A DNA stretch of 59,808 nucleotides from a virus. Below are positions 1-59,808 of the stretch, one piece after another. The translations under genes and the position numbers were made by a program. Every line of letters starts with the position of its first letter. Position 1 is the first letter of the stretch. The notes beneath the pieces were generated by a model. The model was given only the letters and a program-made list of their open reading frames with translations. It ran no database searches and was not told where the DNA came from. The DNA is taken from IMG/VR virus record IMGVR_UViG_3300044638_005822, positions 1 to 59,808 of that record, one strand, 5' to 3'.

Positions 1-93
1 TGGGGCGGTCTCGTTGCCGCGGTGCGTGGCACAGCCGGTGAACAGGCAGAGCGCCGCGATGATGGCGAGGATGATGTAGAGGGTTCGGTTCAC
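1..93 (-). CDS. Small lipoprotein, candidate outer-membrane spanin (N-terminal part)
   Basis: A GTG codon at 93 overlaps the stop of the upstream membrane-protein gene (GTGA). The 31 residues read before base 1 start MNRTLYIILAIIAALCLFTGC: a signal peptide with hydrophobic core and an LFTGC lipobox, so Cys21 would be lipidated. The frame is still open at base 1. If the sequence is circular it continues in frame at 59808 and stops at 59722, giving about 58 residues, a normal length for Rz1-like o-spanins. Spanin function is inferred from size, lipobox and coupling to a membrane-anchored coiled-coil gene; another small lipoprotein is possible. Confidence 0.7.
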   Translation of the reverse strand, partial: MNRTLYIILAIIAALCLFTGCATHRGNETAP

Positions 94-383
94 GGCTTCC
101 GGCTGATGGCGTCTAAGGTTGCCGCCAATTTATCCTGCGTGCGGATTGAGAGCTGCTGCGACTCGGAGATTTTGGACAGGTTTGATTTAACCTCAGCCAT
201 CGTGGTCTCGACCAATGCCAGACGAGCGTCTTGCCGAATCATTACTTCTCGCCCCTGCGTCCACACTCCGAGTCCGCCAATGAGCATCACGGCAGCAGTG
301 AGGACGTGCCCGAGGTTCACGGTGCCGTCGAATTTCCAACGGCGTGCCTCGGCTCTGTTTTGTTCTTGTTCGGTGTCGCTCAT
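90..383 (-). CDS. Membrane-anchored coiled-coil protein, candidate inner-membrane spanin
   Basis: 97 residues. A charged N-terminus (about 1-22) is followed by one membrane segment (about 25-44, with AAVMLIGGLGVW) and a heptad-like helical region to the end (LVETTMAEVKSNLSKISE). One N-terminal transmembrane helix followed by a periplasmic coiled coil is the i-spanin (Rz) architecture. The gene overlaps the lipoprotein gene by 4 bp, as spanin pairs often do. A holin or XhlA-type membrane protein is the alternative; XhlA normally has its membrane segment at the C-terminus, which argues against that. No sequence-level family match was possible. Confidence 0.55.
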   Translation of the reverse strand: MSDTEQEQNRAEARRWKFDGTVNLGHVLTAAVMLIGGLGVWTQGREVMIRQDARLALVETTMAEVKSNLSKISESQQLSIRTQDKLAATLDAISRKP

Positions 384-415
384 TGTTTCAGCAAGTTAGC
401 TTGGGACTTCGTGCT

Positions 416-892
416 TCATTTCGCAGCGGCGAGTTGCGCTTCGAGTTCCTTCACACGCGCGGCCCTTGCTGCTGCCTCACGCTCGGCAAACGGCGCGTTG
501 ATGGCTGCGGCGAGCGTTGCCAGCGTAGCGCGTGCGGCGTCATACTTCGCGGAGTTCGCGGCGAGCTTGGCCTGCAAGTCGGCATACTCCGCGTCAATCG
601 CCGTCCAGTCCAGCGCGGCGAGCAATGCGCTGGCGTGCTTCTGGTCCTGCGCGGTCATCGCGGCGAGTTCCGAGGTGGCCTTGTCGCGCGCTGCGTTGGC
701 CGTGGCGATAGCTGCGTCACTCGCGGCCTTGGCTGTTGCGGCGGCTTCGGTTGCTTTGTCGGCGGCTTCTTTCGCCGTGGCCTGCGCCGCTGCGAGGGCG
801 TCCGCGCCTTCCTTGCGGAGTGCGTCGAGTTGTGCGGAGATGTCCAACCAGAGTTGGCCGGATTCGGTTTGGATGTCGAATAGTGATTTCAT
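416..892 (-). CDS. Alanine-rich coiled-coil protein
   Basis: 158 residues, very rich in Ala, Lys and Glu, with long stretches predicted as helix or coiled coil (for example AAAQATAKEAADKATEAAA). No enzymatic motif is visible. It starts 18 bases after the fibre gene stop and precedes the spanin-like pair, so it could be a fibre-associated structural protein or a lysis accessory. The start is preceded by AACCCATAAACCCATG, resembling the CCCGACA leaders elsewhere in the genome rather than a Shine-Dalgarno site. Confidence 0.6.
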   Translation of the reverse strand: MKSLFDIQTESGQLWLDISAQLDALRKEGADALAAAQATAKEAADKATEAAATAKAASDAAIATANAARDKATSELAAMTAQDQKHASALLAALDWTAIDAEYADLQAKLAANSAKYDAARATLATLAAAINAPFAEREAAARAARVKELEAQLAAAK

Positions 893-910
893 GGGTTTAT
901 GGGTTGTGGG

Positions 911-3900
911 TTAAGCGAGGGTGCAGCCGTTGTTAATGAATACCTGCCAAACGCTGTTCAGGTAAATCAGCATGATGTTATCGAGCGCGTCGTTCATCGT
1001 GATTGTGCCAGCGCCGCCCCATGCTGGATTTGTCACCGTCACCACGGCATCAAACCCGCCATCGGTGATAAACGAGATGATTTTTGTCTGCCCGTTGGTT
1101 CCCGCCGCGAGTGTTGTTGTGGTGTTGGCTGTGCCGGTGTTGGCAATGGTGGTCGTGAGCGTCGTGAGATTGACCGCTGCCACCGCGCCGTTGCCACTGA
1201 GCGCCTGCGGAGTCGAGATATACGCGCCGTTGCTGGTCAGGTTGCCCGTCAGCGTCGTCGCGCCGGTCACGGCGAGGGTGCCGCCCATTATCACTGACTT
1301 GGTGATTGCAGCCCCACCAGCGACGATTAAGGCACCAGTGGATAAAGATGTGGAGTCGGTTGATTTGTTAATTTGAAGTGACGGAGTGACGTTAATCGCG
1401 CCGCCGCTCCATGTATTCATCACGGTTGAGCCTCCGTAGCCAAAAATCAGCCCATTGCACGTTGCGCCACCGGCAAAATAAGCTCCGCCTTGAACCAAAA
1501 GCGCACCCGTGGCAGTAGCCGTGATCGGGGTGGTGTTGTTCACGGTTACGGTTCCTGTTGCGTCTGCTGCTTTACCTAATGTAATTGAGCCAGCAGTGGC
1601 CGCTGCTGCGATTAGCAAGGTAGTCGCCGCGCCCGCGAAGTTCACCGTGGTCGCCGTCGCATTCACCAGCGCAAACGTCGTGCTCGGCGTGGTGATGCTC
1701 GTCGTGATGTCCGGCGAGGTCATGGACTGCACGCCGGTAAAGGTCTGCGCGCCGCTGCTGATTGCCAGCGTGCCACTCAGCGGCAGCGTAACCGTGCCCG
1801 TGCCGAGCGCGCCCGTCGCAGGCGCAAGCGTCGTGGTGCCCGATGTGGCGTTGCGAAAGCCGATGTTGCCCACTGCGCTGCCTGCGGTGCCGAGGAGTAG
1901 GCTGGTGGTCGAGGAAATGGTCTGCCCTGTCGTGAACGTATTCGCCGCGCCGACATAGGCCGGGTCGCCGTCGCTCACGATGCTGTTCAGTTGCGCCATC
2001 GTGAGGCTGATGCCGGTTGGAGAGCCGGTGGCGTTCGTGAGGACGATGGCGGACGGGGTGCCGAGGTCGGGCGTTGTCAGCGCCATGTTCGTTGCCGTGG
2101 TGCCTGATGGCAGTGCGAGCAGCCCGCCCGTGGCTGACACGGAAATTGTCGCGCTTCCGCTTGTGCTGCCAAGAAACGTCGCTGTCCCGTAAAAGCTCAC
2201 GTTGTTTGTGCCGCCGTCAAACCTCATGTAATTCAGCCCTGAGCGCCGCGCTATGTAGAAGTTATTGCCAGCGGGTGAACTTGCATTTGGGTCGGTGAAA
2301 ATAGCCGCGCCATTTTGGTTGCGTGTCGAGACATACAGGAAACTTCCGCCGCTAGCTCCGCCAAAGATAGTGAGGCCTTCGCCGTAAGGCCCGAACGCGG
2401 ACTCCGTGTTGATGTCTGGGTATCCAATGGCAACCGCTGTTTTCCCATCGTAAAGCGAAGACCAAACCGGGTTTTTTTGTCCCTGCTCAAGCATCGAAAC
2501 TTTGTTGAGCAATTCCTGCGACGTTACTTGAATCCCATGCGGGTGCCCCATGTAACCTTGCGTCACCGCGCTTTGAACTGATCCCCACGTAACGAGGTCT
2601 GTTGAGTCTGAGTATTTCAGTCCCGCAGTGGACTGCTGGTAGTTTTGCTCCGCGTAAAGTCGGTATGTGCCATTAGCGAGCGCGAACATCGCCGGGCCTT
2701 CCGTGGCGGAAGGAAAGGATGGATAAGTTCCTGCCGTGTTGAAGCCGCTAGTGAGGCTGGTTGACGTGACGTGTCGGATGCCTCCCGCAGACGGCAGGTC
2801 GTAGAAAAGATGATAGGTCGAGCCAACCTTTACAACCGCCGGAGAGTTGCCAAGGTTGTTAGTGATCGCGCTGCCAGTGATTTGAACCGGCGTGCTCCAT
2901 GCGGAATAATCGCCGGGAGTGGTTGGATGTGTCTCGTAGAGATACAACCCGCCAGCCGCTTGCGACGCTGTGGTGTTGGCGGCAAACAAAACGTGGTCGG
3001 TTCCGTCTGAATCAGTGAACCAATCGCCAATCCAAACGTGGGCTGGCGTGCCAGTTGCAAGCGAGCCAGTGCTGATAGTGCTCCATGTCCATGTCCTCCC
3101 GTCTGTTGACGAGCCGAGTCCCCAACTATTTCCGCCAGTGAAAGCATTACGCGTGTAGGCCACATAAAACGTGCCCGTGGCTGCAACGTAGTGCAGCGCC
3201 GGATCGCGGATAGTGCCCTCAGTCGTGACGATTGGCGTGGCGTGAGTGCGTTTCCACGTAGCCGCATCAGTGGACGATATGAACGTCATCCACTCGCCGA
3301 AATAATCGAATGTGGCGGCGAGGTATCCGACTTGCGGTAACACGAACGTCCCGCCCGTCACCGTCTTGCCCGTGAAGGTCAGCGCGCTCGGCAGCGAGAG
3401 CGTCGGCGTCGTCGTGCCGGTCACGGTGATTTCGTTCGCTGTGCCGGTGATGGATGTTACTCCTCCTGCCGCTGCGGGCTTCGGCGTAATCCACGCCCTC
3501 AAGTCGGTGTTGCTGGTGATTGCTCCGGCGCTCGCAACAACCGTTGCCAGCGGGTAGCTGCCAGCCGTGAATGCCGTGGTGTTGACGCTGGCCACGCCCG
3601 CCGCCGTCACCTCGATGTAGTTCGTCGCGTTGGTGATTGCGAGGCTGCTTTGCGCTGCCACGAATGCGCCGTTCGCCGCGTAGCCTGCGGCGACGTTGAC
3701 GAGCAGGCCGGTGCCGTTCGTGACTAGGAAATCGTTGCGACTCAGCATCGTTGACGGGTTCGCGTCCGTGTCTCTCAAGGTGTCCGCATCCACCGAATAC
3801 TTGCGCCGCTGCGTCTTTTTGAAGGTGCCGCTCCCAGCGGACACTTCCCACTTTACCTCGATGCTGCAATCATACCGCGTCACGCCAGCCGTGAACTTCG

Positions 3901-4165
3901 CCAGCATCTCCGACGTATTCAGCGACAGGCTGAACGTGTATGGCGCACCATCCGGTTCTGGCCGCGTCGCCGTCGTGTAGGCAAGCAGCACGTCAGACGG
4001 GTCGTTCCACGACTTCACGCCGATCTGGATCGCCGTTCCAGCCGGAAGACGGAAAGGCACCCCGCCCTTCATAAAGGTGAGCGTGCCAGGGATTGTCTCG
4101 CCACGCACGGGCGGCACTGGGCCGAGACTGAGCCGGCGGGAATCTACATCTACAATGAGCTGCAT
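911..4165 (-). CDS. Tail fibre / receptor-binding protein with beta-propeller domain
   Basis: 1084 residues. The N-terminal ~140 residues look like a virion-attachment domain (WNDPSDVLLAY, a strand-rich region ending in a KKTQRRKYSVDAD segment). Residues about 285-545 carry motifs of a five-bladed propeller of the arabinanase/GH43-sialidase kind (GTIRDPALHYVAATGTFYVAY, SSTDGRTWTW, ATEGPAMFALANGTYRLY). The remainder is low-complexity Gly/Ser/Thr/Ala beta repeats typical of fibre shafts, ending in a compact domain (NPAWGGAGTITMNDALDNIM). It follows the capsid gene and precedes the lysis-like genes. A host-glycan binding or trimming role is inferred. No catalytic carboxylates can be assigned with confidence. 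Confidence 0.75.
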   Translation of the reverse strand: MQLIVDVDSRRLSLGPVPPVRGETIPGTLTFMKGGVPFRLPAGTAIQIGVKSWNDPSDVLLAYTTATRPEPDGAPYTFSLSLNTSEMLAKFTAGVTRYDCSIEVKWEVSAGSGTFKKTQRRKYSVDADTLRDTDANPSTMLSRNDFLVTNGTGLLVNVAAGYAANGAFVAAQSSLAITNATNYIEVTAAGVASVNTTAFTAGSYPLATVVASAGAITSNTDLRAWITPKPAAAGGVTSITGTANEITVTGTTTPTLSLPSALTFTGKTVTGGTFVLPQVGYLAATFDYFGEWMTFISSTDAATWKRTHATPIVTTEGTIRDPALHYVAATGTFYVAYTRNAFTGGNSWGLGSSTDGRTWTWSTISTGSLATGTPAHVWIGDWFTDSDGTDHVLFAANTTASQAAGGLYLYETHPTTPGDYSAWSTPVQITGSAITNNLGNSPAVVKVGSTYHLFYDLPSAGGIRHVTSTSLTSGFNTAGTYPSFPSATEGPAMFALANGTYRLYAEQNYQQSTAGLKYSDSTDLVTWGSVQSAVTQGYMGHPHGIQVTSQELLNKVSMLEQGQKNPVWSSLYDGKTAVAIGYPDINTESAFGPYGEGLTIFGGASGGSFLYVSTRNQNGAAIFTDPNASSPAGNNFYIARRSGLNYMRFDGGTNNVSFYGTATFLGSTSGSATISVSATGGLLALPSGTTATNMALTTPDLGTPSAIVLTNATGSPTGISLTMAQLNSIVSDGDPAYVGAANTFTTGQTISSTTSLLLGTAGSAVGNIGFRNATSGTTTLAPATGALGTGTVTLPLSGTLAISSGAQTFTGVQSMTSPDITTSITTPSTTFALVNATATTVNFAGAATTLLIAAAATAGSITLGKAADATGTVTVNNTTPITATATGALLVQGGAYFAGGATCNGLIFGYGGSTVMNTWSGGAINVTPSLQINKSTDSTSLSTGALIVAGGAAITKSVIMGGTLAVTGATTLTGNLTSNGAYISTPQALSGNGAVAAVNLTTLTTTIANTGTANTTTTLAAGTNGQTKIISFITDGGFDAVVTVTNPAWGGAGTITMNDALDNIMLIYLNSVWQVFINNGCTLA

Positions 4166-4277
4166 AGGAAAATACCGTGCTCGAAAATTGGTGTCAGGAG
4201 TTTTGCCAGGTTGGGATTAGAAAGCACATCCCGTGAGGCACGGCTGCCCTGACGAACAGCCGCACCCCACAGAAAGC

Positions 4278-4294
4278 GTGTAAGTGCCTTACAC
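4278..4294 (-). terminator. Perfect 7-bp stem right after the capsid gene
   Basis: GTGTAAG-TGC-CTTACAC is a perfect palindromic stem beginning at the major capsid stop codon. On the minus strand it is followed by GCTTTCT. A second weaker stem (CGGCTG/CAGCCG) lies around 4240-4262. This is a plausible weak terminator or 3'-end stabiliser that would give capsid mRNA an end distinct from the fibre mRNA. The T-tract is short, so termination is uncertain. Confidence 0.4.
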
Positions 4295-5568
4295 TACGCC
4301 GGATACGGAGTTGCGCTATACTGCGGATTCAACGCACTCCGCGCGCAGCGGATAACTGCGCCGAACGTGGTGTATTGCGGCATCGAGCCGAGCATGAAGA
4401 CACCGTTGAAGATGCCCGTGCTGCCCTGCTTGTTCGTGTCGGTGCGGTAGTTCAGGAACTCCCACATGCCGCGGTAGTTCACGTTGTTGAACGTGGTGCC
4501 GTTGGTGTTCGCCACGCTGCCGGGAAACATGATTTCCATGAGGCGGGGGTGGAAGAGGATCACATCCTCCCACAGCGCGGTTTCGTAGTCGGGGTTCCGC
4601 TCCAGCTTGTAGCCGCCGACGTTGGCGGTCTTGAAGTAGAACGGTTCCACTTTGACCCACGCGCCGTTGGTGTAGTTCCAGCGCGCAGCCACCGAGGTCT
4701 TGAGCAACTGGAGGCCGTTGATCGGAGGCTGGGTGACGTTGAGCGGCTTGAGCAGTTCCGGCACGCGGTCGCGATTCCAGCGGAAGTTGTCGAGCTGTGG
4801 CGTCGCGACCATGAGGTTGCGGGCCTGCTGTTGGCTGGTGATGAGGCCATGCACGGGCGCACCGTCGTCGGTCGCCAGCGAGTCCTCGAATGCGCCGTCA
4901 CGGTTGACCTGATCCTGAAGGTCAATCAGGAACGGCATCGTGAGGGCTGTCGGGAGTGCCGCGCCTGCGTTTTGGAGCGCACCGCCATCGTTGAACGTGC
5001 CAACCGTGCCGGAGCCGTTGTTGGTCGAGACGATACCGTTGCGGGTGAAGACGTACTTGTTGGCGCAGAGCGTCACGTAGTCGTAGGTGAACTTCTCGGC
5101 GAGCATCCAGTTCGTGATGTCGGCGAGGTTCTTCTTGATCATGCCGAACTGCCGTTCACCGTCGAACGCAGCCGCCAGATCCCGCACGCAGAAGCGCGGC
5201 GAGTTGATCTGGATGTGCTGCAAGCCGAACAGGGTCTTGCTGGTGCCCTGCTGGAGATTGATCTCCGGCGGCGAGCAGTTGTTCTGCGCGGTGGTGCCGA
5301 AGCCGGCGGTGCCGATGTCCTGCCATCCGCCGCTGGCTGCCCATGCGGGGTTGAACACGCTGCCGCCGTCCGAGTAGGTGTCAGACGGGGCTGGGAGGGT
5401 GCGCTCGACTTGCGTGACGGCGACTTGGTAGCCCATGCCGTCCGACCAACTGCCCTGCTGGACGAGACCGAGCATGGGGGAGGTCATAATGCCGCGGTGA
5501 AGGATTTCGCCGGGGAGCATACGCCCCGTTTCTTGAAGTAATACGTTCTCGATTTGCTGAACTGCCAT
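4294..5568 (-). CDS. Major capsid protein
   Basis: 424 residues from the chosen ATG (MAVQQIENVLLQETGRMLPGE). A 16-residue upstream extension is open but poor in capsid-like sequence. The protein is rich in Gly, Asn and aromatic residues and lacks enzymatic motifs. Its length and its place after portal and scaffold genes match a HK97-fold major capsid protein. The C-terminal half has NPDYETALWEDVILFHPRLMEI, a strand pattern typical of such shells. The HNH gene on the opposite strand lies between it and the scaffold gene. The assignment rests on context and composition rather than a signature motif. Confidence 0.75.
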   Translation of the reverse strand: MAVQQIENVLLQETGRMLPGEILHRGIMTSPMLGLVQQGSWSDGMGYQVAVTQVERTLPAPSDTYSDGGSVFNPAWAASGGWQDIGTAGFGTTAQNNCSPPEINLQQGTSKTLFGLQHIQINSPRFCVRDLAAAFDGERQFGMIKKNLADITNWMLAEKFTYDYVTLCANKYVFTRNGIVSTNNGSGTVGTFNDGGALQNAGAALPTALTMPFLIDLQDQVNRDGAFEDSLATDDGAPVHGLITSQQQARNLMVATPQLDNFRWNRDRVPELLKPLNVTQPPINGLQLLKTSVAARWNYTNGAWVKVEPFYFKTANVGGYKLERNPDYETALWEDVILFHPRLMEIMFPGSVANTNGTTFNNVNYRGMWEFLNYRTDTNKQGSTGIFNGVFMLGSMPQYTTFGAVIRCARSALNPQYSATPYPA

Positions 5569-5909
5569 GTGGTAATTGTAGGTTCTTGGGGCAGTGCGTT
5601 CTGCGTGCAGCTCCACACTGCCGGGTGTGGATGAGAAGTTCAGAAAATCCTTCCGATGGAAGGGGCTGACTTCGGTTCTGACAGCAGATAATTTTTTCGA
5701 CCCATCGCGGGGTCGCCGATGCTAAACAGGCATCGGGCGTGCGGCAAAAATACCTCCAAACTTCCGCTTGGCAAGAAAAATCTTTTGTGTATTTTCAGGG
5801 CATCAGCATCCGCTGTCTGCCGATTCAATCCGGCATCCAAAATTCACAACGCCCCGCCCGCGCCTCGGCTTTCTGTCGAGGGATTGACGCAGGCGGGGCA
5901 CCTTTTGAA
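5569..5909. other. Intergenic region with several hairpins upstream of capsid and HNH genes
   Basis: About 340 bases without a supported gene. Stems seen: CCACAC/GTGTGG (about 5613-5630), CCTTCC-GAT-GGAAGG (about 5649-5664), GACCC/GGGTC (about 5698-5713), and a larger one just before the HNH start with outer stem GCCCCGCC (5851-5858) / GGCGGGGC (5892-5899) and inner stem CCTCG/CGAGG. The last overlaps the region where a ribosome would load for the HNH gene. None has a convincing T-tract. Capsid transcription probably enters from the scaffold side or from a promoter here. Confidence 0.45.
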
Positions 5910-6620
5910 ATGAAGAAGCTCGATTTGACTGAAGATGAACTAAAGCAGCGCAAGCGTCAGCAGGCCCGCGAGGCGACAAAGCGATGGAGGGAGCGAAATC
6001 CGCAAGCCAGCAAGGAGAGGAGTCGGAAATATGCGTTGGAGTATTACTACAAGAACCGAGCAAAGTGCGCCGAAAAATCCGCAAAATTTAGAGCGACCCA
6101 TAAGGGCGAGATGACCATCTACAACGCCGAGTATCGGGCGGCAAACAAGGCTAAACTCGACGCCTACATGAAGGAGTGGTACAGGAGAAACAAGGATACT
6201 CTTACGGTGCGCAGGAAGGCGAATTACGAAGTCATTCGCGACGCTCACCTTGCGCAGAAGCGTGAATACTACATCAAGAATCGAGATGCGATTCGCGCCA
6301 AGAAAAAGATGAACCGCGAGCCGGAGCGACGCAACGAGGACATCCGCCGCGCGAGGAAGTCAGGCGCAACGGTCGGCGATCTGCGACTCATCGCTGAGTG
6401 GGAGAAACGCTGGAGGCGGAAGCTGCTGGTCCGCTGCTATTGGTGCCGGTCTGACATCAAGCCATCAGTAGCGACGAGGGATCACATCGTCCCGCTGGCG
6501 CGTGGTGGCGAGCATTCCGTGTCGAATTTAGTGGTGTCTTGCGGCTCCTGTAATTCAAAGAAGCACGCTCGATCGCTCGACAAGTGGAACGCGACACTGG
6601 AGCAGCCGGTGCTGCTCTAG
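5910..6620 (+). CDS. HNH endonuclease, probable homing enzyme
   Basis: 236 residues from ATG 5910 (MKKLDLTEDELKQRKRQQAR). Upstream open sequence to 5739 lies in the hairpin region and looks non-coding. Residues 10-150 are a very basic helical region with recurring KNR/RNK units (YYKNRAKCAEK, YYIKNRDAIRAK), probably for DNA binding. The C-terminal ~60 residues hold the HNH nuclease: CYWCRSD, then RDHIVPLARGGEHSVSNLV, then CGSCNSKKHARS, with two zinc-binding Cys pairs. It lies antisense between scaffold and capsid, with its stop overlapping the scaffold stop, which is typical of a free-standing homing endonuclease invading a structural operon. Confidence 0.85.
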   Translation: MKKLDLTEDELKQRKRQQAREATKRWRERNPQASKERSRKYALEYYYKNRAKCAEKSAKFRATHKGEMTIYNAEYRAANKAKLDAYMKEWYRRNKDTLTVRRKANYEVIRDAHLAQKREYYIKNRDAIRAKKKMNREPERRNEDIRRARKSGATVGDLRLIAEWEKRWRRKLLVRCYWCRSDIKPSVATRDHIVPLARGGEHSVSNLVVSCGSCNSKKHARSLDKWNATLEQPVLL

Positions 6621-7885
6621 CGTTTTGAGAACGGATTCCACGCGGTGCCAGTTGGCGTGACTTCCGCGCGCCTCTCCCGCGCAGCCGGATCACCGCCTGC
6701 GCTCGGCGTTGCGCCTTTGAGTTCGCTGTTGTGCCGTTTGAGGCGGGCGATCTCCGCGTTGGCGGCTTCAAGCTGCCGCACGGCGAGCGGGAATGCCGCT
6801 GCCTGCGCGGTGAGGCGGACGCGCTCGGCGACTGGCTGCTCGGAGAACCACTTGTCGTCAGCCGCTTCCACGAAGCCGCGCACTGAATTGACGCGCTCCG
6901 CCAGTTCTTTGTCGGCGGTGTCCTTGAGGAATGGCGCGGCGGCGAGCACGGATTCGTCCCACACCTTCGGGATTGCGGCCTTCCTCTCGCTCACGTTCTT
7001 CGCCGCGGCGAGATCGCGCTGCTCGCGCTCTTGGGCGAGAGTGTTGTTGTAGATGTCCTTGGCCTTGGCGAGCACTTCGTTGCGCTTCTCTTGGAGCTTC
7101 GCGTGGTCGTCCAGAAGCCCGGCCAGCTTGTCGGCCTTGCGCTTGGGCCAGTCGGCGGTCACGTCCTCGAACCTGTTGTCCTGTGCGCGGCCTTTAAGCG
7201 AGGCGAGTTCGATCAGGTCTTCGGCTGCCACGTCGTAGTCGGCGGAGAACTCCTTGAACTGCGCCTCGATTTCGCTCATCGGCTTGGCGATTTCGTTCTT
7301 GAACATCTGCGTCTTTTCCACGCGGCTGCCGGCGAGTTCCGATTCCTGCTCGTCAATGCGCTTTTGCAGCGCCTCGCGTTCCTTTTGAAGTGACTGCACC
7401 GCATCGCTATCCGGCGCGGTTTTCTTTGCAGCTTCCAGTTCAGCGCGGATGGCGGCGGCCTCGGCGAGCGCGGCCTTGGCTTGCCGTTTGGACTCCCGCG
7501 CGTCAAAGTTGCTTTGCTTGAGGTGTTCGCGTGCCGACTTCGACATGCCCTTTGATGCGTCCTCGATCCGCTTGTTGAGTTCGTCGTCCGTCGTCTCGTC
7601 CGTGATCTCAGACTTTGCGGTGGTTTCCTTGACGGGTTCGGCTTTCGGCTTTTCCGGTTCCGCGATCTCGGGCGCTTCGACCTTCTCGCCGCCGGGCGTT
7701 TTCTCCGCCAGCTTCTTCAGGTTTGCGAGCGTCATCGGCTCGTAGTTGCTCGGAGCCGGATCGGGGTCTTGGAGTCTCGCTGAGCGCGCGGTGTGCTCTT
7801 TCAGCACGGCGTCGTCTTTGATTTCGGCGAAAGGCTGAAACGTGAGCGGTTCAGCGACGGGTAGTGTGGCGGTTTCGGTAGGCAT
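6617..7885 (-). CDS. Capsid scaffolding-like protein
   Basis: 422 residues, highly charged and mostly helical. An acidic, Pro-rich N-terminus is followed by long coiled-coil stretches (EREALQKRIDEQESELAGSR, DHAKLQEKRNEVLAKAKDI), then a short basic C-terminus (WNPFSKR) that could contact capsid protein. No enzymatic motif is seen. Its position between portal and major capsid genes is that of a phage scaffold. The ATG is preceded by AACCCTGACACC, the same leader type as the next upstream gene. The antisense HNH gene now separates it from the capsid gene. Confidence 0.75.
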   Translation of the reverse strand: MPTETATLPVAEPLTFQPFAEIKDDAVLKEHTARSARLQDPDPAPSNYEPMTLANLKKLAEKTPGGEKVEAPEIAEPEKPKAEPVKETTAKSEITDETTDDELNKRIEDASKGMSKSAREHLKQSNFDARESKRQAKAALAEAAAIRAELEAAKKTAPDSDAVQSLQKEREALQKRIDEQESELAGSRVEKTQMFKNEIAKPMSEIEAQFKEFSADYDVAAEDLIELASLKGRAQDNRFEDVTADWPKRKADKLAGLLDDHAKLQEKRNEVLAKAKDIYNNTLAQEREQRDLAAAKNVSERKAAIPKVWDESVLAAAPFLKDTADKELAERVNSVRGFVEAADDKWFSEQPVAERVRLTAQAAAFPLAVRQLEAANAEIARLKRHNSELKGATPSAGGDPAARERRAEVTPTGTAWNPFSKR

Positions 7886-7889
7886 GGTG

Positions 7890-8207
7890 TCAGGGTTCTT
7901 GTTGTTGTTTGGTGAGATTGTATGTGTCCTCTGGCGTCATCATCGTGTGCGCGTCGGACTCTTGATGCGGCTTTTCCGGCTTTTGGGTAAGTCGCACTAG
8001 GTCGTCGAGTGCGTCATGCTTGCCCGCGATTTGCGCGGCGCGGATGGCGATGGACTCAATACTCAGCGTGCCGATCACGTTTGGGCGGCTGACGCCTCGG
8101 ATGGTGGCGAATGCCTCGCGGAGAATCGGCAGTTCGAGCACCTTTTCGAGTTCGCGCTGTTTGCCGCGGTTGGATCGCCATTCGGCGGGTGTGGTGAAGT
8201 CAGGCAT
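7890..8207 (-). CDS. Small conserved-looking protein between portal and scaffold
   Basis: 105 residues, starting MPDFTTPAEWRSNRGKQREL and containing EKVLELPILREAFATIRGVSR. No membrane segment or enzymatic motif. A small protein in this slot is common in podovirus-like late operons, but its role is unknown. It ends 4 bases before the scaffold start, and its ATG follows AACCCTGACATC, matching the scaffold leader. Confidence 0.65.
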   Translation of the reverse strand: MPDFTTPAEWRSNRGKQRELEKVLELPILREAFATIRGVSRPNVIGTLSIESIAIRAAQIAGKHDALDDLVRLTQKPEKPHQESDAHTMMTPEDTYNLTKQQQEP

Positions 8208-8227
8208 GATGTCAGGGTTTTAAGGGA

Positions 8228-10648
8228 TCAGACGTTTGGCGTGCGCGCCGTCCGGTTGGTCACGAAGTCGCTACGGCTTGCGGGAGGTAGTTCAGCGGCC
8301 ATCGGTTCGCCGACCGCCATCTTTGCCAGCCTGTCGGCGTTGGCCTTGTTGATGGCGATGGACATCTTCACGTCGCTTTCGCGCTTGCGAATCTCCATCT
8401 TGGTCTGAACGTCCGCGACCTTCAGTTGTTGCTCGGTCTGGAATTTGCGCACGCTCATTTCCATTTCAGCCTGCATCTTCGCGATCTTCGCCTGTTCCAC
8501 CGGATCGGGCTGTTCCTGTTGCGCGGCTTCCGATGCGCGCTCGTCGAGTGCTTTCTGGAGTTGGCGCACGTAGGTCATCCACATGGCGGAATAATCACTG
8601 AGCGCCTTCCGGTAGCTGGCTGCGAGTTCCGCGCGTGTCGGGTCTGACGCCATCGCCTGAACGTGCCGTTCAGTGTGCGGAATCAGTAGCGCAAGAAACG
8701 CAATCTGCGGTTGAAGCTCGGTGATGTCGCCCTGCTCGCCGTTGTTGCGCCAGTCCTCCAGCGTCTTGATCGCGGATGCAATGTCCGGGCCGGGGTCGTT
8801 TCCGCCCATGTGAACCATCGCGTGAATGGTGTGGTTCTGGCCGTCCAGCGGGTCAATGTTTCCGCCGCCAAACATGAGCGCGTTCTCCATCTGCGCGAAG
8901 CCCTGGTCGAGCACGGGGCGCGGTTTGTCTTGCAGCGGCATGTAGCGTTGCGCCCTGCGGTTGCCGACCAGAAGCGTCACGCTGTCGTGCAGGAACATCG
9001 CGCGCCCGCGCTCGTCAAACGTCGGCATGAGCTGCGTCATCCGATCCATTGTGGCCTGCTGTGCGCCAGGTGAACCCGCGCCGATGGCCCGCACTTCGTT
9101 GACGCGCTCCACCGCCATGATCATTTCCGTCGTGATGCCGCGCCGTTCGCACCGGATCACGAACTGTTCCACTTCCGGGAAGTCGTCGTATCGTTCGTTC
9201 TTGATGATCTCCTGCGTCCTGCGGAACATTTCGCGAAGTAGCCGCTTCCACGAACGGTTGAACATATTCACCGATGATGTGTTCAAAGCCGAGCCTGTGT
9301 TCTGCTCTGCTTGAAGCTGGTATTTCGTCATCACCGGACTGCCGGGATTGGCGCTCCCCGCGCCGATTGTGGGGCTGACAGCATCGAGCTTGTTACCAAG
9401 GAAGTTCATTACCGGCATCGTGGTGCGGGTGTGATCCTGAATGCCCTGCTCTACGTAGTCCACTTCCGGCGAGATGATCGCCATGCCGTTACTGATTACG
9501 ATGGGAGATTCGTCGAGTGCGTTTGTGTTCGACTTTTTCAGCATCGTGGTGGTTCCGAGACGGAACTGGTTCACCAGATCATTCAGCATCTTGTTCTCGG
9601 TTTGAACGAACGGGAACTGGTCGTACCCCTGTCCTCGGATGCTGTGGTAGTAGCCGTCGCCGACGTTGAGGCAGAAGATCGTGAAGCAGTTCGATTCAGG
9701 AGGGAACCGCGAGACTTTCTTGTAGAGGAAATCCGCGCTGTTGTCCACGCCGTCGCGAGATCCAGCCGGGTCGCGCTCGGCAATGTAGTGCGAGAAACTG
9801 CCGTCAAATTCTCGTATCCAGCCGTGAACCAGATACACCCTCGCATTTGTGGAGTAGCTGCTTTGCAGATCGTTCCCCTTGATCATCTGACTGAGCTTCC
9901 CCCACTCCGGCCCCCACCTGTTCGGCAGCCGCTTTCCGGCAAAAGCCGTGGCGCGAACCAGCGCCCTCTTTACCGCATCCACATTCCAGCCAGTTTCCTC
10001 GGCGGCTTTCTCGTTCTCGATCATCTGATAGAGCGCGCTCGGGATCTCGTCTTTCGTCTGCAAAAGGATGTCCACGAACTCCTCGGAGTTTCGGGTGTCG
10101 CGAGGAATCAGGAAGTTGTCGAGGCCGGCAGCGTCGAACCGCCAGTCGAAATCCTTCGGGAAATGCGCCAGACTGACGCCGTGTTCGATGAACTCCTTTG
10201 CCAGCAGTTGAAATCGCGGGTCGAAGTCATTCCAGTCGCGGATCATCACCGTCCACTCCTCGGCCACAGTGTCCTCCGCGTTCTGGCGTGTCGTGTCGTC
10301 GTAAAGGTTGATCGGAATCTCAGCCGCGATGAACGCCTTGAGGGTGTCCAGCATGTCGTTATAGACCGTAGTGGAGCGGACGATGCGGGACTTCGCGGAA
10401 CCGAAGTTCAGATTACTTCCGCCGAATGTCGCGGCCCTTTTCTTCGTCGAGGTCGCGTAAGGGGCTGCGCCGTTGATCTGTTGGCGGATGCCATACCGCT
10501 GCATGGCTGAGAGCGAATCGTCCTGCAACATCCGCCAGTAAATACTCTGGAGCGCGGCGGCATCCTTGAGCCTCGCACCCGGCGGCTTGCCCTTCATCGG
10601 GAATGGAGCCAACTCGTTTGGGGTGCCTTGCGTGATCTCGTTGCTCAT
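8228..10648 (-). CDS. Portal protein
   Basis: 806 residues, at the large end for portals and typical of short-tailed phages. The N-terminal half has portal-like segments (ADFLYKKVSRFPPESNCFTIF, HSIRGQGYDQFPFVQTENKMLNDLVNQFRLG). The middle has a long helix region (MTKYQLQAEQNTGSALNTSSVNMFNRSWKRLLREMFRRTQE). The C-terminus is a charged coiled coil (KIAKMQAEMEMSVRKFQTEQQL). It would form the dodecameric ring through which DNA is packaged. Its place between the terminase and scaffold genes supports the call. The start overlaps the stop of the preceding glycosyltransferase-like gene. Confidence 0.88.
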   Translation of the reverse strand: MSNEITQGTPNELAPFPMKGKPPGARLKDAAALQSIYWRMLQDDSLSAMQRYGIRQQINGAAPYATSTKKRAATFGGSNLNFGSAKSRIVRSTTVYNDMLDTLKAFIAAEIPINLYDDTTRQNAEDTVAEEWTVMIRDWNDFDPRFQLLAKEFIEHGVSLAHFPKDFDWRFDAAGLDNFLIPRDTRNSEEFVDILLQTKDEIPSALYQMIENEKAAEETGWNVDAVKRALVRATAFAGKRLPNRWGPEWGKLSQMIKGNDLQSSYSTNARVYLVHGWIREFDGSFSHYIAERDPAGSRDGVDNSADFLYKKVSRFPPESNCFTIFCLNVGDGYYHSIRGQGYDQFPFVQTENKMLNDLVNQFRLGTTTMLKKSNTNALDESPIVISNGMAIISPEVDYVEQGIQDHTRTTMPVMNFLGNKLDAVSPTIGAGSANPGSPVMTKYQLQAEQNTGSALNTSSVNMFNRSWKRLLREMFRRTQEIIKNERYDDFPEVEQFVIRCERRGITTEMIMAVERVNEVRAIGAGSPGAQQATMDRMTQLMPTFDERGRAMFLHDSVTLLVGNRRAQRYMPLQDKPRPVLDQGFAQMENALMFGGGNIDPLDGQNHTIHAMVHMGGNDPGPDIASAIKTLEDWRNNGEQGDITELQPQIAFLALLIPHTERHVQAMASDPTRAELAASYRKALSDYSAMWMTYVRQLQKALDERASEAAQQEQPDPVEQAKIAKMQAEMEMSVRKFQTEQQLKVADVQTKMEIRKRESDVKMSIAINKANADRLAKMAVGEPMAAELPPASRSDFVTNRTARTPNV

Positions 10649-11568
10649 GTGGATTTAGGGTGTGCGGCGATTTGGTAGCCTCTGCGGCGCTTGGCTCGCC
10701 TGCCGCGCCGAAACTTTCGGCACGGATTGGGTTTTTCCGCTTTTGGCGTAAAAACCCACGCATGTCCATCATTTTCCTCAGAAATCTGCATTATTTCCGC
10801 TGGAATCTCGCGTTTTTTCGTTTCCGCTGAAAGCAGGCGCACGAGGCTTCCGTCCTTGCAGCCATGAAGAAACACCGCTTCCGGTCGCACGGGGCGCGTC
10901 ATTGACCGTCCAGACAGCGCCACGCGGAGCGTCGCCGGATCGCACTCGATGCGGTCGCCTTCCCATCGGTAGTTCGCCGTGCTCCAATTATCCTGCATGA
11001 GCGGGCAGCTTCTGGCGTGTGGTCGAATGTCCTTCGCGATGGCGAGATCGAATGCGTCCAGGCATGTAAGATGCGCCATCGTGTAAGCTCGCAGCGCGGG
11101 CGGATACACCGCGCAGCCGCACATGTGCTCGCCGATTTTGTGCAGCGTGTTGCCACCGAGATCAACGTAGGTGTCGTCAATCACACCCATGAACGGCACT
11201 GCTGGATTCTCGTTGTAGGCGTCGGCGATCATGTCCGCCCATCCGCGGCGAATCGGCGTGCAGTCTGGCTCCACGAACATCCACGGTCGCCCCATTGTTT
11301 CGGCTGCGACGACGCACTGACGGAAGATGTCGTTCGGTGCGGTGGGCCATGATTGATGCGTGATGAGGGCGTTGATGGCGACCGGCGGCGTACGCCAGCC
11401 GCATTTGCGAGCATTCATCGCCACTGTCTCGCGTTGGAGTGGCGAGAGTTCTTCGGAGTACGCCAGCAACAGGTCGTGCCTCGGGTAAGGTCCGAGCTTG
11501 CGAATCCACTCCATCAGCGGCACGGCGAGGTGGATGTCGTTCTTGGAGAATGGAAAGACGATCAGCAT
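10645..11568 (-). CDS. Glycosyltransferase-like protein between terminase and portal
   Basis: 307 residues. It begins like a GT-A fold enzyme (MLIVFPFSKNDIHLAVPLMEWI) and has an acidic metal/nucleotide-binding candidate in RPWMFVEPDCTPI, then FMGVIDDTYVDLGG and near the end EAVFLHGCKDGSL, resembling the HG/HxxK turn of phage GT-A proteins. A basic tail (KFRRGRRAKRRRG) follows. It overlaps the terminase stop and the portal start by a few bases. A glycosyltransferase inside a packaging operon is unusual; a virion or host-surface sugar substrate is inferred. Family assignment is by motif only. Confidence 0.6.
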   Translation of the reverse strand: MLIVFPFSKNDIHLAVPLMEWIRKLGPYPRHDLLLAYSEELSPLQRETVAMNARKCGWRTPPVAINALITHQSWPTAPNDIFRQCVVAAETMGRPWMFVEPDCTPIRRGWADMIADAYNENPAVPFMGVIDDTYVDLGGNTLHKIGEHMCGCAVYPPALRAYTMAHLTCLDAFDLAIAKDIRPHARSCPLMQDNWSTANYRWEGDRIECDPATLRVALSGRSMTRPVRPEAVFLHGCKDGSLVRLLSAETKKREIPAEIMQISEENDGHAWVFTPKAEKPNPCRKFRRGRRAKRRRGYQIAAHPKST

Positions 11569-13397
11569 TATTGTCCGAATCCGTAGTCAATCTCCACTTC
11601 GACTTCCGGCTCCCAACCGCCAGACGACTCAGCGCCGTCGCCTTGCCCGATGTCCTCAAGGTTCATCGGCAAAGCCATCCTGTCGGATCGGATGGCGTGA
11701 TCGCGCAGCTTCCGCCAGTTCTCGGCGCTCGTGACATTCTGCGCGACCGCAACTTCGGAGCGAAACCGGAATCGCTTCCGGCAAAGGTCGAGCAGGATCG
11801 CCAGCGAATCTCCTGCGTCCGGGCTTCGCCTGATTCGCTTACGCATGACCTTCTTGCTCTCCACCGCCCGCTTGGTGCCGTTGAGTCCCTGCTTGCGCAG
11901 CACTTCCCTGCGCGCCAACAGGTCGTCAATAATCTCGGTGGTCAGCCCCTTGATTTGACCGCTGCGAATGTAGTCCTTGATGACCAGCCAAAGCTCCGAA
12001 ACCCTGTCGGCGTAAAGCTCGTTGCACGGCTTTGATTCGATCCCGTGCGTCAAGTCTGACGCCCTGCCGTTGAAGTCCACCGCATGAAGGACGGAGTTTC
12101 CCACCATGTTGGAGATGATGGGGCCGATCTCGCCCGCTGGCCCGGTGGAGTCGTATGCCATGTTCTCCGGCGTGATACCGTGCTCGCGGCAGATGGCTAC
12201 GAACTGCGCGGCGATCTGGAAGTTGTATGGCCGAGGGTCGCCCTTGCTGTCGTTGAGTTGGACGCTTTTCGTGACCAGCAAGACGCGACTTCCTGACAGC
12301 GTATTGCCGAGCAGTCCGAGCGTCATTTTGCAGGCGTCTCCACCGCTACTGCGTGCCGGGTCAATCGAGGCGCATGGATTCGGTGATCCGGCCCACTCCA
12401 CAGTGGTCGCCATCACGTCGCCCTGCACCAAGTCCGCCTCAGACAAGATGCACTCCGGGTCGCTGCCTTCGGGCGGCCAGAACCCGCGGCATTGACTCCA
12501 ATGCACAAGCGAGTCCTCGCCGTTCTGGTGCTTGCTCATCGCCACGTCCTCGATCTTCGGGAGGAACGGATACAGCACTTCGCCAGCGAGGATGTTTGGC
12601 GAAAGCTCTGAGTCGAAACGGATGCAGTAGCCAAGCTGCGTTTTCCACTCGTAATCCTTGTCTGAGATTTCACCCCATCCGTTTTTCGGCGTGCAAAGCA
12701 TCCCGTGCGGATCGTATTTCGACTTCGGGTTTCCGATGCCGATGAACTGGAACCACTCGTTCTTGGAAAGGTTGCCCGTCGCGAACTTCACAAGCCCCGG
12801 AGACAGCTTCGGAAGCTCGTCCGCGATCATAATGACGCGCTTGTTGTGGCAGCCGTCCAGCTTGTCCATGCTCTCCTTTTCGTGAGCAGCTTCGCCGGCC
12901 ACCAGCGAGATGCCTGATTTGTCTGACATCTTCGCTTCGTTTCCCGGCATCCTTGTCCGCACGATGCCGAGGCTGTCCACCAGCTTTCCCGGCATGTCCG
13001 GCACGGAGTTGTAGTAGTCCACGATACTGCCCCAGATGCGCTTCCGTGAGGCTGTCAGCGTGGTGGACGTGACGATGACCATCGTGTTCACTGGGTCGCA
13101 AAGCCAGTTCACGATTGCCCATAGTGCCATGCAATCCGACTTGCCCACGTTTCCTGGCCCCGCGATTCCGAGGTATTGCCATTGGCACGCCTGCGCGATC
13201 ATCGTCTCGGCCCACGGATGGATCTGGAAATGCTTCCGCTTGTTTTTCTTCCCCCACAGCAGTTCGACGATCCGCCAGAAATGCCCCGCCTTCCCGAGTC
13301 CGCCTTCTTCCTCCTTGTGTCCATATCGGAAGCACTTCAATTCGATGTTCAGATCATCAAATTCGTCAGGCCAGTCGAGTTCGTATTTGCGAGGCAC
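11568..13397 (-). CDS. terL: Terminase large subunit
   Basis: 609 residues from GTG at 13397 (VPRKYELDWPDEFDD). The open frame extends further upstream, but that part overlaps the divergent small-terminase gene and is not protein-like. The ATPase has a Walker A-like GPGNVGKS (residues 80-87) and a Walker B followed by Glu in RVIMIADELPKL. The C-terminal RNase H-like nuclease has an Asp in CASIDPARSSGGD and a later YDSTGPAG. It drives ATP-dependent packaging through the portal. The start is preceded by the ACGCTTTTCACGTAAAAA element shared with the gene at 37493. Confidence 0.9.
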   Translation of the reverse strand: MPRKYELDWPDEFDDLNIELKCFRYGHKEEEGGLGKAGHFWRIVELLWGKKNKRKHFQIHPWAETMIAQACQWQYLGIAGPGNVGKSDCMALWAIVNWLCDPVNTMVIVTSTTLTASRKRIWGSIVDYYNSVPDMPGKLVDSLGIVRTRMPGNEAKMSDKSGISLVAGEAAHEKESMDKLDGCHNKRVIMIADELPKLSPGLVKFATGNLSKNEWFQFIGIGNPKSKYDPHGMLCTPKNGWGEISDKDYEWKTQLGYCIRFDSELSPNILAGEVLYPFLPKIEDVAMSKHQNGEDSLVHWSQCRGFWPPEGSDPECILSEADLVQGDVMATTVEWAGSPNPCASIDPARSSGGDACKMTLGLLGNTLSGSRVLLVTKSVQLNDSKGDPRPYNFQIAAQFVAICREHGITPENMAYDSTGPAGEIGPIISNMVGNSVLHAVDFNGRASDLTHGIESKPCNELYADRVSELWLVIKDYIRSGQIKGLTTEIIDDLLARREVLRKQGLNGTKRAVESKKVMRKRIRRSPDAGDSLAILLDLCRKRFRFRSEVAVAQNVTSAENWRKLRDHAIRSDRMALPMNLEDIGQGDGAESSGGWEPEVEVEIDYGFGQ

Positions 13398-13400
13398 GGG

Positions 13401-13430
13401 TGGGTTTTTACGTGAAAAGCGTAAAAAGGC
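13401..13430 (-). promoter_or_regulatory. Shared upstream element in the terL/terS divergent gap
   Basis: On the minus strand this reads CTTTTTACG-CTTTTCA-CGTAAAAA, an 8-bp inverted repeat ending a few bases before the terL GTG. Nearly the same string occurs at 37461-37484 before another virion gene, also just upstream of the start codon. With only 69 bases between terL and terS, it could be a late promoter, an operator or a 5'-UTR hairpin. Confidence 0.5.
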
Positions 13431-13466
13431 AAGACAAAGTAAGCGGTTTGTGCTTTTCTCCCTGAA

Positions 13467-14228
13467 ATGCCTAAAGAAGACGAGAACGTACATCCGTGCC
13501 ATTGGGGGGTTGATCGACTGGCCGCGTGGTCGAAGGGGACGGATGTTGAGATCACGATAGAGAGCGGACTTGACGAAATCAAACTCGCCCGGAACCGTGC
13601 TGCCAACGAGTTCCTGAACCGGATGCGGATGGACAAAAAGGCAGCGATGGAGCGCGTAAAGGAGCGGGTGCGGATGCACTACGAGTCCGGCGCGTCCATG
13701 AAGATGATTTGCGACACCTACAAGGTGAAGCGCGCGCTTGTCGAGCGATGGGCTGAGAAGGAGAAGTGGAAGCTGCCGCCTGCGCGCGAGCCGGACAAGC
13801 CGATGACTCCGAGCGCCAGGGCGTACGATCAGGACGCGATTGCGGAGGATGTGCAAACCGGCATCGTGACACATCAAAGCGAGGCGCGACTGCCGCTGGC
13901 GGTGAGGGAACTGAACGAGCAAAAGCGGCTGATGAACATCCGCGGCGCTCAGTGGGACGAGATTCCGCATGAGAAGGTCGCCCTCGCGCTACGGATGCGC
14001 CTCACTCGGCAGGCTCGCCGGATGATCGAGAAGATGGAGACGCTGGACGAAGACGAGATCATCGCCCCTGAGATGATGAAGACGTTCAAGACCATCGCGG
14101 AAGTGCTGGATAAGGTCGCGCCGATTCCAGAGGACAAGGCGGTGCGGACGAATTCACTGCTGCACGTCACGCTGTTCAAAGACGACGGCCTGCCAAAAAA
14201 AGCGCAGGCGATTGAAATTCCCGCTTGA
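13467..14228 (+). CDS. terS: Putative terminase small subunit
   Basis: 253 residues, divergent from terL across 69 bases. A helix-turn-helix-like segment sits around residues 73-95 (SGASMKMICDTYKVKRALVERWAEKEKWK), the kind of DNA-recognition module found in small terminases. The centre and C-terminus are helical (ALRMRLTRQARRMIEKMETL) and suited to oligomerisation. It would recognise the packaging site and recruit the large subunit. The call rests on this HTH, size and pairing with terL; another DNA-binding protein is possible. Confidence 0.65.
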   Translation: MPKEDENVHPCHWGVDRLAAWSKGTDVEITIESGLDEIKLARNRAANEFLNRMRMDKKAAMERVKERVRMHYESGASMKMICDTYKVKRALVERWAEKEKWKLPPAREPDKPMTPSARAYDQDAIAEDVQTGIVTHQSEARLPLAVRELNEQKRLMNIRGAQWDEIPHEKVALALRMRLTRQARRMIEKMETLDEDEIIAPEMMKTFKTIAEVLDKVAPIPEDKAVRTNSLLHVTLFKDDGLPKKAQAIEIPA

Positions 14229-14236
14229 CGCACTCC

Positions 14237-14413
14237 ATGAAACCGCTTACATCGCGCAAATGCCAAATGACACAACAGGAAATGTCTCGCAAGGGAGGCC
14301 AGTCGAAGTCGCCCAAAAAGCTGGCTGCGGTTCGTCGAAACATTCGGAAGGCGATTGCGGAGCGGATGCGGAAGTTCCAGATGCGTTCGGTAGTCAAAGC
14401 GCGTGGATGTTGA
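14237..14413 (+). CDS. Small basic KGG-type protein
   Basis: About 58 residues from ATG 14237; ATG 14267 is an equally possible start. It is strongly basic, with MSRKGGQSKSPKKLAAVRRN. Short Lys/Gly-rich proteins of this pattern recur in phage genomes, and this genome has three (here, 41870 and 53484). A nucleic-acid-binding role is plausible but not shown. Confidence 0.5.
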   Translation: MKPLTSRKCQMTQQEMSRKGGQSKSPKKLAAVRRNIRKAIAERMRKFQMRSVVKARGC

Positions 14414-14646
14414 TCTCCCGACGTCTCCCCGAACGTGGGCAGCGCATTGTTACGCCTTGGTGGCACCATTACAGCAGCACCTCGTTGCTCGGCATCTGCC
14501 TTAGCGAATCAATCCCAAACCTACTGTTTGAGGTGATTTACCTCTGCATCAGTGTTGTTCGGCTGCCGATCTGTGTCTGCCGGGACTTGTTCAAACTGGT
14601 AAGGCGTAACGAGCACGCGCATGACATTCCAAGTCCTCAGTCCTGA
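14407..14646 (+). CDS. Possible small membrane protein
   Basis: 79 residues, start overlapping the previous stop and end overlapping the next gene by 26 bases. It has one hydrophobic stretch (LLFEVIYLCISVVRLPICVC) after an aromatic region (WWHHYSSTSLLG). Without it, 14414-14620 would be a 207-base gap in a tightly packed cluster. No homolog was recognised, and it may be a chance frame. Confidence 0.4.
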   Translation: MLISRRLPERGQRIVTPWWHHYSSTSLLGICLSESIPNLLFEVIYLCISVVRLPICVCRDLFKLVRRNEHAHDIPSPQS

Positions 14647-15565
14647 CGCAGCTCGGCGCGTTGACCCTCCCGTGTCGCGCTTCCTGCAAACGCTACCGCA
14701 GGGCCGCGACATCGCCGTGGTGCCGATCACTCGGCTGGACGACTTCCGGTTCCGCGATGAACTGCGCGGGACGCTTGAAGGCAAGCCGTGGGTGCTGCTG
14801 GACTTTTCCGAGTTCGGCCCCGAATGGGATCAGCAAACGAGTCACCTGTGGGGGCGTGACCGCCTCGCTCATGGATGGTTCGGCGGCGATGAGTGGGCGA
14901 AGCTCGACGCCTTCATTCGCGAGCATCCGCCGCTCATCACATTTCAGCGCGAGCTTCTGCTCAAGGACGTTTCCGACACGATGCAGCCCGTCGAATACCT
15001 GAACTACTCCGCGCCGATTCAGGCGGAAACCGAGGATCAGTTCAACGCGCGTCCGATTGACGTGCTCTTCCAGTGGGGGCTTTCCAATCCGTTCCGCCCG
15101 CATTTGCATGGCGAGATTTTCAAGCATTCGCAGCGACTCGGCTACGACGTGTGCAGCCAGCTTGATCACCTTGACCGCTGCATCGCCCGAAAGGACAGGC
15201 CGAGCATATGGGCAGCGATTCACACTCCGCACTACGCCCGCGTGAGCAACGACGAGACGATCCGCTGGTTCGGCAAGTCGAAGGTCGTCATTGCAGCGCC
15301 GGGGTGTGGGGTGAAGACATTCCGGCATGGCGAGATCAACAACAGCATCATCGCGATGAGGTCGGACAAGCTGGCCTACTCAGTGAACCAGTGCGGAATC
15401 GCGCTTGGCGACGCTCCTGTGGATGCGCTGTGGGAGGCGGTGCGTGGCCGCGATGCCGACTACCTGTATCGAACCTACCTACTGAACCACGCCGCCGCGG
15501 ACTCACTCCGGCACGAGCGGTACGTGAAGGAGATTTTCATGCCTGCCATCCAGAAATTACTATGA
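14621..15565 (+). CDS. GT-B/exostosin-like glycosyltransferase candidate
   Basis: 314 residues. Features suggest a GT-B type sugar transferase: SIWAAIHTPHYARVSNDETI, then a donor-site-like segment KVVIAAPGCGVKTFRHGEIN followed by AMRSDKLAYSVN, the layout seen near the C-terminus of exostosin-like proteins. It is the first sugar-related gene of the plus-strand cluster and overlaps the next small gene (ATGA). The acceptor is unknown. Assignment is tentative because no invariant DxD is visible. Confidence 0.5.
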   Translation: MTFQVLSPDAARRVDPPVSRFLQTLPQGRDIAVVPITRLDDFRFRDELRGTLEGKPWVLLDFSEFGPEWDQQTSHLWGRDRLAHGWFGGDEWAKLDAFIREHPPLITFQRELLLKDVSDTMQPVEYLNYSAPIQAETEDQFNARPIDVLFQWGLSNPFRPHLHGEIFKHSQRLGYDVCSQLDHLDRCIARKDRPSIWAAIHTPHYARVSNDETIRWFGKSKVVIAAPGCGVKTFRHGEINNSIIAMRSDKLAYSVNQCGIALGDAPVDALWEAVRGRDADYLYRTYLLNHAAADSLRHERYVKEIFMPAIQKLL

Positions 15566-15768
15566 GTGCCAACGAACGGGTGAGCGACCAGAGAGCAAAG
15601 CAAGGGTACGTTCCAAAGCCTATTCCTCTTACGTGCTCAAACTGCAAATACTCTGACGCAGGAAAAGGAAGTGGGGCTGTACTTTGGTGTACTTATGGTG
15701 GATTCCGGGTAATTGCTGCCGGAACTTGTTTTTGTCACAAAAAGAAAGGTCGCTCATGCAAATCGTAA
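15562..15768 (+). CDS. Small Cys-rich, probably zinc-binding protein
   Basis: 68 residues with TCSNCKYSD and later LWCTYGG and TCFCHKK, giving about five Cys plus His for metal binding. It is coupled to the upstream gene by ATGA and overlaps the next gene. Function unknown; the conserved-looking core suggests a small zinc ribbon or high-potential-iron-like fold. Confidence 0.6.
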   Translation: MSANERVSDQRAKQGYVPKPIPLTCSNCKYSDAGKGSGAVLWCTYGGFRVIAAGTCFCHKKKGRSCKS

Positions 15769-16511
15769 CCGTCGCCAACGCCGCTCCAAAAGCCGACTAC
15801 TACTGCTTCCGTGAAATGCTCGCATCGTGCCGGCGCTTCGGGCATGAGCCGCTGATTCTCGGATGGGGCCAGCCGTGGGGAGGACTTGGAAACAAGCCGC
15901 GACTGCTGCTGAAATCCATCGAGTCCGGCCAGATCACCGACGACCACATCCTCTTTCTCGACGCCTTCGACACGGTTCTTGCGCGCCCGCCGTGCGACAT
16001 CATGGCGGCGTACGCGGAATACGATGCGCCGATTGTGTGGGGCGCGGAGAGGAACTTGTTCCCCGACATCGGGTGCGACCGCGACGCCGTGTTCCCTGAT
16101 GCACTGGGAGGCTTCCGCTACCTCAACAGTGGCGTGTGTGTGGCGCAGACGGATGCGATGCTGGCCTACCTTCAGCACATTGACGCGGCCAACATCCCCG
16201 ACGATCACAAGTCGGCGGATGGGGCGCGCGACATAAATCCAAATGACCAAGAGATAGCCTTGAAGGCGTTTGTGCGGCAATTCACATGGACGGATATTTC
16301 GGAGAAACAGCCGATGTGTCCGCGTATGGCCCTCGACACCGAGTGCCGCATCGCACTGAACATGCACAGCGTCACGCCGGATGAGATTGACGTGAGTGGA
16401 GAGCGCATCAAGGTGCTGGCGACCGGCGCGGAGCCGTGTATTTTCCATGCCAACGGGAACGCCAAGGACAGCGGAATGCTGGCGCTGGTGCTGGCGAAAC
16501 TGGGATACTGA
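15756..16511 (+). CDS. PLOD/procollagen-type glycosyltransferase-like protein
   Basis: 251 residues from ATG 15756, which has an AAAGG about 7 bases upstream, one of the few clear Shine-Dalgarno sites here. The GT-A domain has DDHILFLDAFDTVLAR (the DxxD metal site typical of lysyl-hydroxylase/galactosyltransferase-like viral proteins), GGFRYLNSGVCVAQTDAML, and NDQEIALKAF, with a closing FHANGN. This motif order matches the PLOD1-3-like glycosyltransferase group, which in viruses and giant viruses modifies proteins or collagens. Virion protein glycosylation is the favoured inference. Confidence 0.75.
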   Translation: MQIVTVANAAPKADYYCFREMLASCRRFGHEPLILGWGQPWGGLGNKPRLLLKSIESGQITDDHILFLDAFDTVLARPPCDIMAAYAEYDAPIVWGAERNLFPDIGCDRDAVFPDALGGFRYLNSGVCVAQTDAMLAYLQHIDAANIPDDHKSADGARDINPNDQEIALKAFVRQFTWTDISEKQPMCPRMALDTECRIALNMHSVTPDEIDVSGERIKVLATGAEPCIFHANGNAKDSGMLALVLAKLGY

Positions 16512-16512
16512 G

Positions 16513-17334
16513 ATGAAACTTTCGATCTGCATCAACTTGGATAGCCGCCCCGGAGTGGAAGGCGAGAGCACGGCTTTCACTGGGCATAATCAGGGCTGTC
16601 GAAATTGGGATTTCTTCACGCACGGGGTCGCGAATAAGCGGAAATTTTTTACCGGATTCGATACGGAACTCGTGGCCTTTATTGACGAGACGATTCGGAT
16701 TCCCGATGACGTGATGAACCATGTCCGCGACCTATGCGACTGCGTAGTGGTTCGGAAGCACTCAAGCTCGTACCGTAACTACGAAGTGGCCGGATTCGCC
16801 AATGACATCCGATACCTTTCCTGCCTGAGCCAAGCGACGGGGGAGATTGTTTTCCATGCGGACGCGGACACCGCCTGCTTCGCCCGCGACAAGGATGCCG
16901 TAGAAGCGTGGCTGTCCCATCTGGAATCATACCGCTTCGTCAGCTACCCGTCGCCGTGCAGTCCGCGCCCTGTGGACGACGCCAGCTTCGGCAAGCACAC
17001 ATGGGCCTCGACGCGAGCGTTCGCCTGCAAGCGCGAATGGCTGAAATTCGACGTGCTGGAGCGGATGCTGCGCGAGCCTGATTGGGGATGGGAGCAATTC
17101 GGCGAGCCAGTGCGAAAACTGAATTGGCTGGAGCACATGCTGGCCCTGTCCAACAACGAATCCGTAATCTACCCTCCCCGCTGCGACGACCGGATGCTCA
17201 TGTTCTGTTGGAGCACCTATCACCGCGGCGTGATGGAGAAGCTGAACGGGATGAGCTTTGACGAGGTGCGCGATTACGTGCGTCGCTGCGGCGAAATCCA
17301 ATATCCAAACGACTGCGTAGCCATACCATTATGA
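16513..17334 (+). CDS. GT-A family glycosyltransferase
   Basis: 273 residues. The N-terminus (MKLSICINLDSRPG) starts a Rossmann-like strand. IRYLSCLSQATGEIVFHADADTACF supplies the DxD-type metal/nucleotide site (HADAD), as in GT2-like enzymes. RMLMFCWSTYHRGVMEKLNG lies near the end. It begins one base after the previous stop, and its own stop overlaps the next ATG. Donor and acceptor sugars are unknown. Confidence 0.65.
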   Translation: MKLSICINLDSRPGVEGESTAFTGHNQGCRNWDFFTHGVANKRKFFTGFDTELVAFIDETIRIPDDVMNHVRDLCDCVVVRKHSSSYRNYEVAGFANDIRYLSCLSQATGEIVFHADADTACFARDKDAVEAWLSHLESYRFVSYPSPCSPRPVDDASFGKHTWASTRAFACKREWLKFDVLERMLREPDWGWEQFGEPVRKLNWLEHMLALSNNESVIYPPRCDDRMLMFCWSTYHRGVMEKLNGMSFDEVRDYVRRCGEIQYPNDCVAIPL

Positions 17335-17960
17335 ACCCAACCACCCTGTCCCTATTCAAATCCACACCCGGCGCGATGTCATGCGCGGAGGGCGAAGCCC
17401 TGTCTCGCCTCGCCGCATCCGCGCCTGCGGGAGCCTGCGTAGAGTGCGGGACGCATAGCGGCAAGAGCGCGATTGCGATTGCAGCAGGGCTAAACAGAGA
17501 GCAAATCCTCAACCTGATTGATCCTGACTTTAAGGTGTCAGAACGTCAAATCACGGAGGCGGTATGGGAGGCTTCGTCGAAGAAGGTGGTCGCCGTGCTC
17601 TATCAAGGAACTTCCGAAGAAAGAATGCCGCCACTACGAAAGTTCTGCGGCGACTTCGCCTTCGTGTTCCTCGACAGCGGCGACCACTCCTACGAACTGT
17701 GTCGCGCCGAGTGCGACATCGTTGCGCCGCACATGGTGAAGGGCGGCATCATCGCCTTCCATGATTTCCGTTCGCAATTCATCGGCGTGGAACGGTGCTA
17801 CAACGAACTGCTGGCAACCGGCTTGTTCGAGGAAGTCGTTATTCCGTGGAAGGACATCGAGGCGGAGGTCGTCGCTGGCAATCTTGAGGCGGGGAACGAT
17901 ACCTACCACCATACCGAACTGGCAAACCCGATGTTCCTCGGAGCACTTCGCCGCAAATGA
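17331..17960 (+). CDS. Class I SAM-dependent methyltransferase (Methyltransf_24-like)
   Basis: 209 residues. ACVECGTHSGKSAIAIAAGL is the SAM-binding motif I (ExGxxxGxS), followed by LNLIDPDF, DFAFVFLDSGDHSYE (acidic post-motif with DGDHxYE-like turn) and GGIIAFHDF. This order is characteristic of the sugar/cephalosporin-hydroxylase-like methyltransferases in glycan clusters. It overlaps both neighbours by ATGA and most likely methylates a sugar or decorates the product of the adjoining glycosyltransferases. Confidence 0.75.
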   Translation: MNPTTLSLFKSTPGAMSCAEGEALSRLAASAPAGACVECGTHSGKSAIAIAAGLNREQILNLIDPDFKVSERQITEAVWEASSKKVVAVLYQGTSEERMPPLRKFCGDFAFVFLDSGDHSYELCRAECDIVAPHMVKGGIIAFHDFRSQFIGVERCYNELLATGLFEEVVIPWKDIEAEVVAGNLEAGNDTYHHTELANPMFLGALRRK

Positions 17961-18592
17961 ACATCGGCATCCTCGCCTTCACCACTCCATCCTTCGCGCC
18001 CGTCGCCGACATCACGGTGCCAGCGTTCAAGGCTTACTGCGCCATGCACGGCTACGCCTTCTGCCTTGCTACCGGCGACGACTGGAAACCCCGCACGCGG
18101 AAGCTCGGCTTTATCAAGACGCAGGCCGTGTTTGACGCGCCGCCTCAGTTCGACGCGCTGTTCGTGGTGGATCTCGACATCCTCATCACGAATCCGCTGG
18201 TGCCGCTCGAAAGCCTCATCCATCCGACCGCTGACATCATCGTTACGACCGACGTGAACGGCTTCAACTCCGGCGCTTACATCATCCGAAACACGAAAGC
18301 AGCCAAGAGCTTCCTGACGATGGTGTTTGAGATGGAGCGCGAACCCGGAATCAACGGCGAACAGGACGCGATGGATTCTGCTCTGAAATTCCAGAAGCCG
18401 GGATTCGCCGCATGGCTTCCGCAGCGGGCGATGAACAGCTACCTTTACACCGAGTATCCCGACACGAACGGCGCGGATGAGCCTGGACACTGGCAGCCGG
18501 GAGACTTCCTGCTGCACTTGCCGGGGCGCAGCAACGAAAGGCGCGTTGAGATTTTCAACTCGCCGGAGATTCAGGGAGGGATTGTGCGATGA
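17957..18592 (+). CDS. GT34/GMA12-like glycosyltransferase
   Basis: 211 residues. The GT-A metal motif is in DALFVVDLDILITNPLVPLE. The middle holds NGFNSGAYIIRNTKAAKSFL and INGEQDAMDSAL, and GDFLLHLPGRSNERR lies near the end. These are the hallmark order of GMA12/MNN10 (galactosyl/mannosyl) transferases. It is slightly shorter than cellular relatives, with no membrane anchor, so it should be cytoplasmic. Coupled by ATGA to both neighbours. Confidence 0.75.
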   Translation: MNIGILAFTTPSFAPVADITVPAFKAYCAMHGYAFCLATGDDWKPRTRKLGFIKTQAVFDAPPQFDALFVVDLDILITNPLVPLESLIHPTADIIVTTDVNGFNSGAYIIRNTKAAKSFLTMVFEMEREPGINGEQDAMDSALKFQKPGFAAWLPQRAMNSYLYTEYPDTNGADEPGHWQPGDFLLHLPGRSNERRVEIFNSPEIQGGIVR

Positions 18593-18903
18593 ATGCGTGC
18601 AAGCCTCGCTGCGAGCGACTGGATTCTTCGGGTACTTGCCATAAATGTGGCTCAGTATGGAAAGACGGCGAATGGAAGGGTATAAATATGAAAAAGCGCG
18701 GGGTGCGATTCCGGTGGATACTGCGCCGACTGGTTAATTGGTATTGCTACGATGGCGGATTTTGGCTCCGCATAATGGGGCGCGGAATCAGCGTGGTAAA
18801 CAGGCAAAAGCATCCGCAACTATTCAGCGAACGAGACGGATATCGGCGCGGCCTTCGCGTCGGAAAATGGGCTGTGGAGTGGCTACCATCTAACACCAAA
18901 TGA
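18589..18903 (+). CDS. Small protein with zinc-ribbon-like N-terminus
   Basis: 104 residues: CKPRCERLDSSGTCHKCGSVW provides four Cys. A basic linker follows, then GFWLRIMGRGISVVNRQKHPQLFSERDGYRRG, a segment that recurs in small phage proteins of unknown role. It could be soluble or membrane-peripheral. Coupled by ATGA. Confidence 0.6.
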   Translation: MNACKPRCERLDSSGTCHKCGSVWKDGEWKGINMKKRGVRFRWILRRLVNWYCYDGGFWLRIMGRGISVVNRQKHPQLFSERDGYRRGLRVGKWAVEWLPSNTK

Positions 18904-19820
18904 CGAAACCCAAACGAACACGAACCATGACGCCAGCGGCATTGGCCGGACTGGAGAAGGCACGCAAGGCGCGGATGGAGGCAAGGCAGGCATTGCTTCC
19001 GGTTGAAGCCGTTCCGCCGCTGCCCTTCATTGACCAAGTGAAGGCCATGTCCACGCCGATCGCAGTCACCGGTAATTCTGAGCGCACGTTCGCCATCGCT
19101 GGCGACATCGGCGACTGCATCGCCATGCTGCCGAGCATCCGGCACATGGGCGGAGGTCACATCGTCATCACCCCGCCACCGCCCGGCGTCGGCACGGGGC
19201 AGGGCTTCTGCCGTGAATCAATGCAGGGTGCCCGCTACGAGTCGATCAAGCCGCTACTGGAATGCCAGCCCTACATCCACAGCGTGTCGTGGGGGCGGCT
19301 GCCAGCCGGCGCGATTGACGTGTCGCACTTCCGCACGCCACCGCACTTTCAGGAGAACATTATCCAGTGCATCGCCCGATACTTGAAACTCGGAAAAGTG
19401 TCCGAGGAACCGTGGCTGACGGTGCCGTTCGACGGCGAGGCAGGGAAGGGGCCGGTCGTGTTCTCGCGTTCGCCGCGATACCACAATCCTCGGATGCCGC
19501 TGCCGGGGTATGCCGCTGAGTTCAGGGACGCGCTGTTCATCGGGTCGCCGGATGAGCACAAGGCGTTCGAGAAGTACGTTTGCAGGGACGTGATTTATCA
19601 GCCGACGAAGAACCTGCTCGAAGTCGCGAAGCTGATGATGGCGGCGCGGTTTGTGATCTGCAACCAGTCATGCCCCGCATGGGTCGCGATGGGTCTTGGT
19701 CGTCCATTCGTCTTGGAGGTTTGCCCGGACGAAACCATTCAGAACAGCATCGTGGTGCGCCAGAATGGGCGTTGGATCGGAAATGAGAACCAAGTTGGAG
19801 TGAAAAAGAATTGGTATTGA
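18900..19820 (+). CDS. GT9/heptosyltransferase-like GT-B protein
   Basis: 306 residues. After a basic N-terminus comes TFAIAGDIGDCIAMLPSIRHMGG, the GDxGDxIxxLP motif of heptosyltransferase-like GT-B enzymes. The C-terminal half has PVVFSRSPRYHN and VAKLMMAARFVICNQSCPAWVAMGLGRPFVLE, matching the donor-binding region (xNQSSPxxxAxGLGxP) of that group. It closes the cluster, six bases before a convergent gene. Function inferred: transfer of a nucleotide-activated sugar. Confidence 0.6.
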   Translation: MTKPKRTRTMTPAALAGLEKARKARMEARQALLPVEAVPPLPFIDQVKAMSTPIAVTGNSERTFAIAGDIGDCIAMLPSIRHMGGGHIVITPPPPGVGTGQGFCRESMQGARYESIKPLLECQPYIHSVSWGRLPAGAIDVSHFRTPPHFQENIIQCIARYLKLGKVSEEPWLTVPFDGEAGKGPVVFSRSPRYHNPRMPLPGYAAEFRDALFIGSPDEHKAFEKYVCRDVIYQPTKNLLEVAKLMMAARFVICNQSCPAWVAMGLGRPFVLEVCPDETIQNSIVVRQNGRWIGNENQVGVKKNWY

Positions 19821-19826
19821 CAACAA

Positions 19827-20465
19827 TTACTGAGGCACTTTCTCCGTAACCTTCCAGCAGAAGCTAGGAGGCTCCGGTACACCATCTTGGTGCGCCATAA
19901 GAGCGTCATGCGGCGTCCAGCACATCAGTTTTAGAGAACATGAACACAGACTGCAAGTATCCAGTAGGTGATCGCTGGCGGTTTTTCGCTTTCCAATGAA
20001 CTGAAAAATCTTGGTCGCGATGGCTGCGGCGTTTCCGTTGCACTTACCGCACTCGGTACCAATAGGGGCAAGGTTATGCGGGCATTTTGCACACACTGCA
20101 CCTCGGGCGTCAGCTTTTTCTTGGGTTACAACTTCGTCCGATTTCCACCATGAAACCACAGTTGCAAGGAATCGCATCACGGTAGATGCGCTGTTAAGAT
20201 ACTTTCTTCTTAGAACCTCTGGTGTTGCATCGCTGATTTTCGCGCATGCCTCGTCGCGTAGAGATGTCGGCAAAGCAAGGCAACAGCAATTTCCATAAGT
20301 TGCCCACTCGTTGTCGAACGTCAGGCCAAGCTGCGCGCAGCGGGCACTCCACGCCTCGTAGCACTGCTCCGCGCTACCTCGGTGGATTACCTCATCGGTG
20401 CCCGGCACGATTGCCTTGTCGCGCGGGAAGTTCCTGTTGCGCCACCAGTATTCAACGGCGCTCAC
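19827..20465 (-). CDS. Cys-rich protein with zinc-ribbon motifs
   Basis: 212 residues. Near residues 120-195 it has GAVCAKCPHN, GTECGKCNG and LLDTCSLCSCSLKLMCWTP, at least eight Cys arranged in CxxC pairs, suggesting two zinc ribbons. The N-terminal half (YGNCCCLALPTSLRDEAC) has no known signature. It lies just downstream of the giant virion gene, overlapping it by 4 bp, so it may be translated with it and assist virion assembly. Function unknown. Confidence 0.6.
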   Translation of the reverse strand: MSAVEYWWRNRNFPRDKAIVPGTDEVIHRGSAEQCYEAWSARCAQLGLTFDNEWATYGNCCCLALPTSLRDEACAKISDATPEVLRRKYLNSASTVMRFLATVVSWWKSDEVVTQEKADARGAVCAKCPHNLAPIGTECGKCNGNAAAIATKIFQFIGKRKTASDHLLDTCSLCSCSLKLMCWTPHDALMAHQDGVPEPPSFCWKVTEKVPQ

Positions 20466-23400
20466 CGGCTGTATCTCCGCTCCTTGGGTGCAGTCTTGTC
20501 CCTCGTCACACTCACGCCGACACCGATGGCTTCCTGTAACTTCGCTACGACAGTCTTTGCGAACCCGGCCCGCTCGAAAAATTCATCGGCACTCCGCCAC
20601 GCCAGCGGCACCGTCAGGTCGCGAGCAATGCTTGGCACGGTTGGCACCTTCCCGTCGTAGTTGCTACCTGTGAAAAGGTCTGTCGCCACGCCCACCCACG
20701 GCGCAGAAATCGAGCGAATCTCGCGACCGATAGTTGCGTAGGATTTGAAGGCCCGCTGCTTGTCGGCTTCTTCTTGGCCTGACCGCATGGCATGGATGGT
20801 TGTGGAGATGCCTTCAATGAGCGCGGCACCTATCCGAGCGAGCTTAACCTCGCCGCCAGTGTAGTCATACTCCATGCGGGCGTCACTGTCTGTCACCTTC
20901 ATCTTGAAAAGGCGTTTAGCCTTATCAAACATATCTTCGTCATCCCCAGTGTCTCCGTAAAAATAGCGCGAGATGGCTGAAACCACCATCCATCCAGCTA
21001 TCGCGCGGAACTGCTCCTTGAGTGCTATCTTGCGGATTCGCATAGAGGAATTGCGCCTCCAAATGTGATAGCCGGAAAGGTTCTTCGCCCGCGCCGCGAG
21101 GAAATTCGCAGAGTAGAAGACGAATTGCGCCAGCTTTCCGGCACCGGCCTTTAGTCCGCGCCCACGCCCGCTGTTGATCATGTCGCCAAGCGCCTCTTTC
21201 TCGATTTTCGACATTGGCTTGTCGCGCAGTTCATTGATGCGATAATCAGCCACGTCAGCGGCCAGTTCATTCAGGAAGGTGGTGAAGGTTCGACTGCTGG
21301 CGCGAACGTAGTGACCGAGCAACTTGGGAACAAGTTTAGGCAGCACAAGCAGCGGATTACCGGACAGCTTGATGTCCGCCCAATCCTCGATGTTGGAACG
21401 CACTCCTTCTTCCGCCATGCGATCATGTGCCTCCGCCTCGACGGACGGCATCTGTATCTTCATGGGCTTATAGAGAGCGTAGTTCGGGCGCAGTTTCCGC
21501 TCGGCCTCGTAGCTCACCGCCTGCTTTTGGCTGAAAATTGTGCGGATCGATCGCCATATCGCTTTCGCGGCCATTATTGGATGAGAATACGCCATGCGTA
21601 TGCCTTGACGGGGGGCCGACAAGTCGCCGCTTCCCATGAGTGAGCGTTCAGCGGTAATGGCAGTCCACATTGCGTCAGTGAACTTCTCGTAGCCACCACG
21701 CCGCTCCTTGATGTAGTGCAGGAGTCGCTTTGCGTAGTTGCTCTTGATCTCCTGTAAGTCCGAGGCGATTCGCACGGCTTCGGGGTCTTTAGATAGGTCA
21801 ACTGGCGGCCTTGGCGGACGCTTCTCGAAGTCACTTTTTGCGAGCCGGTCGGTGAGGTCGGCGATTTGTCGCAGCATCGCGGCTTTGCGGTTTGCGATCT
21901 TGGTCTGCTCGGTTACTCCTGCGGCGTTCTTTGCAGCATTGTAAGCGGCGAGCGCGGCGTCGCGTAACGCGCGGGCTTGCGCCACGCGCGCCGAGTCAAC
22001 GGTTGTCGTTTTGCTTTTTGCCGTGAAGTCAGATTCGTTGACTCGCCGCTCGTATTCAGCGGCAGCCGCTTCCAGCGCACGAACCTTTGCGTCGTCCGGG
22101 TCTGTCGCTGGCTTGGCGTCGCGCCGAATCTGCGCGGCGAGTTCCCTCATTGCGGCGATCTCCATGCGCGCATCTTCCTCAAGCTGCGTAAGCGATTCCT
22201 GCGGCTGCCTGCTTGTCGGTTGCTGCTCTCCGGCAAGCATCTGTTCCCACCGCTCCCGCGCCACAAGCGCGGCGTCGAGTCGCTTTTGCGCGTCACTCAG
22301 CGGAGGACTGGCTAGTTCCTTCAAAGCCTGCGTCTCTGCGCGTGCTGCGTCTGCTCTGGCGCGGATGACCAGAACTTCATTTCGCGTCTCCGCCCCCTTC
22401 TGGACAGGGCGCGTAAATACTCCGCGCTTCGCTGCCTCCAGTTCAGCCAACGCCTTCTGTTCCGCGCGCTCCGCTGACTTGATGGCGGACTTGAGCTTTT
22501 GCTCTGGCGTTGCTTCGCGCCGACCAAACACGGCCAAATGTTCCGCCTCAACTGTCGCGAGTTCGGCCCTCAGTGCCTCAAGGTTTGGGGATGTTGGAGT
22601 GACGCCGCGATTCTTGATGGTGCGCTCACCCTTCGCGATCTCGAAGCGAAGGTCTTTGATGCGGTTGCGTGTGCGCTTCTCCAGCGCGTCGAGCGCGGAC
22701 TGTCGGCGAGATTCCGCCGTGCCTTGTGGTGGCGGAATTTTCTTCTTTAGCTCGTTAAGCTGCTGCGCCAACGCGCGAGCCTGATCCCGCACTGGAACTC
22801 GTTGTTGCCCTGTCAGCTTCAAGTAATCGCCAACATCCTCGCCAGCCTGTGAGCGCACGAGCGCGGCCTCGGCATCTATAATCTGACGCACGATCAGCGC
22901 CTCTTGCCGGATTTGCGATTGCAGCCTCTTGAGCGCGTCCTCCGTGGCGGCCTTGCCCTTGCCGTAGTCTGTCCATAAATCCAGCAACACGTCATCAGTC
23001 GGATTCCCCATGACGGGATCAAGGAATGCGTGCAGCCTGGCCATCACGCCCTTCACGGTCGTAGCTCCGGATTTCACGTACTCATTGGCAAGCTGCTTCA
23101 CGTAGCGGCCCATGTCGTCCGGTAGTCCTTCTTCCGCCATTGCCCGGATGCCGTCCTCAATGGATGCGGCGTCTTTCGTGGCGGCCTGCTGACGGGCCTT
23201 CTGCTTGGATGACACCTTCCTTCCGGGCTGGTTGGTGTTCAGATACTTCATCGCCTTGTCCCATGCGGGCTTGAGATACGGCCTCACCCATTCGCCAAAC
23301 TCTGACGCTGTGCTTGCGGCGAAGTTTCCAAAGGACTCCATGCCCTGCGCGATCTTGCCGCGAGCAAACAGGAAAATATCGCCAAGGATCGTCGGATCAA

Positions 23401-26400
23401 CGCCGACGTTCACCTGCCCCGCGCGGGCACGCAGCCGCTCACTGGCAGCATTTCCAGCGGATACCCACTCGTTCACCTTCTGCTTTGCGTATTCCAGTAC
23501 GCGGGACGGAATCTTGCTCCACTCCGCAATCTTCGCTTCGGCATTGGCAATCCTTTCAGCGGCCTCGGTGGCTGCTTTTCTTGCATCCAAATCAGCCTGA
23601 GCCTTGGCGATCCTTGTCGCCTCATCCCTGATTCGATCCACTTCCTCTAGCGTCAGGCTGGACTGCTTGGCCTTGCGCTCCCTCGCTTCCATTGCGGCTA
23701 GCGAGAAGTCTTCATTCGCCATAAGTTTGAGCGATTGCAGTGCCGCTCCAGCCTCGCTGCCAGCCATCCCCTTGAGGATTTCGGATGCCTGTAATTTCTT
23801 CTCGTAATACTGAAATTGGTCAAGAGCGTCACGCTGCTCTTCTTCGCTGAGGTTCGGGTCGCGCGCACGATCTGCTGCCTCCTGCCGCTTGTTGTGCAGA
23901 TCAATTTGCTGCGCAAAGACTCCCGCAAATTCCTCATCTGTCAGCACGGTTTTTTCGCCACTGCTGATCTCGTCAACCAGTCGGTCCGCCCATTTTGGTT
24001 CCGTCTCGAATCGCTTGACGGCGGCATCCCAAAGAACACGGTTTGCCTTCCTGAATCTCCGCGCCAAAGGTGGCAATCCTCGTTCCGCCCGCTGTGCGTC
24101 CATGCTGTCGAACTTGCCACCGTATGTTCGCGGGCCGGATTCGCCTGTTTCCTCTCGGTCCGGCGGCTCGGCATTCGGGTCTGCGATGTTGATTTCTGGC
24201 GGGGTTGCACCCTGCGCGACATTCGATGCTTCCGCCTGAATCTCCGCCTGCCTTTTTGCGATGAGGCTGTCAATCGCCGCTATCTGCTGCATCTCCTCGA
24301 CGGTGGGCGGCCTTCCGCTTTTTCGGATGTCTTGCAGGAGCTTGTCCGCGCTCCCTTGCAGCATGGCGACTTCGCGCTCTTTATCCATGACGGCTTTCTT
24401 GGTCGTGGATGTCGCTTCGGGGTTCTCGTCCTTGAGGCTGAACCGGATGTCCGACGTGTCGGGGCGGATTGGATTTCCAGCGCGGTCAATCAGCCTGCCA
24501 CCTTGCACCCACTGGATGTAATCGCTTGCAGTTGCGAAGGAGTCCACTCCGATAGGTCGCGCCCGCCAAGTTTGGCGATCCTTGCGATAATCCGGCTTGG
24601 CTCGTCGGGAACCGGCTTGTTCTGCTTCAGGAGATTCTGAACCTCCGCCAGTTCGGTCGGAGACATCTCCTTGCCGCGCGCCCATGCTTTCCGCTCCGCT
24701 TCGGAAGCGAAGGTTTCCGGTGTCTTCATCAGATACGATGGATAGTCCTTGTTCGATTTCACCAGATAGCGCACCGGCTTCGGGCGCAGCCTCGGAGCCT
24801 TGAGTTTTCCGAATACCTTTCCGCGCTTCGTCACGTAGGGTTCCGGTTTTTCGGATAGGCAGCTCGATTCCATGTGAAAACTTTACGCTGTTGCCGTCCG
24901 TGAAGTCAACCCAGTAACTCGCGCCGTTTTCCTGCTTGCGAACAGAACTGACGGTGCGTTCTGCGTCCGCGTAATTTACCACGTCGCCAGCCTTTAGGTT
25001 TTCAACTTTCTTGCGCTGCAATTCGCCCATCTTCAACGTTTCCGAAGTTGGGCGAAGCTCGGCTTCGGTTGGGTAGCGAACGGATGGCGCGGTCGGCGTA
25101 AAGCTACGTCCGGCGCGTTTCTGTTGCTCGGTGTATAGCTTTTCGCGGACGGCTTGGATGTCAGGTGGAACCTGCTCGTCCTTCGCGCTCATCTTCGGCC
25201 CATCTCCGCGCGCCTCACTCACGCGCGCCCGCACGTCAGCCGTCACAGCAGGATCGCGGTTGATGACATACATCGTCTGCTCGGGAGTCAGCACGACGCC
25301 AGCCTCGCGCGCTGCGTAGGTCAGCTCACTGCCGGAAAGCGTATTCACGTCAGCCGCCCGCGCCCTCTGCTTCCGCACGGCATCCACGCCGCGCCGCAGC
25401 AGCGCCATCACGTCGTTTTTGCTCCACTGCTTTACGCCGAGCTTGTTCAGCGCGTTGCGGAGCCAGTCCACCACGCGCTGCCAGCGGGTGCGGTGCTGCG
25501 CGGACATCTCCGGGCCTACGCCCTCCATGATCTTCGCGAGCGTCTCGCTTACTTGTTCGCGTGAGGGGTAGCTGCGCTTCACGGCGGCGTGCTCGTCGGG
25601 GAACAGCCGCTTAAGCATGGCGTCCAGTTGAGTCGTCGCTTTCTCGCCAAAGGCTTGCAGTAGCGCGTCCACGCCGCCGTGCCCTGCCGCTTCGTGCATG
25701 AACGTCTCGATGGCCTGTCGCGGGTTCTCGATGGCGGCTGCGTTAATGTAAATTTTGCCGCCCACCACGGCGCCGCGGATGCGGTTCAGGTCGCCGGATG
25801 CGCCGTACCGTTCGAGAAATACCTCCTTCACGCGGTCTGGAAATGCACTGCCGTCCGCAATGACTTCGTGCGGCATCGCGCCGGCCAGCCGCTCGGCGAC
25901 GACACGAACAGCGCGCTGCACGGACGCGACGGGAAGGCTGGTGGTAGGGGCGGCGTCGGCAATCGCGAACGGATCTTCGTCGAACAGGTTGCCCTGCTCC
26001 TTGTCCTGCTTGGCTTTCGCTTCGGCGGCGTCCTTGGCCTCCTTTGCGACCTGTTCAGCAGCCTCGCGTGCTTCGCGCTTGGCGATGTCGGCGGCGGTTT
26101 CGGCTACCAAGTTGAACGGCGCGGCTTCGCCCTGTAAAAGCTCCCCGGTGCCCTTGCCGTCGCTCGGGCGCAGCTTGGGGGTGGCGGGTTCGGGTGTCTG
26201 CTTCGCAATTTCGCGACGGGCAATTTCCTTTGCGGCGTCAATGGCTTCCTGTTCTCCACGCGCTTCATAGGTCTGCTCCAAGTCTGGATGCTGACCCTCG
26301 GCTTTGCTGTACCCTTTGACCTCGTAGGCCATCTGACCGCTCTTGCGTTTGATCGTGCGGACTGTTGCGTAGAGTCCACCATCCGCCGTCCCGGTAATCT

Positions 26401-29400
26401 TGGTGCTGTCGTTGTATTTAAGGACGTTGATTGTCGGCGTCTCCGGCTTAGCGGCAACTGGTGCAGTCGGCGCGAGTTCGGGTGCTTCGCCTTTGATCAT
26501 CAGGGACTCATCGGGATGCACTTCCTGCGTTCCGAATTTCTCGCCGTCCTGCAACGTCACCACGCCGTCCTTGTCAATGTCGATGACGCGCATCTCCTCG
26601 CCGCCGATATTGATCGTCTTCCCGTATTTTAGATCGCCTGCCTTGATCTCGCCGTCGCCTTCCTCTTTCGCCTCCTGAAAGTCCGCATACTGCTTGCGCT
26701 CCATGCCGGGCTTCTTCGTGAGTTCACGCATCTTCTCCACAAGCGAAGCCTGCGTGACTGCATCGCGCGCATCCGCCTTGTCTGGATGCACGCCGAGCGC
26801 GATCATTGCCTCCACATACGCATCGGCACGTGCTTTCTTTATTGCGGCCTCACCCTGCGCTCCGGCTGCCACCGCTTCAAGGTGCCCGCTGTAAAATCCA
26901 AGCTCAGGGTACTCGATGACGAGTTTTTTGAACTCCGCAGCCGCGGCTCGCGTTTTTCGCGCTTCCTCTTTCGTCATGCCTTCAAACTGCTCATTGGTCA
27001 GCATCCGCGACTCCACTCCGGGGCGTAGCGATACGTTGCCGTAAGGCACGGTCTGTGTGATGCCTTTCTTTTTGCCACCATCGAACGTCACACTGACGGA
27101 CTCGGGCTTGCCCTTGCTGTCCAGAAAAACATCTCTGACTATCGCCGGATGCGCCAGCTTTGCGCCCCTCACGAGTTGCACGCTCACCTTCGCGCCGGGC
27201 ACGATCTTGGCACGCACCTTTTCGGTGAATGACTGCGCCGGAGGCTTGGCCTCCACCGCCTTCCTGCTCGGCCTATCCACCGGCAGTCCAAGCCGGTCAA
27301 TGATGCCGACCTTCACGTTGTCGTAGAGCCAGTCCATGCCGTGCTTCTCCAGCACGGCGAAGTCCGATTCCGTGGCCTTGGGCGCGTTGCCGCGAATCAG
27401 CGCAGCCAGGGTGCCGCCCTGCTGCTTGCTGCGGATGTCCGCCCATGAGTAGCCGAAGATGCCGCCCTCGGCCTGCGGGACGGCGGGGGCGGCTGCTGGC
27501 GCGGTGGCGGCTGCCGCGTTGGCCGAAATAATCTGGTCTTTTCTGGCTGAGTCCAGAATATCCTGAATATTCGCCCTGCCGCCTTTTTGATGGATTCCTT
27601 TTGTGATTTTAACGGCTATGTCAAACACTTGATCGCCGGTCAGCTTCTTCCCTAGAGCGGACTCGTACCTCTCCTTGATTCCGCTGGTTGCATCCTCAAT
27701 GACAGGCATCTGCGCTTTTCTCACTCCCTCAATCTCGGAATTGGACATTGCCCGCTGAGTCTTAGCGGGTGCCTGCGGGGTGGGCTTCGCTTCCGGCGGA
27801 TGCCACAGGTCGCCGCGCTGTGTCCAGCCGGTTGTTTCCATCGGCATCTCAATCGCCTTGGCGAGTGCGACAGATACGGGGCGCTCGTTTGCGATTGCCG
27901 TCTTCACAGCTTGAATCTGCTCCGACAGGGCGGCGGTTCGCGTGCGCTCTGTCAAAGCGTCCATGTCCCGCTGGCGAATGTCTTCAATAAATCCGCGTTC
28001 TCGGGACGTATCGCCCTTTTCGCGAAGTGCCTTCAACTCGTCCAACGAAAGCGTTTCGTAGTATTTCTGCGGGGACAGCTTGAAGATGTTTGGGGTTACA
28101 TCCACGCCCTTCTTCCCTGCGCGAAAAACGTATTTGTCTCCCTGCTTCAAATAACCAAGTGCCAAAACATCCTCGCGGTTGAGCGGATAATTGGAAAGCC
28201 AGTCGGCAGGAATGTCAGATCGGTCCGAAATTGCCGATGCCAGCTTTTGCGTGAGCTTTTCCGCCCACGATTTCCTTGCAGCCGAATCTGACGGTTTCGG
28301 GTCATTGGCGATTACGTCCTTGATCGGCAGAAGCGTCACAACAGAACGGCGCTTCAATTCATTGGTGAAGTACTCCTCCGGCGTCATCTGCTCCACCGGC
28401 TTCGCCGCCTGTGGCGCTGCGGCGGGTTGCTGCTCCGTGTATCCCGGTTGCGGAAACTCGCCGCTACGAACCGGAACAGCCTGAGCCTTTCCGATCTTTA
28501 ACTTCTGTGATTCGGTCAGGTCGATCTTTGCGGGGGGAGGGTTGTTACGCATGTCGGCCAGCGCGTTGTTCGCCTCGTTCAGTTTTGTAACGAAGGTTGC
28601 GTGGCTGCGATGCTGCTCGTTCGTCCAGTCCTTGCGCGGCCACTCCTCGATCTGTGAAAGAAGGTGCTTCTGGTAAACCACAGCGGCGTTCAATATCACC
28701 ATTCGCTCCCGCCGCTGTTCGGGACTCAGTGCGGCGATTTCCTTATCCGAAAGATTCGGAAGCAGCGACAGGTGATTCACCGGCTTCGCCGCCGCCGGGG
28801 TTACTGGCTCCGGCGACGGCGCTGCGGGTGCTACTTCCTTTTGTGGCAGTCGCACTGACTCATCGGCTTTTTGCACCGAGGGCACGCTTTGGGCTTTTTC
28901 ATTCTTGGGTTCACCTACCTTTCGTTGGACGTTTCCAAATGCGTCGTAGAGCGGGGTCTTGGCGTCTTGCGCTCCTTCCGCTGAAACCAGTCCGGCGTCA
29001 GACTGCGCTCGCGCAAGGGGCTGGCCTTGGAACGTGACGCCCGGACCTCCGCCGTCTGCTGGCGGCTTCCTCTGGACGTTTCCAAATGCGTCATACACGT
29101 CGCCTGTTCTTCCGTAGGCCGCGCGCTCTGTAAGCGGGCCTTCGTTGGCCTGCGTGTGCTCTACGGCTCTTTTCTGCGCCTTGGCGACATCCTGCCAATA
29201 CTGCTCGGTGGCTGCTTTTTCGTCCTGTTTTGCAGCGCGGCGATGTGTCTCTGCGAGTGCTTCAGATGCAATAGCTGACTCAATGAAGCCATCCTTCCTG
29301 AAGCGTTTCGCTTGCGCTTCGGCGGCCTCTGCTGCCGCTGTATTGGCGGCGGCGGCACTCTTGCCGGCCATTTTTGCCATCTCTCGCCTGTGTTGAAATT

Positions 29401-31078
29401 TGTGGAAAACTCCCATCACTGCGTTTTGCAGCGCGAACGCGGTGAACGTGCCGGGGGCTTCGTCTGCGATTGCCTTGAAATCTATGGGCTTGTTGTGAAC
29501 CGCCAAATCGTAAAGCCCTTCCGCGAAAGTAACGGCGGCAGCATCCTTCACTGCCTTTCCGGTCATCGCCATCAGGATGCCCTTGGCGGGCTTGAGTATC
29601 CCCATCGCTCCACCGGCGATGAAGGAACGAACGCCCTCGTCAATCGGGTTCACGTCCTTGTTGCCCTCGACGTACCGCTGCTGAACGCCGCTGCTGAATC
29701 CAGCGCGCCCCATTGCGACACCGCTCTGTAATGCGCTCTCCCATCTAGCCGCGGCGGTTCCTGGCTCTAGCGACACCTTGGCTGTTTGCGCCATCTTGCC
29801 GACGGTGGTGAGCGCGGGCGGGGTTTTCTGGAACATTGACACAAGAAACGGCACGAACGATCCGACCTGCGCCCAACCAGGGTGAGCACGGGCGTTGGCT
29901 TCACGTTGCGCCTGATCCACTTGCCCAAAGACCTTGTTCTGCAACCATAGCGCCGCCGATCCGCCGCTGGCCCCGCCGACCATTGCGGTGGAAACGTCGC
30001 CCTTTGACGCAGCCGCGCCAATGGCGGTTCCCGCTGCGGTGCCAAGTGCCGGCAGAATAGCGGAGCCGAACTCCTTCACAGCCGTCACAAGACCTCCCTG
30101 CGCCTTGGGTCGTGAGGCGAACTCCTTGTCCATCTCCACTCCTGACGGAATCAGTCTTGCTGCTTCTTCGGATGTCAGAAGCCCCATGCGTTCAGCCGCC
30201 AACATCGTTTCTTCGGCTTTGCCCTCCTCCGGCTCGATGTTGAGCATTCCATTTGTCCGAACAACCCTGAACGGCAATTTTCGGCCTTTAGGATTCCCCG
30301 CACTGCTCTGGGTGGATTCAAGCTCGGCGAGTTTTGCGTTCCTACGATACGCAATGGTGGCCTCCCGCTCCGCTGCCGCTACGCCAGCCGCATCCTCGCC
30401 TTTGCTGAATGCATAATCGCGGGCGTCTAGTTTTGCGCGTTCTTCACCAGCTACCTCACTGCGATACAGCAGATCGTTCGCAAGCGGTTCCTTACCCTTG
30501 CTTCTGGCGAAATCCCTGGCTGATAATTTCTCAGCTTGGCTTGCCGTAAGATCATAGCGATCCTTCCAGAATTCCTCCGCGCTGGGCGTCCAGTCGAGCG
30601 GCTGCACGCCGATGGATGGTTTACCCTGCTCGCCATCCAGCTTCATCACGCCAGATCCGCGTGTCTGCGCGCTCATACCGCCTGCGACCTCTAGGCTTCG
30701 CTTTACGACGCCACTCACTTGTTCCGGTGTGACCTTCTGCCGCTCGGTGAAGACCTGCATGGACTTGTCCGCCGCAGCCCTGCGACGCTTTTCATCGGCG
30801 TCCCTACTGTTGTGCTCTGCCATCTTCCCCTGAAGAAATGCCGTCGTGCTGTTGTAAAACGAATCCGCTTCGGCTGCATCCAGTGACGATTCGGCGCTCG
30901 CGAAGGCTTCGTCGAAAACCTCCGCAGTGCGATCTAGATACTTCTGGCGAGTCGGCGCGTCTGCATTTTTCCAGTCGTCGGATGCGTAGAATTGATCCGC
31001 TTCGAGGGCCAAACTTTTCAACTCATCACGCGGATGCGGAGTCGGCGCGATCTCGGATGCGGCGGAAGCGGTAGGCAT
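20462..31078 (-). CDS. Giant polyvalent virion/ejection protein with HExxH metalloprotease motif
   Basis: 3538 residues, about 18% of the genome. Visible features in order: charged helical N-terminus; a glycine-zipper membrane-active region near 325-380 (ALGTAAGTAIGAAASKGDVS, GGASGGSAALW); Pro/Ala-rich linkers; several small basic domains; a zinc-metalloprotease motif MHEAAGHGG (HExxH) near residue 1795; a very long Ala/Glu/Lys coiled-coil region (about 2200-3000); and a C-terminal domain ending in EYDYTGGEVKLARIGAALIEG. This multidomain layout matches polyvalent or internal virion proteins that are ejected with DNA to form a conduit or act early in the host. Domain identities beyond the protease motif are tentative. 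Confidence 0.75.
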   Translation of the reverse strand: MPTASAASEIAPTPHPRDELKSLALEADQFYASDDWKNADAPTRQKYLDRTAEVFDEAFASAESSLDAAEADSFYNSTTAFLQGKMAEHNSRDADEKRRRAAADKSMQVFTERQKVTPEQVSGVVKRSLEVAGGMSAQTRGSGVMKLDGEQGKPSIGVQPLDWTPSAEEFWKDRYDLTASQAEKLSARDFARSKGKEPLANDLLYRSEVAGEERAKLDARDYAFSKGEDAAGVAAAEREATIAYRRNAKLAELESTQSSAGNPKGRKLPFRVVRTNGMLNIEPEEGKAEETMLAAERMGLLTSEEAARLIPSGVEMDKEFASRPKAQGGLVTAVKEFGSAILPALGTAAGTAIGAAASKGDVSTAMVGGASGGSAALWLQNKVFGQVDQAQREANARAHPGWAQVGSFVPFLVSMFQKTPPALTTVGKMAQTAKVSLEPGTAAARWESALQSGVAMGRAGFSSGVQQRYVEGNKDVNPIDEGVRSFIAGGAMGILKPAKGILMAMTGKAVKDAAAVTFAEGLYDLAVHNKPIDFKAIADEAPGTFTAFALQNAVMGVFHKFQHRREMAKMAGKSAAAANTAAAEAAEAQAKRFRKDGFIESAIASEALAETHRRAAKQDEKAATEQYWQDVAKAQKRAVEHTQANEGPLTERAAYGRTGDVYDAFGNVQRKPPADGGGPGVTFQGQPLARAQSDAGLVSAEGAQDAKTPLYDAFGNVQRKVGEPKNEKAQSVPSVQKADESVRLPQKEVAPAAPSPEPVTPAAAKPVNHLSLLPNLSDKEIAALSPEQRRERMVILNAAVVYQKHLLSQIEEWPRKDWTNEQHRSHATFVTKLNEANNALADMRNNPPPAKIDLTESQKLKIGKAQAVPVRSGEFPQPGYTEQQPAAAPQAAKPVEQMTPEEYFTNELKRRSVVTLLPIKDVIANDPKPSDSAARKSWAEKLTQKLASAISDRSDIPADWLSNYPLNREDVLALGYLKQGDKYVFRAGKKGVDVTPNIFKLSPQKYYETLSLDELKALREKGDTSRERGFIEDIRQRDMDALTERTRTAALSEQIQAVKTAIANERPVSVALAKAIEMPMETTGWTQRGDLWHPPEAKPTPQAPAKTQRAMSNSEIEGVRKAQMPVIEDATSGIKERYESALGKKLTGDQVFDIAVKITKGIHQKGGRANIQDILDSARKDQIISANAAAATAPAAAPAVPQAEGGIFGYSWADIRSKQQGGTLAALIRGNAPKATESDFAVLEKHGMDWLYDNVKVGIIDRLGLPVDRPSRKAVEAKPPAQSFTEKVRAKIVPGAKVSVQLVRGAKLAHPAIVRDVFLDSKGKPESVSVTFDGGKKKGITQTVPYGNVSLRPGVESRMLTNEQFEGMTKEEARKTRAAAAEFKKLVIEYPELGFYSGHLEAVAAGAQGEAAIKKARADAYVEAMIALGVHPDKADARDAVTQASLVEKMRELTKKPGMERKQYADFQEAKEEGDGEIKAGDLKYGKTINIGGEEMRVIDIDKDGVVTLQDGEKFGTQEVHPDESLMIKGEAPELAPTAPVAAKPETPTINVLKYNDSTKITGTADGGLYATVRTIKRKSGQMAYEVKGYSKAEGQHPDLEQTYEARGEQEAIDAAKEIARREIAKQTPEPATPKLRPSDGKGTGELLQGEAAPFNLVAETAADIAKREAREAAEQVAKEAKDAAEAKAKQDKEQGNLFDEDPFAIADAAPTTSLPVASVQRAVRVVAERLAGAMPHEVIADGSAFPDRVKEVFLERYGASGDLNRIRGAVVGGKIYINAAAIENPRQAIETFMHEAAGHGGVDALLQAFGEKATTQLDAMLKRLFPDEHAAVKRSYPSREQVSETLAKIMEGVGPEMSAQHRTRWQRVVDWLRNALNKLGVKQWSKNDVMALLRRGVDAVRKQRARAADVNTLSGSELTYAAREAGVVLTPEQTMYVINRDPAVTADVRARVSEARGDGPKMSAKDEQVPPDIQAVREKLYTEQQKRAGRSFTPTAPSVRYPTEAELRPTSETLKMGELQRKKVENLKAGDVVNYADAERTVSSVRKQENGASYWVDFTDGNSVKFSHGIELPIRKTGTLRDEARKGIRKTQGSEAAPEAGALSGEIEQGLSIVSDEDTGNLRFRSGAESMGARQGDVSDRTGGGSESPEAEQAGSRRAKPDYRKDRQTWRARPIGVDSFATASDYIQWVQGGRLIDRAGNPIRPDTSDIRFSLKDENPEATSTTKKAVMDKEREVAMLQGSADKLLQDIRKSGRPPTVEEMQQIAAIDSLIAKRQAEIQAEASNVAQGATPPEINIADPNAEPPDREETGESGPRTYGGKFDSMDAQRAERGLPPLARRFRKANRVLWDAAVKRFETEPKWADRLVDEISSGEKTVLTDEEFAGVFAQQIDLHNKRQEAADRARDPNLSEEEQRDALDQFQYYEKKLQASEILKGMAGSEAGAALQSLKLMANEDFSLAAMEARERKAKQSSLTLEEVDRIRDEATRIAKAQADLDARKAATEAAERIANAEAKIAEWSKIPSRVLEYAKQKVNEWVSAGNAASERLRARAGQVNVGVDPTILGDIFLFARGKIAQGMESFGNFAASTASEFGEWVRPYLKPAWDKAMKYLNTNQPGRKVSSKQKARQQAATKDAASIEDGIRAMAEEGLPDDMGRYVKQLANEYVKSGATTVKGVMARLHAFLDPVMGNPTDDVLLDLWTDYGKGKAATEDALKRLQSQIRQEALIVRQIIDAEAALVRSQAGEDVGDYLKLTGQQRVPVRDQARALAQQLNELKKKIPPPQGTAESRRQSALDALEKRTRNRIKDLRFEIAKGERTIKNRGVTPTSPNLEALRAELATVEAEHLAVFGRREATPEQKLKSAIKSAERAEQKALAELEAAKRGVFTRPVQKGAETRNEVLVIRARADAARAETQALKELASPPLSDAQKRLDAALVARERWEQMLAGEQQPTSRQPQESLTQLEEDARMEIAAMRELAAQIRRDAKPATDPDDAKVRALEAAAAEYERRVNESDFTAKSKTTTVDSARVAQARALRDAALAAYNAAKNAAGVTEQTKIANRKAAMLRQIADLTDRLAKSDFEKRPPRPPVDLSKDPEAVRIASDLQEIKSNYAKRLLHYIKERRGGYEKFTDAMWTAITAERSLMGSGDLSAPRQGIRMAYSHPIMAAKAIWRSIRTIFSQKQAVSYEAERKLRPNYALYKPMKIQMPSVEAEAHDRMAEEGVRSNIEDWADIKLSGNPLLVLPKLVPKLLGHYVRASSRTFTTFLNELAADVADYRINELRDKPMSKIEKEALGDMINSGRGRGLKAGAGKLAQFVFYSANFLAARAKNLSGYHIWRRNSSMRIRKIALKEQFRAIAGWMVVSAISRYFYGDTGDDEDMFDKAKRLFKMKVTDSDARMEYDYTGGEVKLARIGAALIEGISTTIHAMRSGQEEADKQRAFKSYATIGREIRSISAPWVGVATDLFTGSNYDGKVPTVPSIARDLTVPLAWRSADEFFERAGFAKTVVAKLQEAIGVGVSVTRDKTAPKERRYSR

Positions 31079-31089
31079 TGGATTGATGA

Positions 31090-32616
31090 TTACGCCGCGG
31101 TGCTTGACGAGTCAATGCTTACGACGGCTTCGGAGGCTGCTTTTTTAAGCGGCGTTCTGGCACCGTACGGATCAACCGTCACGGCGACGGGTTCGCCATC
31201 CTCGTCTTGATCGAACTCAATCGTGCTGCCGTCCGCAACGTAACCGCCAGATGCGGCTGCTGCATCTTTGTCGTAGCCGAGCGATTGAAGCGTCTGGCTC
31301 ATGGATTCCGATGCTGCATTGAACTCGGCACTCAGTGCCGGGTCGGAATCAATTTCTTCACGCCTGCCCGAAAAGCGCGAAAAGTCGCTCGCGGATGCGG
31401 TGAGAGTGTCCATGTCTGGCGCGGCTGACGCCTGCGGCTGCGATGCCGGTTCCTTGAGGCGATCCAAGAAGGTCTTCCGCTTCGTGGGCACGGGCGCTGT
31501 CGGCGTGGCGGACGCGGGTGGCGCTCCGGTCTTTGATGACGCGGGAATGATGGGCGCTGCGCCTGTTGCTGACGGCGCTGTGGGCTGCTCTGGCTGCTTT
31601 CCGGGAGTCTTGTCGGGCACGGGTGGGGCGGTGGCTTTCTCGGGTGTTGGCTGATCGGGAGTCTCGTCGTAGATGGTGTCCAGCAGCCGGTCGCGCTCTG
31701 CACGTATCCGCCGCTTCTCTTCTGCGATCTTCTCCTTGGACTTCCCTTTCGTCTTGGTTGTGTTGTCCAAGTCGTCCAAGTCAATGTTTAGGGCTTTCAC
31801 CCTCTCCTTTGCGACAAACCGACGCGCTGCGGCGTCCGCCTTCTCCTTCGCTGCGGCGGCTGCGGCAGCGGCCTTCTCGGGATTGACCTGCGGAATCACT
31901 GGCACGCTTTTCCTGTATTGCACCTCTCCGCCCGCACCCAAGCTGACTGACTCACCCGGAAGCGTGGCGAGCTTGCGCGCTTCCTCAACGCGCTTCTTGA
32001 GGACCGCCTGCTCTACTGCGAAAGAATCGATCTGCACAAACCTCCCCGTCCTGCGGTCGTATGAGGCCATGTCGCGGAGTTCTTCAAACCCAAGGGCTTC
32101 TTCCGCCTTCCTGTATTTATCCTGTAACTTGCCTGGGATATACTCGATTCCGTGCGGGCCGAACTTCATTCCAGCGTCGGCCATTTTGATGGATGCGATG
32201 AGATGCCCCTTGTCCGTCACCGAGATATTCGGGTATCTGGCATTCACCGCTGACAAGTGTGAAGGGAAGTCAGGATCGAACACGTTCAACCCATGAATGG
32301 CGATCCGGTATGCCGGTTCCTCGCGATCCTGCGCGAAGGCTTTTTCCCGCTTTAAGAGAGCGTCTGTTTCCGCGCTAACCCGTCTTTCGTTCGCTCTCTG
32401 CTGATCGATGTGCTTCTGGAGGATGCGCTGGTCAGCCCTATCCGCGTCAGCCTTGATCTGCGCGTCCCTCACTTCTTCACGGTCGCGGTCGTGCTGCTCT
32501 TTCTCAGCCCTTGCCTTGGCATCTTGGATTCTGGCTGCAAGCTGGAGCGCAGCCGGGCCTGAACCGGCACCCATTGACGCCCGAGGCAACTGAGGTTGAT
32601 TGCGAAAATTTCCCAT
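31090..32616 (-). CDS. Helical internal virion protein candidate
   Basis: 508 residues. A Gly/Pro-rich start (PRASMGAGSGPAA) leads to a long charged coiled coil (about 25-100). A globular part follows (HGLNVFDPDFPSHLSAVNA, KYRKAEEALGFEELRDMASYDRR), then a Pro/Ala/Thr-rich low-complexity linker and an acidic C-terminus (IEFDQDEDGEPVAVTV). It is directly upstream of the giant protein, which it probably accompanies in the virion. No enzymatic residues were found. Confidence 0.6.
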   Translation of the reverse strand: MGNFRNQPQLPRASMGAGSGPAALQLAARIQDAKARAEKEQHDRDREEVRDAQIKADADRADQRILQKHIDQQRANERRVSAETDALLKREKAFAQDREEPAYRIAIHGLNVFDPDFPSHLSAVNARYPNISVTDKGHLIASIKMADAGMKFGPHGIEYIPGKLQDKYRKAEEALGFEELRDMASYDRRTGRFVQIDSFAVEQAVLKKRVEEARKLATLPGESVSLGAGGEVQYRKSVPVIPQVNPEKAAAAAAAAKEKADAAARRFVAKERVKALNIDLDDLDNTTKTKGKSKEKIAEEKRRIRAERDRLLDTIYDETPDQPTPEKATAPPVPDKTPGKQPEQPTAPSATGAAPIIPASSKTGAPPASATPTAPVPTKRKTFLDRLKEPASQPQASAAPDMDTLTASASDFSRFSGRREEIDSDPALSAEFNAASESMSQTLQSLGYDKDAAAASGGYVADGSTIEFDQDEDGEPVAVTVDPYGARTPLKKAASEAVVSIDSSSTAA

Positions 32617-32619
32617 AGG

Positions 32620-33972
32620 TCAAGACTTGTTGAGCGCCTTCGTTACGTCTTCCAGTGTAGGTGGCGGGACACCCGGAGGCTGCCCTGCGGCCTGATTCCC
32701 GGTTCCGACTTGCGCTGGCGGCGCGGCAGGGAGTTTGGTGGTCGTGAATCCGCTGCCGTATTGTCCGCTGACCATTCGCGCACCAGCAGGCACAGGCAGC
32801 CCCGTCATTCGATCTACGCTCGTTCCGTCTAGCGCGGCAATGTCTGCACCCACTTCCGCCGCGGTGTCAGTCGGAGTCACCCACGCCTGCGGAGCGGGGA
32901 TTCCGGCGTTCGCGCGAATCATCGCAGCCTTCTCGTCCGCCGTTGCGCTGCTCCACGCTTTTTTTGTGAGCCAGTCATCGCCTCCAAAATGTCTGTCCAG
33001 AGTCACCGATGCGGGAGCGGTAACGTCACCCCATCTTCCCTTGGGGCCAGCCTGTTGCTGGAATCGTCCATCGGCGGACACCCTGCCAACTCCTTCAATT
33101 TCGGTCCAGCCTTCGTCCTGCTTTCCGCTGCCCTTGAAAAGTTTATCCCACACTTCCGGCTTCGTAAGTCCGGTTTTCGGGTCGGTGTCTCCGCTGTACG
33201 TGCTGTAAATCCCAAGATCCCGCATCGCCTTGGGAATTGTGGCCTGATCCGCGAGTTCGGTTTGCGATGCGCTGCTGATCCAGTTTGGCGGCGGCGGCCT
33301 TCCGTGGCGCGCTTCGTACTTCGCCTTGGCTTCCTCGTATTTCGTCCACTGAGGTTTGCCGCGATCACCCTCGTCCTGCTTCTCTTTTGCTGTTCTGGCG
33401 TCGAGCTTTTTTTGATCGATTACCTCTTTTGCTGCTTTGGCTTTTCTTATCGGTCCTTCCGATGCTGTCTTTACGGCTCCGGCAACAACGCTGCCAATTT
33501 TAGCCGCATTGCCGCCCTCAGCGGGATTTTGGGGCACATCAGGCGCGGCGGCGGCTGGCACGGGCGGCGGAACTGGCGCTGGCGGCCTGTTCCTGAACTC
33601 CCTGCTACCCTTTCCGCTCACGATGTAACTTTGCGCAGCGGCTGGCGCTGGTGGGGCGCTGGCTGGCTGATTCCCTTCCATGTATTGCGCCGCGCCTTGC
33701 GTGGTATCTACTGCCTGCGACGGTGGCATCGCTGGCTTGACTGACGGCTGCGCCGACTGCTTCACGAGCGCGGTCTTGCTGGCCAAATCCGCCGACACGT
33801 CGTCGATCTCGCCTGTGTTTGCCAGCTTGTTCTTGACCTGATACTCCCTGATCGCGCTCACAGTTGCCCAATTCTTTATTCCGCTAATGTCCCCCTTGTA
33901 AAAGCCCTGTTCTTTCAGGAGCTTTTGCACCGCTTTGACTGATTCAGGTGATGGTTTTTTCTTTTCAGCCAT
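32620..33972 (-). CDS. Virion protein with N-terminal peptidoglycan-binding domain
   Basis: 450 residues. Residues about 8-60 (ESVKAVQKLLKEQGFYKGDI, then TVSAIREYQVKNKLANTGEID) match the PG_binding_1 repeat that binds cell-wall peptidoglycan. The rest is Pro/Ala/Lys-rich linker with a compact C-terminal region (APASVTLDRHFGGDDWLTKKAW). It lacks a recognisable muramidase or amidase site, so it probably anchors the injection apparatus to the wall, possibly with enzymatic activity supplied elsewhere. Four bases separate it from both neighbouring genes. Confidence 0.65.
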   Translation of the reverse strand: MAEKKKPSPESVKAVQKLLKEQGFYKGDISGIKNWATVSAIREYQVKNKLANTGEIDDVSADLASKTALVKQSAQPSVKPAMPPSQAVDTTQGAAQYMEGNQPASAPPAPAAAQSYIVSGKGSREFRNRPPAPVPPPVPAAAAPDVPQNPAEGGNAAKIGSVVAGAVKTASEGPIRKAKAAKEVIDQKKLDARTAKEKQDEGDRGKPQWTKYEEAKAKYEARHGRPPPPNWISSASQTELADQATIPKAMRDLGIYSTYSGDTDPKTGLTKPEVWDKLFKGSGKQDEGWTEIEGVGRVSADGRFQQQAGPKGRWGDVTAPASVTLDRHFGGDDWLTKKAWSSATADEKAAMIRANAGIPAPQAWVTPTDTAAEVGADIAALDGTSVDRMTGLPVPAGARMVSGQYGSGFTTTKLPAAPPAQVGTGNQAAGQPPGVPPPTLEDVTKALNKS

Positions 33973-33975
33973 GAC

Positions 33976-34974
33976 TTAAAATGTCTGGTAGCTCGGCGTC
34001 TCGATCTCGTCGAGGTTGATGATCGGCGGTGGACGCTGGCTGGTCGGGTAGAACTTCACCGCCTGACGGCTCAGTATATCCATCGCCTTCGCCATCGTGC
34101 GGTCGCTCCGCTCGTCGTCGTTCGCATCCCGATACCAGATGGACAGCACGCCGTAGTAGAGCGCCCCAAAGTGATCCACGCACAGCTTGTCGTTGTCCAG
34201 CACGGCCTCAACGTAACGGCGACGGCACAGCGTCGTAATGGTCTGCGTCGTGTCGCCAGTGGGCGGCTTCGGCACGCGATACCTGCGGTAGTTCGGCGTG
34301 CGTTCGCTCGGTTCGTACGACGCGATCAGGTGCTCGGTGGAGTCGTCAGGGTCAATCGCATACACCGTGATGATGCCGGACGTGATCGGCTTGACCACCT
34401 GAGTAATTCGCGCAAAGGAAGCGGTGGTGGTGGCGTTGCCGCTGCTCGCGAGAAGGTCGAGAGCTTCACCGCTTCGGATGGCGGTCGCTCCACTGGTTCG
34501 GATGATTTCTCCGTCTGCGTCAAGTCCATAAAATTCGATGATGCTCTCATACGTCTCCGCGCCGCTCTGCGCATCGGTGTACACCTTCAACCGGCATCCG
34601 GCTGCGTTGACCTGCGACGGCTCGCGGAAGCAGCACCAGCCGTCTCCCATGTCCGCAACTTCGCCGTCAAGTGCTCCGTCGTCGGTTTCCAGCTTTGAAC
34701 CAGGGCCAGCAAGCGAGAACTCGAACCAGCCCGAGCGGATAATCAGCGGGAACTTGCTACGCAGGATGCCCTCGCAACAGGCGTACCCGCGAGGAAGTGT
34801 CAGCGTTTGGTCGTATGCCGTGATGCCTACGCGGTCGAGGCTGTCTTTTGGCTTCGTCATCACGTCCATGATTTCACAAGCCTCATTTACGAGGCCGCGG
34901 AGCGTGGCAGGATCTACCGCCGAAAAAGACGGTTTGCGCTGGAGTTGAAAAACTGCGTTGGCAAGGGTGAGCAA
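33976..34974 (-). CDS. Virion protein, possible head-tail connector
   Basis: 332 residues. The N-terminal region (LTLANAVFQLQRKPSFSAVDPATLRGLVNEACEIMD) is helical, and the centre is rich in beta strands (WFEFSLAGPGSK, SIIEFYGLDADGEIIRTSG). The C-terminus has CVDHFGALYYGVLSIWYRDANDDE and ends PPPIINLDEIETPSYQTF. A helical N-terminus with a beta core in the gene order before internal virion proteins suggests a connector or tail-tube adaptor, but no family was recognised. Confidence 0.45.
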   Translation of the reverse strand: MLTLANAVFQLQRKPSFSAVDPATLRGLVNEACEIMDVMTKPKDSLDRVGITAYDQTLTLPRGYACCEGILRSKFPLIIRSGWFEFSLAGPGSKLETDDGALDGEVADMGDGWCCFREPSQVNAAGCRLKVYTDAQSGAETYESIIEFYGLDADGEIIRTSGATAIRSGEALDLLASSGNATTTASFARITQVVKPITSGIITVYAIDPDDSTEHLIASYEPSERTPNYRRYRVPKPPTGDTTQTITTLCRRRYVEAVLDNDKLCVDHFGALYYGVLSIWYRDANDDERSDRTMAKAMDILSRQAVKFYPTSQRPPPIINLDEIETPSYQTF

Positions 34975-35033
34975 GTTCGACGAATGAGCATTCGACAGAC
35001 GCGCGGTGGTCGAGGTTTTGCAGCGTTGCGCGG

Positions 35034-35062
35034 AGATTTTCAGAACACGCGAGGCTTGTCAA
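35034..35062 (-). promoter_or_regulatory. Sigma70-like promoter candidate
   Basis: On the minus strand TTGACA (35062-35057), a 17-base spacer and AAATCT (35039-35034). The -35 matches consensus; the -10 is weak. It would drive the virion genes starting at 34974. Confidence 0.4.
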
Positions 35063-35072
35063 GGGATTTTGT

Positions 35073-35122
35073 TTGACTCTCAGCATGAAACACTGAGGGC
35101 GGCACCGTTTCCAGTGCCGCCC
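35073..35122. other. Two adjacent hairpins (GGGCGGCAC/GTGCCGCCC and CTCAG/CTGAG)
   Basis: A perfect 9-bp stem (35097-35105 with 35114-35122, loop CGTTTCCA) next to CTCAG-N9-CTGAG (about 35079-35097). They sit at the inner edge of the pentanucleotide array and just upstream of the promoter-like site at 35034-35062. The large stem resembles the hairpins inside the array at 36018-36358 (GCACYGTTTCC core). T-tracts are absent on both strands, so ordinary termination is not obvious. Confidence 0.55.
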
Positions 35123-35185
35123 TTGTGTTCGCCTTGCCATGCCCAGCCCGGCCCAGCCTCGCCGTGCCGCGCCCCGCCGCGCCTA
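35123..35185. repeat. NNGCC pentanucleotide array (inner copy)
   Basis: After the hairpin comes TTGTGTTCGCC, then roughly ten imperfect copies of a 5-base NNGCC unit (TTGCC, ATGCC, CAGCC, CGGCC, CAGCC, TCGCC, GTGCC, GCGCC and so on) up to the stop codon of the gene at 35188. It resembles the longer array at 36018-36358 on the other side of the two-gene cassette. Confidence 0.7.
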
Positions 35186-35187
35186 AA

Positions 35188-35748
35188 TCAAATCCACGTC
35201 ACCGTGTATCGCCCGAAGATGGGTCGGAATGTGCCGAGTCCGAGGATGCCACCCTGCGTGATCATCTTGCGCAGCGTGGCCTCGTTCAAAAGCTCGTTCT
35301 GCTGAAGCTCGAAGCGGAACGAAACGCTCCACCCGGTCGGGATCATCGGGCGCGTTTTTGGGTTCGGGATACCCTTGGGGAGTCGGGCGACGTGGTTCAT
35401 AATCTTGATGCGCGGATCGTTGCTCTTGTAGGGCTTTCCGGCTTCATCCAGAAGCGGGGAGAAAAGCGGGTCGTCACCGCCGACTGCCTCGATGTTGCAG
35501 AACGATTTAACGCCCTGCGCCACGTCCCGGCCCTGCTTGCCGTAGAAACGCTTCGCAACCGAGGGCGTGTTTTCCGCTGACAGGAGGCTGAACACGTTGA
35601 GCACGGGGATTCCACACGTCCCATGCTCGTCCGTGTACATCTTGTCCAAGTCCTCCAACTTTGTCTTGTTGTCCCCGCCGTAGCGGTCGAACATGATGGG
35701 CCGGATGCCCGTGAGCTTTGCTGTGATGATACTGTCTGAGTTGTCCAT
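35188..35748 (-). CDS. Unknown protein with Gly-rich C-terminal motif
   Basis: 186 residues. Starts MDNSDSIITAKLTGIRPIMFDRYGG, contains YTDEHGTCGIPVLNVFSLLSAENTPSVAKRFYG and GWSVSFRFELQQNELLNEATL, and ends GGILGLGTFRPIFGRYTV. The closing Gly-rich segment and strand pattern are reminiscent of RRM/RAMP-like nucleic-acid-binding folds, but this is only an impression. A protein of this look is plausible in phage accessory regions. It overlaps the upstream GIY-YIG frame by 242 bases. Confidence 0.6.
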   Translation of the reverse strand: MDNSDSIITAKLTGIRPIMFDRYGGDNKTKLEDLDKMYTDEHGTCGIPVLNVFSLLSAENTPSVAKRFYGKQGRDVAQGVKSFCNIEAVGGDDPLFSPLLDEAGKPYKSNDPRIKIMNHVARLPKGIPNPKTRPMIPTGWSVSFRFELQQNELLNEATLRKMITQGGILGLGTFRPIFGRYTVTWI

Positions 35749-36019
35749 TTTGGTTTTCTGTGATGACCTTAGTTGTTTCGTCGAGTGTCAGGTCGAACCA
35801 CTCGCCGTTCCCGCTTGGTTTTACGAGTCTGCGATGTGCCAGTTGTAGGTGTATCGCTTTTTCGAGTTGATCGGGAAATTCTGAGAATATCGTGCCGACG
35901 ATATTCAGTGCGTGCGGACTCCATACATGCGCGGCCCACAGGCGACGCTTCAAGTCGGGCGTCGTGTAGCCGATCTTGCAATGCCTGCCGTTGTGGAAAA
36001 AATAGACGTGTCCGCTCAT
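35507..36019 (-). CDS. GIY-YIG-like (T5orf172/MUG113) endonuclease with run-on frame
   Basis: The first ~85 residues form a recognisable GIY-YIG superfamily domain of the T5orf172/MUG113 kind: GHVYFFHNGRHCKIGYTTPDLKRRLWAAH, then QLEKAIHLQLAHRRLVKPSGNGEWFDLT. After TENQNG (about residue 92) the frame runs with no stop through the next gene for 242 bases, producing implausible sequence (HHVRPLRRGQQDKVG). The functional protein is probably just the N-terminal part plus this tail, or the original stop has been lost. The gene starts next to the large pentanucleotide array. It may be a mobile, homing-type nuclease. Confidence 0.65.
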   Translation of the reverse strand: MSGHVYFFHNGRHCKIGYTTPDLKRRLWAAHVWSPHALNIVGTIFSEFPDQLEKAIHLQLAHRRLVKPSGNGEWFDLTLDETTKVITENQNGQLRQYHHSKAHGHPAHHVRPLRRGQQDKVGGLGQDVHGRAWDVWNPRAQRVQPPVSGKHALGCEAFLRQAGPGRGAGR

Positions 36020-36358
36020 AAAAGTGTCACGCTGTTACCGCCCGCGTGTCTCGTGGTTGCCTTGCCTTGCCTCGCGCCGCCGCGCCGTGCCCTGCCGCGC
36101 CTAGCAACGCCGCGCCCAGCCGCGCATTGCCGTGCCGAGCCCGACTGTGAAATCTTGCACCTGTTCCCGCCCGGTGCGCTCGTGTGTGCCCTGCCTCGCC
36201 GCGCCCAGCCAAGCCCAGCCACGCCTTGCCGCGCCCTGCCGTGAAATTGTCGCACTGTTTCCGCCCGTGCGTCTCGTTGTTGCCTGTCCTTGACTCGCCC
36301 GACCAAGCCGCGCCCTGCCCCGCCGCGCCCTGCCTCGCCACGCCATGAAATTGTTGAA
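36018..36358. repeat. Stem-loop plus NNGCC pentanucleotide repeat array (three units)
   Basis: Three units, each a stem-loop followed by a conserved TCTCGTKGTTGCC-like flank and then a run of imperfect NNGCC pentamers. Stem-loops: CACGC-11-GCGTG (36028-36048), GCACC-11-GGTGC (36157-36177), CGCAC-11-GTGCG (36251-36271). The 11-base loop is TGTTNCCGCCC in all three while the stem bases differ with pairing kept. Units 2 and 3 are preceded by TGAAATNNT; the block ends with another TGAAATTGTTG. All three minus-strand frames are open here because of the 5-base period, so the long ORFs are not evidence of coding. Confidence 0.8.
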
Positions 36359-36484
36359 GTTGAATGTTCATTTGAAAATCCTCCGCCCACGTTGGCGCGT
36401 GGGACGGATCGGCCAATGCCGCCGGATGGGTTGTTGCGCGCCAACGCAAGCTGAAGTGACGTGAGATTAACGATACGCCGAGAC

Positions 36485-36503
36485 ATCGCAAGAACTTTTT
36501 TCG
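36485..36503 (+). repeat. Direct repeat DR1 (19 bp)
   Basis: ATCGCAAGAACTTTTTTCG; matches 18 of 19 bases with 37438-37456. The two copies bracket the winged-helix gene and its hairpin leader. Confidence 0.6.
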
Positions 36504-36534
36504 GATTTTTTGAGCGGTCTGGCAGTGGTCTGCG

Positions 36535-37299
36535 TCAAGGCGAAGTTTTCGCCAACCTGGCTGCGTACGTGGCGATCCAGTCGTACACCGGCTTTCCCTT
36601 GATGAGCCAACCCGATCTCTCCATCACCGCGAAGAAGTTGCCGTCATAATCAGGATTCGGCTCTATGCCGTGATGTTCAAGCGTCTCGTGCATCGCTTCC
36701 TCCGAAGTCGGATACGGATGCAACGGCTTTTTTTCTCCGAAAAACGACTGGTGCTTTGCAAAAGCACCCTTTTCTTTCTTTGAAGTCTCAGAAGAAGTCT
36801 CAGAGGAAGTCTTAGGTATTGTTCCGTCCTTTTGGTTCGATGGTCGCGCCTTTTGGTTCTCTCGTCGGTCCTTTTTGCCACATGTCCTTTGGGAGAGCCA
36901 TTTGTTCACCGCTTCAGGGTAGAACAAAAAGTGCCTCGTGTTGTCGAACTTGTAGCGGGTGTTTGGGTTACGATGCACAGAGATAAACCCCATTTCGGTG
37001 AGCCTCAGAATCGCTTCGCGGATGCTCCGTTTATTGTAGAGTGCCATGATGCCGGAGTGCAGTTCCTCGGCAGTGTGGAACTGGTAAAGGCTCGCGTCTT
37101 GGGTTCCGTTGTCGCCGTGACTCACCGCAACCGCGTTGGCTTGCCGCGCCTTCTCCCGCATTCCGAGTTTTACGTCATGCCAATACTCGAAAAAAGACAG
37201 CAGGGCGGCGGCGCAAGTGGTTCCGGTCGCCTCGATTTGCCACTGTCGAATGATCAGCAGGGATTCGCTTGCGGGATGTTGGATGCAGGATGATTTCAT
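36535..37299 (-). CDS. Winged-helix DNA-binding protein, plasmid/phage replication-protein-like
   Basis: 254 residues from ATG 37299 (MKSSCIQHPASESLLIIRQW); upstream frame runs into a promoter-like region and is excluded. The N-terminal ~150 residues contain AAALLSFFEYWHDVKLGMREK, LYQFHTAEELHSGIMALYNKRSIREAILRLTEMGFISVHRN and FDNTRHFLFYPEAVNKWL, a winged-helix with a wing hairpin typical of phage replication or regulatory proteins. A Ser/Lys/Glu-rich linker (SSETSSETSKKEKG) joins a C-terminal helical domain (YDWIATYAARLAKTSP). Possibly an accessory initiator. It lies between two 19-bp direct repeats. Confidence 0.65.
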   Translation of the reverse strand: MKSSCIQHPASESLLIIRQWQIEATGTTCAAALLSFFEYWHDVKLGMREKARQANAVAVSHGDNGTQDASLYQFHTAEELHSGIMALYNKRSIREAILRLTEMGFISVHRNPNTRYKFDNTRHFLFYPEAVNKWLSQRTCGKKDRRENQKARPSNQKDGTIPKTSSETSSETSKKEKGAFAKHQSFFGEKKPLHPYPTSEEAMHETLEHHGIEPNPDYDGNFFAVMERSGWLIKGKPVYDWIATYAARLAKTSP

Positions 37300-37309
37300 G
37301 GATAAAAGT

Positions 37310-37360
37310 CGCCCCGCTTGCGTTCCTCCCGGCTCGAATGAGCACGGCACAAGCGGGGCG
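37310..37360 (-). promoter_or_regulatory. Strong hairpin in the 5' leader of the winged-helix gene
   Basis: An 11-bp stem CGCCCCGCTTG (37310-37320) / CAAGCGGGGCG (37350-37360) with a 29-base loop that contains a smaller GCTC-GAAT-GAGC stem. It begins 11 bases upstream of the gene start, so it may control translation or end upstream transcripts. A similar GCCCCGC stem precedes the HNH gene at 5910. Confidence 0.5.
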
Positions 37361-37437
37361 TAGAAAAGTTGATTCACCGGAGGAAACCGGCGCGTCACCG
37401 CAATGGCGACGCACGGACTTTGGCGAATTTCCAAGAA

Positions 37438-37456
37438 ATCGCAAGAACTTTCTTCG
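37438..37456 (+). repeat. Direct repeat DR2 (19 bp)
   Basis: ATCGCAAGAACTTTCTTCG, second copy of DR1 at 36485-36503, same orientation, about 950 bases apart. Confidence 0.6.
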
Positions 37457-37460
37457 TGAC

Positions 37461-37484
37461 TTTTCACGCTTTTCACGTAAAAAG
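37461..37484 (+). promoter_or_regulatory. Shared upstream element, second copy
   Basis: Reads CTTTTCACG-CTTTTCA-CGTAAAAAG from 37460 and ends 9 bases before the ATG at 37493. It differs by one base from the terL copy over about 23 bases. Because it precedes a virion gene in both places, it is a good candidate for a late-gene promoter or regulatory site. Confidence 0.55.
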
Positions 37485-37492
37485 TCCCCCTC

Positions 37493-38947
37493 ATGCCGCC
37501 GCCACAACAGCAATTCCCCGTGCCGAACAAGTTGTTCTTGGCGGCGTATCCGACTCCGAACAACAGCGACTTCTACCTCTACCGGCACGAGGACACGCGG
37601 AACATCGGCTACGTCTCCCCGATTCACGGCGACCCTGTTCCAGAGGCGGACAGGGTGAAGTATCCGAACCACTTTTGCACGAAAATTGTCCCCAACGCGC
37701 AGGCGGGGGACGGCTGGGTGACGGTGATCTACGCCAGCAAGCTCGCCCCGCAGGACGACGACAACTACGACATTGATTACCCGGAGGGCGTGAACGCCTT
37801 CCCGACGATCACCCGCACCTACATCTACCTCCGCAGCGAATATGCCGAGAGCGGCCCGCTGGCGGTCGGCACGGCTGATCCCGGCTTGCTGCCAGACGGC
37901 ACAGCGCAGTTCCCTGACGCCATTCTGAGCGAAGCCGAGAAGATGGTCGAGGGCACCGGCGATCCGCTCATTGACAGCCTGTTCGTCAAGGTCGTCAGGA
38001 AATTCCAGCGCATTCCGAACCTTGCCGACGCGGGAGACCTCGCCGCGGCAAAGACGTTTGGCTACAAGGTGGAGTATCCGTATGGCGACACAGGCTATCC
38101 GCGCGTCACTTGGACGATCCCGTGCACGTCGGAAACCCCCGCTGCGTTTGGCGCGGCTTGCCCCATCGCGGGGTACACGTCGCTCGAACTCATCGATCAG
38201 CAATACGTGAACGCGAAAGGAGTGGTGATCGGAGCGTCGCGGATTTACGAAAAGGTTCCCGGCGTGGCGATCACCAGCTACGACATTGACGGGGAAACAC
38301 TCACTGATGTTTCGATCACAAAGCAGCTCGTCGAAAACCCCGGCGCGGACTACCCGCAAGTGGCCGGATCGGAGATCGTCTATCGCGCGCTATCGGCTGC
38401 ATACGGCCACAAAATCACGACCACGCTGCTGAACTTCGCTGGCATCTCCATCACGAAGCAAAGCACAATTCAAATCCGCTATCCGTCCGTGGTGACAGGC
38501 TCCCCGACGCTAAGTTCCTTAGCGGGCAATGACGGCGCGGTGGTCGTGGCTCTGAACTGGCCGATTGTCGCGGGAGGCTCGCGGCAGGCCAACGCCACGA
38601 CGACGTTCTCCTACGGGGCTGCGCCAAGCCAAGACTCTACGAACGCCTACTTCACGCCGGAAACGAAAGACCTAGTGTTCAGCGGCCTGTTCTACAACAT
38701 CAACTTGCGCGGCGTAGCGGTGGTAGGTGATATAGTCGGCCCTCCCAATTACATAAAGGTGCCGGATTTCAACACCGCAAGCAACAATCCGAAGTGGGGC
38801 TACTACGGAGTCGTCGGCCCGATATGGACAGGGACGAGCGGCGCGAGCGCGTTCCTGTCCGCGGTGTCCGGTATCGTGTTTTCCTGCGACATCCAGAACT
38901 GGAAATACAACCTGCGTCGAAAAGCCCTCACAACCGTCACCGGATAA
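37493..38947 (+). CDS. Virion protein, probably tail-associated
   Basis: 484 residues. The N-terminus is Pro/Gln-rich (MPPPQQQFPVPNKLFLAAYP). The body is beta-rich and non-enzymatic: DFYLYRHEDTRNIGYVSPIHG, PTITRTYIYLRSEYAESG, GASRIYEKVPGVAITSYDIDG. It ends with FVSCDI-type strands (VFSCDIQNWKYNLRRK). It overlaps the downstream fibre gene by one base (TAATG), so the pair form a unit, and the upstream element at 37461 suggests late expression. It may be a fibre adaptor or tail protein, with the exact role unknown. Confidence 0.55.
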   Translation: MPPPQQQFPVPNKLFLAAYPTPNNSDFYLYRHEDTRNIGYVSPIHGDPVPEADRVKYPNHFCTKIVPNAQAGDGWVTVIYASKLAPQDDDNYDIDYPEGVNAFPTITRTYIYLRSEYAESGPLAVGTADPGLLPDGTAQFPDAILSEAEKMVEGTGDPLIDSLFVKVVRKFQRIPNLADAGDLAAAKTFGYKVEYPYGDTGYPRVTWTIPCTSETPAAFGAACPIAGYTSLELIDQQYVNAKGVVIGASRIYEKVPGVAITSYDIDGETLTDVSITKQLVENPGADYPQVAGSEIVYRALSAAYGHKITTTLLNFAGISITKQSTIQIRYPSVVTGSPTLSSLAGNDGAVVVALNWPIVAGGSRQANATTTFSYGAAPSQDSTNAYFTPETKDLVFSGLFYNINLRGVAVVGDIVGPPNYIKVPDFNTASNNPKWGYYGVVGPIWTGTSGASAFLSAVSGIVFSCDIQNWKYNLRRKALTTVTG

Positions 38948-40920
38948 TGCCTGAATCGCCTGACATCCCAGAGAACATCACCGCGAAAATCCGCTCGGTG
39001 ATACCGTATTCGCTGCCTTCGCAGGAGCAATCGCTGCCCGGCCAACAGGCAGATCCAGACCGGAACGAGCCGATGCCGTATCAGCGCCCCGAGGGGCTGC
39101 TGCCAATCCCCGGCCCAAACACCGAGCGCGGCTTTGCCGTGACGCCCGTTCCAAAGAGCACTTCGGGCACCATCGGCAGCTTCGTGGGTCAAGTCTCGGT
39201 GTCCCCGGACACGCTGCTGAACGGCTTCCCGGACGACATGGACGGGCAGACGCCGAAGATTCTCAGCGTCAGCGACGCGACGGAGATTTACGCACACGCC
39301 ACGGTGGACGGGGCCGGCGTGGTGACTGCGAGGGTCGTCGCCGCGGGTGCCTCGGTGCCGGACGACGATCCGGAGTCGGGGGATTTCTATTGGCACTTGG
39401 CGAGCGTGACGATGGCGACCGATGGCGCGGATAACGTGCCCGTGATCACCGTGGATCAACACCGATGGGGGCCGATTGAGGAATTGCAGCGATACTACCG
39501 GGAGTTCCACATTCAGCCATCCGGCGCATATCGCGCGGTGGTGTACAACGGCACGCTTTTCGGCAGCCTGCCGACCGGGTTCTCGGTGGACAATAACCCG
39601 TTCTTCGAGCTGACCGGACTCGCGAGCGGGGATAAAATCTACGCCAAGGTGACCTACGATGGACGCGTGCCCGCTAACGGGGGCGATTCCATCACCGCTC
39701 GCACCATCGCAGCGGCGGCGGCGGTGCCGACAAACAACTACCTCACCGGGAGTCGGCACTTCCTGCTCGCCACCGTCACTGGACTGGACGGAGATAACGT
39801 CCCGATCATCAGCCAGACGCGATGGGGGCCGATTGACACGCTTCGCGGGACTGCGACCTCCCCATACTACATGCCGCCATCCGGCGGGGACGCGACGACG
39901 CAGACTGACTACTGGGATCTGACTTCTACCACAAAAGGGGCGGACACCAATGGAGACAACCTTAGACCGACCTATGATTCCTTGGAGCTTTATACCGGGT
40001 CTGGATTTTCCCGCTTCGTAGAAGTCCAGGGTAATCTGAAAGCATACGTCCGAACGGCGGTGCTCAACTCAATGGGTCAGGTCACGTATGTCGGGCCGGA
40101 ATCCGAGGGTGTGGATTTTTCGCCGCCTCGTCGGGAGTTCCACATCGAGCCGTCGAGTACTTACACCGTCAAGATTTTCAACGGCACGCTGTTCGGAAGT
40201 CTGCCTACTGGCTTCTCGGTGAATGACAGCCCGTTCAAAACGCTGACCGTCGCGAACAACGATAAAATCTACGCGAAGGTGACGTGGAACAGGACGCTAA
40301 ATGTCACTGGCGACATCGTGAGCACGATCACGACGCGCACCATTGAAGCGGCGGCAGCGGTGCCAGCAAACGACCCGCAAGCCGGGACGCGGCACTACCA
40401 ACTCGCGACCGTCACGGTGGACGGCGGGGGAGTCGTGACCGTCAGTCAAACCAGGTGGGGGCCGATTGACGACTTGCCGGGAACCGCGCTGTATAACTAC
40501 TCGATGAACAGTGCCAGCACGACCGCACAGACGGACTACTGGGATCTACTTGCGACAGGCAAGGGAAAACAGGCGGGTGGCGTCACCGACCTCGCGCCGA
40601 CTTACGACTCCGTTCAAGTTGCTGGTTATGGCGGGTGGGCGCGATTTATTCAGGATGGCACCAACCTCAAGATTTTCGCTCGCGGAACTACAATGAACTC
40701 CGTCGGGCAGATTACTTATATCGGGCCTGAATATGTAGCATTTAACAGGCCCGTTGTCTGCGAGACTACCGTGGACGTGCTCGTGGGGCTGCGGCTGAAC
40801 GGCACTGAGTTGCAAGGGCAGTACAGAACGATCACGGTGAACGCTGTGGCAACACCTTCCCCTGAGTGGGTGAAGCTGATCGACCTGACAACCTCTGGAA
40901 CGACGATAGATGTCTCGTAG
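38947..40920 (+). CDS. Repeat-containing tail fibre-like protein
   Basis: 657 residues from ATG 38947 overlapping the previous stop. After a Pro-rich N-terminus, a beta domain is repeated about three times, each with KIYA.V, an ARTI/RVVAAGA segment, AAAAVP, a GxxHxxLATVT strand and QxRWGPI (ending near residues 180, 300 and 520). Between copies are REFHI(Q/E)PS and NGTLFGSLPTGFSV motifs. This repeated carbohydrate-like or adaptor fold is typical of fibres and appendages. It would bind the host or attach to the fibre. No enzyme motif. Confidence 0.65.
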   Translation: MPESPDIPENITAKIRSVIPYSLPSQEQSLPGQQADPDRNEPMPYQRPEGLLPIPGPNTERGFAVTPVPKSTSGTIGSFVGQVSVSPDTLLNGFPDDMDGQTPKILSVSDATEIYAHATVDGAGVVTARVVAAGASVPDDDPESGDFYWHLASVTMATDGADNVPVITVDQHRWGPIEELQRYYREFHIQPSGAYRAVVYNGTLFGSLPTGFSVDNNPFFELTGLASGDKIYAKVTYDGRVPANGGDSITARTIAAAAAVPTNNYLTGSRHFLLATVTGLDGDNVPIISQTRWGPIDTLRGTATSPYYMPPSGGDATTQTDYWDLTSTTKGADTNGDNLRPTYDSLELYTGSGFSRFVEVQGNLKAYVRTAVLNSMGQVTYVGPESEGVDFSPPRREFHIEPSSTYTVKIFNGTLFGSLPTGFSVNDSPFKTLTVANNDKIYAKVTWNRTLNVTGDIVSTITTRTIEAAAAVPANDPQAGTRHYQLATVTVDGGGVVTVSQTRWGPIDDLPGTALYNYSMNSASTTAQTDYWDLLATGKGKQAGGVTDLAPTYDSVQVAGYGGWARFIQDGTNLKIFARGTTMNSVGQITYIGPEYVAFNRPVVCETTVDVLVGLRLNGTELQGQYRTITVNAVATPSPEWVKLIDLTTSGTTIDVS

Positions 40921-40954
40921 GTGATTCCGCCCGCCCCGTAGGCGCGCATCGCAG

Positions 40955-41224
40955 TCAGCTCGGCGTGTAGGTGATCCGCTTCGCAGCCGCGAACGAGTTT
41001 TTCCAGACCGGCAGACGCTCCGGCACGATGGCAATCTGCTCCTTTTGCGATGCGCCTTTCAGGTATTGCAGCGTTTTCCAAGTGTCGTCGTCGATCTCCT
41101 TTCCGATCAATCCGGTCAGCCATCCCTTTTGCGCCCTCGTCACCCCCAAAAGAGTCAGTTGCGCCGAGTTAAAGCCGATTCCGTTTTTTCCAATGGAGTG
41201 AAGGTTTTCGCGTGTCAGGATCAT
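40955..41224 (-). CDS. Small protein of unknown function
   Basis: 89 residues: MILTRENLHSIGKNGIGFNS, ALLG-like LTLLGVTRAQKGWLTGLIGKEI, then YLKGASQKEQIAIVPERLP. A compact, mixed alpha/beta composition suggests a real protein; antisense to the surrounding plus-strand genes. No function assigned. Confidence 0.5.
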   Translation of the reverse strand: MILTRENLHSIGKNGIGFNSAQLTLLGVTRAQKGWLTGLIGKEIDDDTWKTLQYLKGASQKEQIAIVPERLPVWKNSFAAAKRITYTPS

Positions 41225-41304
41225 TCAGTCCATTTCCACCCACCCCGCACGCTGGCAAGCGAAATGTCGTTGACGGGACGCTCCAAACCGCGAAACGTCA
41301 CGCC

Positions 41305-41493
41305 ATGAACTCCCTGCAACGCTTCATCGCCGACAACAACCTCGACGGCAACGCCGTGCTGTCCTGGCTGCAAACCGCCATCCCGAACCAGCCTGTGTCG
41401 GACATCTGCCAAACCCCCGCCGACGTGTGCGAAAGCGACGCCGTTCGCGCTGTGGCCGTGATGATGGAGCACAAGCGCAGGAGGGCGAAGTGA
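41305..41493 (+). CDS. Small acidic protein
   Basis: 62 residues from ATG 41305 (MNSLQRFIADNNLDGNAVLS). It has a mid-length helix and CQTPADVCESDAVRAVAVMM. Its stop overlaps the GTG of the next gene. Function unknown. Confidence 0.5.
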   Translation: MNSLQRFIADNNLDGNAVLSWLQTAIPNQPVSDICQTPADVCESDAVRAVAVMMEHKRRRAK

Positions 41494-41720
41494 GCACGTT
41501 CAGGGAGAGGCTGGACAAGATGGTGAGTCTCGAAGCCGGAAAGACGGACATGAAAGCCATCTGCTTTGAACTCGCTCTTGCGTTGATGGAATGCAGTCAC
41601 GCCCGCGCTGCGATGCGAATCGGAATGGCGAAGATCGCTGAAGTGGATGCGTACGCGCTCGCCCTCGAACTCGCCAGCGAGACCATAAACGCCGTAGTGA
41701 CGAAAGAGAGAGCGCCGTGA
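41490..41720 (+). CDS. Small helical protein
   Basis: 76 residues from GTG 41490 (VSTFRERLDKMVSLEAGK), mostly helical (ELALALMECSHARAAMRIGMAK). It overlaps the stops of its neighbours at both ends, showing translational coupling. Function unknown. Confidence 0.5.
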   Translation: MSTFRERLDKMVSLEAGKTDMKAICFELALALMECSHARAAMRIGMAKIAEVDAYALALELASETINAVVTKERAP

Positions 41721-41803
41721 GACGTTCGCCGCTGCGCCGTGTCAGCACCAAGCAGTCCGCCCGGCTCCGCATCTACGCCAAGCTGCGCACCGAATACACA
41801 TGA
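41717..41803 (+). pseudogene. 28-residue remnant resembling the N-terminus of a phage HNH nuclease
   Basis: GTG at 41717 overlaps the previous stop and encodes VRRSPLRRVSTKQSARLRIY then AKLRTEYT before a TGA at 41801. The RSPLRRVS..(S/A)ARL..YAKLR pattern is how many phage NinG/HNH-type recombination nucleases begin, before their Cys/His nuclease core. Here the core is missing and the next bases are non-coding, so the gene appears truncated. Confidence 0.5.
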
Positions 41804-41839
41804 ACATCCATCGCTCGCTTGCGCTCGTAATTTTCTGAC

Positions 41840-41867
41840 TTGACTACAAGCCGCTTGTGCATAAATT
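41840..41867 (+). promoter_or_regulatory. Sigma70-like promoter candidate
   Basis: TTGACT (41840-41845), 16-base spacer containing a CAAG-CCG-CTTG palindrome, then TAAATT (41862-41867). Starting transcription about 7 bases later would put the first transcript base near 41874, just after the ATG at 41870, so either a leaderless start or an upstream promoter is needed. Weak evidence. Confidence 0.3.
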
Positions 41868-41869
41868 CT

Positions 41870-42052
41870 ATGAATGAATCAAAAACTATTTCACGATACT
41901 TGGCAAAAATTGGTGCGCGAGGCGGGATGTCTGGAACTGGCGATTCAAAGCGCCGTCCAAAAGAGCACTATCGGAAGGCCGCTCGCGCAAGATGGAGCAA
42001 AGCGATCAAAGAAAGTCAGCCGGTGCCGAAGCCCAGAGCAAGTGCTTTCTGA
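41870..42052 (+). CDS. Small basic GARGG-type protein
   Basis: 60 residues: MNESKTISRYLAKIGARGGM then SKRRPKEHYRKAARARWSKA. The A(K)IGARGG...KA(A)RARW pattern is typical of short Arg/Lys-rich phage proteins with a KGG-like core. Preferred over the overlapping frame starting at 41874, whose first ~55 residues are not domain-like. Its stop overlaps the GTG of the HNH gene at 42042. Confidence 0.55.
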   Translation: MNESKTISRYLAKIGARGGMSGTGDSKRRPKEHYRKAARARWSKAIKESQPVPKPRASAF

Positions 42053-42563
42053 TTTCTGGAAGCGGGTGGACATCCGAGGGACGGGCGAGTGCTGGATCTG
42101 GAAAGCCGGAAAAAACGGGAAAGCAGCATCAAGTCAATACGGCGTGATGTGGATCGGTTCAAAACGACACAAAACACACCGTTTTGTTACTGCGATCTCT
42201 CACGGCGAAATAGACAACAAAAACCGATTCGCGCTCCATAGGTGTGACAATCCACCGTGCTGTAACCCTCACCATCTTTATATCGGAACACCCAAGCAAA
42301 ACTCAGCCGACTGCAAGAATAGAGGAAGGCTTAATTGCGACCGCGGGTCAGATCGCTATTGCGCAAAGCTGAATGAGGCTCAGGTCGCTAGAATCAAAGC
42401 AGAAGCGCCATTCCGCCTGCGCGGATGGGGAAGAATGATCGCCAGAGAATTTGGAGTTGGATTCTCTGCCGTAAATAACATCGTAATGGGTCGCAGATGG
42501 AAGCACATCCAGCCACCGCCACCCCGCACAGGCGCGGGCGATGGGGCTGCTGAAATAAGTTGA
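42042..42563 (+). CDS. HNH endonuclease with C-terminal HTH-like region
   Basis: About 173 residues from GTG 42042 (VLSDFWKRVDIRGTGECWIW). Homing-type HNH_3 features: ECWIWKAGKNGKAASSQYG, KRHKTHRFVTAISHGEID, then the core LHRCDNPPCCNPHHLYIGTPKQNSADC with metal-binding Cys/His. The C-terminus (KLNEAQVARIKAEAPFRLRGWGRMIAREFGVGFSAVNNIV) is a helix-turn-helix module like those fused to homing endonucleases. A longer start at 41874 in the same frame would overlap the small gene at 41870. Likely a mobile intergenic homing gene. Confidence 0.75.
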   Translation: MLSDFWKRVDIRGTGECWIWKAGKNGKAASSQYGVMWIGSKRHKTHRFVTAISHGEIDNKNRFALHRCDNPPCCNPHHLYIGTPKQNSADCKNRGRLNCDRGSDRYCAKLNEAQVARIKAEAPFRLRGWGRMIAREFGVGFSAVNNIVMGRRWKHIQPPPPRTGAGDGAAEIS

Positions 42564-42707
42564 CGGGGATTACTGGGGAGGTATGGTCGCGGTGCCGTGA
42601 ACAACGGCGGCTGCGTTGAAACAGTCAACCCAAGACAACTTTGCCCGCCTCGTGCCGCAGTCATTCGACTCGGTTTCAACCACGGGGCGGGCTACCCTTG
42701 CCGAAAT

Positions 42708-43196
42708 ATGAGCGCAACCAACCGCGGAGCGATCCGCCGAGAATCAGACTTCTACGCCACGCCGCTGTCGGCCTTCACCCCGCTACTGCCGTATCTGGAC
42801 AAGGCAGCGCATCACTGGGAACCAGCCTGCGGCGACGGACGCCTCGTTGACTCCATGAGGCAGCACGACATCGAGTGCGACGGAACCGACCTGAACAGCG
42901 GACACAACTTCCTCGAATCCACCAGACAGGTGCCCGTCATCATCACAAACCCTCCGTACAGCCTCGCCTTCGAGTTCTGCGTCAAAGCCGTCACGCTCGC
43001 ACCCGAGGTCTGGATGCTTCTCCGGCTGAACTTCCTCGCCAGCCAAAAACGGCGAACGTGGTTTATCGGAAACGAGCCGTCCGCCCTGTTCGTGCTCAGT
43101 CACCGCCCGTGCTTCACCGACGACGGCAAAACCGACGCGACAGATTATGGGTGGTATTTTTGGGGATCTCGGCACAAGGGCATCATCCACCTTTGA
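42708..43196 (+). CDS. DNA adenine methyltransferase-like protein
   Basis: 162 residues from ATG 42708 (MSATNRGAIRRESDFYATPL). The catalytic NPPY motif is in VPVIITNPPYSLAFEFC. The SAM-binding part is HHWEPACGDGRLVDSM (D/E-PxxGxG style) with DGTDLN. Short for a full enzyme, but the core of an amino-methyltransferase of the phage Dam-like/N6A group is present. With no cognate nuclease nearby, it is probably an orphan enzyme protecting phage DNA. It ends 4 bases before the wHTH gene. Confidence 0.7.
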   Translation: MSATNRGAIRRESDFYATPLSAFTPLLPYLDKAAHHWEPACGDGRLVDSMRQHDIECDGTDLNSGHNFLESTRQVPVIITNPPYSLAFEFCVKAVTLAPEVWMLLRLNFLASQKRRTWFIGNEPSALFVLSHRPCFTDDGKTDATDYGWYFWGSRHKGIIHL

Positions 43197-43200
43197 ACCG

Positions 43201-43518
43201 ATGAAGCTCCAACCCGAACTCCTGCTGGTCGAGCCGATCCCGCTCATCCCGCTCCGCATCCTCCTGTTTCTGTTTTCCGTCTCATCCGGCGGCGGTGAAT
43301 GCACGCCCGGCAACGCAGCCATCATGCGCGCTGTCGGGATCAGCAAGAACACCCTCACCAAATGGATGCGATGGCTCAAGAAGCGGGGCTGGATATTCCG
43401 AGTCGCCAGAACACAAACCGGAAACCAGCGCATCTACATCCGTGTTCCACACCGCCTCAGACCAGCAAAACCAGCCTCCGTTGTAGCCACAACCGAGGCT
43501 CAATTCAAGGTCGTTTAG
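43201..43518 (+). CDS. Winged-helix transcriptional regulator candidate
   Basis: 105 residues from ATG 43201, immediately after the methyltransferase stop. The core (PLRILLFLFSVSSGGGECTP, then IMRAVGISKNTLTKWMRWLKKRGWIFRV) is a winged helix with a recognisable HTH (NAAIMRAVGISKNTLTKWM) and a Gly-rich wing. A basic tail follows. Three inverted copies of ATTCCCGAT lie directly downstream (43522-43592) and could be its binding sites. Confidence 0.65.
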   Translation: MKLQPELLLVEPIPLIPLRILLFLFSVSSGGGECTPGNAAIMRAVGISKNTLTKWMRWLKKRGWIFRVARTQTGNQRIYIRVPHRLRPAKPASVVATTEAQFKVV

Positions 43519-43521
43519 GGC

Positions 43522-43592
43522 ATTCCCGATTCCCAACAGGGGGGCGACATCGGGATTCCCAAGGGGATGGAGTAAACTGGGACATCGGGAAT
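43522..43592. promoter_or_regulatory. Three ATTCCCGAT-type operator-like sites
   Basis: ATTCCCGAT (43522-43530), ATCGGGATT (43549-43557, inverted) and ATCGGGAAT (43584-43592, inverted). The first and third are perfect reverse complements. A CCAACAGG word is also duplicated (about 43533, 43598). They follow the stop of the wHTH gene and begin the long non-coding region, so they may be regulator binding sites. Confidence 0.5.
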
Positions 43593-44503
43593 CGCTCCCA
43601 ACAGGTTCAAACGCCCCTTGGCTCAAAGAAAATCCCTCGCGCGGATTCTTCCTCACTTTTTACGGTTCTTCCGTGGTCTGGTCGGTGGCTTCGCGGTTTG
43701 GTGTCTGAGCCGTACCAGCCAGCAATGTTCCACAGCGCGCGTACGGTACGCCTCACCAATGCCTCACCAGCCCACGTACGCCCCCGATACACCCAAATAC
43801 CGCCAAAGGGCACGCCACGAGGCTGCCATGAAGCGGTACGGCCATGTACGGGCACGGAGGGCAAGGCTGGCACGGTACGGCCTTGGAGCGGCCACGGAGA
43901 TGCGCAGCCTTGGAGCGGCAAAGGTAAAGCCGAAAAGTCGCCAGAAATTTTTTGGAGGCGGGGTAGCTTATAGAACGCCATTACGCATTCGCCCCCACCT
44001 CCCCACCCTCCTCCCCTTCATCCATGCCAGCCAGCGCGTGCAGGCCGTACCGCTGGCCCACGCTGCTGCATATGGTGGCCCTTGTTGAGACTGGACACCA
44101 CAAGAGCAGCGCGAGCGTGTTCCACGGCGTGCGGTACGGCGGCTTGAACCTGTTGAGGGGCTTAACATCCTACAACAGCCAGCATGTAAAATGGATGTTC
44201 CACAGCGGGACGGGACGGAGCGGATGATATGCGACCACGGCGACATTGACAGTGCCGGAGTGGACGAGCGCGGGATGTTCCACAGTTCCACGTGGAACGT
44301 TCCACAGTGCAAGCTAGATGTTCCACAGCATCCCATTTCTAGCTATCTTCCGTAGCTGGCGAGACTTGCGCAGGCAATGCGGCACCGTTTGCCGTGCCGG
44401 CTCATCGCGTGCGCGGGAGTGATGTTGTTCGGTGCCGTGCGGCGACGGTGTGGCCTGGTTGTCGGTGTGGCGTGCTTTGCCCGTGCTTTGCCCGTGTACG
44501 CGA
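43593..44503. other. Repeat-rich non-coding region, candidate origin or partition site
   Basis: About 900 bases with no convincing gene. Repeats: GTACGG/GTACGCC words at 43739-43880, CCTTGGAGCGGC twice (about 43880 and 43908), TTCCACAG exactly at 43728, 44198, 44278, 44300 and 44321 (plus TTCCACGG at 44120), a perfect palindrome at 44285-44298, a GGCAC-hairpin at 44380-44399 and a tandem CGTGCTTTGCC near 44470. An AT-richer patch lies near 44160-44200 (CAACAGCCAGCATGTAAAATGG). The ORF of 156 codons at 43618 is Arg-rich repeat translation and is not accepted. Confidence 0.6.
44285..44298. promoter_or_regulatory. parS-like perfect palindrome GTTCCACGTGGAAC
   Basis: A 14-bp perfect palindrome with CACGTG centre, matching the core of chromosomal parS sites (TGTTTCACGTGAAACA-type), flanked by half-sites TTCCACAG at 44278 and 44300. 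No ParB gene was seen in this window, so a host ParB or a phage repressor may bind. Could also be an iteron-like initiator site. Confidence 0.5.
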
Positions 44504-44536
44504 AAAACCCGGCGCGCGTGAGGCGTGCCGGGTTTT
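44504..44536 (-). terminator. Rho-independent terminator (bidirectional stem)
   Basis: AAAACCCGGC (44504-44513) pairs with GCCGGGTTTT (44527-44536); on the minus strand the stem is followed by a T-run from the AAAAA at 44503-44507. It lies 18 bases after the end of the small gene at 44554, ending the minus-strand operon from 46048. Confidence 0.75.
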
Positions 44537-44553
44537 GTGGGTGCGGGCGTGCG

Positions 44554-44775
44554 CTAAAGTCCTAGCTTTGCGAGCATATCAGGGGCTTCCCGGAGCAGGT
44601 ATTTGCGCGCGTGGTGGCGTTCCTCATCCGGTGACAGGCGGGCCGTGCGGTTGCGCCGGCGAGCGTTGCGGGCGTCGTATAGCTCGCACATCGTAGCCGG
44701 ATCGCGGTTGATGCGCACGGCGGCGACGGCTTGCCACACGCGGGCGTTTGAAGCGCGGAGAAGCGCGACGCTCAC
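44554..44775 (-). CDS. Small basic protein
   Basis: 73 residues from GTG 44775 (VSVALLRASNARVWQAVAAV), overlapping the upstream gene stop as GTGA. Arg-rich (ARNARRRNRTARLSPDEERHHARKYLL). Function unknown. It ends just before the terminator at 44504. Confidence 0.55.
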   Translation of the reverse strand: MSVALLRASNARVWQAVAAVRINRDPATMCELYDARNARRRNRTARLSPDEERHHARKYLLREAPDMLAKLGL

Positions 44776-45218
44776 TTGTCCCCCTTTCCGGCGAGGGCGG
44801 CGAACGTGCGGGCGTAGGTTTCCAGCGCTGGCCCGGTCAATCTGGCGAGCTGCAAGGCGGCATCTGCGAGCATTCCGCGCAACGCGGCGATCTCCGCGGC
44901 GGGATCGCCCATGCCGGCGCACGCGTTGACGCAGGCGACGATCCGGCGGGCGTTGCTGTCCATCTCATCTCCGGTCCGTTTCGTGATACGTCCGGCGTCC
45001 GCGACGAGGTAACCGTCCGCGGCGTGGATAAGGCGGCACCCGTGTTGTGGGAGGTCCGCGCTATGATGCCACGGCTCCGGCGTGTGCTGGCTCGCGGGCC
45101 GCTCCACGATAGCGATCGCGTCCCCGCGCTCTATCGCGGCGGTGACGTGATGGCGGAGACGCATCAGTGGGTGCCCTGCATCGCGGGCCGCGTTGGTCTG
45201 TGTTGTGGATGTATTCAC
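44772..45218 (-). CDS. Small phage protein with HTPEPW motif
   Basis: 148 residues. Contains QHTPEPWHHSADLPQHG, then DGYLVADAGRI and EMDSNARRIVACVNACAGMGDP. This HTPEPW ... NARRIVxCVNAC signature recurs in many small phage proteins of unknown role. It lies downstream of a promoter whose spacer overlaps a regulator site, so it is probably an early gene under the XRE-type regulator. Confidence 0.7.
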   Translation of the reverse strand: MNTSTTQTNAARDAGHPLMRLRHHVTAAIERGDAIAIVERPASQHTPEPWHHSADLPQHGCRLIHAADGYLVADAGRITKRTGDEMDSNARRIVACVNACAGMGDPAAEIAALRGMLADAALQLARLTGPALETYARTFAALAGKGDK

Positions 45219-45230
45219 GAGCGGAGATTG

Positions 45231-45274
45231 GCGGATTCCGCGAGTGTTGTCAACGTCTATTTCGCGGAAATCGC
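45231..45274 (-). promoter_or_regulatory. Promoter with overlapping GCGATTTCCGCGA operators
   Basis: Minus strand: TTGACA (45253-45248), a 17-base spacer, CAATCT (45230-45225). The spacer holds GCGGATTCCGCGAGT (45231-45245, plus strand sense). A second site TTTCGCGGAAATCGC lies at 45260-45274, just upstream of the -35. Both match sites at 46085-46271. Binding would block RNA polymerase for the gene at 44772-45218. Confidence 0.6.
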
Positions 45275-45305
45275 ATTTTCTTTTTGCTGTGTAGTCGCGG
45301 CGTGA

Positions 45306-45833
45306 CTACGCCACACGCCAGACTCGCACGCCGTCGCCCTCGCGCTGCGTCGCGGTTTTCCATTTTCGTGATCGCCCCCACGACATAAACGCGCTTGCTT
45401 TGGCTCGGTCGGCGAGGAGTGTTGAATCACCCGGAAGCATGCCGTGCAGTTCATCGTACCAACGCGCGCGTCTCGGCTTTGGTGTGCGTGTGGCAATGTT
45501 TGCAGCCCGCAAGTTAAATCCGATTTCTGGATCGGTCGCGCGCAGTTCATTGATCCAATGTTGCTCGCGCTCAATGAGAACGACGGGCGCGCATCGTTCG
45601 AGAATCTCTATGGCAAAATTGATCTTGCCGGCGGCTCTGATTGCCTTGGCGATCATGGATGTATCAGAGGCCGCGCCGTGATCGCCGTATCGGCGAGCGA
45701 TGTCTTTTGATGCTCCAACGTAAATCTTGCCGGTTGCTTGGCAGCGCAGTTTATACACTCCACACACGCCGCTCAAAGGGTTGCGCGTCCGCACCGTCGG
45801 TCCCGTGGGGAGTGGAATATCGTGCGAGATCAT
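45306..45833 (-). CDS. GIY-YIG nuclease
   Basis: 175 residues from ATG 45833 (MISHDIPLPTGPTVRTRNPL). The nuclease domain has GVCGVYKLRCQATGKIYVGASKDIARRYGDH (GIY-YIG catalytic strand with the Arg/Tyr pair), SMIAKAIRAAGKINFAIEILERC and EREQHWINELRATDPEIGFNLR. The C-terminal region (about 110-175) is basic and may bind DNA. It overlaps the regulator gene by 4 bp and is likely co-regulated with it. Homing endonuclease or small defence/repair nuclease are both possible. Confidence 0.75.
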   Translation of the reverse strand: MISHDIPLPTGPTVRTRNPLSGVCGVYKLRCQATGKIYVGASKDIARRYGDHGAASDTSMIAKAIRAAGKINFAIEILERCAPVVLIEREQHWINELRATDPEIGFNLRAANIATRTPKPRRARWYDELHGMLPGDSTLLADRAKASAFMSWGRSRKWKTATQREGDGVRVWRVA

Positions 45834-46048
45834 TTGGACGATTTCCGTTTTTTGAGCCGCGCGAGAATGCCCTCCTCGGTAACAGGCCACTGGCGGCGCT
45901 TGCTGGCAGCGCGCTCTATGTCCCAATAGCAGCGCGGCGGAATATCGAGGACGGCGGCGCACTCGGCCTGGGTCAAGCCAAGGCGTTTACGCTCGGCGAT
46001 GAGTTGATCGGTGAATGTGACGGGTTGTGGCGGTTGTTCTGTAATCAT
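45830..46048 (-). CDS. XRE-type HTH regulator (CI/Cro-like)
   Basis: 72 residues from ATG 46048 (MITEQPPQPVTFTDQLIAER). The HTH is KRLGLTQAECAAVLDIPPRCYWDIERAAS (about 25-53), a clear LTQAECAAVL XRE-family core, and a basic tail ends in KKRKSSK. No C-terminal dimerisation or peptidase domain, so Cro-like in size. Six operator-like sites sit between this gene and the plus-strand block and two more near 45240, so autoregulation and control of the neighbouring promoters are likely. Confidence 0.7.
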   Translation of the reverse strand: MITEQPPQPVTFTDQLIAERKRLGLTQAECAAVLDIPPRCYWDIERAASKRRQWPVTEEGILARLKKRKSSK

Positions 46049-46084
46049 GCCAGTGACGCTACATGCCCCGTCTTTTTCGTGCAA

Positions 46085-46271
46085 GCGGATTCCGCAAATT
46101 GCAAAAAGCGATTTCCGCGAACATTGGCACGGACTTTGCTTGGCGACTTCCGCCGACTTTCTGCCATAGGTAAAACGCGGATTCCGCGCATTGCTGGCAC
46201 GGGCTTTGCTTGCGAGCCTCTGAAATTATTTGCGATTTCCGCGAAATAGTAGTTGCGCGATTTCCGCGAGT
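46085..46271. promoter_or_regulatory. Six-site operator array, consensus GCGATTTCCGCGA
   Basis: Sites at 46085-46099 (GCGGATTCCGCAAAT), 46108-46122, 46143-46157, 46177-46191, 46232-46246 and 46257-46271, spaced 23-55 bases. The core is close to palindromic (ATTTCCGCGAAAT). They occupy the divergent promoter region between the HTH gene and the plus-strand early block. They probably bind the HTH regulator and control both directions. Confidence 0.65.
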
Positions 46272-46330
46272 GATTATTCTCCGCCTCGTTCAGCAGTGCA
46301 TCCCGCACGGCTGGCGTAACTCCGAAAACT

Positions 46331-46346
46331 CCAACTCATCCCGACA
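46331..46346 (+). promoter_or_regulatory. CCCGACA leader, first copy
   Basis: CCAACTCATCCCGACA directly before the ATG at 46347. The same word is repeated at 46813-46827 before the next gene. No purine-rich Shine-Dalgarno site is present. Confidence 0.6.
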
Positions 46347-46808
46347 ATGAAAAAGACACTAACACCAGAACAGACAGCAAAGCGCGACGCACGCCGCGCA
46401 GCATTCCAGGCGCTCGCAAAGCGTATCGCAGCCATGACACCGACGGCGCGCGAAGCACTCGCGGCGCAATCCCCCATCGTCAACGTTGAGGGCCGGATGC
46501 TCTCCGCATTCAATCAGTGCATGATCGCGATGCAGATTCCATCCGCGACGGTCGTTGGCGGTTTCCGGCAATGGCTCAAAGCGGGCCGCGCGGTGATGAA
46601 AGGACAGCACGGCGCTTCCATCTGGGTGCCATGCGGCGCGAAGACGACGGACGCAAGCGGGGAACAGTCCACCGAGAAAACGTTCTTCACGTCCGGGACC
46701 GTCTTTGATGTTTCGCAGACCGAGGCGATCGAGGACGCGAACGAGGACAGCGCGCCCGGCACTTGGGCCGACGTGATCGAAACCAACGCAGCACTCCAGC
46801 CCGCTTAA
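46347..46808 (+). CDS. ArdC/DUF1738-like antirestriction-type protein (N-domain only)
   Basis: 153 residues. SAFNQCMIAMQIPSATVVGG then FRQWLKAGRAVMKGQHGASIWVPC then FFTSGTVFDVSQTEAIED resembles the N-terminal ssDNA-binding domain of ArdC-type antirestriction proteins. The C-terminal metalloprotease-like domain usually found in ArdC is absent. First gene of the plus-strand early block, next to the operator array. Role in protecting incoming DNA is inferred. Confidence 0.6.
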   Translation: MKKTLTPEQTAKRDARRAAFQALAKRIAAMTPTAREALAAQSPIVNVEGRMLSAFNQCMIAMQIPSATVVGGFRQWLKAGRAVMKGQHGASIWVPCGAKTTDASGEQSTEKTFFTSGTVFDVSQTEAIEDANEDSAPGTWADVIETNAALQPA

Positions 46809-46827
46809 TTTCCAACTCATCCCGACA

Positions 46828-47166
46828 ATGAAAAACACGATCAACCCCACCGCCCTTTATTGGGCATCATTCAACCGCTTCGAGTTGCGTATCTCCGGCG
46901 AATGCGTCATGGAATGCTCGCACTCCGGCCCTTGCGACGGCGACGTTGCGCGCCACGCCCCTAAGGTCCGCGCGCAAATGGAGGCCGACAACTTCACGAA
47001 TCGCCCCACGCCGGACAGCATCCGCGCGGAGCTGAAAGAATATGGCGCATGGGACGCGGAGGAACTGGCGGACGACGATCAGAATTGGCTCCGGCTTGTC
47101 TGGATCGCCGCTGGCAACGTCGCGGATGAGAAAAGCCCAGATTGCACGGCTCCCGTGCCCGCCTAG
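46828..47166 (+). CDS. Small protein of unknown function
   Basis: 112 residues, CCCGACA leader. MKNTINPTALYWASFNRFEL, a Cys/His region (ECVMECSHSGPCDGDV) and an acidic middle (AWDAEELADDDQNWLRLVW). It has the size and composition of early phage proteins that are often small host-takeover factors, but nothing specific is known. Confidence 0.55.
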   Translation: MKNTINPTALYWASFNRFELRISGECVMECSHSGPCDGDVARHAPKVRAQMEADNFTNRPTPDSIRAELKEYGAWDAEELADDDQNWLRLVWIAAGNVADEKSPDCTAPVPA

Positions 47167-47177
47167 CCCGTTCCCGT

Positions 47178-47205
47178 CGCTCTCCGGCATCTGTGCCGGG
47201 GAGCG
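47178..47205 (+). other. Strong intercistronic hairpin
   Basis: A 12-bp stem with one G-T wobble, CGCTCTCCGGCA (47178-47189) with TGCCGGGGAGCG (47194-47205), loop TCTG. No T-tract, so more likely an mRNA processing or stability element than a terminator. Confidence 0.6.
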
Positions 47206-47271
47206 AGGGGAGCGAGCCAATTCCGGCAGACTCCACAAACCAAAAAACACACAGCCGCACGGCACACTAAA

Positions 47272-47727
47272 ATGAAAACACTGAACCGCAAAGACAACAA
47301 ATCCACCCGCACGATCCGCTTTTTCGACCGCATGTCGAATCTCGGATTCACCCGCGCCGAGGCGGACACGCTCCGGCTCGCACAGTTGACACTCCACCGC
47401 TGGGCGGAACTGGAGTGCGGAGACGGCAACGATCACGCCTCTTGGGCCATCGAACGCGATGAGGAAACCGGCAAGCCCTACATGGTGACATATCCGCACA
47501 ACGGCGCATCCCGCCGGCATCGCATCGCAGATCGGGAAGCGGGCGCGCTCAAACGGATCGCCGCGGTCCTTGCGGAGCATGGCACCCTCTGGAGCTATCA
47601 CCAGACCGATCCCCGCGGATGCGCGCTCTATGTGGGCCGCGTCGCGGATCTCATCGAGCACGGCACCGGCAAGCAGATGGACATTGCATCGTGCTACAAT
47701 CGCGGGATCGCCGTTGTCGTCGGCTAA
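47272..47727 (+). CDS. Small protein of unknown function
   Basis: 151 residues. Basic N-terminus (MKTLNRKDNKSTRTIRFFDR), helix (TRAEADTLRLAQLTLHRWAELE), then beta segments ending in LWSYHQTDPRGCALYVGR and YNRGIAVVVG. The SYHQTDPRGCALYVG segment has a compact, conserved look. The leader is CACACTAAAATG. Role unknown. Confidence 0.6.
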   Translation: MKTLNRKDNKSTRTIRFFDRMSNLGFTRAEADTLRLAQLTLHRWAELECGDGNDHASWAIERDEETGKPYMVTYPHNGASRRHRIADREAGALKRIAAVLAEHGTLWSYHQTDPRGCALYVGRVADLIEHGTGKQMDIASCYNRGIAVVVG

Positions 47728-47745
47728 CTTTCACCACTCCACACG

Positions 47746-47997
47746 ATGAAAAATACACCGAACGCACAGCTTATCGCGGAACTTGATCCCGACGAATATG
47801 ACACCGAGGCCGCGAAGATTGACGACCGCAACGGCAACTTTTCGCCGGATCGGGTGAGCGACTACCTGCAAACGAACATCGTCCTTGAGAGCCTAGCCAA
47901 TGGGCAATTCACGCAAGCGAAAGCACAGTGTGAAGAATACGGGTTACACTATCCAAAAATGCGCCGCGCCGCAGGACTTGACCCGTTCCCTGGCTAA
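47746..47997 (+). CDS. Small protein of unknown function
   Basis: 83 residues, MKNTPNAQLIAELDPDEYDT then VSDYLQTNIVLESLANGQFTQAKAQCEEYGL. Leader CACTCCACACGATG. No function evident. Confidence 0.5.
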   Translation: MKNTPNAQLIAELDPDEYDTEAAKIDDRNGNFSPDRVSDYLQTNIVLESLANGQFTQAKAQCEEYGLHYPKMRRAAGLDPFPG

Positions 47998-48003
47998 CCG
48001 ACC

Positions 48004-48047
48004 CCGCACAACCCGCCCCTTGCACATCGCATGGGGCGGACGTGCGG
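48004..48047 (+). other. Two-part hairpin in the leader of the next gene
   Basis: Stems CCGCAC (48004-48009)/GTGCGG (48042-48047) and CCGCCCC (48013-48019)/GGGGCGG (48033-48039) separated by short internal loops. No T-tract. Confidence 0.6.
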
Positions 48048-48072
48048 AGCCGATTCCCGGCACCGCTGAACC

Positions 48073-48092
48073 AAACAACCCGACAAGATACC
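48073..48092 (+). promoter_or_regulatory. CCCGACA leader
   Basis: AAACAACCCGACAAGATACC directly before ATG 48093. Confidence 0.6.
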
Positions 48093-49043
48093 ATGAAAAC
48101 ACAGACGAAAATCGACGACCTAAAAAAACACATCGCCGCCGAGTCCGCACGTCACAGGGCGGACGGCGATCTTCACGTCCTCACGGCGGCCCTTCCATCG
48201 CAGGGGGCGGAATGCTGCCACGCATTGCTCGACCGCTACATGACGAGCAACAACGCAGCCACCGACGCAGCCGCCCCGCTCGCCAAGCTGCCAACGTCTC
48301 GCCGGGAACTCGCCGCCAGCACCGCAAAGGCCGCGCTTGAAATCGGACGCAGGGCCGCATTACAGGGCGAGTCTTACAGCGGAAAAACAGACTACCGGGC
48401 AACGTGGGGCGATTCCGCGAACCCCTCCGCGGGCACCTACACCGACAAGGGCGATCAGTATTCTCGGGGATGCACCTACCGGAAGATCGACGCGGATCAC
48501 GTCGTACGCCTCTCGCCGGAGTGGTCGCCGCTCCTCGTCGAGCGCGAGGAGTTGCGCACGCTCTCCGAGCGCGAGGGCTTGTCGCTGATCGGCATTCACG
48601 AAGACGGGCGATGCACATGGGTGAAGCGCAAAGGGAAAACCATCACTTCCGAGGTTGGATGGATCGCCTTTTTTGGCTCAATCTGCTACCACTCCACGAT
48701 CTCACAATCGGATGCCGGCAAGGGGCTCGCCCGCAAGCTCGACGCCGCTCGACGCGAGTGGAGTGGCGAACAGATCCGCCAACTGGACCGCGTGAAATCG
48801 GCAAAAGAGGAACGCCGCGCACGGCTCGTCGCCCGGCTTTGCGGTTCCGTCGTCGCCACGGTCGCCGACGCCCGCGCACTGGGCTTTTGCCCGCCGGGGA
48901 TCGAGCAATTCCAAGCACAGCACGGGATCGGCTCATCCGCGCCGCTCCCGTCACTCATCCGCACGGGCAACCCCTCCGCAATCCGGCTCGCGCTCGCCAT
49001 CGCGCGCCGAGTGAACCGGCACCCCGAAGCGGTCGCCGCGTAG
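48093..49043 (+). CDS. 316-residue protein of unknown function
   Basis: Starts MKTQTKIDDLKKHIAAESAR; contains TYTDKGDQYSRGCTYRKIDADHVVRLS, EDGRCTWVKRKGKTITSEVGWIAFFG and VKSAKEERRARLVARLCGSVV. Mixed alpha/beta with a basic middle; no catalytic motif recognised. It is the largest gene of the early block. Its DNA contains one copy of a 13-base word (CACGTCACAGGGC, 48148) shared with three later sites. Confidence 0.6.
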   Translation: MKTQTKIDDLKKHIAAESARHRADGDLHVLTAALPSQGAECCHALLDRYMTSNNAATDAAAPLAKLPTSRRELAASTAKAALEIGRRAALQGESYSGKTDYRATWGDSANPSAGTYTDKGDQYSRGCTYRKIDADHVVRLSPEWSPLLVEREELRTLSEREGLSLIGIHEDGRCTWVKRKGKTITSEVGWIAFFGSICYHSTISQSDAGKGLARKLDAARREWSGEQIRQLDRVKSAKEERRARLVARLCGSVVATVADARALGFCPPGIEQFQAQHGIGSSAPLPSLIRTGNPSAIRLALAIARRVNRHPEAVAA

Positions 49044-49070
49044 TCTCGACAACCCACAAAGCAAAAAACC

Positions 49071-49283
49071 ATGAAAACAGTCAAAATAACATTCGCCGAC
49101 GGAACCTCAGACATCGTATGCAACGCCAGCGTCGCACAGGATCGGATCGCAGCCCGCTACGGAGTCGAGACGCACACCCTTGTCTCCGACGACAGCGGGG
49201 ATCGAGAATTGATCTGGCTCGATGAGGAAGGCGCCGAAAACGACGACGGCGCGCAGGCCGTCGCCGAAATCCGCCCCGCGTAG
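49071..49283 (+). CDS. Small protein of unknown function
   Basis: 70 residues, MKTVKITFADGTSDIVCNAS then DSGDRELIWLDEEGAEND. Acidic C-terminus. Leader ends in CAAAAAACC. Confidence 0.5.
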   Translation: MKTVKITFADGTSDIVCNASVAQDRIAARYGVETHTLVSDDSGDRELIWLDEEGAENDDGAQAVAEIRPA

Positions 49284-49293
49284 TCGCGCCACA

Positions 49294-49320
49294 GCGCGCC
49301 CGGAATGCCACCGGACGCGC
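49294..49320 (+). other. Intercistronic hairpin
   Basis: GCGCG-C-CCGG (49294-49303) pairs with CCGG-A-CGCGC (49311-49320), loop AATGCCA, one mismatch. Confidence 0.5.
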
Positions 49321-49336
49321 AAGGCGCAATTCCGCG

Positions 49337-49353
49337 CAACAACCCGACAAACC
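49337..49353 (+). promoter_or_regulatory. CAACCCGACAAACC leader
   Basis: Copy directly before ATG 49354. Further copies at 49584-49600 (before 49601), 49801-49817 (before 49818) and 51208-51222 (before 51223). The leader replaces a Shine-Dalgarno site in this block. Confidence 0.65.
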
Positions 49354-49563
49354 ATGAACACATACACGATGCACAACCTCACGACCGGAAAAACCGTCAA
49401 GAAAAACCAGAAGACCGAACCGAAGCTGGCGGGCTTCATCTGCGTATCTCGCGAAAGAGTCACACCCGAAACCAATAGCCGCGGAGATCGGCTATTCCGC
49501 GACGCAAACAACCGCCCGTATTACGCAGCGGCGAACGCCGACGGATCGCACTACCAGCCGTGA
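49354..49563 (+). CDS. Small basic protein
   Basis: 69 residues, MNTYTMHNLTTGKTVKKNQK then GFICVSRERVTPET and RDANNRPYYAAANADGSHYQ. No function assigned. Confidence 0.5.
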   Translation: MNTYTMHNLTTGKTVKKNQKTEPKLAGFICVSRERVTPETNSRGDRLFRDANNRPYYAAANADGSHYQP

Positions 49564-49600
49564 TCAAGACCGCACACTCAATCCAACAACCCGACAACCC

Positions 49601-49789
49601 ATGAAATCACACGACCTGAACTCACTCACGCTCGCCACGGCATCCGCGCGCGGCATCACCTTCGCCGAAGCGCGCCGCGAACTGTCCCGCCGGGGCGCAT
49701 TCGTGCGCCAAACGAACCGCCGCCGCCGCGAGATCGACAGAATCCGCGCCGAGCAAGCCCGCGCAACGGCGGACAGGATCAGCCCCTAG
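49601..49789 (+). CDS. Small basic protein
   Basis: 62 residues, MKSHDLNSLTLATASARGIT then RRELSRRGAFVRQTNRRRRE. Arg-rich and possibly nucleic-acid-binding. Leader CAACAACCCGACAACCC. Confidence 0.5.
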   Translation: MKSHDLNSLTLATASARGITFAEARRELSRRGAFVRQTNRRRREIDRIRAEQARATADRISP

Positions 49790-49817
49790 CACAGCAACCC
49801 AAACAACCCGACAAACC

Positions 49818-50261
49818 ATGAAAAACATCACACTTATCACCGCCAAAAACGGCCTTTCGTTCGAGCTTGTCCCCAAGCCCGTCCGCAACGCCGATCTCGG
49901 TCCTCAAATTGTCGTCCACGACGGCGATTTTCGCGTTGCCTCTTACTGCCTCTCCACCTTTCGCGAGAACGTCGCGAAAAAGCAGGGCGTGTGCATCACG
50001 GCTGGCAAATTCGTGAAATATCGAGCCATCGAGTCCGACACGCTCGCCGAGTTGGTCGCGGAAGCTGACGCCCTGCTTTCCGGTACACCGCCGCCGCCCA
50101 CGTCACAGGGCGCGCCGGAACTGCTCGCCGCGCTGGAGCGACTGGCAAACGCCGTCGATGCCAGTTGCCGGGCCATCACCACCGCAGCACTTATCGAGCT
50201 AGACGACGCGACGATCAACGCCCGCGCCGCCATTTCCAAAGCGACGGGGGGTGCGAAGTGA
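49818..50261 (+). CDS. Protein of unknown function
   Basis: 147 residues, MKNITLITAKNGLSFELVPK then VASYCLSTFRENVAKKQGV; the C-terminus is Ala-rich and helical. The stop overlaps the GTG of the next gene. Carries one copy of the CACGTCACAGGGC word at 50099. Confidence 0.5.
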   Translation: MKNITLITAKNGLSFELVPKPVRNADLGPQIVVHDGDFRVASYCLSTFRENVAKKQGVCITAGKFVKYRAIESDTLAELVAEADALLSGTPPPPTSQGAPELLAALERLANAVDASCRAITTAALIELDDATINARAAISKATGGAK

Positions 50262-50452
50262 GCGCCGCAACCGCAAAGCCCCGCGAGCCAATGATCCCCT
50301 ATTGCACTTCCGATATGGAATGGGAAGCCTGCAAGCGTCTCGCCGCTGAATTATGGGCATCGGGCCGGTACAGCGCCGTTACGACCCGCCGCCGCGAGCC
50401 TGAAGGCACTAAGCAATTCGGCAGAATCTACGTGCGGAGGGTGCAGCCATGA
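50258..50452 (+). CDS. Small protein of unknown function
   Basis: 64 residues from GTG 50258 (VSAATAKPREPMIPYCTSDM). The C-terminus is basic (TTRRREPEGTKQFGRIYVRR). Coupled to both neighbours by overlaps. Confidence 0.5.
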   Translation: MSAATAKPREPMIPYCTSDMEWEACKRLAAELWASGRYSAVTTRRREPEGTKQFGRIYVRRVQP

Positions 50453-51147
50453 AGCCCGCCACGACGAAAGCGCACATCCTACGCGCAAAGCTGGCCGAAC
50501 TAGTCGCCCGCGGAGTGGACGGCGAGAGAGACAGCGCCGCCCGCAAGCTCGCGAGGCTGGAGGCCGCGTTCGACTTCACCGCGCCGAACCCGGACGGGGG
50601 CGATCTGTTCGTGAACACGCCCGGAGCATCGAGCGTGCGCCGCGGACAGTACGCGAGGCCGCTGGACGAGGTGTTCCACGACGGGGAGATCGCCGTGTTC
50701 GTGAAATTCGCCATCCTCGCAGCGTACAAAGTGGACGGCACGATCCGCGACAATCGGGACGGCACATTCACAGTGTCCGTCGAGGCGGAGATCGCGAGCA
50801 TGAAGACCCTCAACTTCATAGGGAAGACGCTCCACGACGCCTTCCGCGCCTTGCTCGCCGCATTCCTCAAGTTACCGGGCGCATCCGAGCGGGATTCCCG
50901 GATGTTCATCCGCGCCGTGTACGACGGTGCCTTGAACGACGAGAAGAAACCCGGCGAGAAGTTGCCGGAGCGGTCGCCGACGAAAACAGCCAAGGGGCGG
51001 AAACGCTCGCTTGTGAACGCGCCGGCACTTGCGCTCCACCCTTACACAATAGGACTTGAAATGGGTCGCCGCGTGCGCCTGTGCGTTCCCGTCGAGTCCA
51101 TCACTGGCGAACTGGCGGAGGCCGAGCGGATCGCGCGGCTAAACTAG
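50449..51147 (+). CDS. Possible DUF2786-like protein
   Basis: 232 residues. The N-terminus (ILRAKLAELVARGVDGERDSAARKLARLE) resembles the DUF2786 start, where helices precede a zinc or metal site. The rest includes DGTIRDNRDGTFTVSVEAEIASMKTLNFIGKTLHDAFRALL and TIGLEMGRRVRLCVPVESIT. Family match is weak. Function unknown. Confidence 0.45.
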   Translation: MKPATTKAHILRAKLAELVARGVDGERDSAARKLARLEAAFDFTAPNPDGGDLFVNTPGASSVRRGQYARPLDEVFHDGEIAVFVKFAILAAYKVDGTIRDNRDGTFTVSVEAEIASMKTLNFIGKTLHDAFRALLAAFLKLPGASERDSRMFIRAVYDGALNDEKKPGEKLPERSPTKTAKGRKRSLVNAPALALHPYTIGLEMGRRVRLCVPVESITGELAEAERIARLN

Positions 51148-51153
51148 GACGAA

Positions 51154-51187
51154 ACGGGCGTGCAGCCCGTCGCCGGTAATGCCCGGC
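51154..51187 (+). other. Tandem hairpins
   Basis: ACGGGC-GTGCA-GCCCGT (51154-51170) and GCCGG-TAATGC-CCGGC (51172-51187) lie in the leader before the gene at 51223. No T-tract. Confidence 0.5.
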
Positions 51188-51222
51188 CTGATGAGTCCAC
51201 CACAAACCAACAACCCGACAAA

Positions 51223-51507
51223 ATGAACGAAATCCCGATCAAGTCCATCACCATCGCCCCCGGCTCCACCATCCACAAGACGATCCTCAACACCGGACAA
51301 CCCGGATTCGGCATCGCCACCGTCGTAACACTGGCGGACGGGCGAGAAGTTGCTTCCTTTGAATCATCGAGGCGGAAGCGCGATCTTCTGGCGTGGGTCA
51401 CGTCACAGGGCGAGAAGGCGAAATCCGGAAACATGAAAGCCCTATTCGACGGGGATTGTTACTACGGCACATCCACCGCCTATCGCATCGGCCCCGTCGC
51501 AGCCTGA
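51223..51507 (+). CDS. Small protein of unknown function
   Basis: 94 residues, MNEIPIKSITIAPGSTIHKT then RREVASFESSRRK-like segments and SGNMKALFDGDCYYG. Leader CAACAACCCGACAA. Carries one copy of the CACGTCACAGGGC word at 51399. Confidence 0.5.
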   Translation: MNEIPIKSITIAPGSTIHKTILNTGQPGFGIATVVTLADGREVASFESSRRKRDLLAWVTSQGEKAKSGNMKALFDGDCYYGTSTAYRIGPVAA

Positions 51508-51520
51508 ACCACTCCGAGCC

Positions 51521-51733
51521 ATGAAATCACTCGTAAAGCTGCAAGCCCTGCAAATAATGGCGAACTCCGCAAACAGCGGGATCACAGTCCACTCGTACCC
51601 GCAGCAGGACAAGCGCCGCACCGTGCCGATGTTCTTCGCCAACATCGGAACCGTCACGATCTCGCCCGTGCTCGACTATACCGCCCTGAATTGCTTCCTG
51701 ATGGGATACTCCAAGGCGATCCGCTCCAAATAA
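51521..51733 (+). CDS. Small protein of unknown function
   Basis: 70 residues, MKSLVKLQALQIMANSANSG then VPMFFANIGTVTISPVLDY. Leader CACTCCGAGCCATG. Confidence 0.45.
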   Translation: MKSLVKLQALQIMANSANSGITVHSYPQQDKRRTVPMFFANIGTVTISPVLDYTALNCFLMGYSKAIRSK

Positions 51734-51740
51734 CCACTCC

Positions 51741-51980
51741 ATGAAAAAACGCACAAACAAGCCCCCATCCATCACCACCACCGCCCTGCTCGCCATCGCG
51801 AACGCTGGGCACACAGCGAAACGCCTGCGCGCCGACCTGATGGCCGCCAACGTCGCGCTGACGGTCGAAGGAAACGACACCGCAGCCGAACGACTGGCGC
51901 ACGGGCATCTACTGCCAATCCTGCAAACGCTCGCGACGATCCAGGACTCCATCGCAGCCCTTCACAACGCTTGTAAATGA
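51741..51980 (+). CDS. Small helical protein
   Basis: 79 residues, MKKRTNKPPSITTTALLAIA then LRADLMAANVALTVEGNDTAAERLAHGHLL. Stop overlaps next ATG. Confidence 0.45.
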   Translation: MKKRTNKPPSITTTALLAIANAGHTAKRLRADLMAANVALTVEGNDTAAERLAHGHLLPILQTLATIQDSIAALHNACK

Positions 51981-52162
51981 ACCCCGATTCCCTTATCGTT
52001 TCCGCCTTGGTGGACACCCTAGAGCGCCGGCACGCCAACGGCCAGCTCTACACGGCCCGCGAGGTGCTCGCAGTGCTCCGCGGGTCCGCAGACATCCACG
52101 ACCCGTCAATCGCCGCGAAGATCGGCGCGTATCTGGACGAATCCCGCGCGGCGTCGCTCTAG
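51977..52162 (+). CDS. Small helical protein, end of early block
   Basis: 61 residues, MNPDSLIVSALVDTLERRHA then YTAREVLAVLRGSADIHDPS. Followed by the terminator at 52182. Confidence 0.45.
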   Translation: MNPDSLIVSALVDTLERRHANGQLYTAREVLAVLRGSADIHDPSIAAKIGAYLDESRAASL

Positions 52163-52181
52163 CAGCCAACTCGACACGACA

Positions 52182-52219
52182 AGCTCGCGCTTCACGTCAC
52201 AGGGCAGCGCGGGCTTTTT
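52182..52219 (+). terminator. Rho-independent terminator of the early block
   Basis: Stem AGCTCGCGCT (52182-52191)/AGCGCGGGCT (52206-52215) with a 14-base loop and TTTTT after it. The loop is the CACGTCACAGGGC word. It also lies at the 3' end of the convergent small gene at 52192. Confidence 0.75.
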
Positions 52220-52443
52220 CGTGCCGTCATCGGTCTTATCCTGCCCAGCCCGCGCGCGTATTGCTCGACGTGTGTTCTGTGCTCCTCGGCATAGCCGGGG
52301 CAGCGGCGGAGCAGCCACAAGTGGCAGGCGATGCGAATGTCGTCGCATGATTCGCCATGGCGTTTGCTGGATACGGCGTCGCGCTCCTTCCAGCGGGAGC
52401 GGTAGTTCAAATGGGTGTTGGCGGAATGGCTTATGTTTCTCAT
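52192..52443 (-). CDS. Small protein of unknown function
   Basis: 83 residues, MRNISHSANTHLNYRSRWKE then SCDDIRIACHLWLLRRCPGYAEEH. ATGA overlap with the upstream gene supports translation, but the stop lies inside the plus-strand terminator stem region. Confidence 0.5.
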   Translation of the reverse strand: MRNISHSANTHLNYRSRWKERDAVSSKRHGESCDDIRIACHLWLLRRCPGYAEEHRTHVEQYARGLGRIRPMTARKSPRCPVT

Positions 52444-52670
52444 GGGGTGGGGCTAGGGGTTCGTGCAGCGTCGGCGATGAGCACGCAATCTGGCAAATAT
52501 TGCCACCACTCCACAACGATGGAGTCGAATGCCGCCGGATTGTCGTGCCAGCATCGCGTGCGCGTGCTATACCATACGAGCATTGGCCGGTTTCCCACCA
52601 CGCCAATGACGGTCAGCGGAAGTGTCGGGGGTTTGGTGCCGGGGTTCCAAGGGTTTACTGTTTTGGTCAT
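52440..52670 (-). CDS. Small protein of unknown function
   Basis: 76 residues, MTKTVNPWNPGTKPPTLPLT then RPMLVWYSTRTRCW and SIVVEWWQYLPDCVLIA, a compact beta-rich protein of unknown role. Coupled to the next gene. Confidence 0.55.
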   Translation of the reverse strand: MTKTVNPWNPGTKPPTLPLTVIGVVGNRPMLVWYSTRTRCWHDNPAAFDSIVVEWWQYLPDCVLIADAARTPSPTP

Positions 52671-52692
52671 AAATTGCAGATTTTATAGCACC

Positions 52693-53244
52693 TTATTCCG
52701 CCGTGTATATCTCCGTTTGTCGTTTCAGCGGTGATGGAAACTCCAGCTTGTTGTCGGTGAAGCTGCGCTCCCGAAAAACAACGTGGTTCGTTGGCTGCAC
52801 GGTAAGATGGTCGTTGTCGAGCCGCACAAAGCTGAACTCCTTGGCCTGCTCGGGGTATGCTGAAAACCCGTCACCCACTGGCGACACGGTGAACAGATAC
52901 TCCCCAAGATGTTGCTTGCGATTTGCCATGACTTTGCACTCCAGCCCTCGCAAGAAGGTGTATTCTACCGCCGACCAATCCCACCCGTAGCAGTCCCACG
53001 TTTGGGCATCGCGCTCCGTCCACTTGCCCTTCGGTTTATTGCTGAACGCAATGGCGTGAGAGGGGATGTTGCGGTAGATCGCTCCTGACTCCAGCATCAC
53101 CGTGCAGCCCCAGACGCGGCCAGGATAGCAGACTAGCCCATACCAGACTGCGGGAATGTAGCCGCACGGAACTCTGTGAGTGTGTCGTGAGTCCACCCAA
53201 ACGTAAAGGTGGCGTGGAATTTCTCCTGTTAGTGTATTTCTCAT
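52693..53244 (-). CDS. Protein of unknown function
   Basis: 183 residues, MRNTLTGEIPRHLYVWVDSR then YGLVCYPGRVWGCTVMLESG, GKWTERDAQTWDCYGWDW and LFTVSPVGDGFSAYPEQAKE. Long, Trp/Cys-rich and globular. It overlaps another frame (53036-53281) whose first 20 residues look like a CxxC zinc motif. Confidence 0.6.
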   Translation of the reverse strand: MRNTLTGEIPRHLYVWVDSRHTHRVPCGYIPAVWYGLVCYPGRVWGCTVMLESGAIYRNIPSHAIAFSNKPKGKWTERDAQTWDCYGWDWSAVEYTFLRGLECKVMANRKQHLGEYLFTVSPVGDGFSAYPEQAKEFSFVRLDNDHLTVQPTNHVVFRERSFTDNKLEFPSPLKRQTEIYTAE

Positions 53245-53277
53245 CGGGTTTCGTCTTTTGGCACTTAATACACTGTT

Positions 53278-53547
53278 TCATCTGTCCTCCAATGAGTCCA
53301 TTGCTCGGTCCATCGCTTCTCCTGGGTCAAGTTCAGCGCCGCAATGCAAGCACATGAAATTTTCCACCTCCTCATGTTCGCATTCCTGCTGCTCCCGGTA
53401 GAGCCGCGCGGCCTCAGCGCCCATGCACGTAGGGCAGTCAGGGGCGCCGCAGTCGCGAAGGCGGCAGCCGCGCATCGGTCGCGTCAAGTGCGTGGGCATG
53501 GGCGTGGGTTCATTTTGGGGGTTTTCCTCGGTCGTCCCTTCGGCCAT
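53278..53547 (-). CDS. Small Cys-rich protein
   Basis: 89 residues with CRLRDCGAPDCPTC then CEHEEVENFMCLHCGAEL. At least seven Cys with a CxxC and a His, consistent with zinc-binding. It overlaps its upstream gene by 64 bases. Function unknown. Confidence 0.55.
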   Translation of the reverse strand: MAEGTTEENPQNEPTPMPTHLTRPMRGCRLRDCGAPDCPTCMGAEAARLYREQQECEHEEVENFMCLHCGAELDPGEAMDRAMDSLEDR

Positions 53548-53642
53548 CCGCCTTTTTTCGCGTTGCGCCGTGCGGCCTTCGCCTTGGCCTCGGAGGTCGC
53601 GAGACCTCCGAGGCGTCCGAGTGCTTGTGCCGCGCGGTTCAT
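53484..53642 (-). CDS. Small basic LGG-type protein
   Basis: 52 residues from ATG 53642 (MNRAAQALGRLGGLATSEAK), then AARRNAKKGGWPKGRPRK. The third KGG-like basic protein here. It overlaps the upstream stop by ATGA and contains a perfect 12-bp stem with a GCGA tetraloop at 53587-53614. Confidence 0.55.
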   Translation of the reverse strand: MNRAAQALGRLGGLATSEAKAKAARRNAKKGGWPKGRPRKTPKMNPRPCPRT

Positions 53643-53875
53643 GCCACCCGTACGAGACCGCGCTCGTCCGCCAAGAAAGTCACGCCTTCGGCCCATGCCG
53701 ATCCGCTTACATAGCGGATTGTTTCGCCGCCGCCGCGTCCGTTCGCCGGGCCGTTGTGCGGATATGCCGCACACACTTCCCCAACTTTTGGCATCCTGCT
53801 GCCCTTGGGGCAGATCATCATGGCGCTGTTCTGGCCAGCGTCGGCCTTTTCGATGTTGTCTTGTGTGGTGTTCAC
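53639..53875 (-). CDS. Small protein of unknown function
   Basis: 78 residues from GTG 53875 (MNTTQDNIEKADAGQNSAMM), with EVCAAYPHNGPANGRGGGE. A 22-bp palindrome lies 10 bases upstream of the start. Function unknown. Confidence 0.5.
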   Translation of the reverse strand: MNTTQDNIEKADAGQNSAMMICPKGSRMPKVGEVCAAYPHNGPANGRGGGETIRYVSGSAWAEGVTFLADERGLVRVA

Positions 53876-53884
53876 GGTGCAGAG

Positions 53885-53906
53885 AATACCAAAGCGCTTT
53901 GGTATT
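53885..53906. promoter_or_regulatory. 22-bp perfect palindrome overlapping a promoter-like pair
   Basis: AATACCAAAGC joined to its exact complement GCTTTGGTATT. On the minus strand TTGTAA, 16 bases, TATTCT overlap it. The AAAGCGCTTT core is like operators bound by LacI-family proteins. A LacI-type regulator was not found in the window. Confidence 0.5.
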
Positions 53907-53989
53907 ACAAGAGAAAAGATGAGCGTGGCGTGCGATTGTTTGCAAGTCGTTGATTTGTGTCCGCACTACGCGCGAAGAAAAAACGACTT

Positions 53990-54112
53990 TCACGGCCACG
54001 GCTCCCAGAACGTCATCGCCTCGACCGCGCGCAAAAGCTCGGCAAATCCGGCGATGATTTCGTCGTGCGTGAGGCGGCGCGGCATGTGCGGGAAAAAGTC
54101 GAGTTGAGTCAT
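53990..54112 (-). CDS. 40-residue protein
   Basis: MTQLDFFPHMPRRLTHDEII then AELLRAVEAMTFWEPWP. ATGA overlap with the upstream HNH gene. Amphipathic helix followed by an aromatic tail. Function unknown. Confidence 0.45.
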   Translation of the reverse strand: MTQLDFFPHMPRRLTHDEIIAGFAELLRAVEAMTFWEPWP

Positions 54113-54639
54113 TTCGTGGCCCTCCATGATTGATTTGTGAGCGCGCGGGAGATTGTAGAGTTGTGGACTCCGAACATCCAGCCAAGCTCGATTGTGGTGT
54201 ATTTCCCGGTGGCGTAAAGTTCTCGAATATCGCGAGATGATTCGATGGTCAGCTTTGCCATTCCGTCCTTGCGCATTCTTCCCTTAGTCTCGCAGTCGCG
54301 TATATTGTCTTGCTGTGTTCCGAGAAACAGGTGGGCAGGATTAACACATTGCGGATTGTCGCACTTGTGACAGACACACATACTCTCGATGTTATTTCCG
54401 AGTAGCAACATGGCTATTCGATGAGCGCGCAGGGTTGTTCGGTTCTGGTAAAATAAACCGTAGCCTCCGGTGTGAAGCGATGCCGTCCAGTTCCAGCATT
54501 CATCGGGCGCTCCTTTTTTTACGCGGCTCCAAAACTTTCTTTGGTCTGCCTCCGAGAAGTCCGTTGCGCTGAGATGCTTTCTTTTTCCGCGCGGAAGTTT
54601 TTCCGAGCGCGAGCTTTCCGAGTGCTGATGCGTGTTCAT
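54109..54639 (-). CDS. HNH endonuclease with C-terminal HTH-like region
   Basis: 176 residues. HNH_3-type core: ECWNWTASLHTGGYGLFYQNRTTLRAHRIAML, CVCHKCDNPQCVNPAHLFLGTQQDNIRDCETKG with paired Cys and His. C-terminal SSRDIRELYATGKYTTIELGWMFGVHNSTISRALTNQ is a helix-turn-helix DNA-binding module. The combination is typical of homing endonucleases that target conserved phage sites. Confidence 0.8.
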   Translation of the reverse strand: MNTHQHSESSRSEKLPRGKRKHLSATDFSEADQRKFWSRVKKGAPDECWNWTASLHTGGYGLFYQNRTTLRAHRIAMLLLGNNIESMCVCHKCDNPQCVNPAHLFLGTQQDNIRDCETKGRMRKDGMAKLTIESSRDIRELYATGKYTTIELGWMFGVHNSTISRALTNQSWRATK

Positions 54640-54654
54640 TCATGGAGTAAAAAC

Positions 54655-54957
54655 CTAAACGGTTTGGTTGTCAACGTCAATTCGGTCTTTTTGCCATTGG
54701 TCGAAGATGGCGGTGAGTCGCGCGGCGCAATCTTCCAACGCTTCCCGGTAGCGTTCTGCGCGGCCATACGACTCAGCGCACAAGGCGTCATCTTGCGCGG
54801 CTGAAATCCATCCTTCGGCGTCCAGCAGCCCCTCAATCGCCGTCTTGAGGCAGCGCAGTGCGCGAGACTCGTCAGGCCAGTTGCCAGAGATTGCTGCGAT
54901 TCTAGCGTCAATCTGTTGCAGCACGATGGCTGTGCGGGCGGTGGTAGGCGTGCTCAT
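54655..54957 (-). CDS. Helical small protein
   Basis: 100 residues from ATG 54957 (MSTPTTARTAIVLQQIDARI), mostly alpha (RALRCLKTAIEGLLDAEGWISAAQ) and acidic at the end. ATGA-coupled to the gene at 55301. Confidence 0.55.
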   Translation of the reverse strand: MSTPTTARTAIVLQQIDARIAAISGNWPDESRALRCLKTAIEGLLDAEGWISAAQDDALCAESYGRAERYREALEDCAARLTAIFDQWQKDRIDVDNQTV

Positions 54958-55301
54958 TGTGCGGGTGTGGCGAGGGCTGCGCGTGCTGCCATCCAGTGCG
55001 GCTCGGTCTCGGCCTCGTCGGCGCTGAATCCATCCATTAGCCGCACCTCCATTTCCGCGATGAGCATCCCTTCCATCGCTGCGCGCAGGCGCGCAACGTC
55101 GGCGCGTGCCTCGTCCCGCTCGGTGGTCGTGAGGTGCAGCGCGAGCAGACTGTCGTTGTTGCGCGCGATGTGCTCGTCCCGCTCGGCGCGGGCTGCGTCG
55201 CGCTCGCGCTCTAGACGTTCGCAGAAGGCCACGATTTGCGCGTCCTCCGGCACGTTGTCCGTGAAGATTGCGTCTGTTTCGGGTGTGGGTTGGTCGGTCA
55301 T
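54954..55301 (-). CDS. Coiled-coil small protein with ETDA motif
   Basis: 115 residues, starting MTDQPTPETDAIFTDNVPED then FCERLERERDAARAERDEHI. The ETDA ... LERERDxAR pattern is common in small phage proteins. Helical through the centre. Function unknown. Confidence 0.6.
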   Translation of the reverse strand: MTDQPTPETDAIFTDNVPEDAQIVAFCERLERERDAARAERDEHIARNNDSLLALHLTTTERDEARADVARLRAAMEGMLIAEMEVRLMDGFSADEAETEPHWMAARAALATPAQ

Positions 55302-56587
55302 TTGTGTTTTCGGTTTTGTTTGCTGCTGAAAGATTTCCCGCTGGCCTGCTCCGGCTCATGCGCGAGCGGGTGCCACTCGAATGTTTCGCCGTTGAACGCG
55401 ACGGGCACCGCCACGCCAGTCTTGCCCTGCCGCTGTCGCAGCCGTAGCAGCCGCGCGCCGGGTTCATCCTCACACATCTCGATGGTGACTTGCACGGTGG
55501 CATCCATGCCGATGGCGCGGCACTCGCGAAGCTCCCCATCATCGTTCAGTTGCGCTAGTGCTATCACCGCAAGCCCTTCATCCTTTGCCATGCGGCGAAG
55601 TGCCTTTGAAACGATGGCGATTTCCTGCTCACGCCGGTCTGCGCTTCCCGCGCCCTCAGTCAGTTGCAGGTAGTCCACGACGACAACGGCGAGGTCGGGC
55701 TGGACGGCCTTCACCTGCCGCACGTAGGAGCGGATGCCCGCGAGGTCATACACGTCATCCCTGAAAAATATCGGCGCGAGCGCGAGGTTGTTTACGGCGG
55801 CTGTCAGCTTGGGGAAATCCATCTCCTGCATCGTGCCGTCGCGCATCCGGCTTGCGCTCACCTTGCCCTCGGTGGCGAGCATTGCCTCCACCGTGTCTTC
55901 GCTGCTCATTTCCAAGCCAAATACGAGCACGGGCTTCGCTTGGTCGAGCGCCACGGCGCGGACGATGTAACGCACAAGAGCCGATTTGCCGCCCTTTGTC
56001 GGGCCTGCGATTACCCAGTAACCGCCCTTGCGAATTCCCCCGGTTTCCTCGTCGAGTCGCGCAATTCCCGTGGATAAACCGGCCATTTTCGAGCCATCGG
56101 TGCGGCTGTTGAGGTTTCCAAGCACAGTCATGACGATTTCCCGCGTGGTTTGGATGCGCGCCTTGTCCCGCCCTGCCGCGATGCTGGAAATCTCAGCTTC
56201 GATGGCGGCGAGCACGGTGCCAGTCGGTTCCGTGGTCAGTTGCTTGTAGGCTGCTTTGAGCGCGAGGGCTAGTCGGCGCTTGGCGTGGCCCTCCTTCACG
56301 ATCTCCGCGTAATGCGGGAGCGTGACGGGTTGCGCGGCTCCTTCGATGGCCGTTTGCAGCGTCGCAGCGCCCCCTACGGCATCCAAGCGGTCGCCGAGGG
56401 CAGTAGCGATGCCCACGAAGCCTCCCGGAGCCTTGGCGAGCCATGCCGTCGCGATAGCGGTGAAGATGGTCGAGGGGATTTCATGACTGAACGTGTCGGC
56501 CCTGATTCCGGCTTCCGTCAAGAACGGGAGCGATTCGTCCGGCCACTGCAACGCGCAGCCGAGGATTGCGGTTTCTTCGAGTGTCAC
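55298..56587 (-). CDS. DnaB-like replicative helicase
   Basis: 429 residues. N-terminal helical domain (about 1-150) then RecA-like ATPase: Walker A GPTKGGKS (about 197), FGLEMSSEDTVEAML (helicase H2-like segment), Walker B VVVVDYLQL, and QEIAIVSKALRRMAKDEGLAVIALAQL with the arginine-rich C-terminus. This is a hexameric DnaB/Gp4-type helicase, the core of the phage replisome, loaded by the adjacent DnaC-like protein. Slightly short N-terminal domain. Confidence 0.88.
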   Translation of the reverse strand: MTLEETAILGCALQWPDESLPFLTEAGIRADTFSHEIPSTIFTAIATAWLAKAPGGFVGIATALGDRLDAVGGAATLQTAIEGAAQPVTLPHYAEIVKEGHAKRRLALALKAAYKQLTTEPTGTVLAAIEAEISSIAAGRDKARIQTTREIVMTVLGNLNSRTDGSKMAGLSTGIARLDEETGGIRKGGYWVIAGPTKGGKSALVRYIVRAVALDQAKPVLVFGLEMSSEDTVEAMLATEGKVSASRMRDGTMQEMDFPKLTAAVNNLALAPIFFRDDVYDLAGIRSYVRQVKAVQPDLAVVVVDYLQLTEGAGSADRREQEIAIVSKALRRMAKDEGLAVIALAQLNDDGELRECRAIGMDATVQVTIEMCEDEPGARLLRLRQRQGKTGVAVPVAFNGETFEWHPLAHEPEQASGKSFSSKQNRKHK

Positions 56588-57282
56588 GGCGTCACGATTT
56601 CGGAAAATTCAGAGAGGCGGCGAACGAGGGCCGGGCCGCGATCCGCTCCCATGCGTTTGATGAGCCATGCGGATGAGCCGTTGGAAGTCCAGAGAATCGG
56701 CCTGTTGTGTGAAGTGCGGATTTCGACAAGCTCCTCCAGTTCCGCGTCCACCCGCTCAGTCGTCGGCGGCTTGCCGAGGTCGTCGAGTAGCAGCACCTCG
56801 CATTGCTGGAATGTGGTCAGTTTTTTGCGGGCGGTCTGGCGTTCTTCATCGGTGCCGGAAAATGCCGAAATCACCACACATGCAAATGCGTTGTGCGTCA
56901 CGGCTGCGCACGATTGGTTGTCATCGAATGCCCGTTTCAGCGCGATGAAGGCGGCGCGTGTTTTCCCGGCCCCTGTGCTTCCGATGAATCCAAGTCCTTC
57001 CGCGTGCTCTATGCTCCATTCCATCGCGGCCTTGAGGCATTTCGGGTTGATCCGCGCGGGATCGGTTTCCTGATAAATCGGCGGACAGATTCGATCCCAT
57101 TGCGCCTTGCGATATTGCGCGTTTCGATCCTCCTGTTGCTTCTTCTCTGCGGCTTCGCTTTCGGCGAGTTTGATCGCCGTGCAGGAAGGGCAATGGCGGG
57201 CGGGCGGGAACCACGGCGACGGCTTGGTTTCAAATTCGCACGAACAAGTCGCGCACGTTGTTTGTGTAGGTTCACCATCCAT
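56584..57282 (-). CDS. DnaC-like helicase loader
   Basis: 232 residues. Zinc-ribbon-like N-terminus (TCATCSCEFETKPSPW ... CPSC) for ssDNA binding, then AAA+ core: Walker A GSTGAGKT, sensor/Walker B VLLLDDLGKPP and ILWTSNGSSAWLIKR. It overlaps the helicase by 4 bp and fits the pattern of a loader placed directly upstream of its helicase. Confidence 0.85.
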   Translation of the reverse strand: MDGEPTQTTCATCSCEFETKPSPWFPPARHCPSCTAIKLAESEAAEKKQQEDRNAQYRKAQWDRICPPIYQETDPARINPKCLKAAMEWSIEHAEGLGFIGSTGAGKTRAAFIALKRAFDDNQSCAAVTHNAFACVVISAFSGTDEERQTARKKLTTFQQCEVLLLDDLGKPPTTERVDAELEELVEIRTSHNRPILWTSNGSSAWLIKRMGADRGPALVRRLSEFSEIVTP

Positions 57283-58108
57283 GTTTTTCGGTAGTTGAGG
57301 TTGTTACTGCGGTTTCTGAAAACCATTTGTTGGCCTTGTCCACTTCGCCCCGGAAGTGACGAACGAAGGTGAGCATCGAAGTCCGAAGGTAGGCATCGGG
57401 CTTTCCTTTCGCGTCCGTGTAAAATCGTTCCACAAGAGCGATGTCGTCCGGTGCCACGGTGCCGAGCTTGCGATATGCGGCGCATTCGTCCTCGCTCCAT
57501 TCCGTCGTGAGGCGTCGGCCCATGATGGCTGCGAAGCGTTTGCTTTGGTCGGATAGCGGCAACCTTGCCGAGTTCTTTCCTTCAACAACTCCCTTTGGCT
57601 TCGCAGAAGCCGTGGGAGGTTCTTCTGGTTGGAATGCTTCTTCTTTTGCTTCTGATTCTCCATCTGCTTCTCCCTCTCCCTCTGCATGTGTTACATCGCT
57701 TAACGCGGTTTTACAGACATTTACAGCGGTTACATCCTTGTCTTTCAGCAACTTGCGACGACGTTGCATATATTCGCGCATGTAAGCCTTCTTTTCCTCG
57801 GCGGTTTTGATCGAGCGATACGTGGCGTAATTTACAAGCAAATACCCTCGCCCGCTTTCGCTTGGCATGATTCTCCGGCCTTCATTCACTTGCGAATTGG
57901 AGTCAGGATCGGGTGCCATGAGCGCGACGATGCACCGCTTGAACGTGTCGAGCGGCAGATTGACTGTGCGGGCCAGCGCAACATCGGTGCCGATCACGTC
58001 CCCGCCTGAGTCCGCGATTGCGAGCAGCATCATAAAGCAGTAGCGGGTTTCGATGTCCTCCTCCATAAGCGAGGATTGCGCGATACGGGAGAATAGTTTG
58101 GCGTACAT
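57272..58108 (-). CDS. Replication initiator-like (DnaD/phage O-type) protein
   Basis: 278 residues from ATG 58108 (MYAKLFSRIAQSSLMEEDIE); the upstream ATG at 58120 would add four residues. N-terminal wHTH region (CFMMLLAIADSGGDVIGTDVALARTVNLPLDTFKRCIVALM), a basic link and a C-terminal domain (MGRRLTTEWSEDECAAYRKLG, AYLRTSMLTFVRHFRG). The order initiator-loader-helicase matches phage O-P-helicase modules. It overlaps the loader start by 11 bp. The initiator would melt the origin or load DnaC. Confidence 0.7.
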   Translation of the reverse strand: MYAKLFSRIAQSSLMEEDIETRYCFMMLLAIADSGGDVIGTDVALARTVNLPLDTFKRCIVALMAPDPDSNSQVNEGRRIMPSESGRGYLLVNYATYRSIKTAEEKKAYMREYMQRRRKLLKDKDVTAVNVCKTALSDVTHAEGEGEADGESEAKEEAFQPEEPPTASAKPKGVVEGKNSARLPLSDQSKRFAAIMGRRLTTEWSEDECAAYRKLGTVAPDDIALVERFYTDAKGKPDAYLRTSMLTFVRHFRGEVDKANKWFSETAVTTSTTEKHGW

Positions 58109-58267
58109 GGATGGAAGCATAAAGCTGTAAAGCTAACTGTAAAGCGGTTTTTTACGAAATGTTTTACACCGCGCCCATTGCAAGCGCAATCTCGCGCGTG
58201 GTCATTTCCGGTTCATTTCCGCGCGCGTCTCTTATGCGCGAGCGAAAAGGGGCGTTTCGTTTCCGGG
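58109..58267 (-). promoter_or_regulatory. Leader/promoter region with GCTTTACAG-type repeats
   Basis: 159 bases before the initiator. On the minus strand GCTTTACAG occurs twice in tandem about 20-35 bases before the start, with further TGTAAAAC and CGTAAAAA words and TCATTTCCG duplicated nearer the methyltransferase. Such repeats are typical initiator-binding sites, so an origin or autoregulation is plausible. Confidence 0.45.
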
Positions 58268-58996
58268 TCATAGCAGCGGTTGCTGTGATGCGCTGGCGGG
58301 TTGCGCGGCGAAGTTGAACGTGCCAGCCTCCAATTCGCGGCGGATGCGTTGCTCGGCGGTCGCGAAGTGAACCGGGTCGCGCTCGATGCCGATGAATTTC
58401 CGGCCCGTGCGTATGCAGGCGATGGCCGTGCTACCGCTCCCCATATAGGGGTCGAGCACCGTTGCGCCTTGCGGGATTTTCGCTTCATCCATGCACCACG
58501 CCATGAGCGCGACGGGCTTTTGCGTGGGGTGGTGGTGTTCCGAGTTTTCGCTGGCCCGAGAGAATCCCTGCCAGACGTGATGGAACATCCGCACAGCCCC
58601 GACACGCGAGCACCATGCCGCCTCTGCCTGCGACATAAACGCCTTCCCGTCGTAGGTGCGTTTATCCCACACAAACAGGCTCCCGGCTGGCAGCGCATCC
58701 ATAAAGTAGTTGCAGCCCCACAGCACAGCGGTTCCGTATGCAAGCCACCGTGACGGGTCGAACGGCTTGTCATCCCCGCCAACGGCATCGTGCTTCTTAC
58801 GCACAAGGTTCTTCGCATACTTCGCCGATGAGTTTTTAAGTCCGAATTGGTAGTTTGTGTTCCACTTTATCCCGTAGGGCGGATCACTTACGATCACGTC
58901 TGCCTCGATGCGCTCCATTTGCTCCGAGTCCCCAAGAATTAAAGTCACGCCTTCGCCTATGCGAACAACTTTGCCAGCTATCAGTTCGTCACTCAT
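58268..58996 (-). CDS. DNA methyltransferase (N4/N6 class)
   Basis: 242 residues. Catalytic DPPYGIKW in IVSDPPYGIKWNTNYQF and the SAM pocket DPYMGSGSTAIACIRTGRKFIGIE near the C-terminus. Motif order (DPPY first, GSGST later) is that of beta-class amino-methyltransferases. The recognition specificity is unknown; no nuclease partner is present, so an orphan protective enzyme is likely. Confidence 0.85.
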   Translation of the reverse strand: MSDELIAGKVVRIGEGVTLILGDSEQMERIEADVIVSDPPYGIKWNTNYQFGLKNSSAKYAKNLVRKKHDAVGGDDKPFDPSRWLAYGTAVLWGCNYFMDALPAGSLFVWDKRTYDGKAFMSQAEAAWCSRVGAVRMFHHVWQGFSRASENSEHHHPTQKPVALMAWCMDEAKIPQGATVLDPYMGSGSTAIACIRTGRKFIGIERDPVHFATAEQRIRRELEAGTFNFAAQPASASQQPLL

Positions 58997-59073
58997 TCCT
59001 GCAAGATAGCCCGCACGCGGGCGATGAGTTGCTCCTTGGTCTCGCTGTCCGTGTCGGTCAGTTCGAGTTTCAT
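58993..59073 (-). CDS. 26-residue ORF coupled to neighbours
   Basis: MKLELTDTDSETKEQLIARV then RAILQE; ATGA overlaps at both ends make translation probable. Helical and acidic; function unknown. Confidence 0.45.
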   Translation of the reverse strand: MKLELTDTDSETKEQLIARVRAILQE

Positions 59074-59357
59074 GGCTTTGATTTGCGTTTGGGTTCGTCG
59101 GCTGGCCACGGTATTCCGTTGCGCTCGGCGAGTAGCTTGCACGCGCTGAGTTCGTCCGCGCCCTCGGTTACTTTGTCACGAGCTTCCAGCGCGGCCATGG
59201 AATACTCATGGGCAAGCTCAGTGAATGCCCGGCGCGTGCCGTCCTTCATCGTGATTGTCGCGAAGAAAGCCATCCACGGGTAGCGATGCCCCGCGCCTGC
59301 CACGCGATGCGTGGCGACGCCGTGCGTGCGCTTAAACGTAGCGAGGGCCGTGTTCAT
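59070..59357 (-). CDS. Small protein of unknown function
   Basis: 95 residues, MNTALATFKRTHGVATHRVA then FFATITMKDGTRRAFTELAHEYSMAAL. Mixed alpha/beta, basic tail. ATGA-coupled to both neighbours. Confidence 0.55.
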   Translation of the reverse strand: MNTALATFKRTHGVATHRVAGAGHRYPWMAFFATITMKDGTRRAFTELAHEYSMAALEARDKVTEGADELSACKLLAERNGIPWPADEPKRKSKP

Positions 59358-59725
59358 TGCATGATGATGCTCTCGGCGTGATCCAGCCGCTCCATTGCGG
59401 CGGCGAGGTCTGCGACGAGCCGCGCGTTGACGGTGCGCAGGTCGCTGTTGACGCTATCCGTCTCGGCTGCGTCGGCTTCGGCGGCGCGCAGGCTTTGGCG
59501 TGCGTTGTCGAGTTCCGCTTTGAGCTTGTCACGCACTTCATCCGCTTTGGTGACTGCCACGCTCGCCCAGTGCAGCGCGCTGGCGTATTTTTCCTGCTGA
59601 TTAAAGAGCCTGTCGCGCTCGGCTGCGACGCTGCGAAGCTCGCCCATTGCTAGCGCGAGGTCGCGGGTTTGGTCTTCGACAAGGCCGCGCAGGGTTGCGA
59701 ATAGTTCGTCAATTTTTGTTCTCAT
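59354..59725 (-). CDS. Coiled-coil small protein
   Basis: 123 residues, almost wholly helical with heptad-like pattern (LRSVAAERDRLFNQQEKYAS, VRDKLKAELDNARQSLRAAE). It starts one overlap (ATGA) after the lipoprotein continuation and opens the downstream block. Function unknown. Confidence 0.55.
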   Translation of the reverse strand: MRTKIDELFATLRGLVEDQTRDLALAMGELRSVAAERDRLFNQQEKYASALHWASVAVTKADEVRDKLKAELDNARQSLRAAEADAAETDSVNSDLRTVNARLVADLAAAMERLDHAESIIMQ

Positions 59726-59808
59726 TGGTTCAGTGTGTGAAAGTGTTTTCCCCGGCTTGCGTAAGTGCAGCCCGCGCGATTCTCCGTCATCGGTTTAATC
59801 TCCATGAT
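59722..59808 (-). CDS. C-terminal part of the small lipoprotein (continuation across the ends)
   Basis: Reading from 59808 in the frame of the lipoprotein at 1-93 gives IMEIKPMTENRAGCTYASRG then KHFHTLNQ and a stop at 59722-59724, overlapping the next ATG. An internal ATG at 59805 could start a 27-residue ORF if the ends do not join. The in-frame continuation supports a circular sequence. Confidence 0.6.
   Translation of the reverse strand: MMEIKPMTENRAGCTYASRGKHFHTLNQ

Follow-up and report, generated by a model that had tools for sequence, protein, structure and literature searches.

CCCGACA leaders in an early-type phage gene array as probable Shine-Dalgarno-independent initiation regions at conserved stop-to-start junctions

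How is translation started in an array of small phage genes in which one C/A-rich word recurs immediately before many of the start codons? The window analyzed here is the whole of IMG/VR virus record IMGVR_UViG_3300044638_005822 (59,808 nt; G000 in comparisons with relatives). An earlier note on this DNA had proposed that CCCGACA leaders replace Shine-Dalgarno (SD) sites at seven or more starts in the window, acting either as a non-canonical initiation signal or as a repeat bound by a phage factor. On sequence comparisons, we consider it probable (roughly 0.6) that these leaders are SD-independent translation initiation regions in an early operon of exchangeable ORFs.

Position and enrichment of the CCCGACA word

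The array and its start signals are listed by window coordinates, with the first base of each CCCGACA copy and its distance to the ATG.

46347-52162, + strand: early-type array of 15 small unidirectional ORFs
46331-46346, + strand: leader CCAACTCATCCCGACA; CCCGACA from 46340, 0 nt to the ATG of an ArdC-N-like gene (46347-46808)
46812-46827, + strand: leader CCAACTCATCCCGACA; CCCGACA from 46821, 0 nt to ATG 46828
48073-48092, + strand: leader AAACAACCCGACAAGATACC; CCCGACA from 48079, 7 nt to ATG 48093
49337-49353, + strand: leader CAACAACCCGACAAACC; CCCGACA from 49343, 4 nt to ATG 49354
49584-49600, + strand: leader CAACAACCCGACAACCC; CCCGACA from 49590, 4 nt to ATG 49601
49801-49817, + strand: leader AAACAACCCGACAAACC; CCCGACA from 49807, 4 nt to ATG 49818
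51208-51222, + strand: leader CAACAACCCGACAAA; CCCGACA from 51214, 2 nt to ATG 51223
50436-50448, + strand: SD-like GGAGG with no leader, before ATG 50449, an ATGA start overlapping the stop codon of the preceding gene

The leader is a short, asymmetric, A/C-rich sequence 5' of the start, and its commonest core (ACAACCCGACAA, five copies) runs ACAA-CCCG-ACAA and then ATGAA. CCAACTCATCCCGACA occurs twice, the second copy (ATG 46828) having the same 25 nt (TCCAACTCATCCCGACAATGAAAAA) as the first. Genes with a leader are small and co-directional and have a non-coding gap on their upstream side. The first gene, 46347-46808, matches the ArdcN domain; searches of phage and plasmid collections returned either no DNA match or distant ArdC domains only.

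All 7/7 CCCGACA copies on the + strand of the array (46.3-51.2 kb) sit 0-7 nt 5' of an ATG. None lies within a gene, so the word is not equally frequent inside genes and before starts, and the - strand of the array has none. The word occurs between -20 and -1 of 7/15 array starts. Shuffling within genes 20,000 times gave 0.11 such starts on average and never more than 2, and this bears out the claim of a leader at no fewer than seven starts. Across the 59.8 kb record there are 18 copies against 9.2 expected; the remaining 11 are scattered over both strands at about chance level. In the close relative G001, CCCGACA likewise precedes starts (7/7), and copies are present in eight records, several of them having little other sequence in common. 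A k-mer test independent of gene calls did not single out CCCGACA; this test lacked power because ATG is common. The earlier note had also pointed to related leaders at the structural genes starting at 7885 and 8207. Both exist, as exactly two copies of ACCCTGACA in the record, but their kinship with CCCGACA is not established because there are only two copies and one base differs.

A position immediately before genes is also that of the -10 elements of leaderless genes, and the word might be a transcription signal for each gene, as a promoter element or the start of a leaderless mRNA. We regard this as very improbable: between 45.9 and 52.3 kb there were no sigma-70-type promoters, whereas shuffles gave 1.7; a promoter would hardly fit into gaps of 19, 28 and 37 nt; and the GC-rich CCCGACA is unlike a -10 element.

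Probable initiation without Shine-Dalgarno pairing

As the earlier note had proposed, pairing of the leader with the anti-SD is impossible, and leader starts contain no SD core. Their start regions are nearly unstructured: from -30 to +20 the mean fold energy is -1.5 kcal/mol (about -0.2 at the leader starts of G001), compared with -11.7 kcal/mol (sd 5.2) for random array windows. A GGAG/GAGG/AGGA core was found in 0/17 of the - strand starts checked. Where an array gene overlaps its upstream neighbor or directly adjoins it, the start has an SD site in place of the leader. Gene 49818 has a leader start here, and its ortholog in G001, where one extra gene intervenes, begins from GGAGG (dN/dS 0.39 for the pair); leader and SD therefore seem interchangeable. 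Of the functions proposed by the earlier note, a non-canonical initiation signal is the best supported, by the unstructured A/C-rich leaders, the SD-bearing ortholog and the SD-poor genome. CCCGACA itself is not obligatory: it is absent from eight array genes, some of which start after other A/C-rich leaders, and SD sites also occur in the array.

Ribosomes would bind the open A/C-rich leader directly, through its accessibility and through A-rich or ACA(A) enhancer contacts, for example with protein S1. The host, to judge from the phage's SD-poor genome alone, would make little use of SD. ACA motifs act as translation enhancers, SD-less initiation is promoted by an ACAA repeat, and ACA is present in S1 ligands (PMC3879156); ribosomes lacking SD pairing are guided by A-rich start regions of low structure (PMC7043885). 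An A-to-C change abolished expression in E. coli (PMC7043885), so the leaders, being C-rich, cannot be regarded as plain A-rich enhancers. ACA counts in the leaders were not above the expectation from composition. Only ACAA and AAC exceeded it, and this excess is not independent evidence because the leaders are copies of each other.

Complementarity to a host or phage RNA, a check that the earlier note had suggested, gave no support. The duplex energy between the leader and E. coli 16S was -15.4 against a shuffle mean of -14.8, with 38% of shuffles as good. Two tempting 16S pairings were rejected: AACCCGACA matches the conserved 16S word UGUUGGGUU (E. coli 1083) over 9 bp, and a better pairing lies near nt 420, yet the duplex energy does not improve on that of shuffled leaders. 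A leader used throughout the host genome was also rejected: among 84,980 species of bacteria and archaea, ACAACCCGACANNNCATGA had exact matches in 36 separate contigs, one in each, so no sequenced species visibly uses the sequence repeatedly.

A regulator could instead silence or activate the array jointly through the leader, be it a phage or host RNA-binding protein that represses translation as RegA does, or a GcvB-type small RNA rich in G and U. The identity among leaders exceeds what initiation needs, and GcvB targets start regions containing ACA (PMC3879156). We nevertheless think such a site unlikely, as G000 and G001 contain no leader complement of at least 10 nt, the spacing to the ATG varies from 0 to 7 nt, there is no inverted repeat, and no candidate regulator was identified. 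The lack of such a complement in G000 or G001 also speaks against a phage-encoded antisense RNA.

Conserved junctions and exchanged ORFs

Each leader forms the 3' terminus of a longer stop-to-start junction. Across six relatives such junctions keep 86-95% identity, whereas the ORFs flanking them differ.

47998-48092, + strand: junction J1; strong hairpin right after the stop codon, a small hairpin, then the leader
47167-47271, + strand: junction J3; long hairpin right after the stop codon, then an A/C-rich leader without CCCGACA
49284-49353, + strand: junction J4; hairpin right after the stop codon (z -2.2), then the leader
51147-51198, + strand: predicted type II hammerhead core; stem II GGAC/GUCC, GAAAC, stem III, GUC, stem I, CUGAUGA

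J1 is 86-91% identical in G001, G004, G005 and G006, and the ORFs that follow it in G000, G001, G004 and G005 are four mutually non-homologous ones. At J3, whose hairpin has a fold z-score of -5.75, G001 has CCCGACA and both flanking ORFs are different; at J4 the homology with G001 is weaker, and again both flanking ORFs differ. In G007 and G008 the sole homology to the array is 63 bp of junction sequence ending 2 nt past the ATG. Of the 14 edges of homology blocks with G001, 10 fall at a start codon and 6 at most 25 nt away from a leader, where 0.84 would be expected (P 0.0001). Because the edges of homology between phages fall on the junctions, it is the ORFs that are swapped and the junctions that stay. 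The repeated word does stand at starts, as the earlier note had it; it is also part of longer conserved non-coding junctions, of which some include a hammerhead or a strong hairpin, and the ORFs next to them are swapped between phages.

The hairpins of J1, J3 and J4 had no plausible match in Rfam at lax thresholds. A J1 covariance model recovered J1 in the relatives and also hit a less similar hairpin in L237 (at 6967); it reached J3 weakly (E 0.21), so a common hairpin family is not established, and the alifold consensus over all hairpins was poor. An integron-type attC site was rejected on anatomical grounds, the repeat being at the ORF 5' end, non-palindromic and unstructured.

The hammerhead's first base (51147) is the final base of the upstream TAG stop, and cleavage is predicted after 51171. 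The invariant CUGANGA, GAAA and UH core and the core-adjacent pairing are present, and the minimum free energy fold is exactly the three stems, with I and III closed and II open. A strict three-stem search found one hammerhead each in G000, G001 and G005 and 0 in 30 Markov-shuffled genomes; the element is intact in G001 and retained in G005 with compensatory stem changes. Its score, 25.6 bits, is under the Rfam gathering score of 37 (RF02276), and on inspection loop UAAUGC does not pair with tail ACCACAAACC over 4 bp.

The leaders may be a by-product of descent, in which genes were duplicated, deleted and swapped at short stretches of identity around start codons and one arbitrary leader was thereby copied before several genes; CCCGACA would have no specific role and any unstructured A/C-rich leader would suffice. 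Homology-block edges at leaders agree with this, as do the unrelated A/C-rich leaders before other genes of the array and in G004/G005, and an inserted gene in G001 is bounded on both sides (31095, 31487) by the start-region microhomology ATGAAGCCCGCCAC, without the leader. This account is possible but doubtful. CCCGACA is found in eight records, several with little else in common, and the core and its close flanks are invariant across orthologous junctions while synonymous sites change (dS of neighboring genes up to 0.4). Gene conversion, rather than selection, could however have kept the leaders identical.

For the preferred reading, SD-independent initiation regions, recombination between junctions would have placed one and the same leader before unrelated genes. 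The hammerhead or hairpin at some junctions may process or protect the polycistronic mRNA, leaving every gene with a leader of its own. More tentatively, and with odds we put well below even, the junctions might be plug-in connectors kept by selection, each a ribozyme or hairpin plus a fixed SD-independent leader, and the unrelated ORFs plugged into them, with early or counter-defence roles, would be exchanged precisely between stop and start codon, each with its own processed mRNA, in a non-SD host.

If the preferred reading is true, this is a start-associated sequence without any SD, and the swap of SD and leader before the same ORF in one phage group amounts to two natural alleles. Because the phage group supplies that swap, start-codon marking without SD pairing is directly testable. 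Junction conservation also shows concretely how phages could trade small accessory ORFs and leave the expression signals intact.

Comparison with known systems

Prophage type II hammerheads (Perreault et al. 2011, PMC3088659; RF02276) share with the predicted element an intact CUGANGA/GAAA/GUC core, closed stems I and III with an open stem II, and a location between genes of a phage operon; they were proposed to cut long phage transcripts into gene-length mRNAs. The antirestriction-like gene in our array recalls their A. tumefaciens ardA example. Unlike them, our element scores below the gathering threshold, has no evident pseudoknot between loop I and the 3' tail (found in most, not all, type II hammerheads), and is followed by a CCCGACA leader rather than SD.

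A-rich and ACA enhancers (PMC3879156, PMC7043885) are likewise unstructured A-containing leaders with ACAA motifs near the start codon. They are diffuse or known from single genes, unlike the one fixed C-rich word repeated here before unrelated genes.

The start-associated sequence (SAS) of cluster K mycobacteriophages (Pope et al. 2011, PMC3203893; PMC11373665; PMC12699233) has the consensus GGGATAGGAGCCC, which includes the SD core, and is often preceded by the ESAS, a 17-bp inverted repeat with SigA-like promoter hexamers; a translational role has been proposed for it. In both systems a short conserved asymmetric sequence stands a few nucleotides before the starts of many genes that belong to different families; most copies share one orientation, they lie outside the structural part of the genome, and few are inside ORFs. 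Unlike SAS, CCCGACA is A/C-rich, with no SD core and no anti-SD pairing. In place of ESAS, some genes here have a hammerhead or hairpin upstream and no recognizable promoter, and these hairpins, unlike the ESAS repeat, follow stop codons and vary in sequence and length. On this comparison, the best reading is that the leaders would be functionally like the cluster K SAS and unrelated to it in sequence.

CCCGACA leaders at array start codons

CCCGACA occurs 18 times in the window, an entire IMG/VR virus record, both strands counted. Seven copies lie on the plus strand of the array of 15 small, same-direction ORFs (46347-52162), at 46.3-51.3 kb, and all seven stand 0-7 nt 5' of an ATG, bearing out the earlier note's claim of a leader before at least seven starts. 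The array genes contain no internal copy and the minus strand of the array has none, so the word is not as frequent inside these genes as before starts (0 versus 7). It falls within -20..-1 at 7/15 array starts, compared with a mean of 0.11 and a maximum of 2 in within-gene shuffles that preserved the A/C-rich composition; outside the array its number is about the chance expectation. Five longer leader copies share ACAACCCGACAA, the remaining two read CCAACTCATCCCGACA, and ATGAA follows all seven. ACCCTGACA, proposed as a related leader, is indeed present before starts 7885 and 8207, but these two copies are the only ones in the window, they carry a different base, and kinship with CCCGACA is not established.

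Leader starts are 83% A+C in -25..-1, and their mean fold energy over -30..+20 is -1.5 kcal/mol, against -11.7 (sd 5.2) for random array windows. No Shine-Dalgarno (SD) site was found at leader starts. Clear SD sites are present inside arrays, at start 50449 and, in the close relative G001, at 30485, 31095 and 31487; GGGGGG precedes the GTG start at 50258, and AAGGAGG its G001 counterpart at 30904. All six of these starts overlap or closely trail the upstream gene's end, and the gaps 5' of leader genes having an upstream array gene measure 19-95 nt in the window. Of 17 further minus-strand starts that were checked, none has an SD core. Overlapping or closely following array genes use SD, so the leader is not a universal SD substitute. 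Starts that have a non-coding gap in front of them use several different A/C-rich leaders, and this is one of them. A second leader word, ACCACTCC, occurs at 47733, 51508 and 51733 (+), before the CCCGACA-less array starts 47746, 51521 and 51741.

Other repeats accompany the array. The interspersed repeat CACGTCACAGGGC occurs four times on its plus strand (48148, 50099, 51399 and 52193). Three copies fall within genes, not all in one reading frame, and the other in the loop of a terminator-like hairpin closing the array; G001 also has it at four places. Several copies of GATTTCCGCG and GCGGATTCCGC lie just 5' of the array (45231-46270), a region that appears operator-like, near a short minus-strand ORF (45830-46084) whose product, judged by eye, resembles an XRE-type regulator. 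Positions 45843-46359 are 89% identical in the related records G004 and G006.

Exchange of genes between conserved junctions

An exact IMG/VR scan with ACAACCCGACANNNCATGA recovered G001 (IMGVR_UViG_3300044632_001625), which has seven CCCGACA-ATG sites on a single strand in the same kind of array, and the distant G002; a looser scan added G004, G005, G006, G007 and G008. Bacterial and archaeal genomes gave 36 single matches on 36 contigs, which fits chance. Since the IMG/VR relatives have the leader and cellular genomes only chance-level single matches, it is a trait of a small phage group, and no sequenced host species shows it as a regular habit.

Gene 49818 (MKNITLIT...) sits behind a leader in the window. 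G001 has this same leader, with the opening codons (ATGAAAAACATCAC), in front of an additional gene at 30257; the ortholog of 49818 (MNITLIT...) lies 228 nt further on, started from GGAGG. Because the pair is constrained (dN/dS 0.39), both genes are presumably expressed. We infer from this swap, the best sequence evidence on the point, that leader and SD may serve the same function.

Of 14 homology-block edges between the window and G001, 10 fall at starts and three of the other four at stops; six are no more than 25 nt from a leader, against 0.84 expected. The non-coding junction at 47998-48092 is 86-91% identical in G001, G004, G005 and G006, and the ORFs behind it encode 316 (window), 91 (G001), 78 (G004) and 62 (G005) residues, with no mutual BLASTP match among these four. 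G007 and G008 match the array only over 63 bp at the 51223 junction (95% identity), a stretch that stops 2 nt past the ATG; in G008 the ORF behind it differs from that in the window. In G002, homology to the array is confined to the 62-residue gene with the leader behind it, as far as ATGAAAA, and to a single segment at 52.2-52.5 kb. Because junction and leader homology persists across differing ORFs, the leader must have been kept, or copied, independently of genes. The main rival to the reading of the leader as a translation signal is that the word would simply be inherited at recombination joints, and any unstructured A/C-rich leader would do.

Hairpins and a hammerhead at the junctions

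Structured elements in the array and in locus L237
47167-47240, +, intergenic hairpin directly 3' of a stop codon, fold z-score -5.8
47998-48068, +, intergenic hairpin directly 3' of a stop codon, fold z-score -4.9
49284-49338, +, intergenic hairpin directly 3' of a stop codon, fold z-score -2.2
L237 6963-7030, strong intergenic hairpin directly after a stop codon
51147-51198, +, type II hammerhead: stem II GGAC/GUCC, GAAAC, closed stem III, GUC, closed stem I, CUGAUGA
52165-52220, CGCGGGC-type hairpin, then TTTTTC; similar one in G001 and G005

The last of these is likely the end of the array. The four post-stop hairpins are strong, lack a U tract and have no Rfam match; they are possible processing, protection or ribozyme elements.

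At the 51223 junction, Rfam at a lax threshold reported a type II hammerhead (25.6 bits; gathering score 37). The minimum free energy fold of 51147-51198 consists of exactly its stems and nothing else, and its first base is the final base of the upstream stop codon. A strict core and stem search found one each in the window, G001 and G005, and 0 in 30 shuffled genomes; stems I and III of the G005 copy differ in sequence yet pair, which points to compensatory change. By sequence and fold the element belongs to a known ribozyme type, its activity being putative; predicted cleavage after 51171 would give the 51223 mRNA a 51-nt leader. G008 retains a remnant, a 3' half (L241 12214-12250) with CUGAUGAG and GAAAC, which lacks a proper stem III or 5' stem II and is probably inactive.

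An IMG/VR pattern scan for hammerheads with this stem II returned at least 154 distinct ones in at least 110 phage loci (L242-L361). Among the matches listed, an ORF starts within 40 nt downstream in 128/148 (median 24), an upstream stop lies within ~10 nt in 119 of the 133 having such a stop, and up to five hammerheads occur per locus; 92 of 138 post-hammerhead leaders have an SD core and none has CCCGACA. Because so many loci place hammerheads between stop and start, this order is a common phage arrangement, and only the leader behind it is unusual here. It fits the suggestion by Perreault et al. (PMC3088659) that hammerheads of this kind cleave long transcripts of phages.

Translation initiation and known start-associated sequences

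The CCCGACA leader is real and conserved, and is best described as an SD-free version of start-associated sequences, placed inside exchangeable gene junctions. That these leaders are a translation initiation signal we consider somewhat probable (about 0.6), a reading supported by their position, repetition, lack of structure and of anti-SD pairing, the SD in the ortholog, and junctions kept across gene exchange. Ribosomes would load onto the open leader, perhaps through binding of S1 to ACAA. Initiation of translation without SD is reported for an ACAA repeat, and ACA motifs are reported to boost translation (PMC3879156); with SD pairing removed, an A-rich, unstructured context marks starts, although A-to-C changes abolished expression in that system, a caution for C-rich leaders (PMC7043885). 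Among bacteria in general, SD sites are scarce in most Bacteroidota and some Verrucomicrobiota (PMC10783764). Base pairing with another RNA, suggested earlier as a check, found no support: complementarity was not above chance to E. coli 16S rRNA or to phage RNA.

The closest functional likeness is to the start-associated sequences (SAS) of cluster K mycobacteriophages, which are repeated, asymmetric, just 5' of starts in different gene families, and putative in role (PMC3203893, PMC11373665). The leaders are likewise repeated, asymmetric and adjoin starts of different-family genes; however, we rejected membership of the SAS family, as their sequence is different, they hold no SD, and they lack the promoter of the extended, inverted-repeat form (ESAS).
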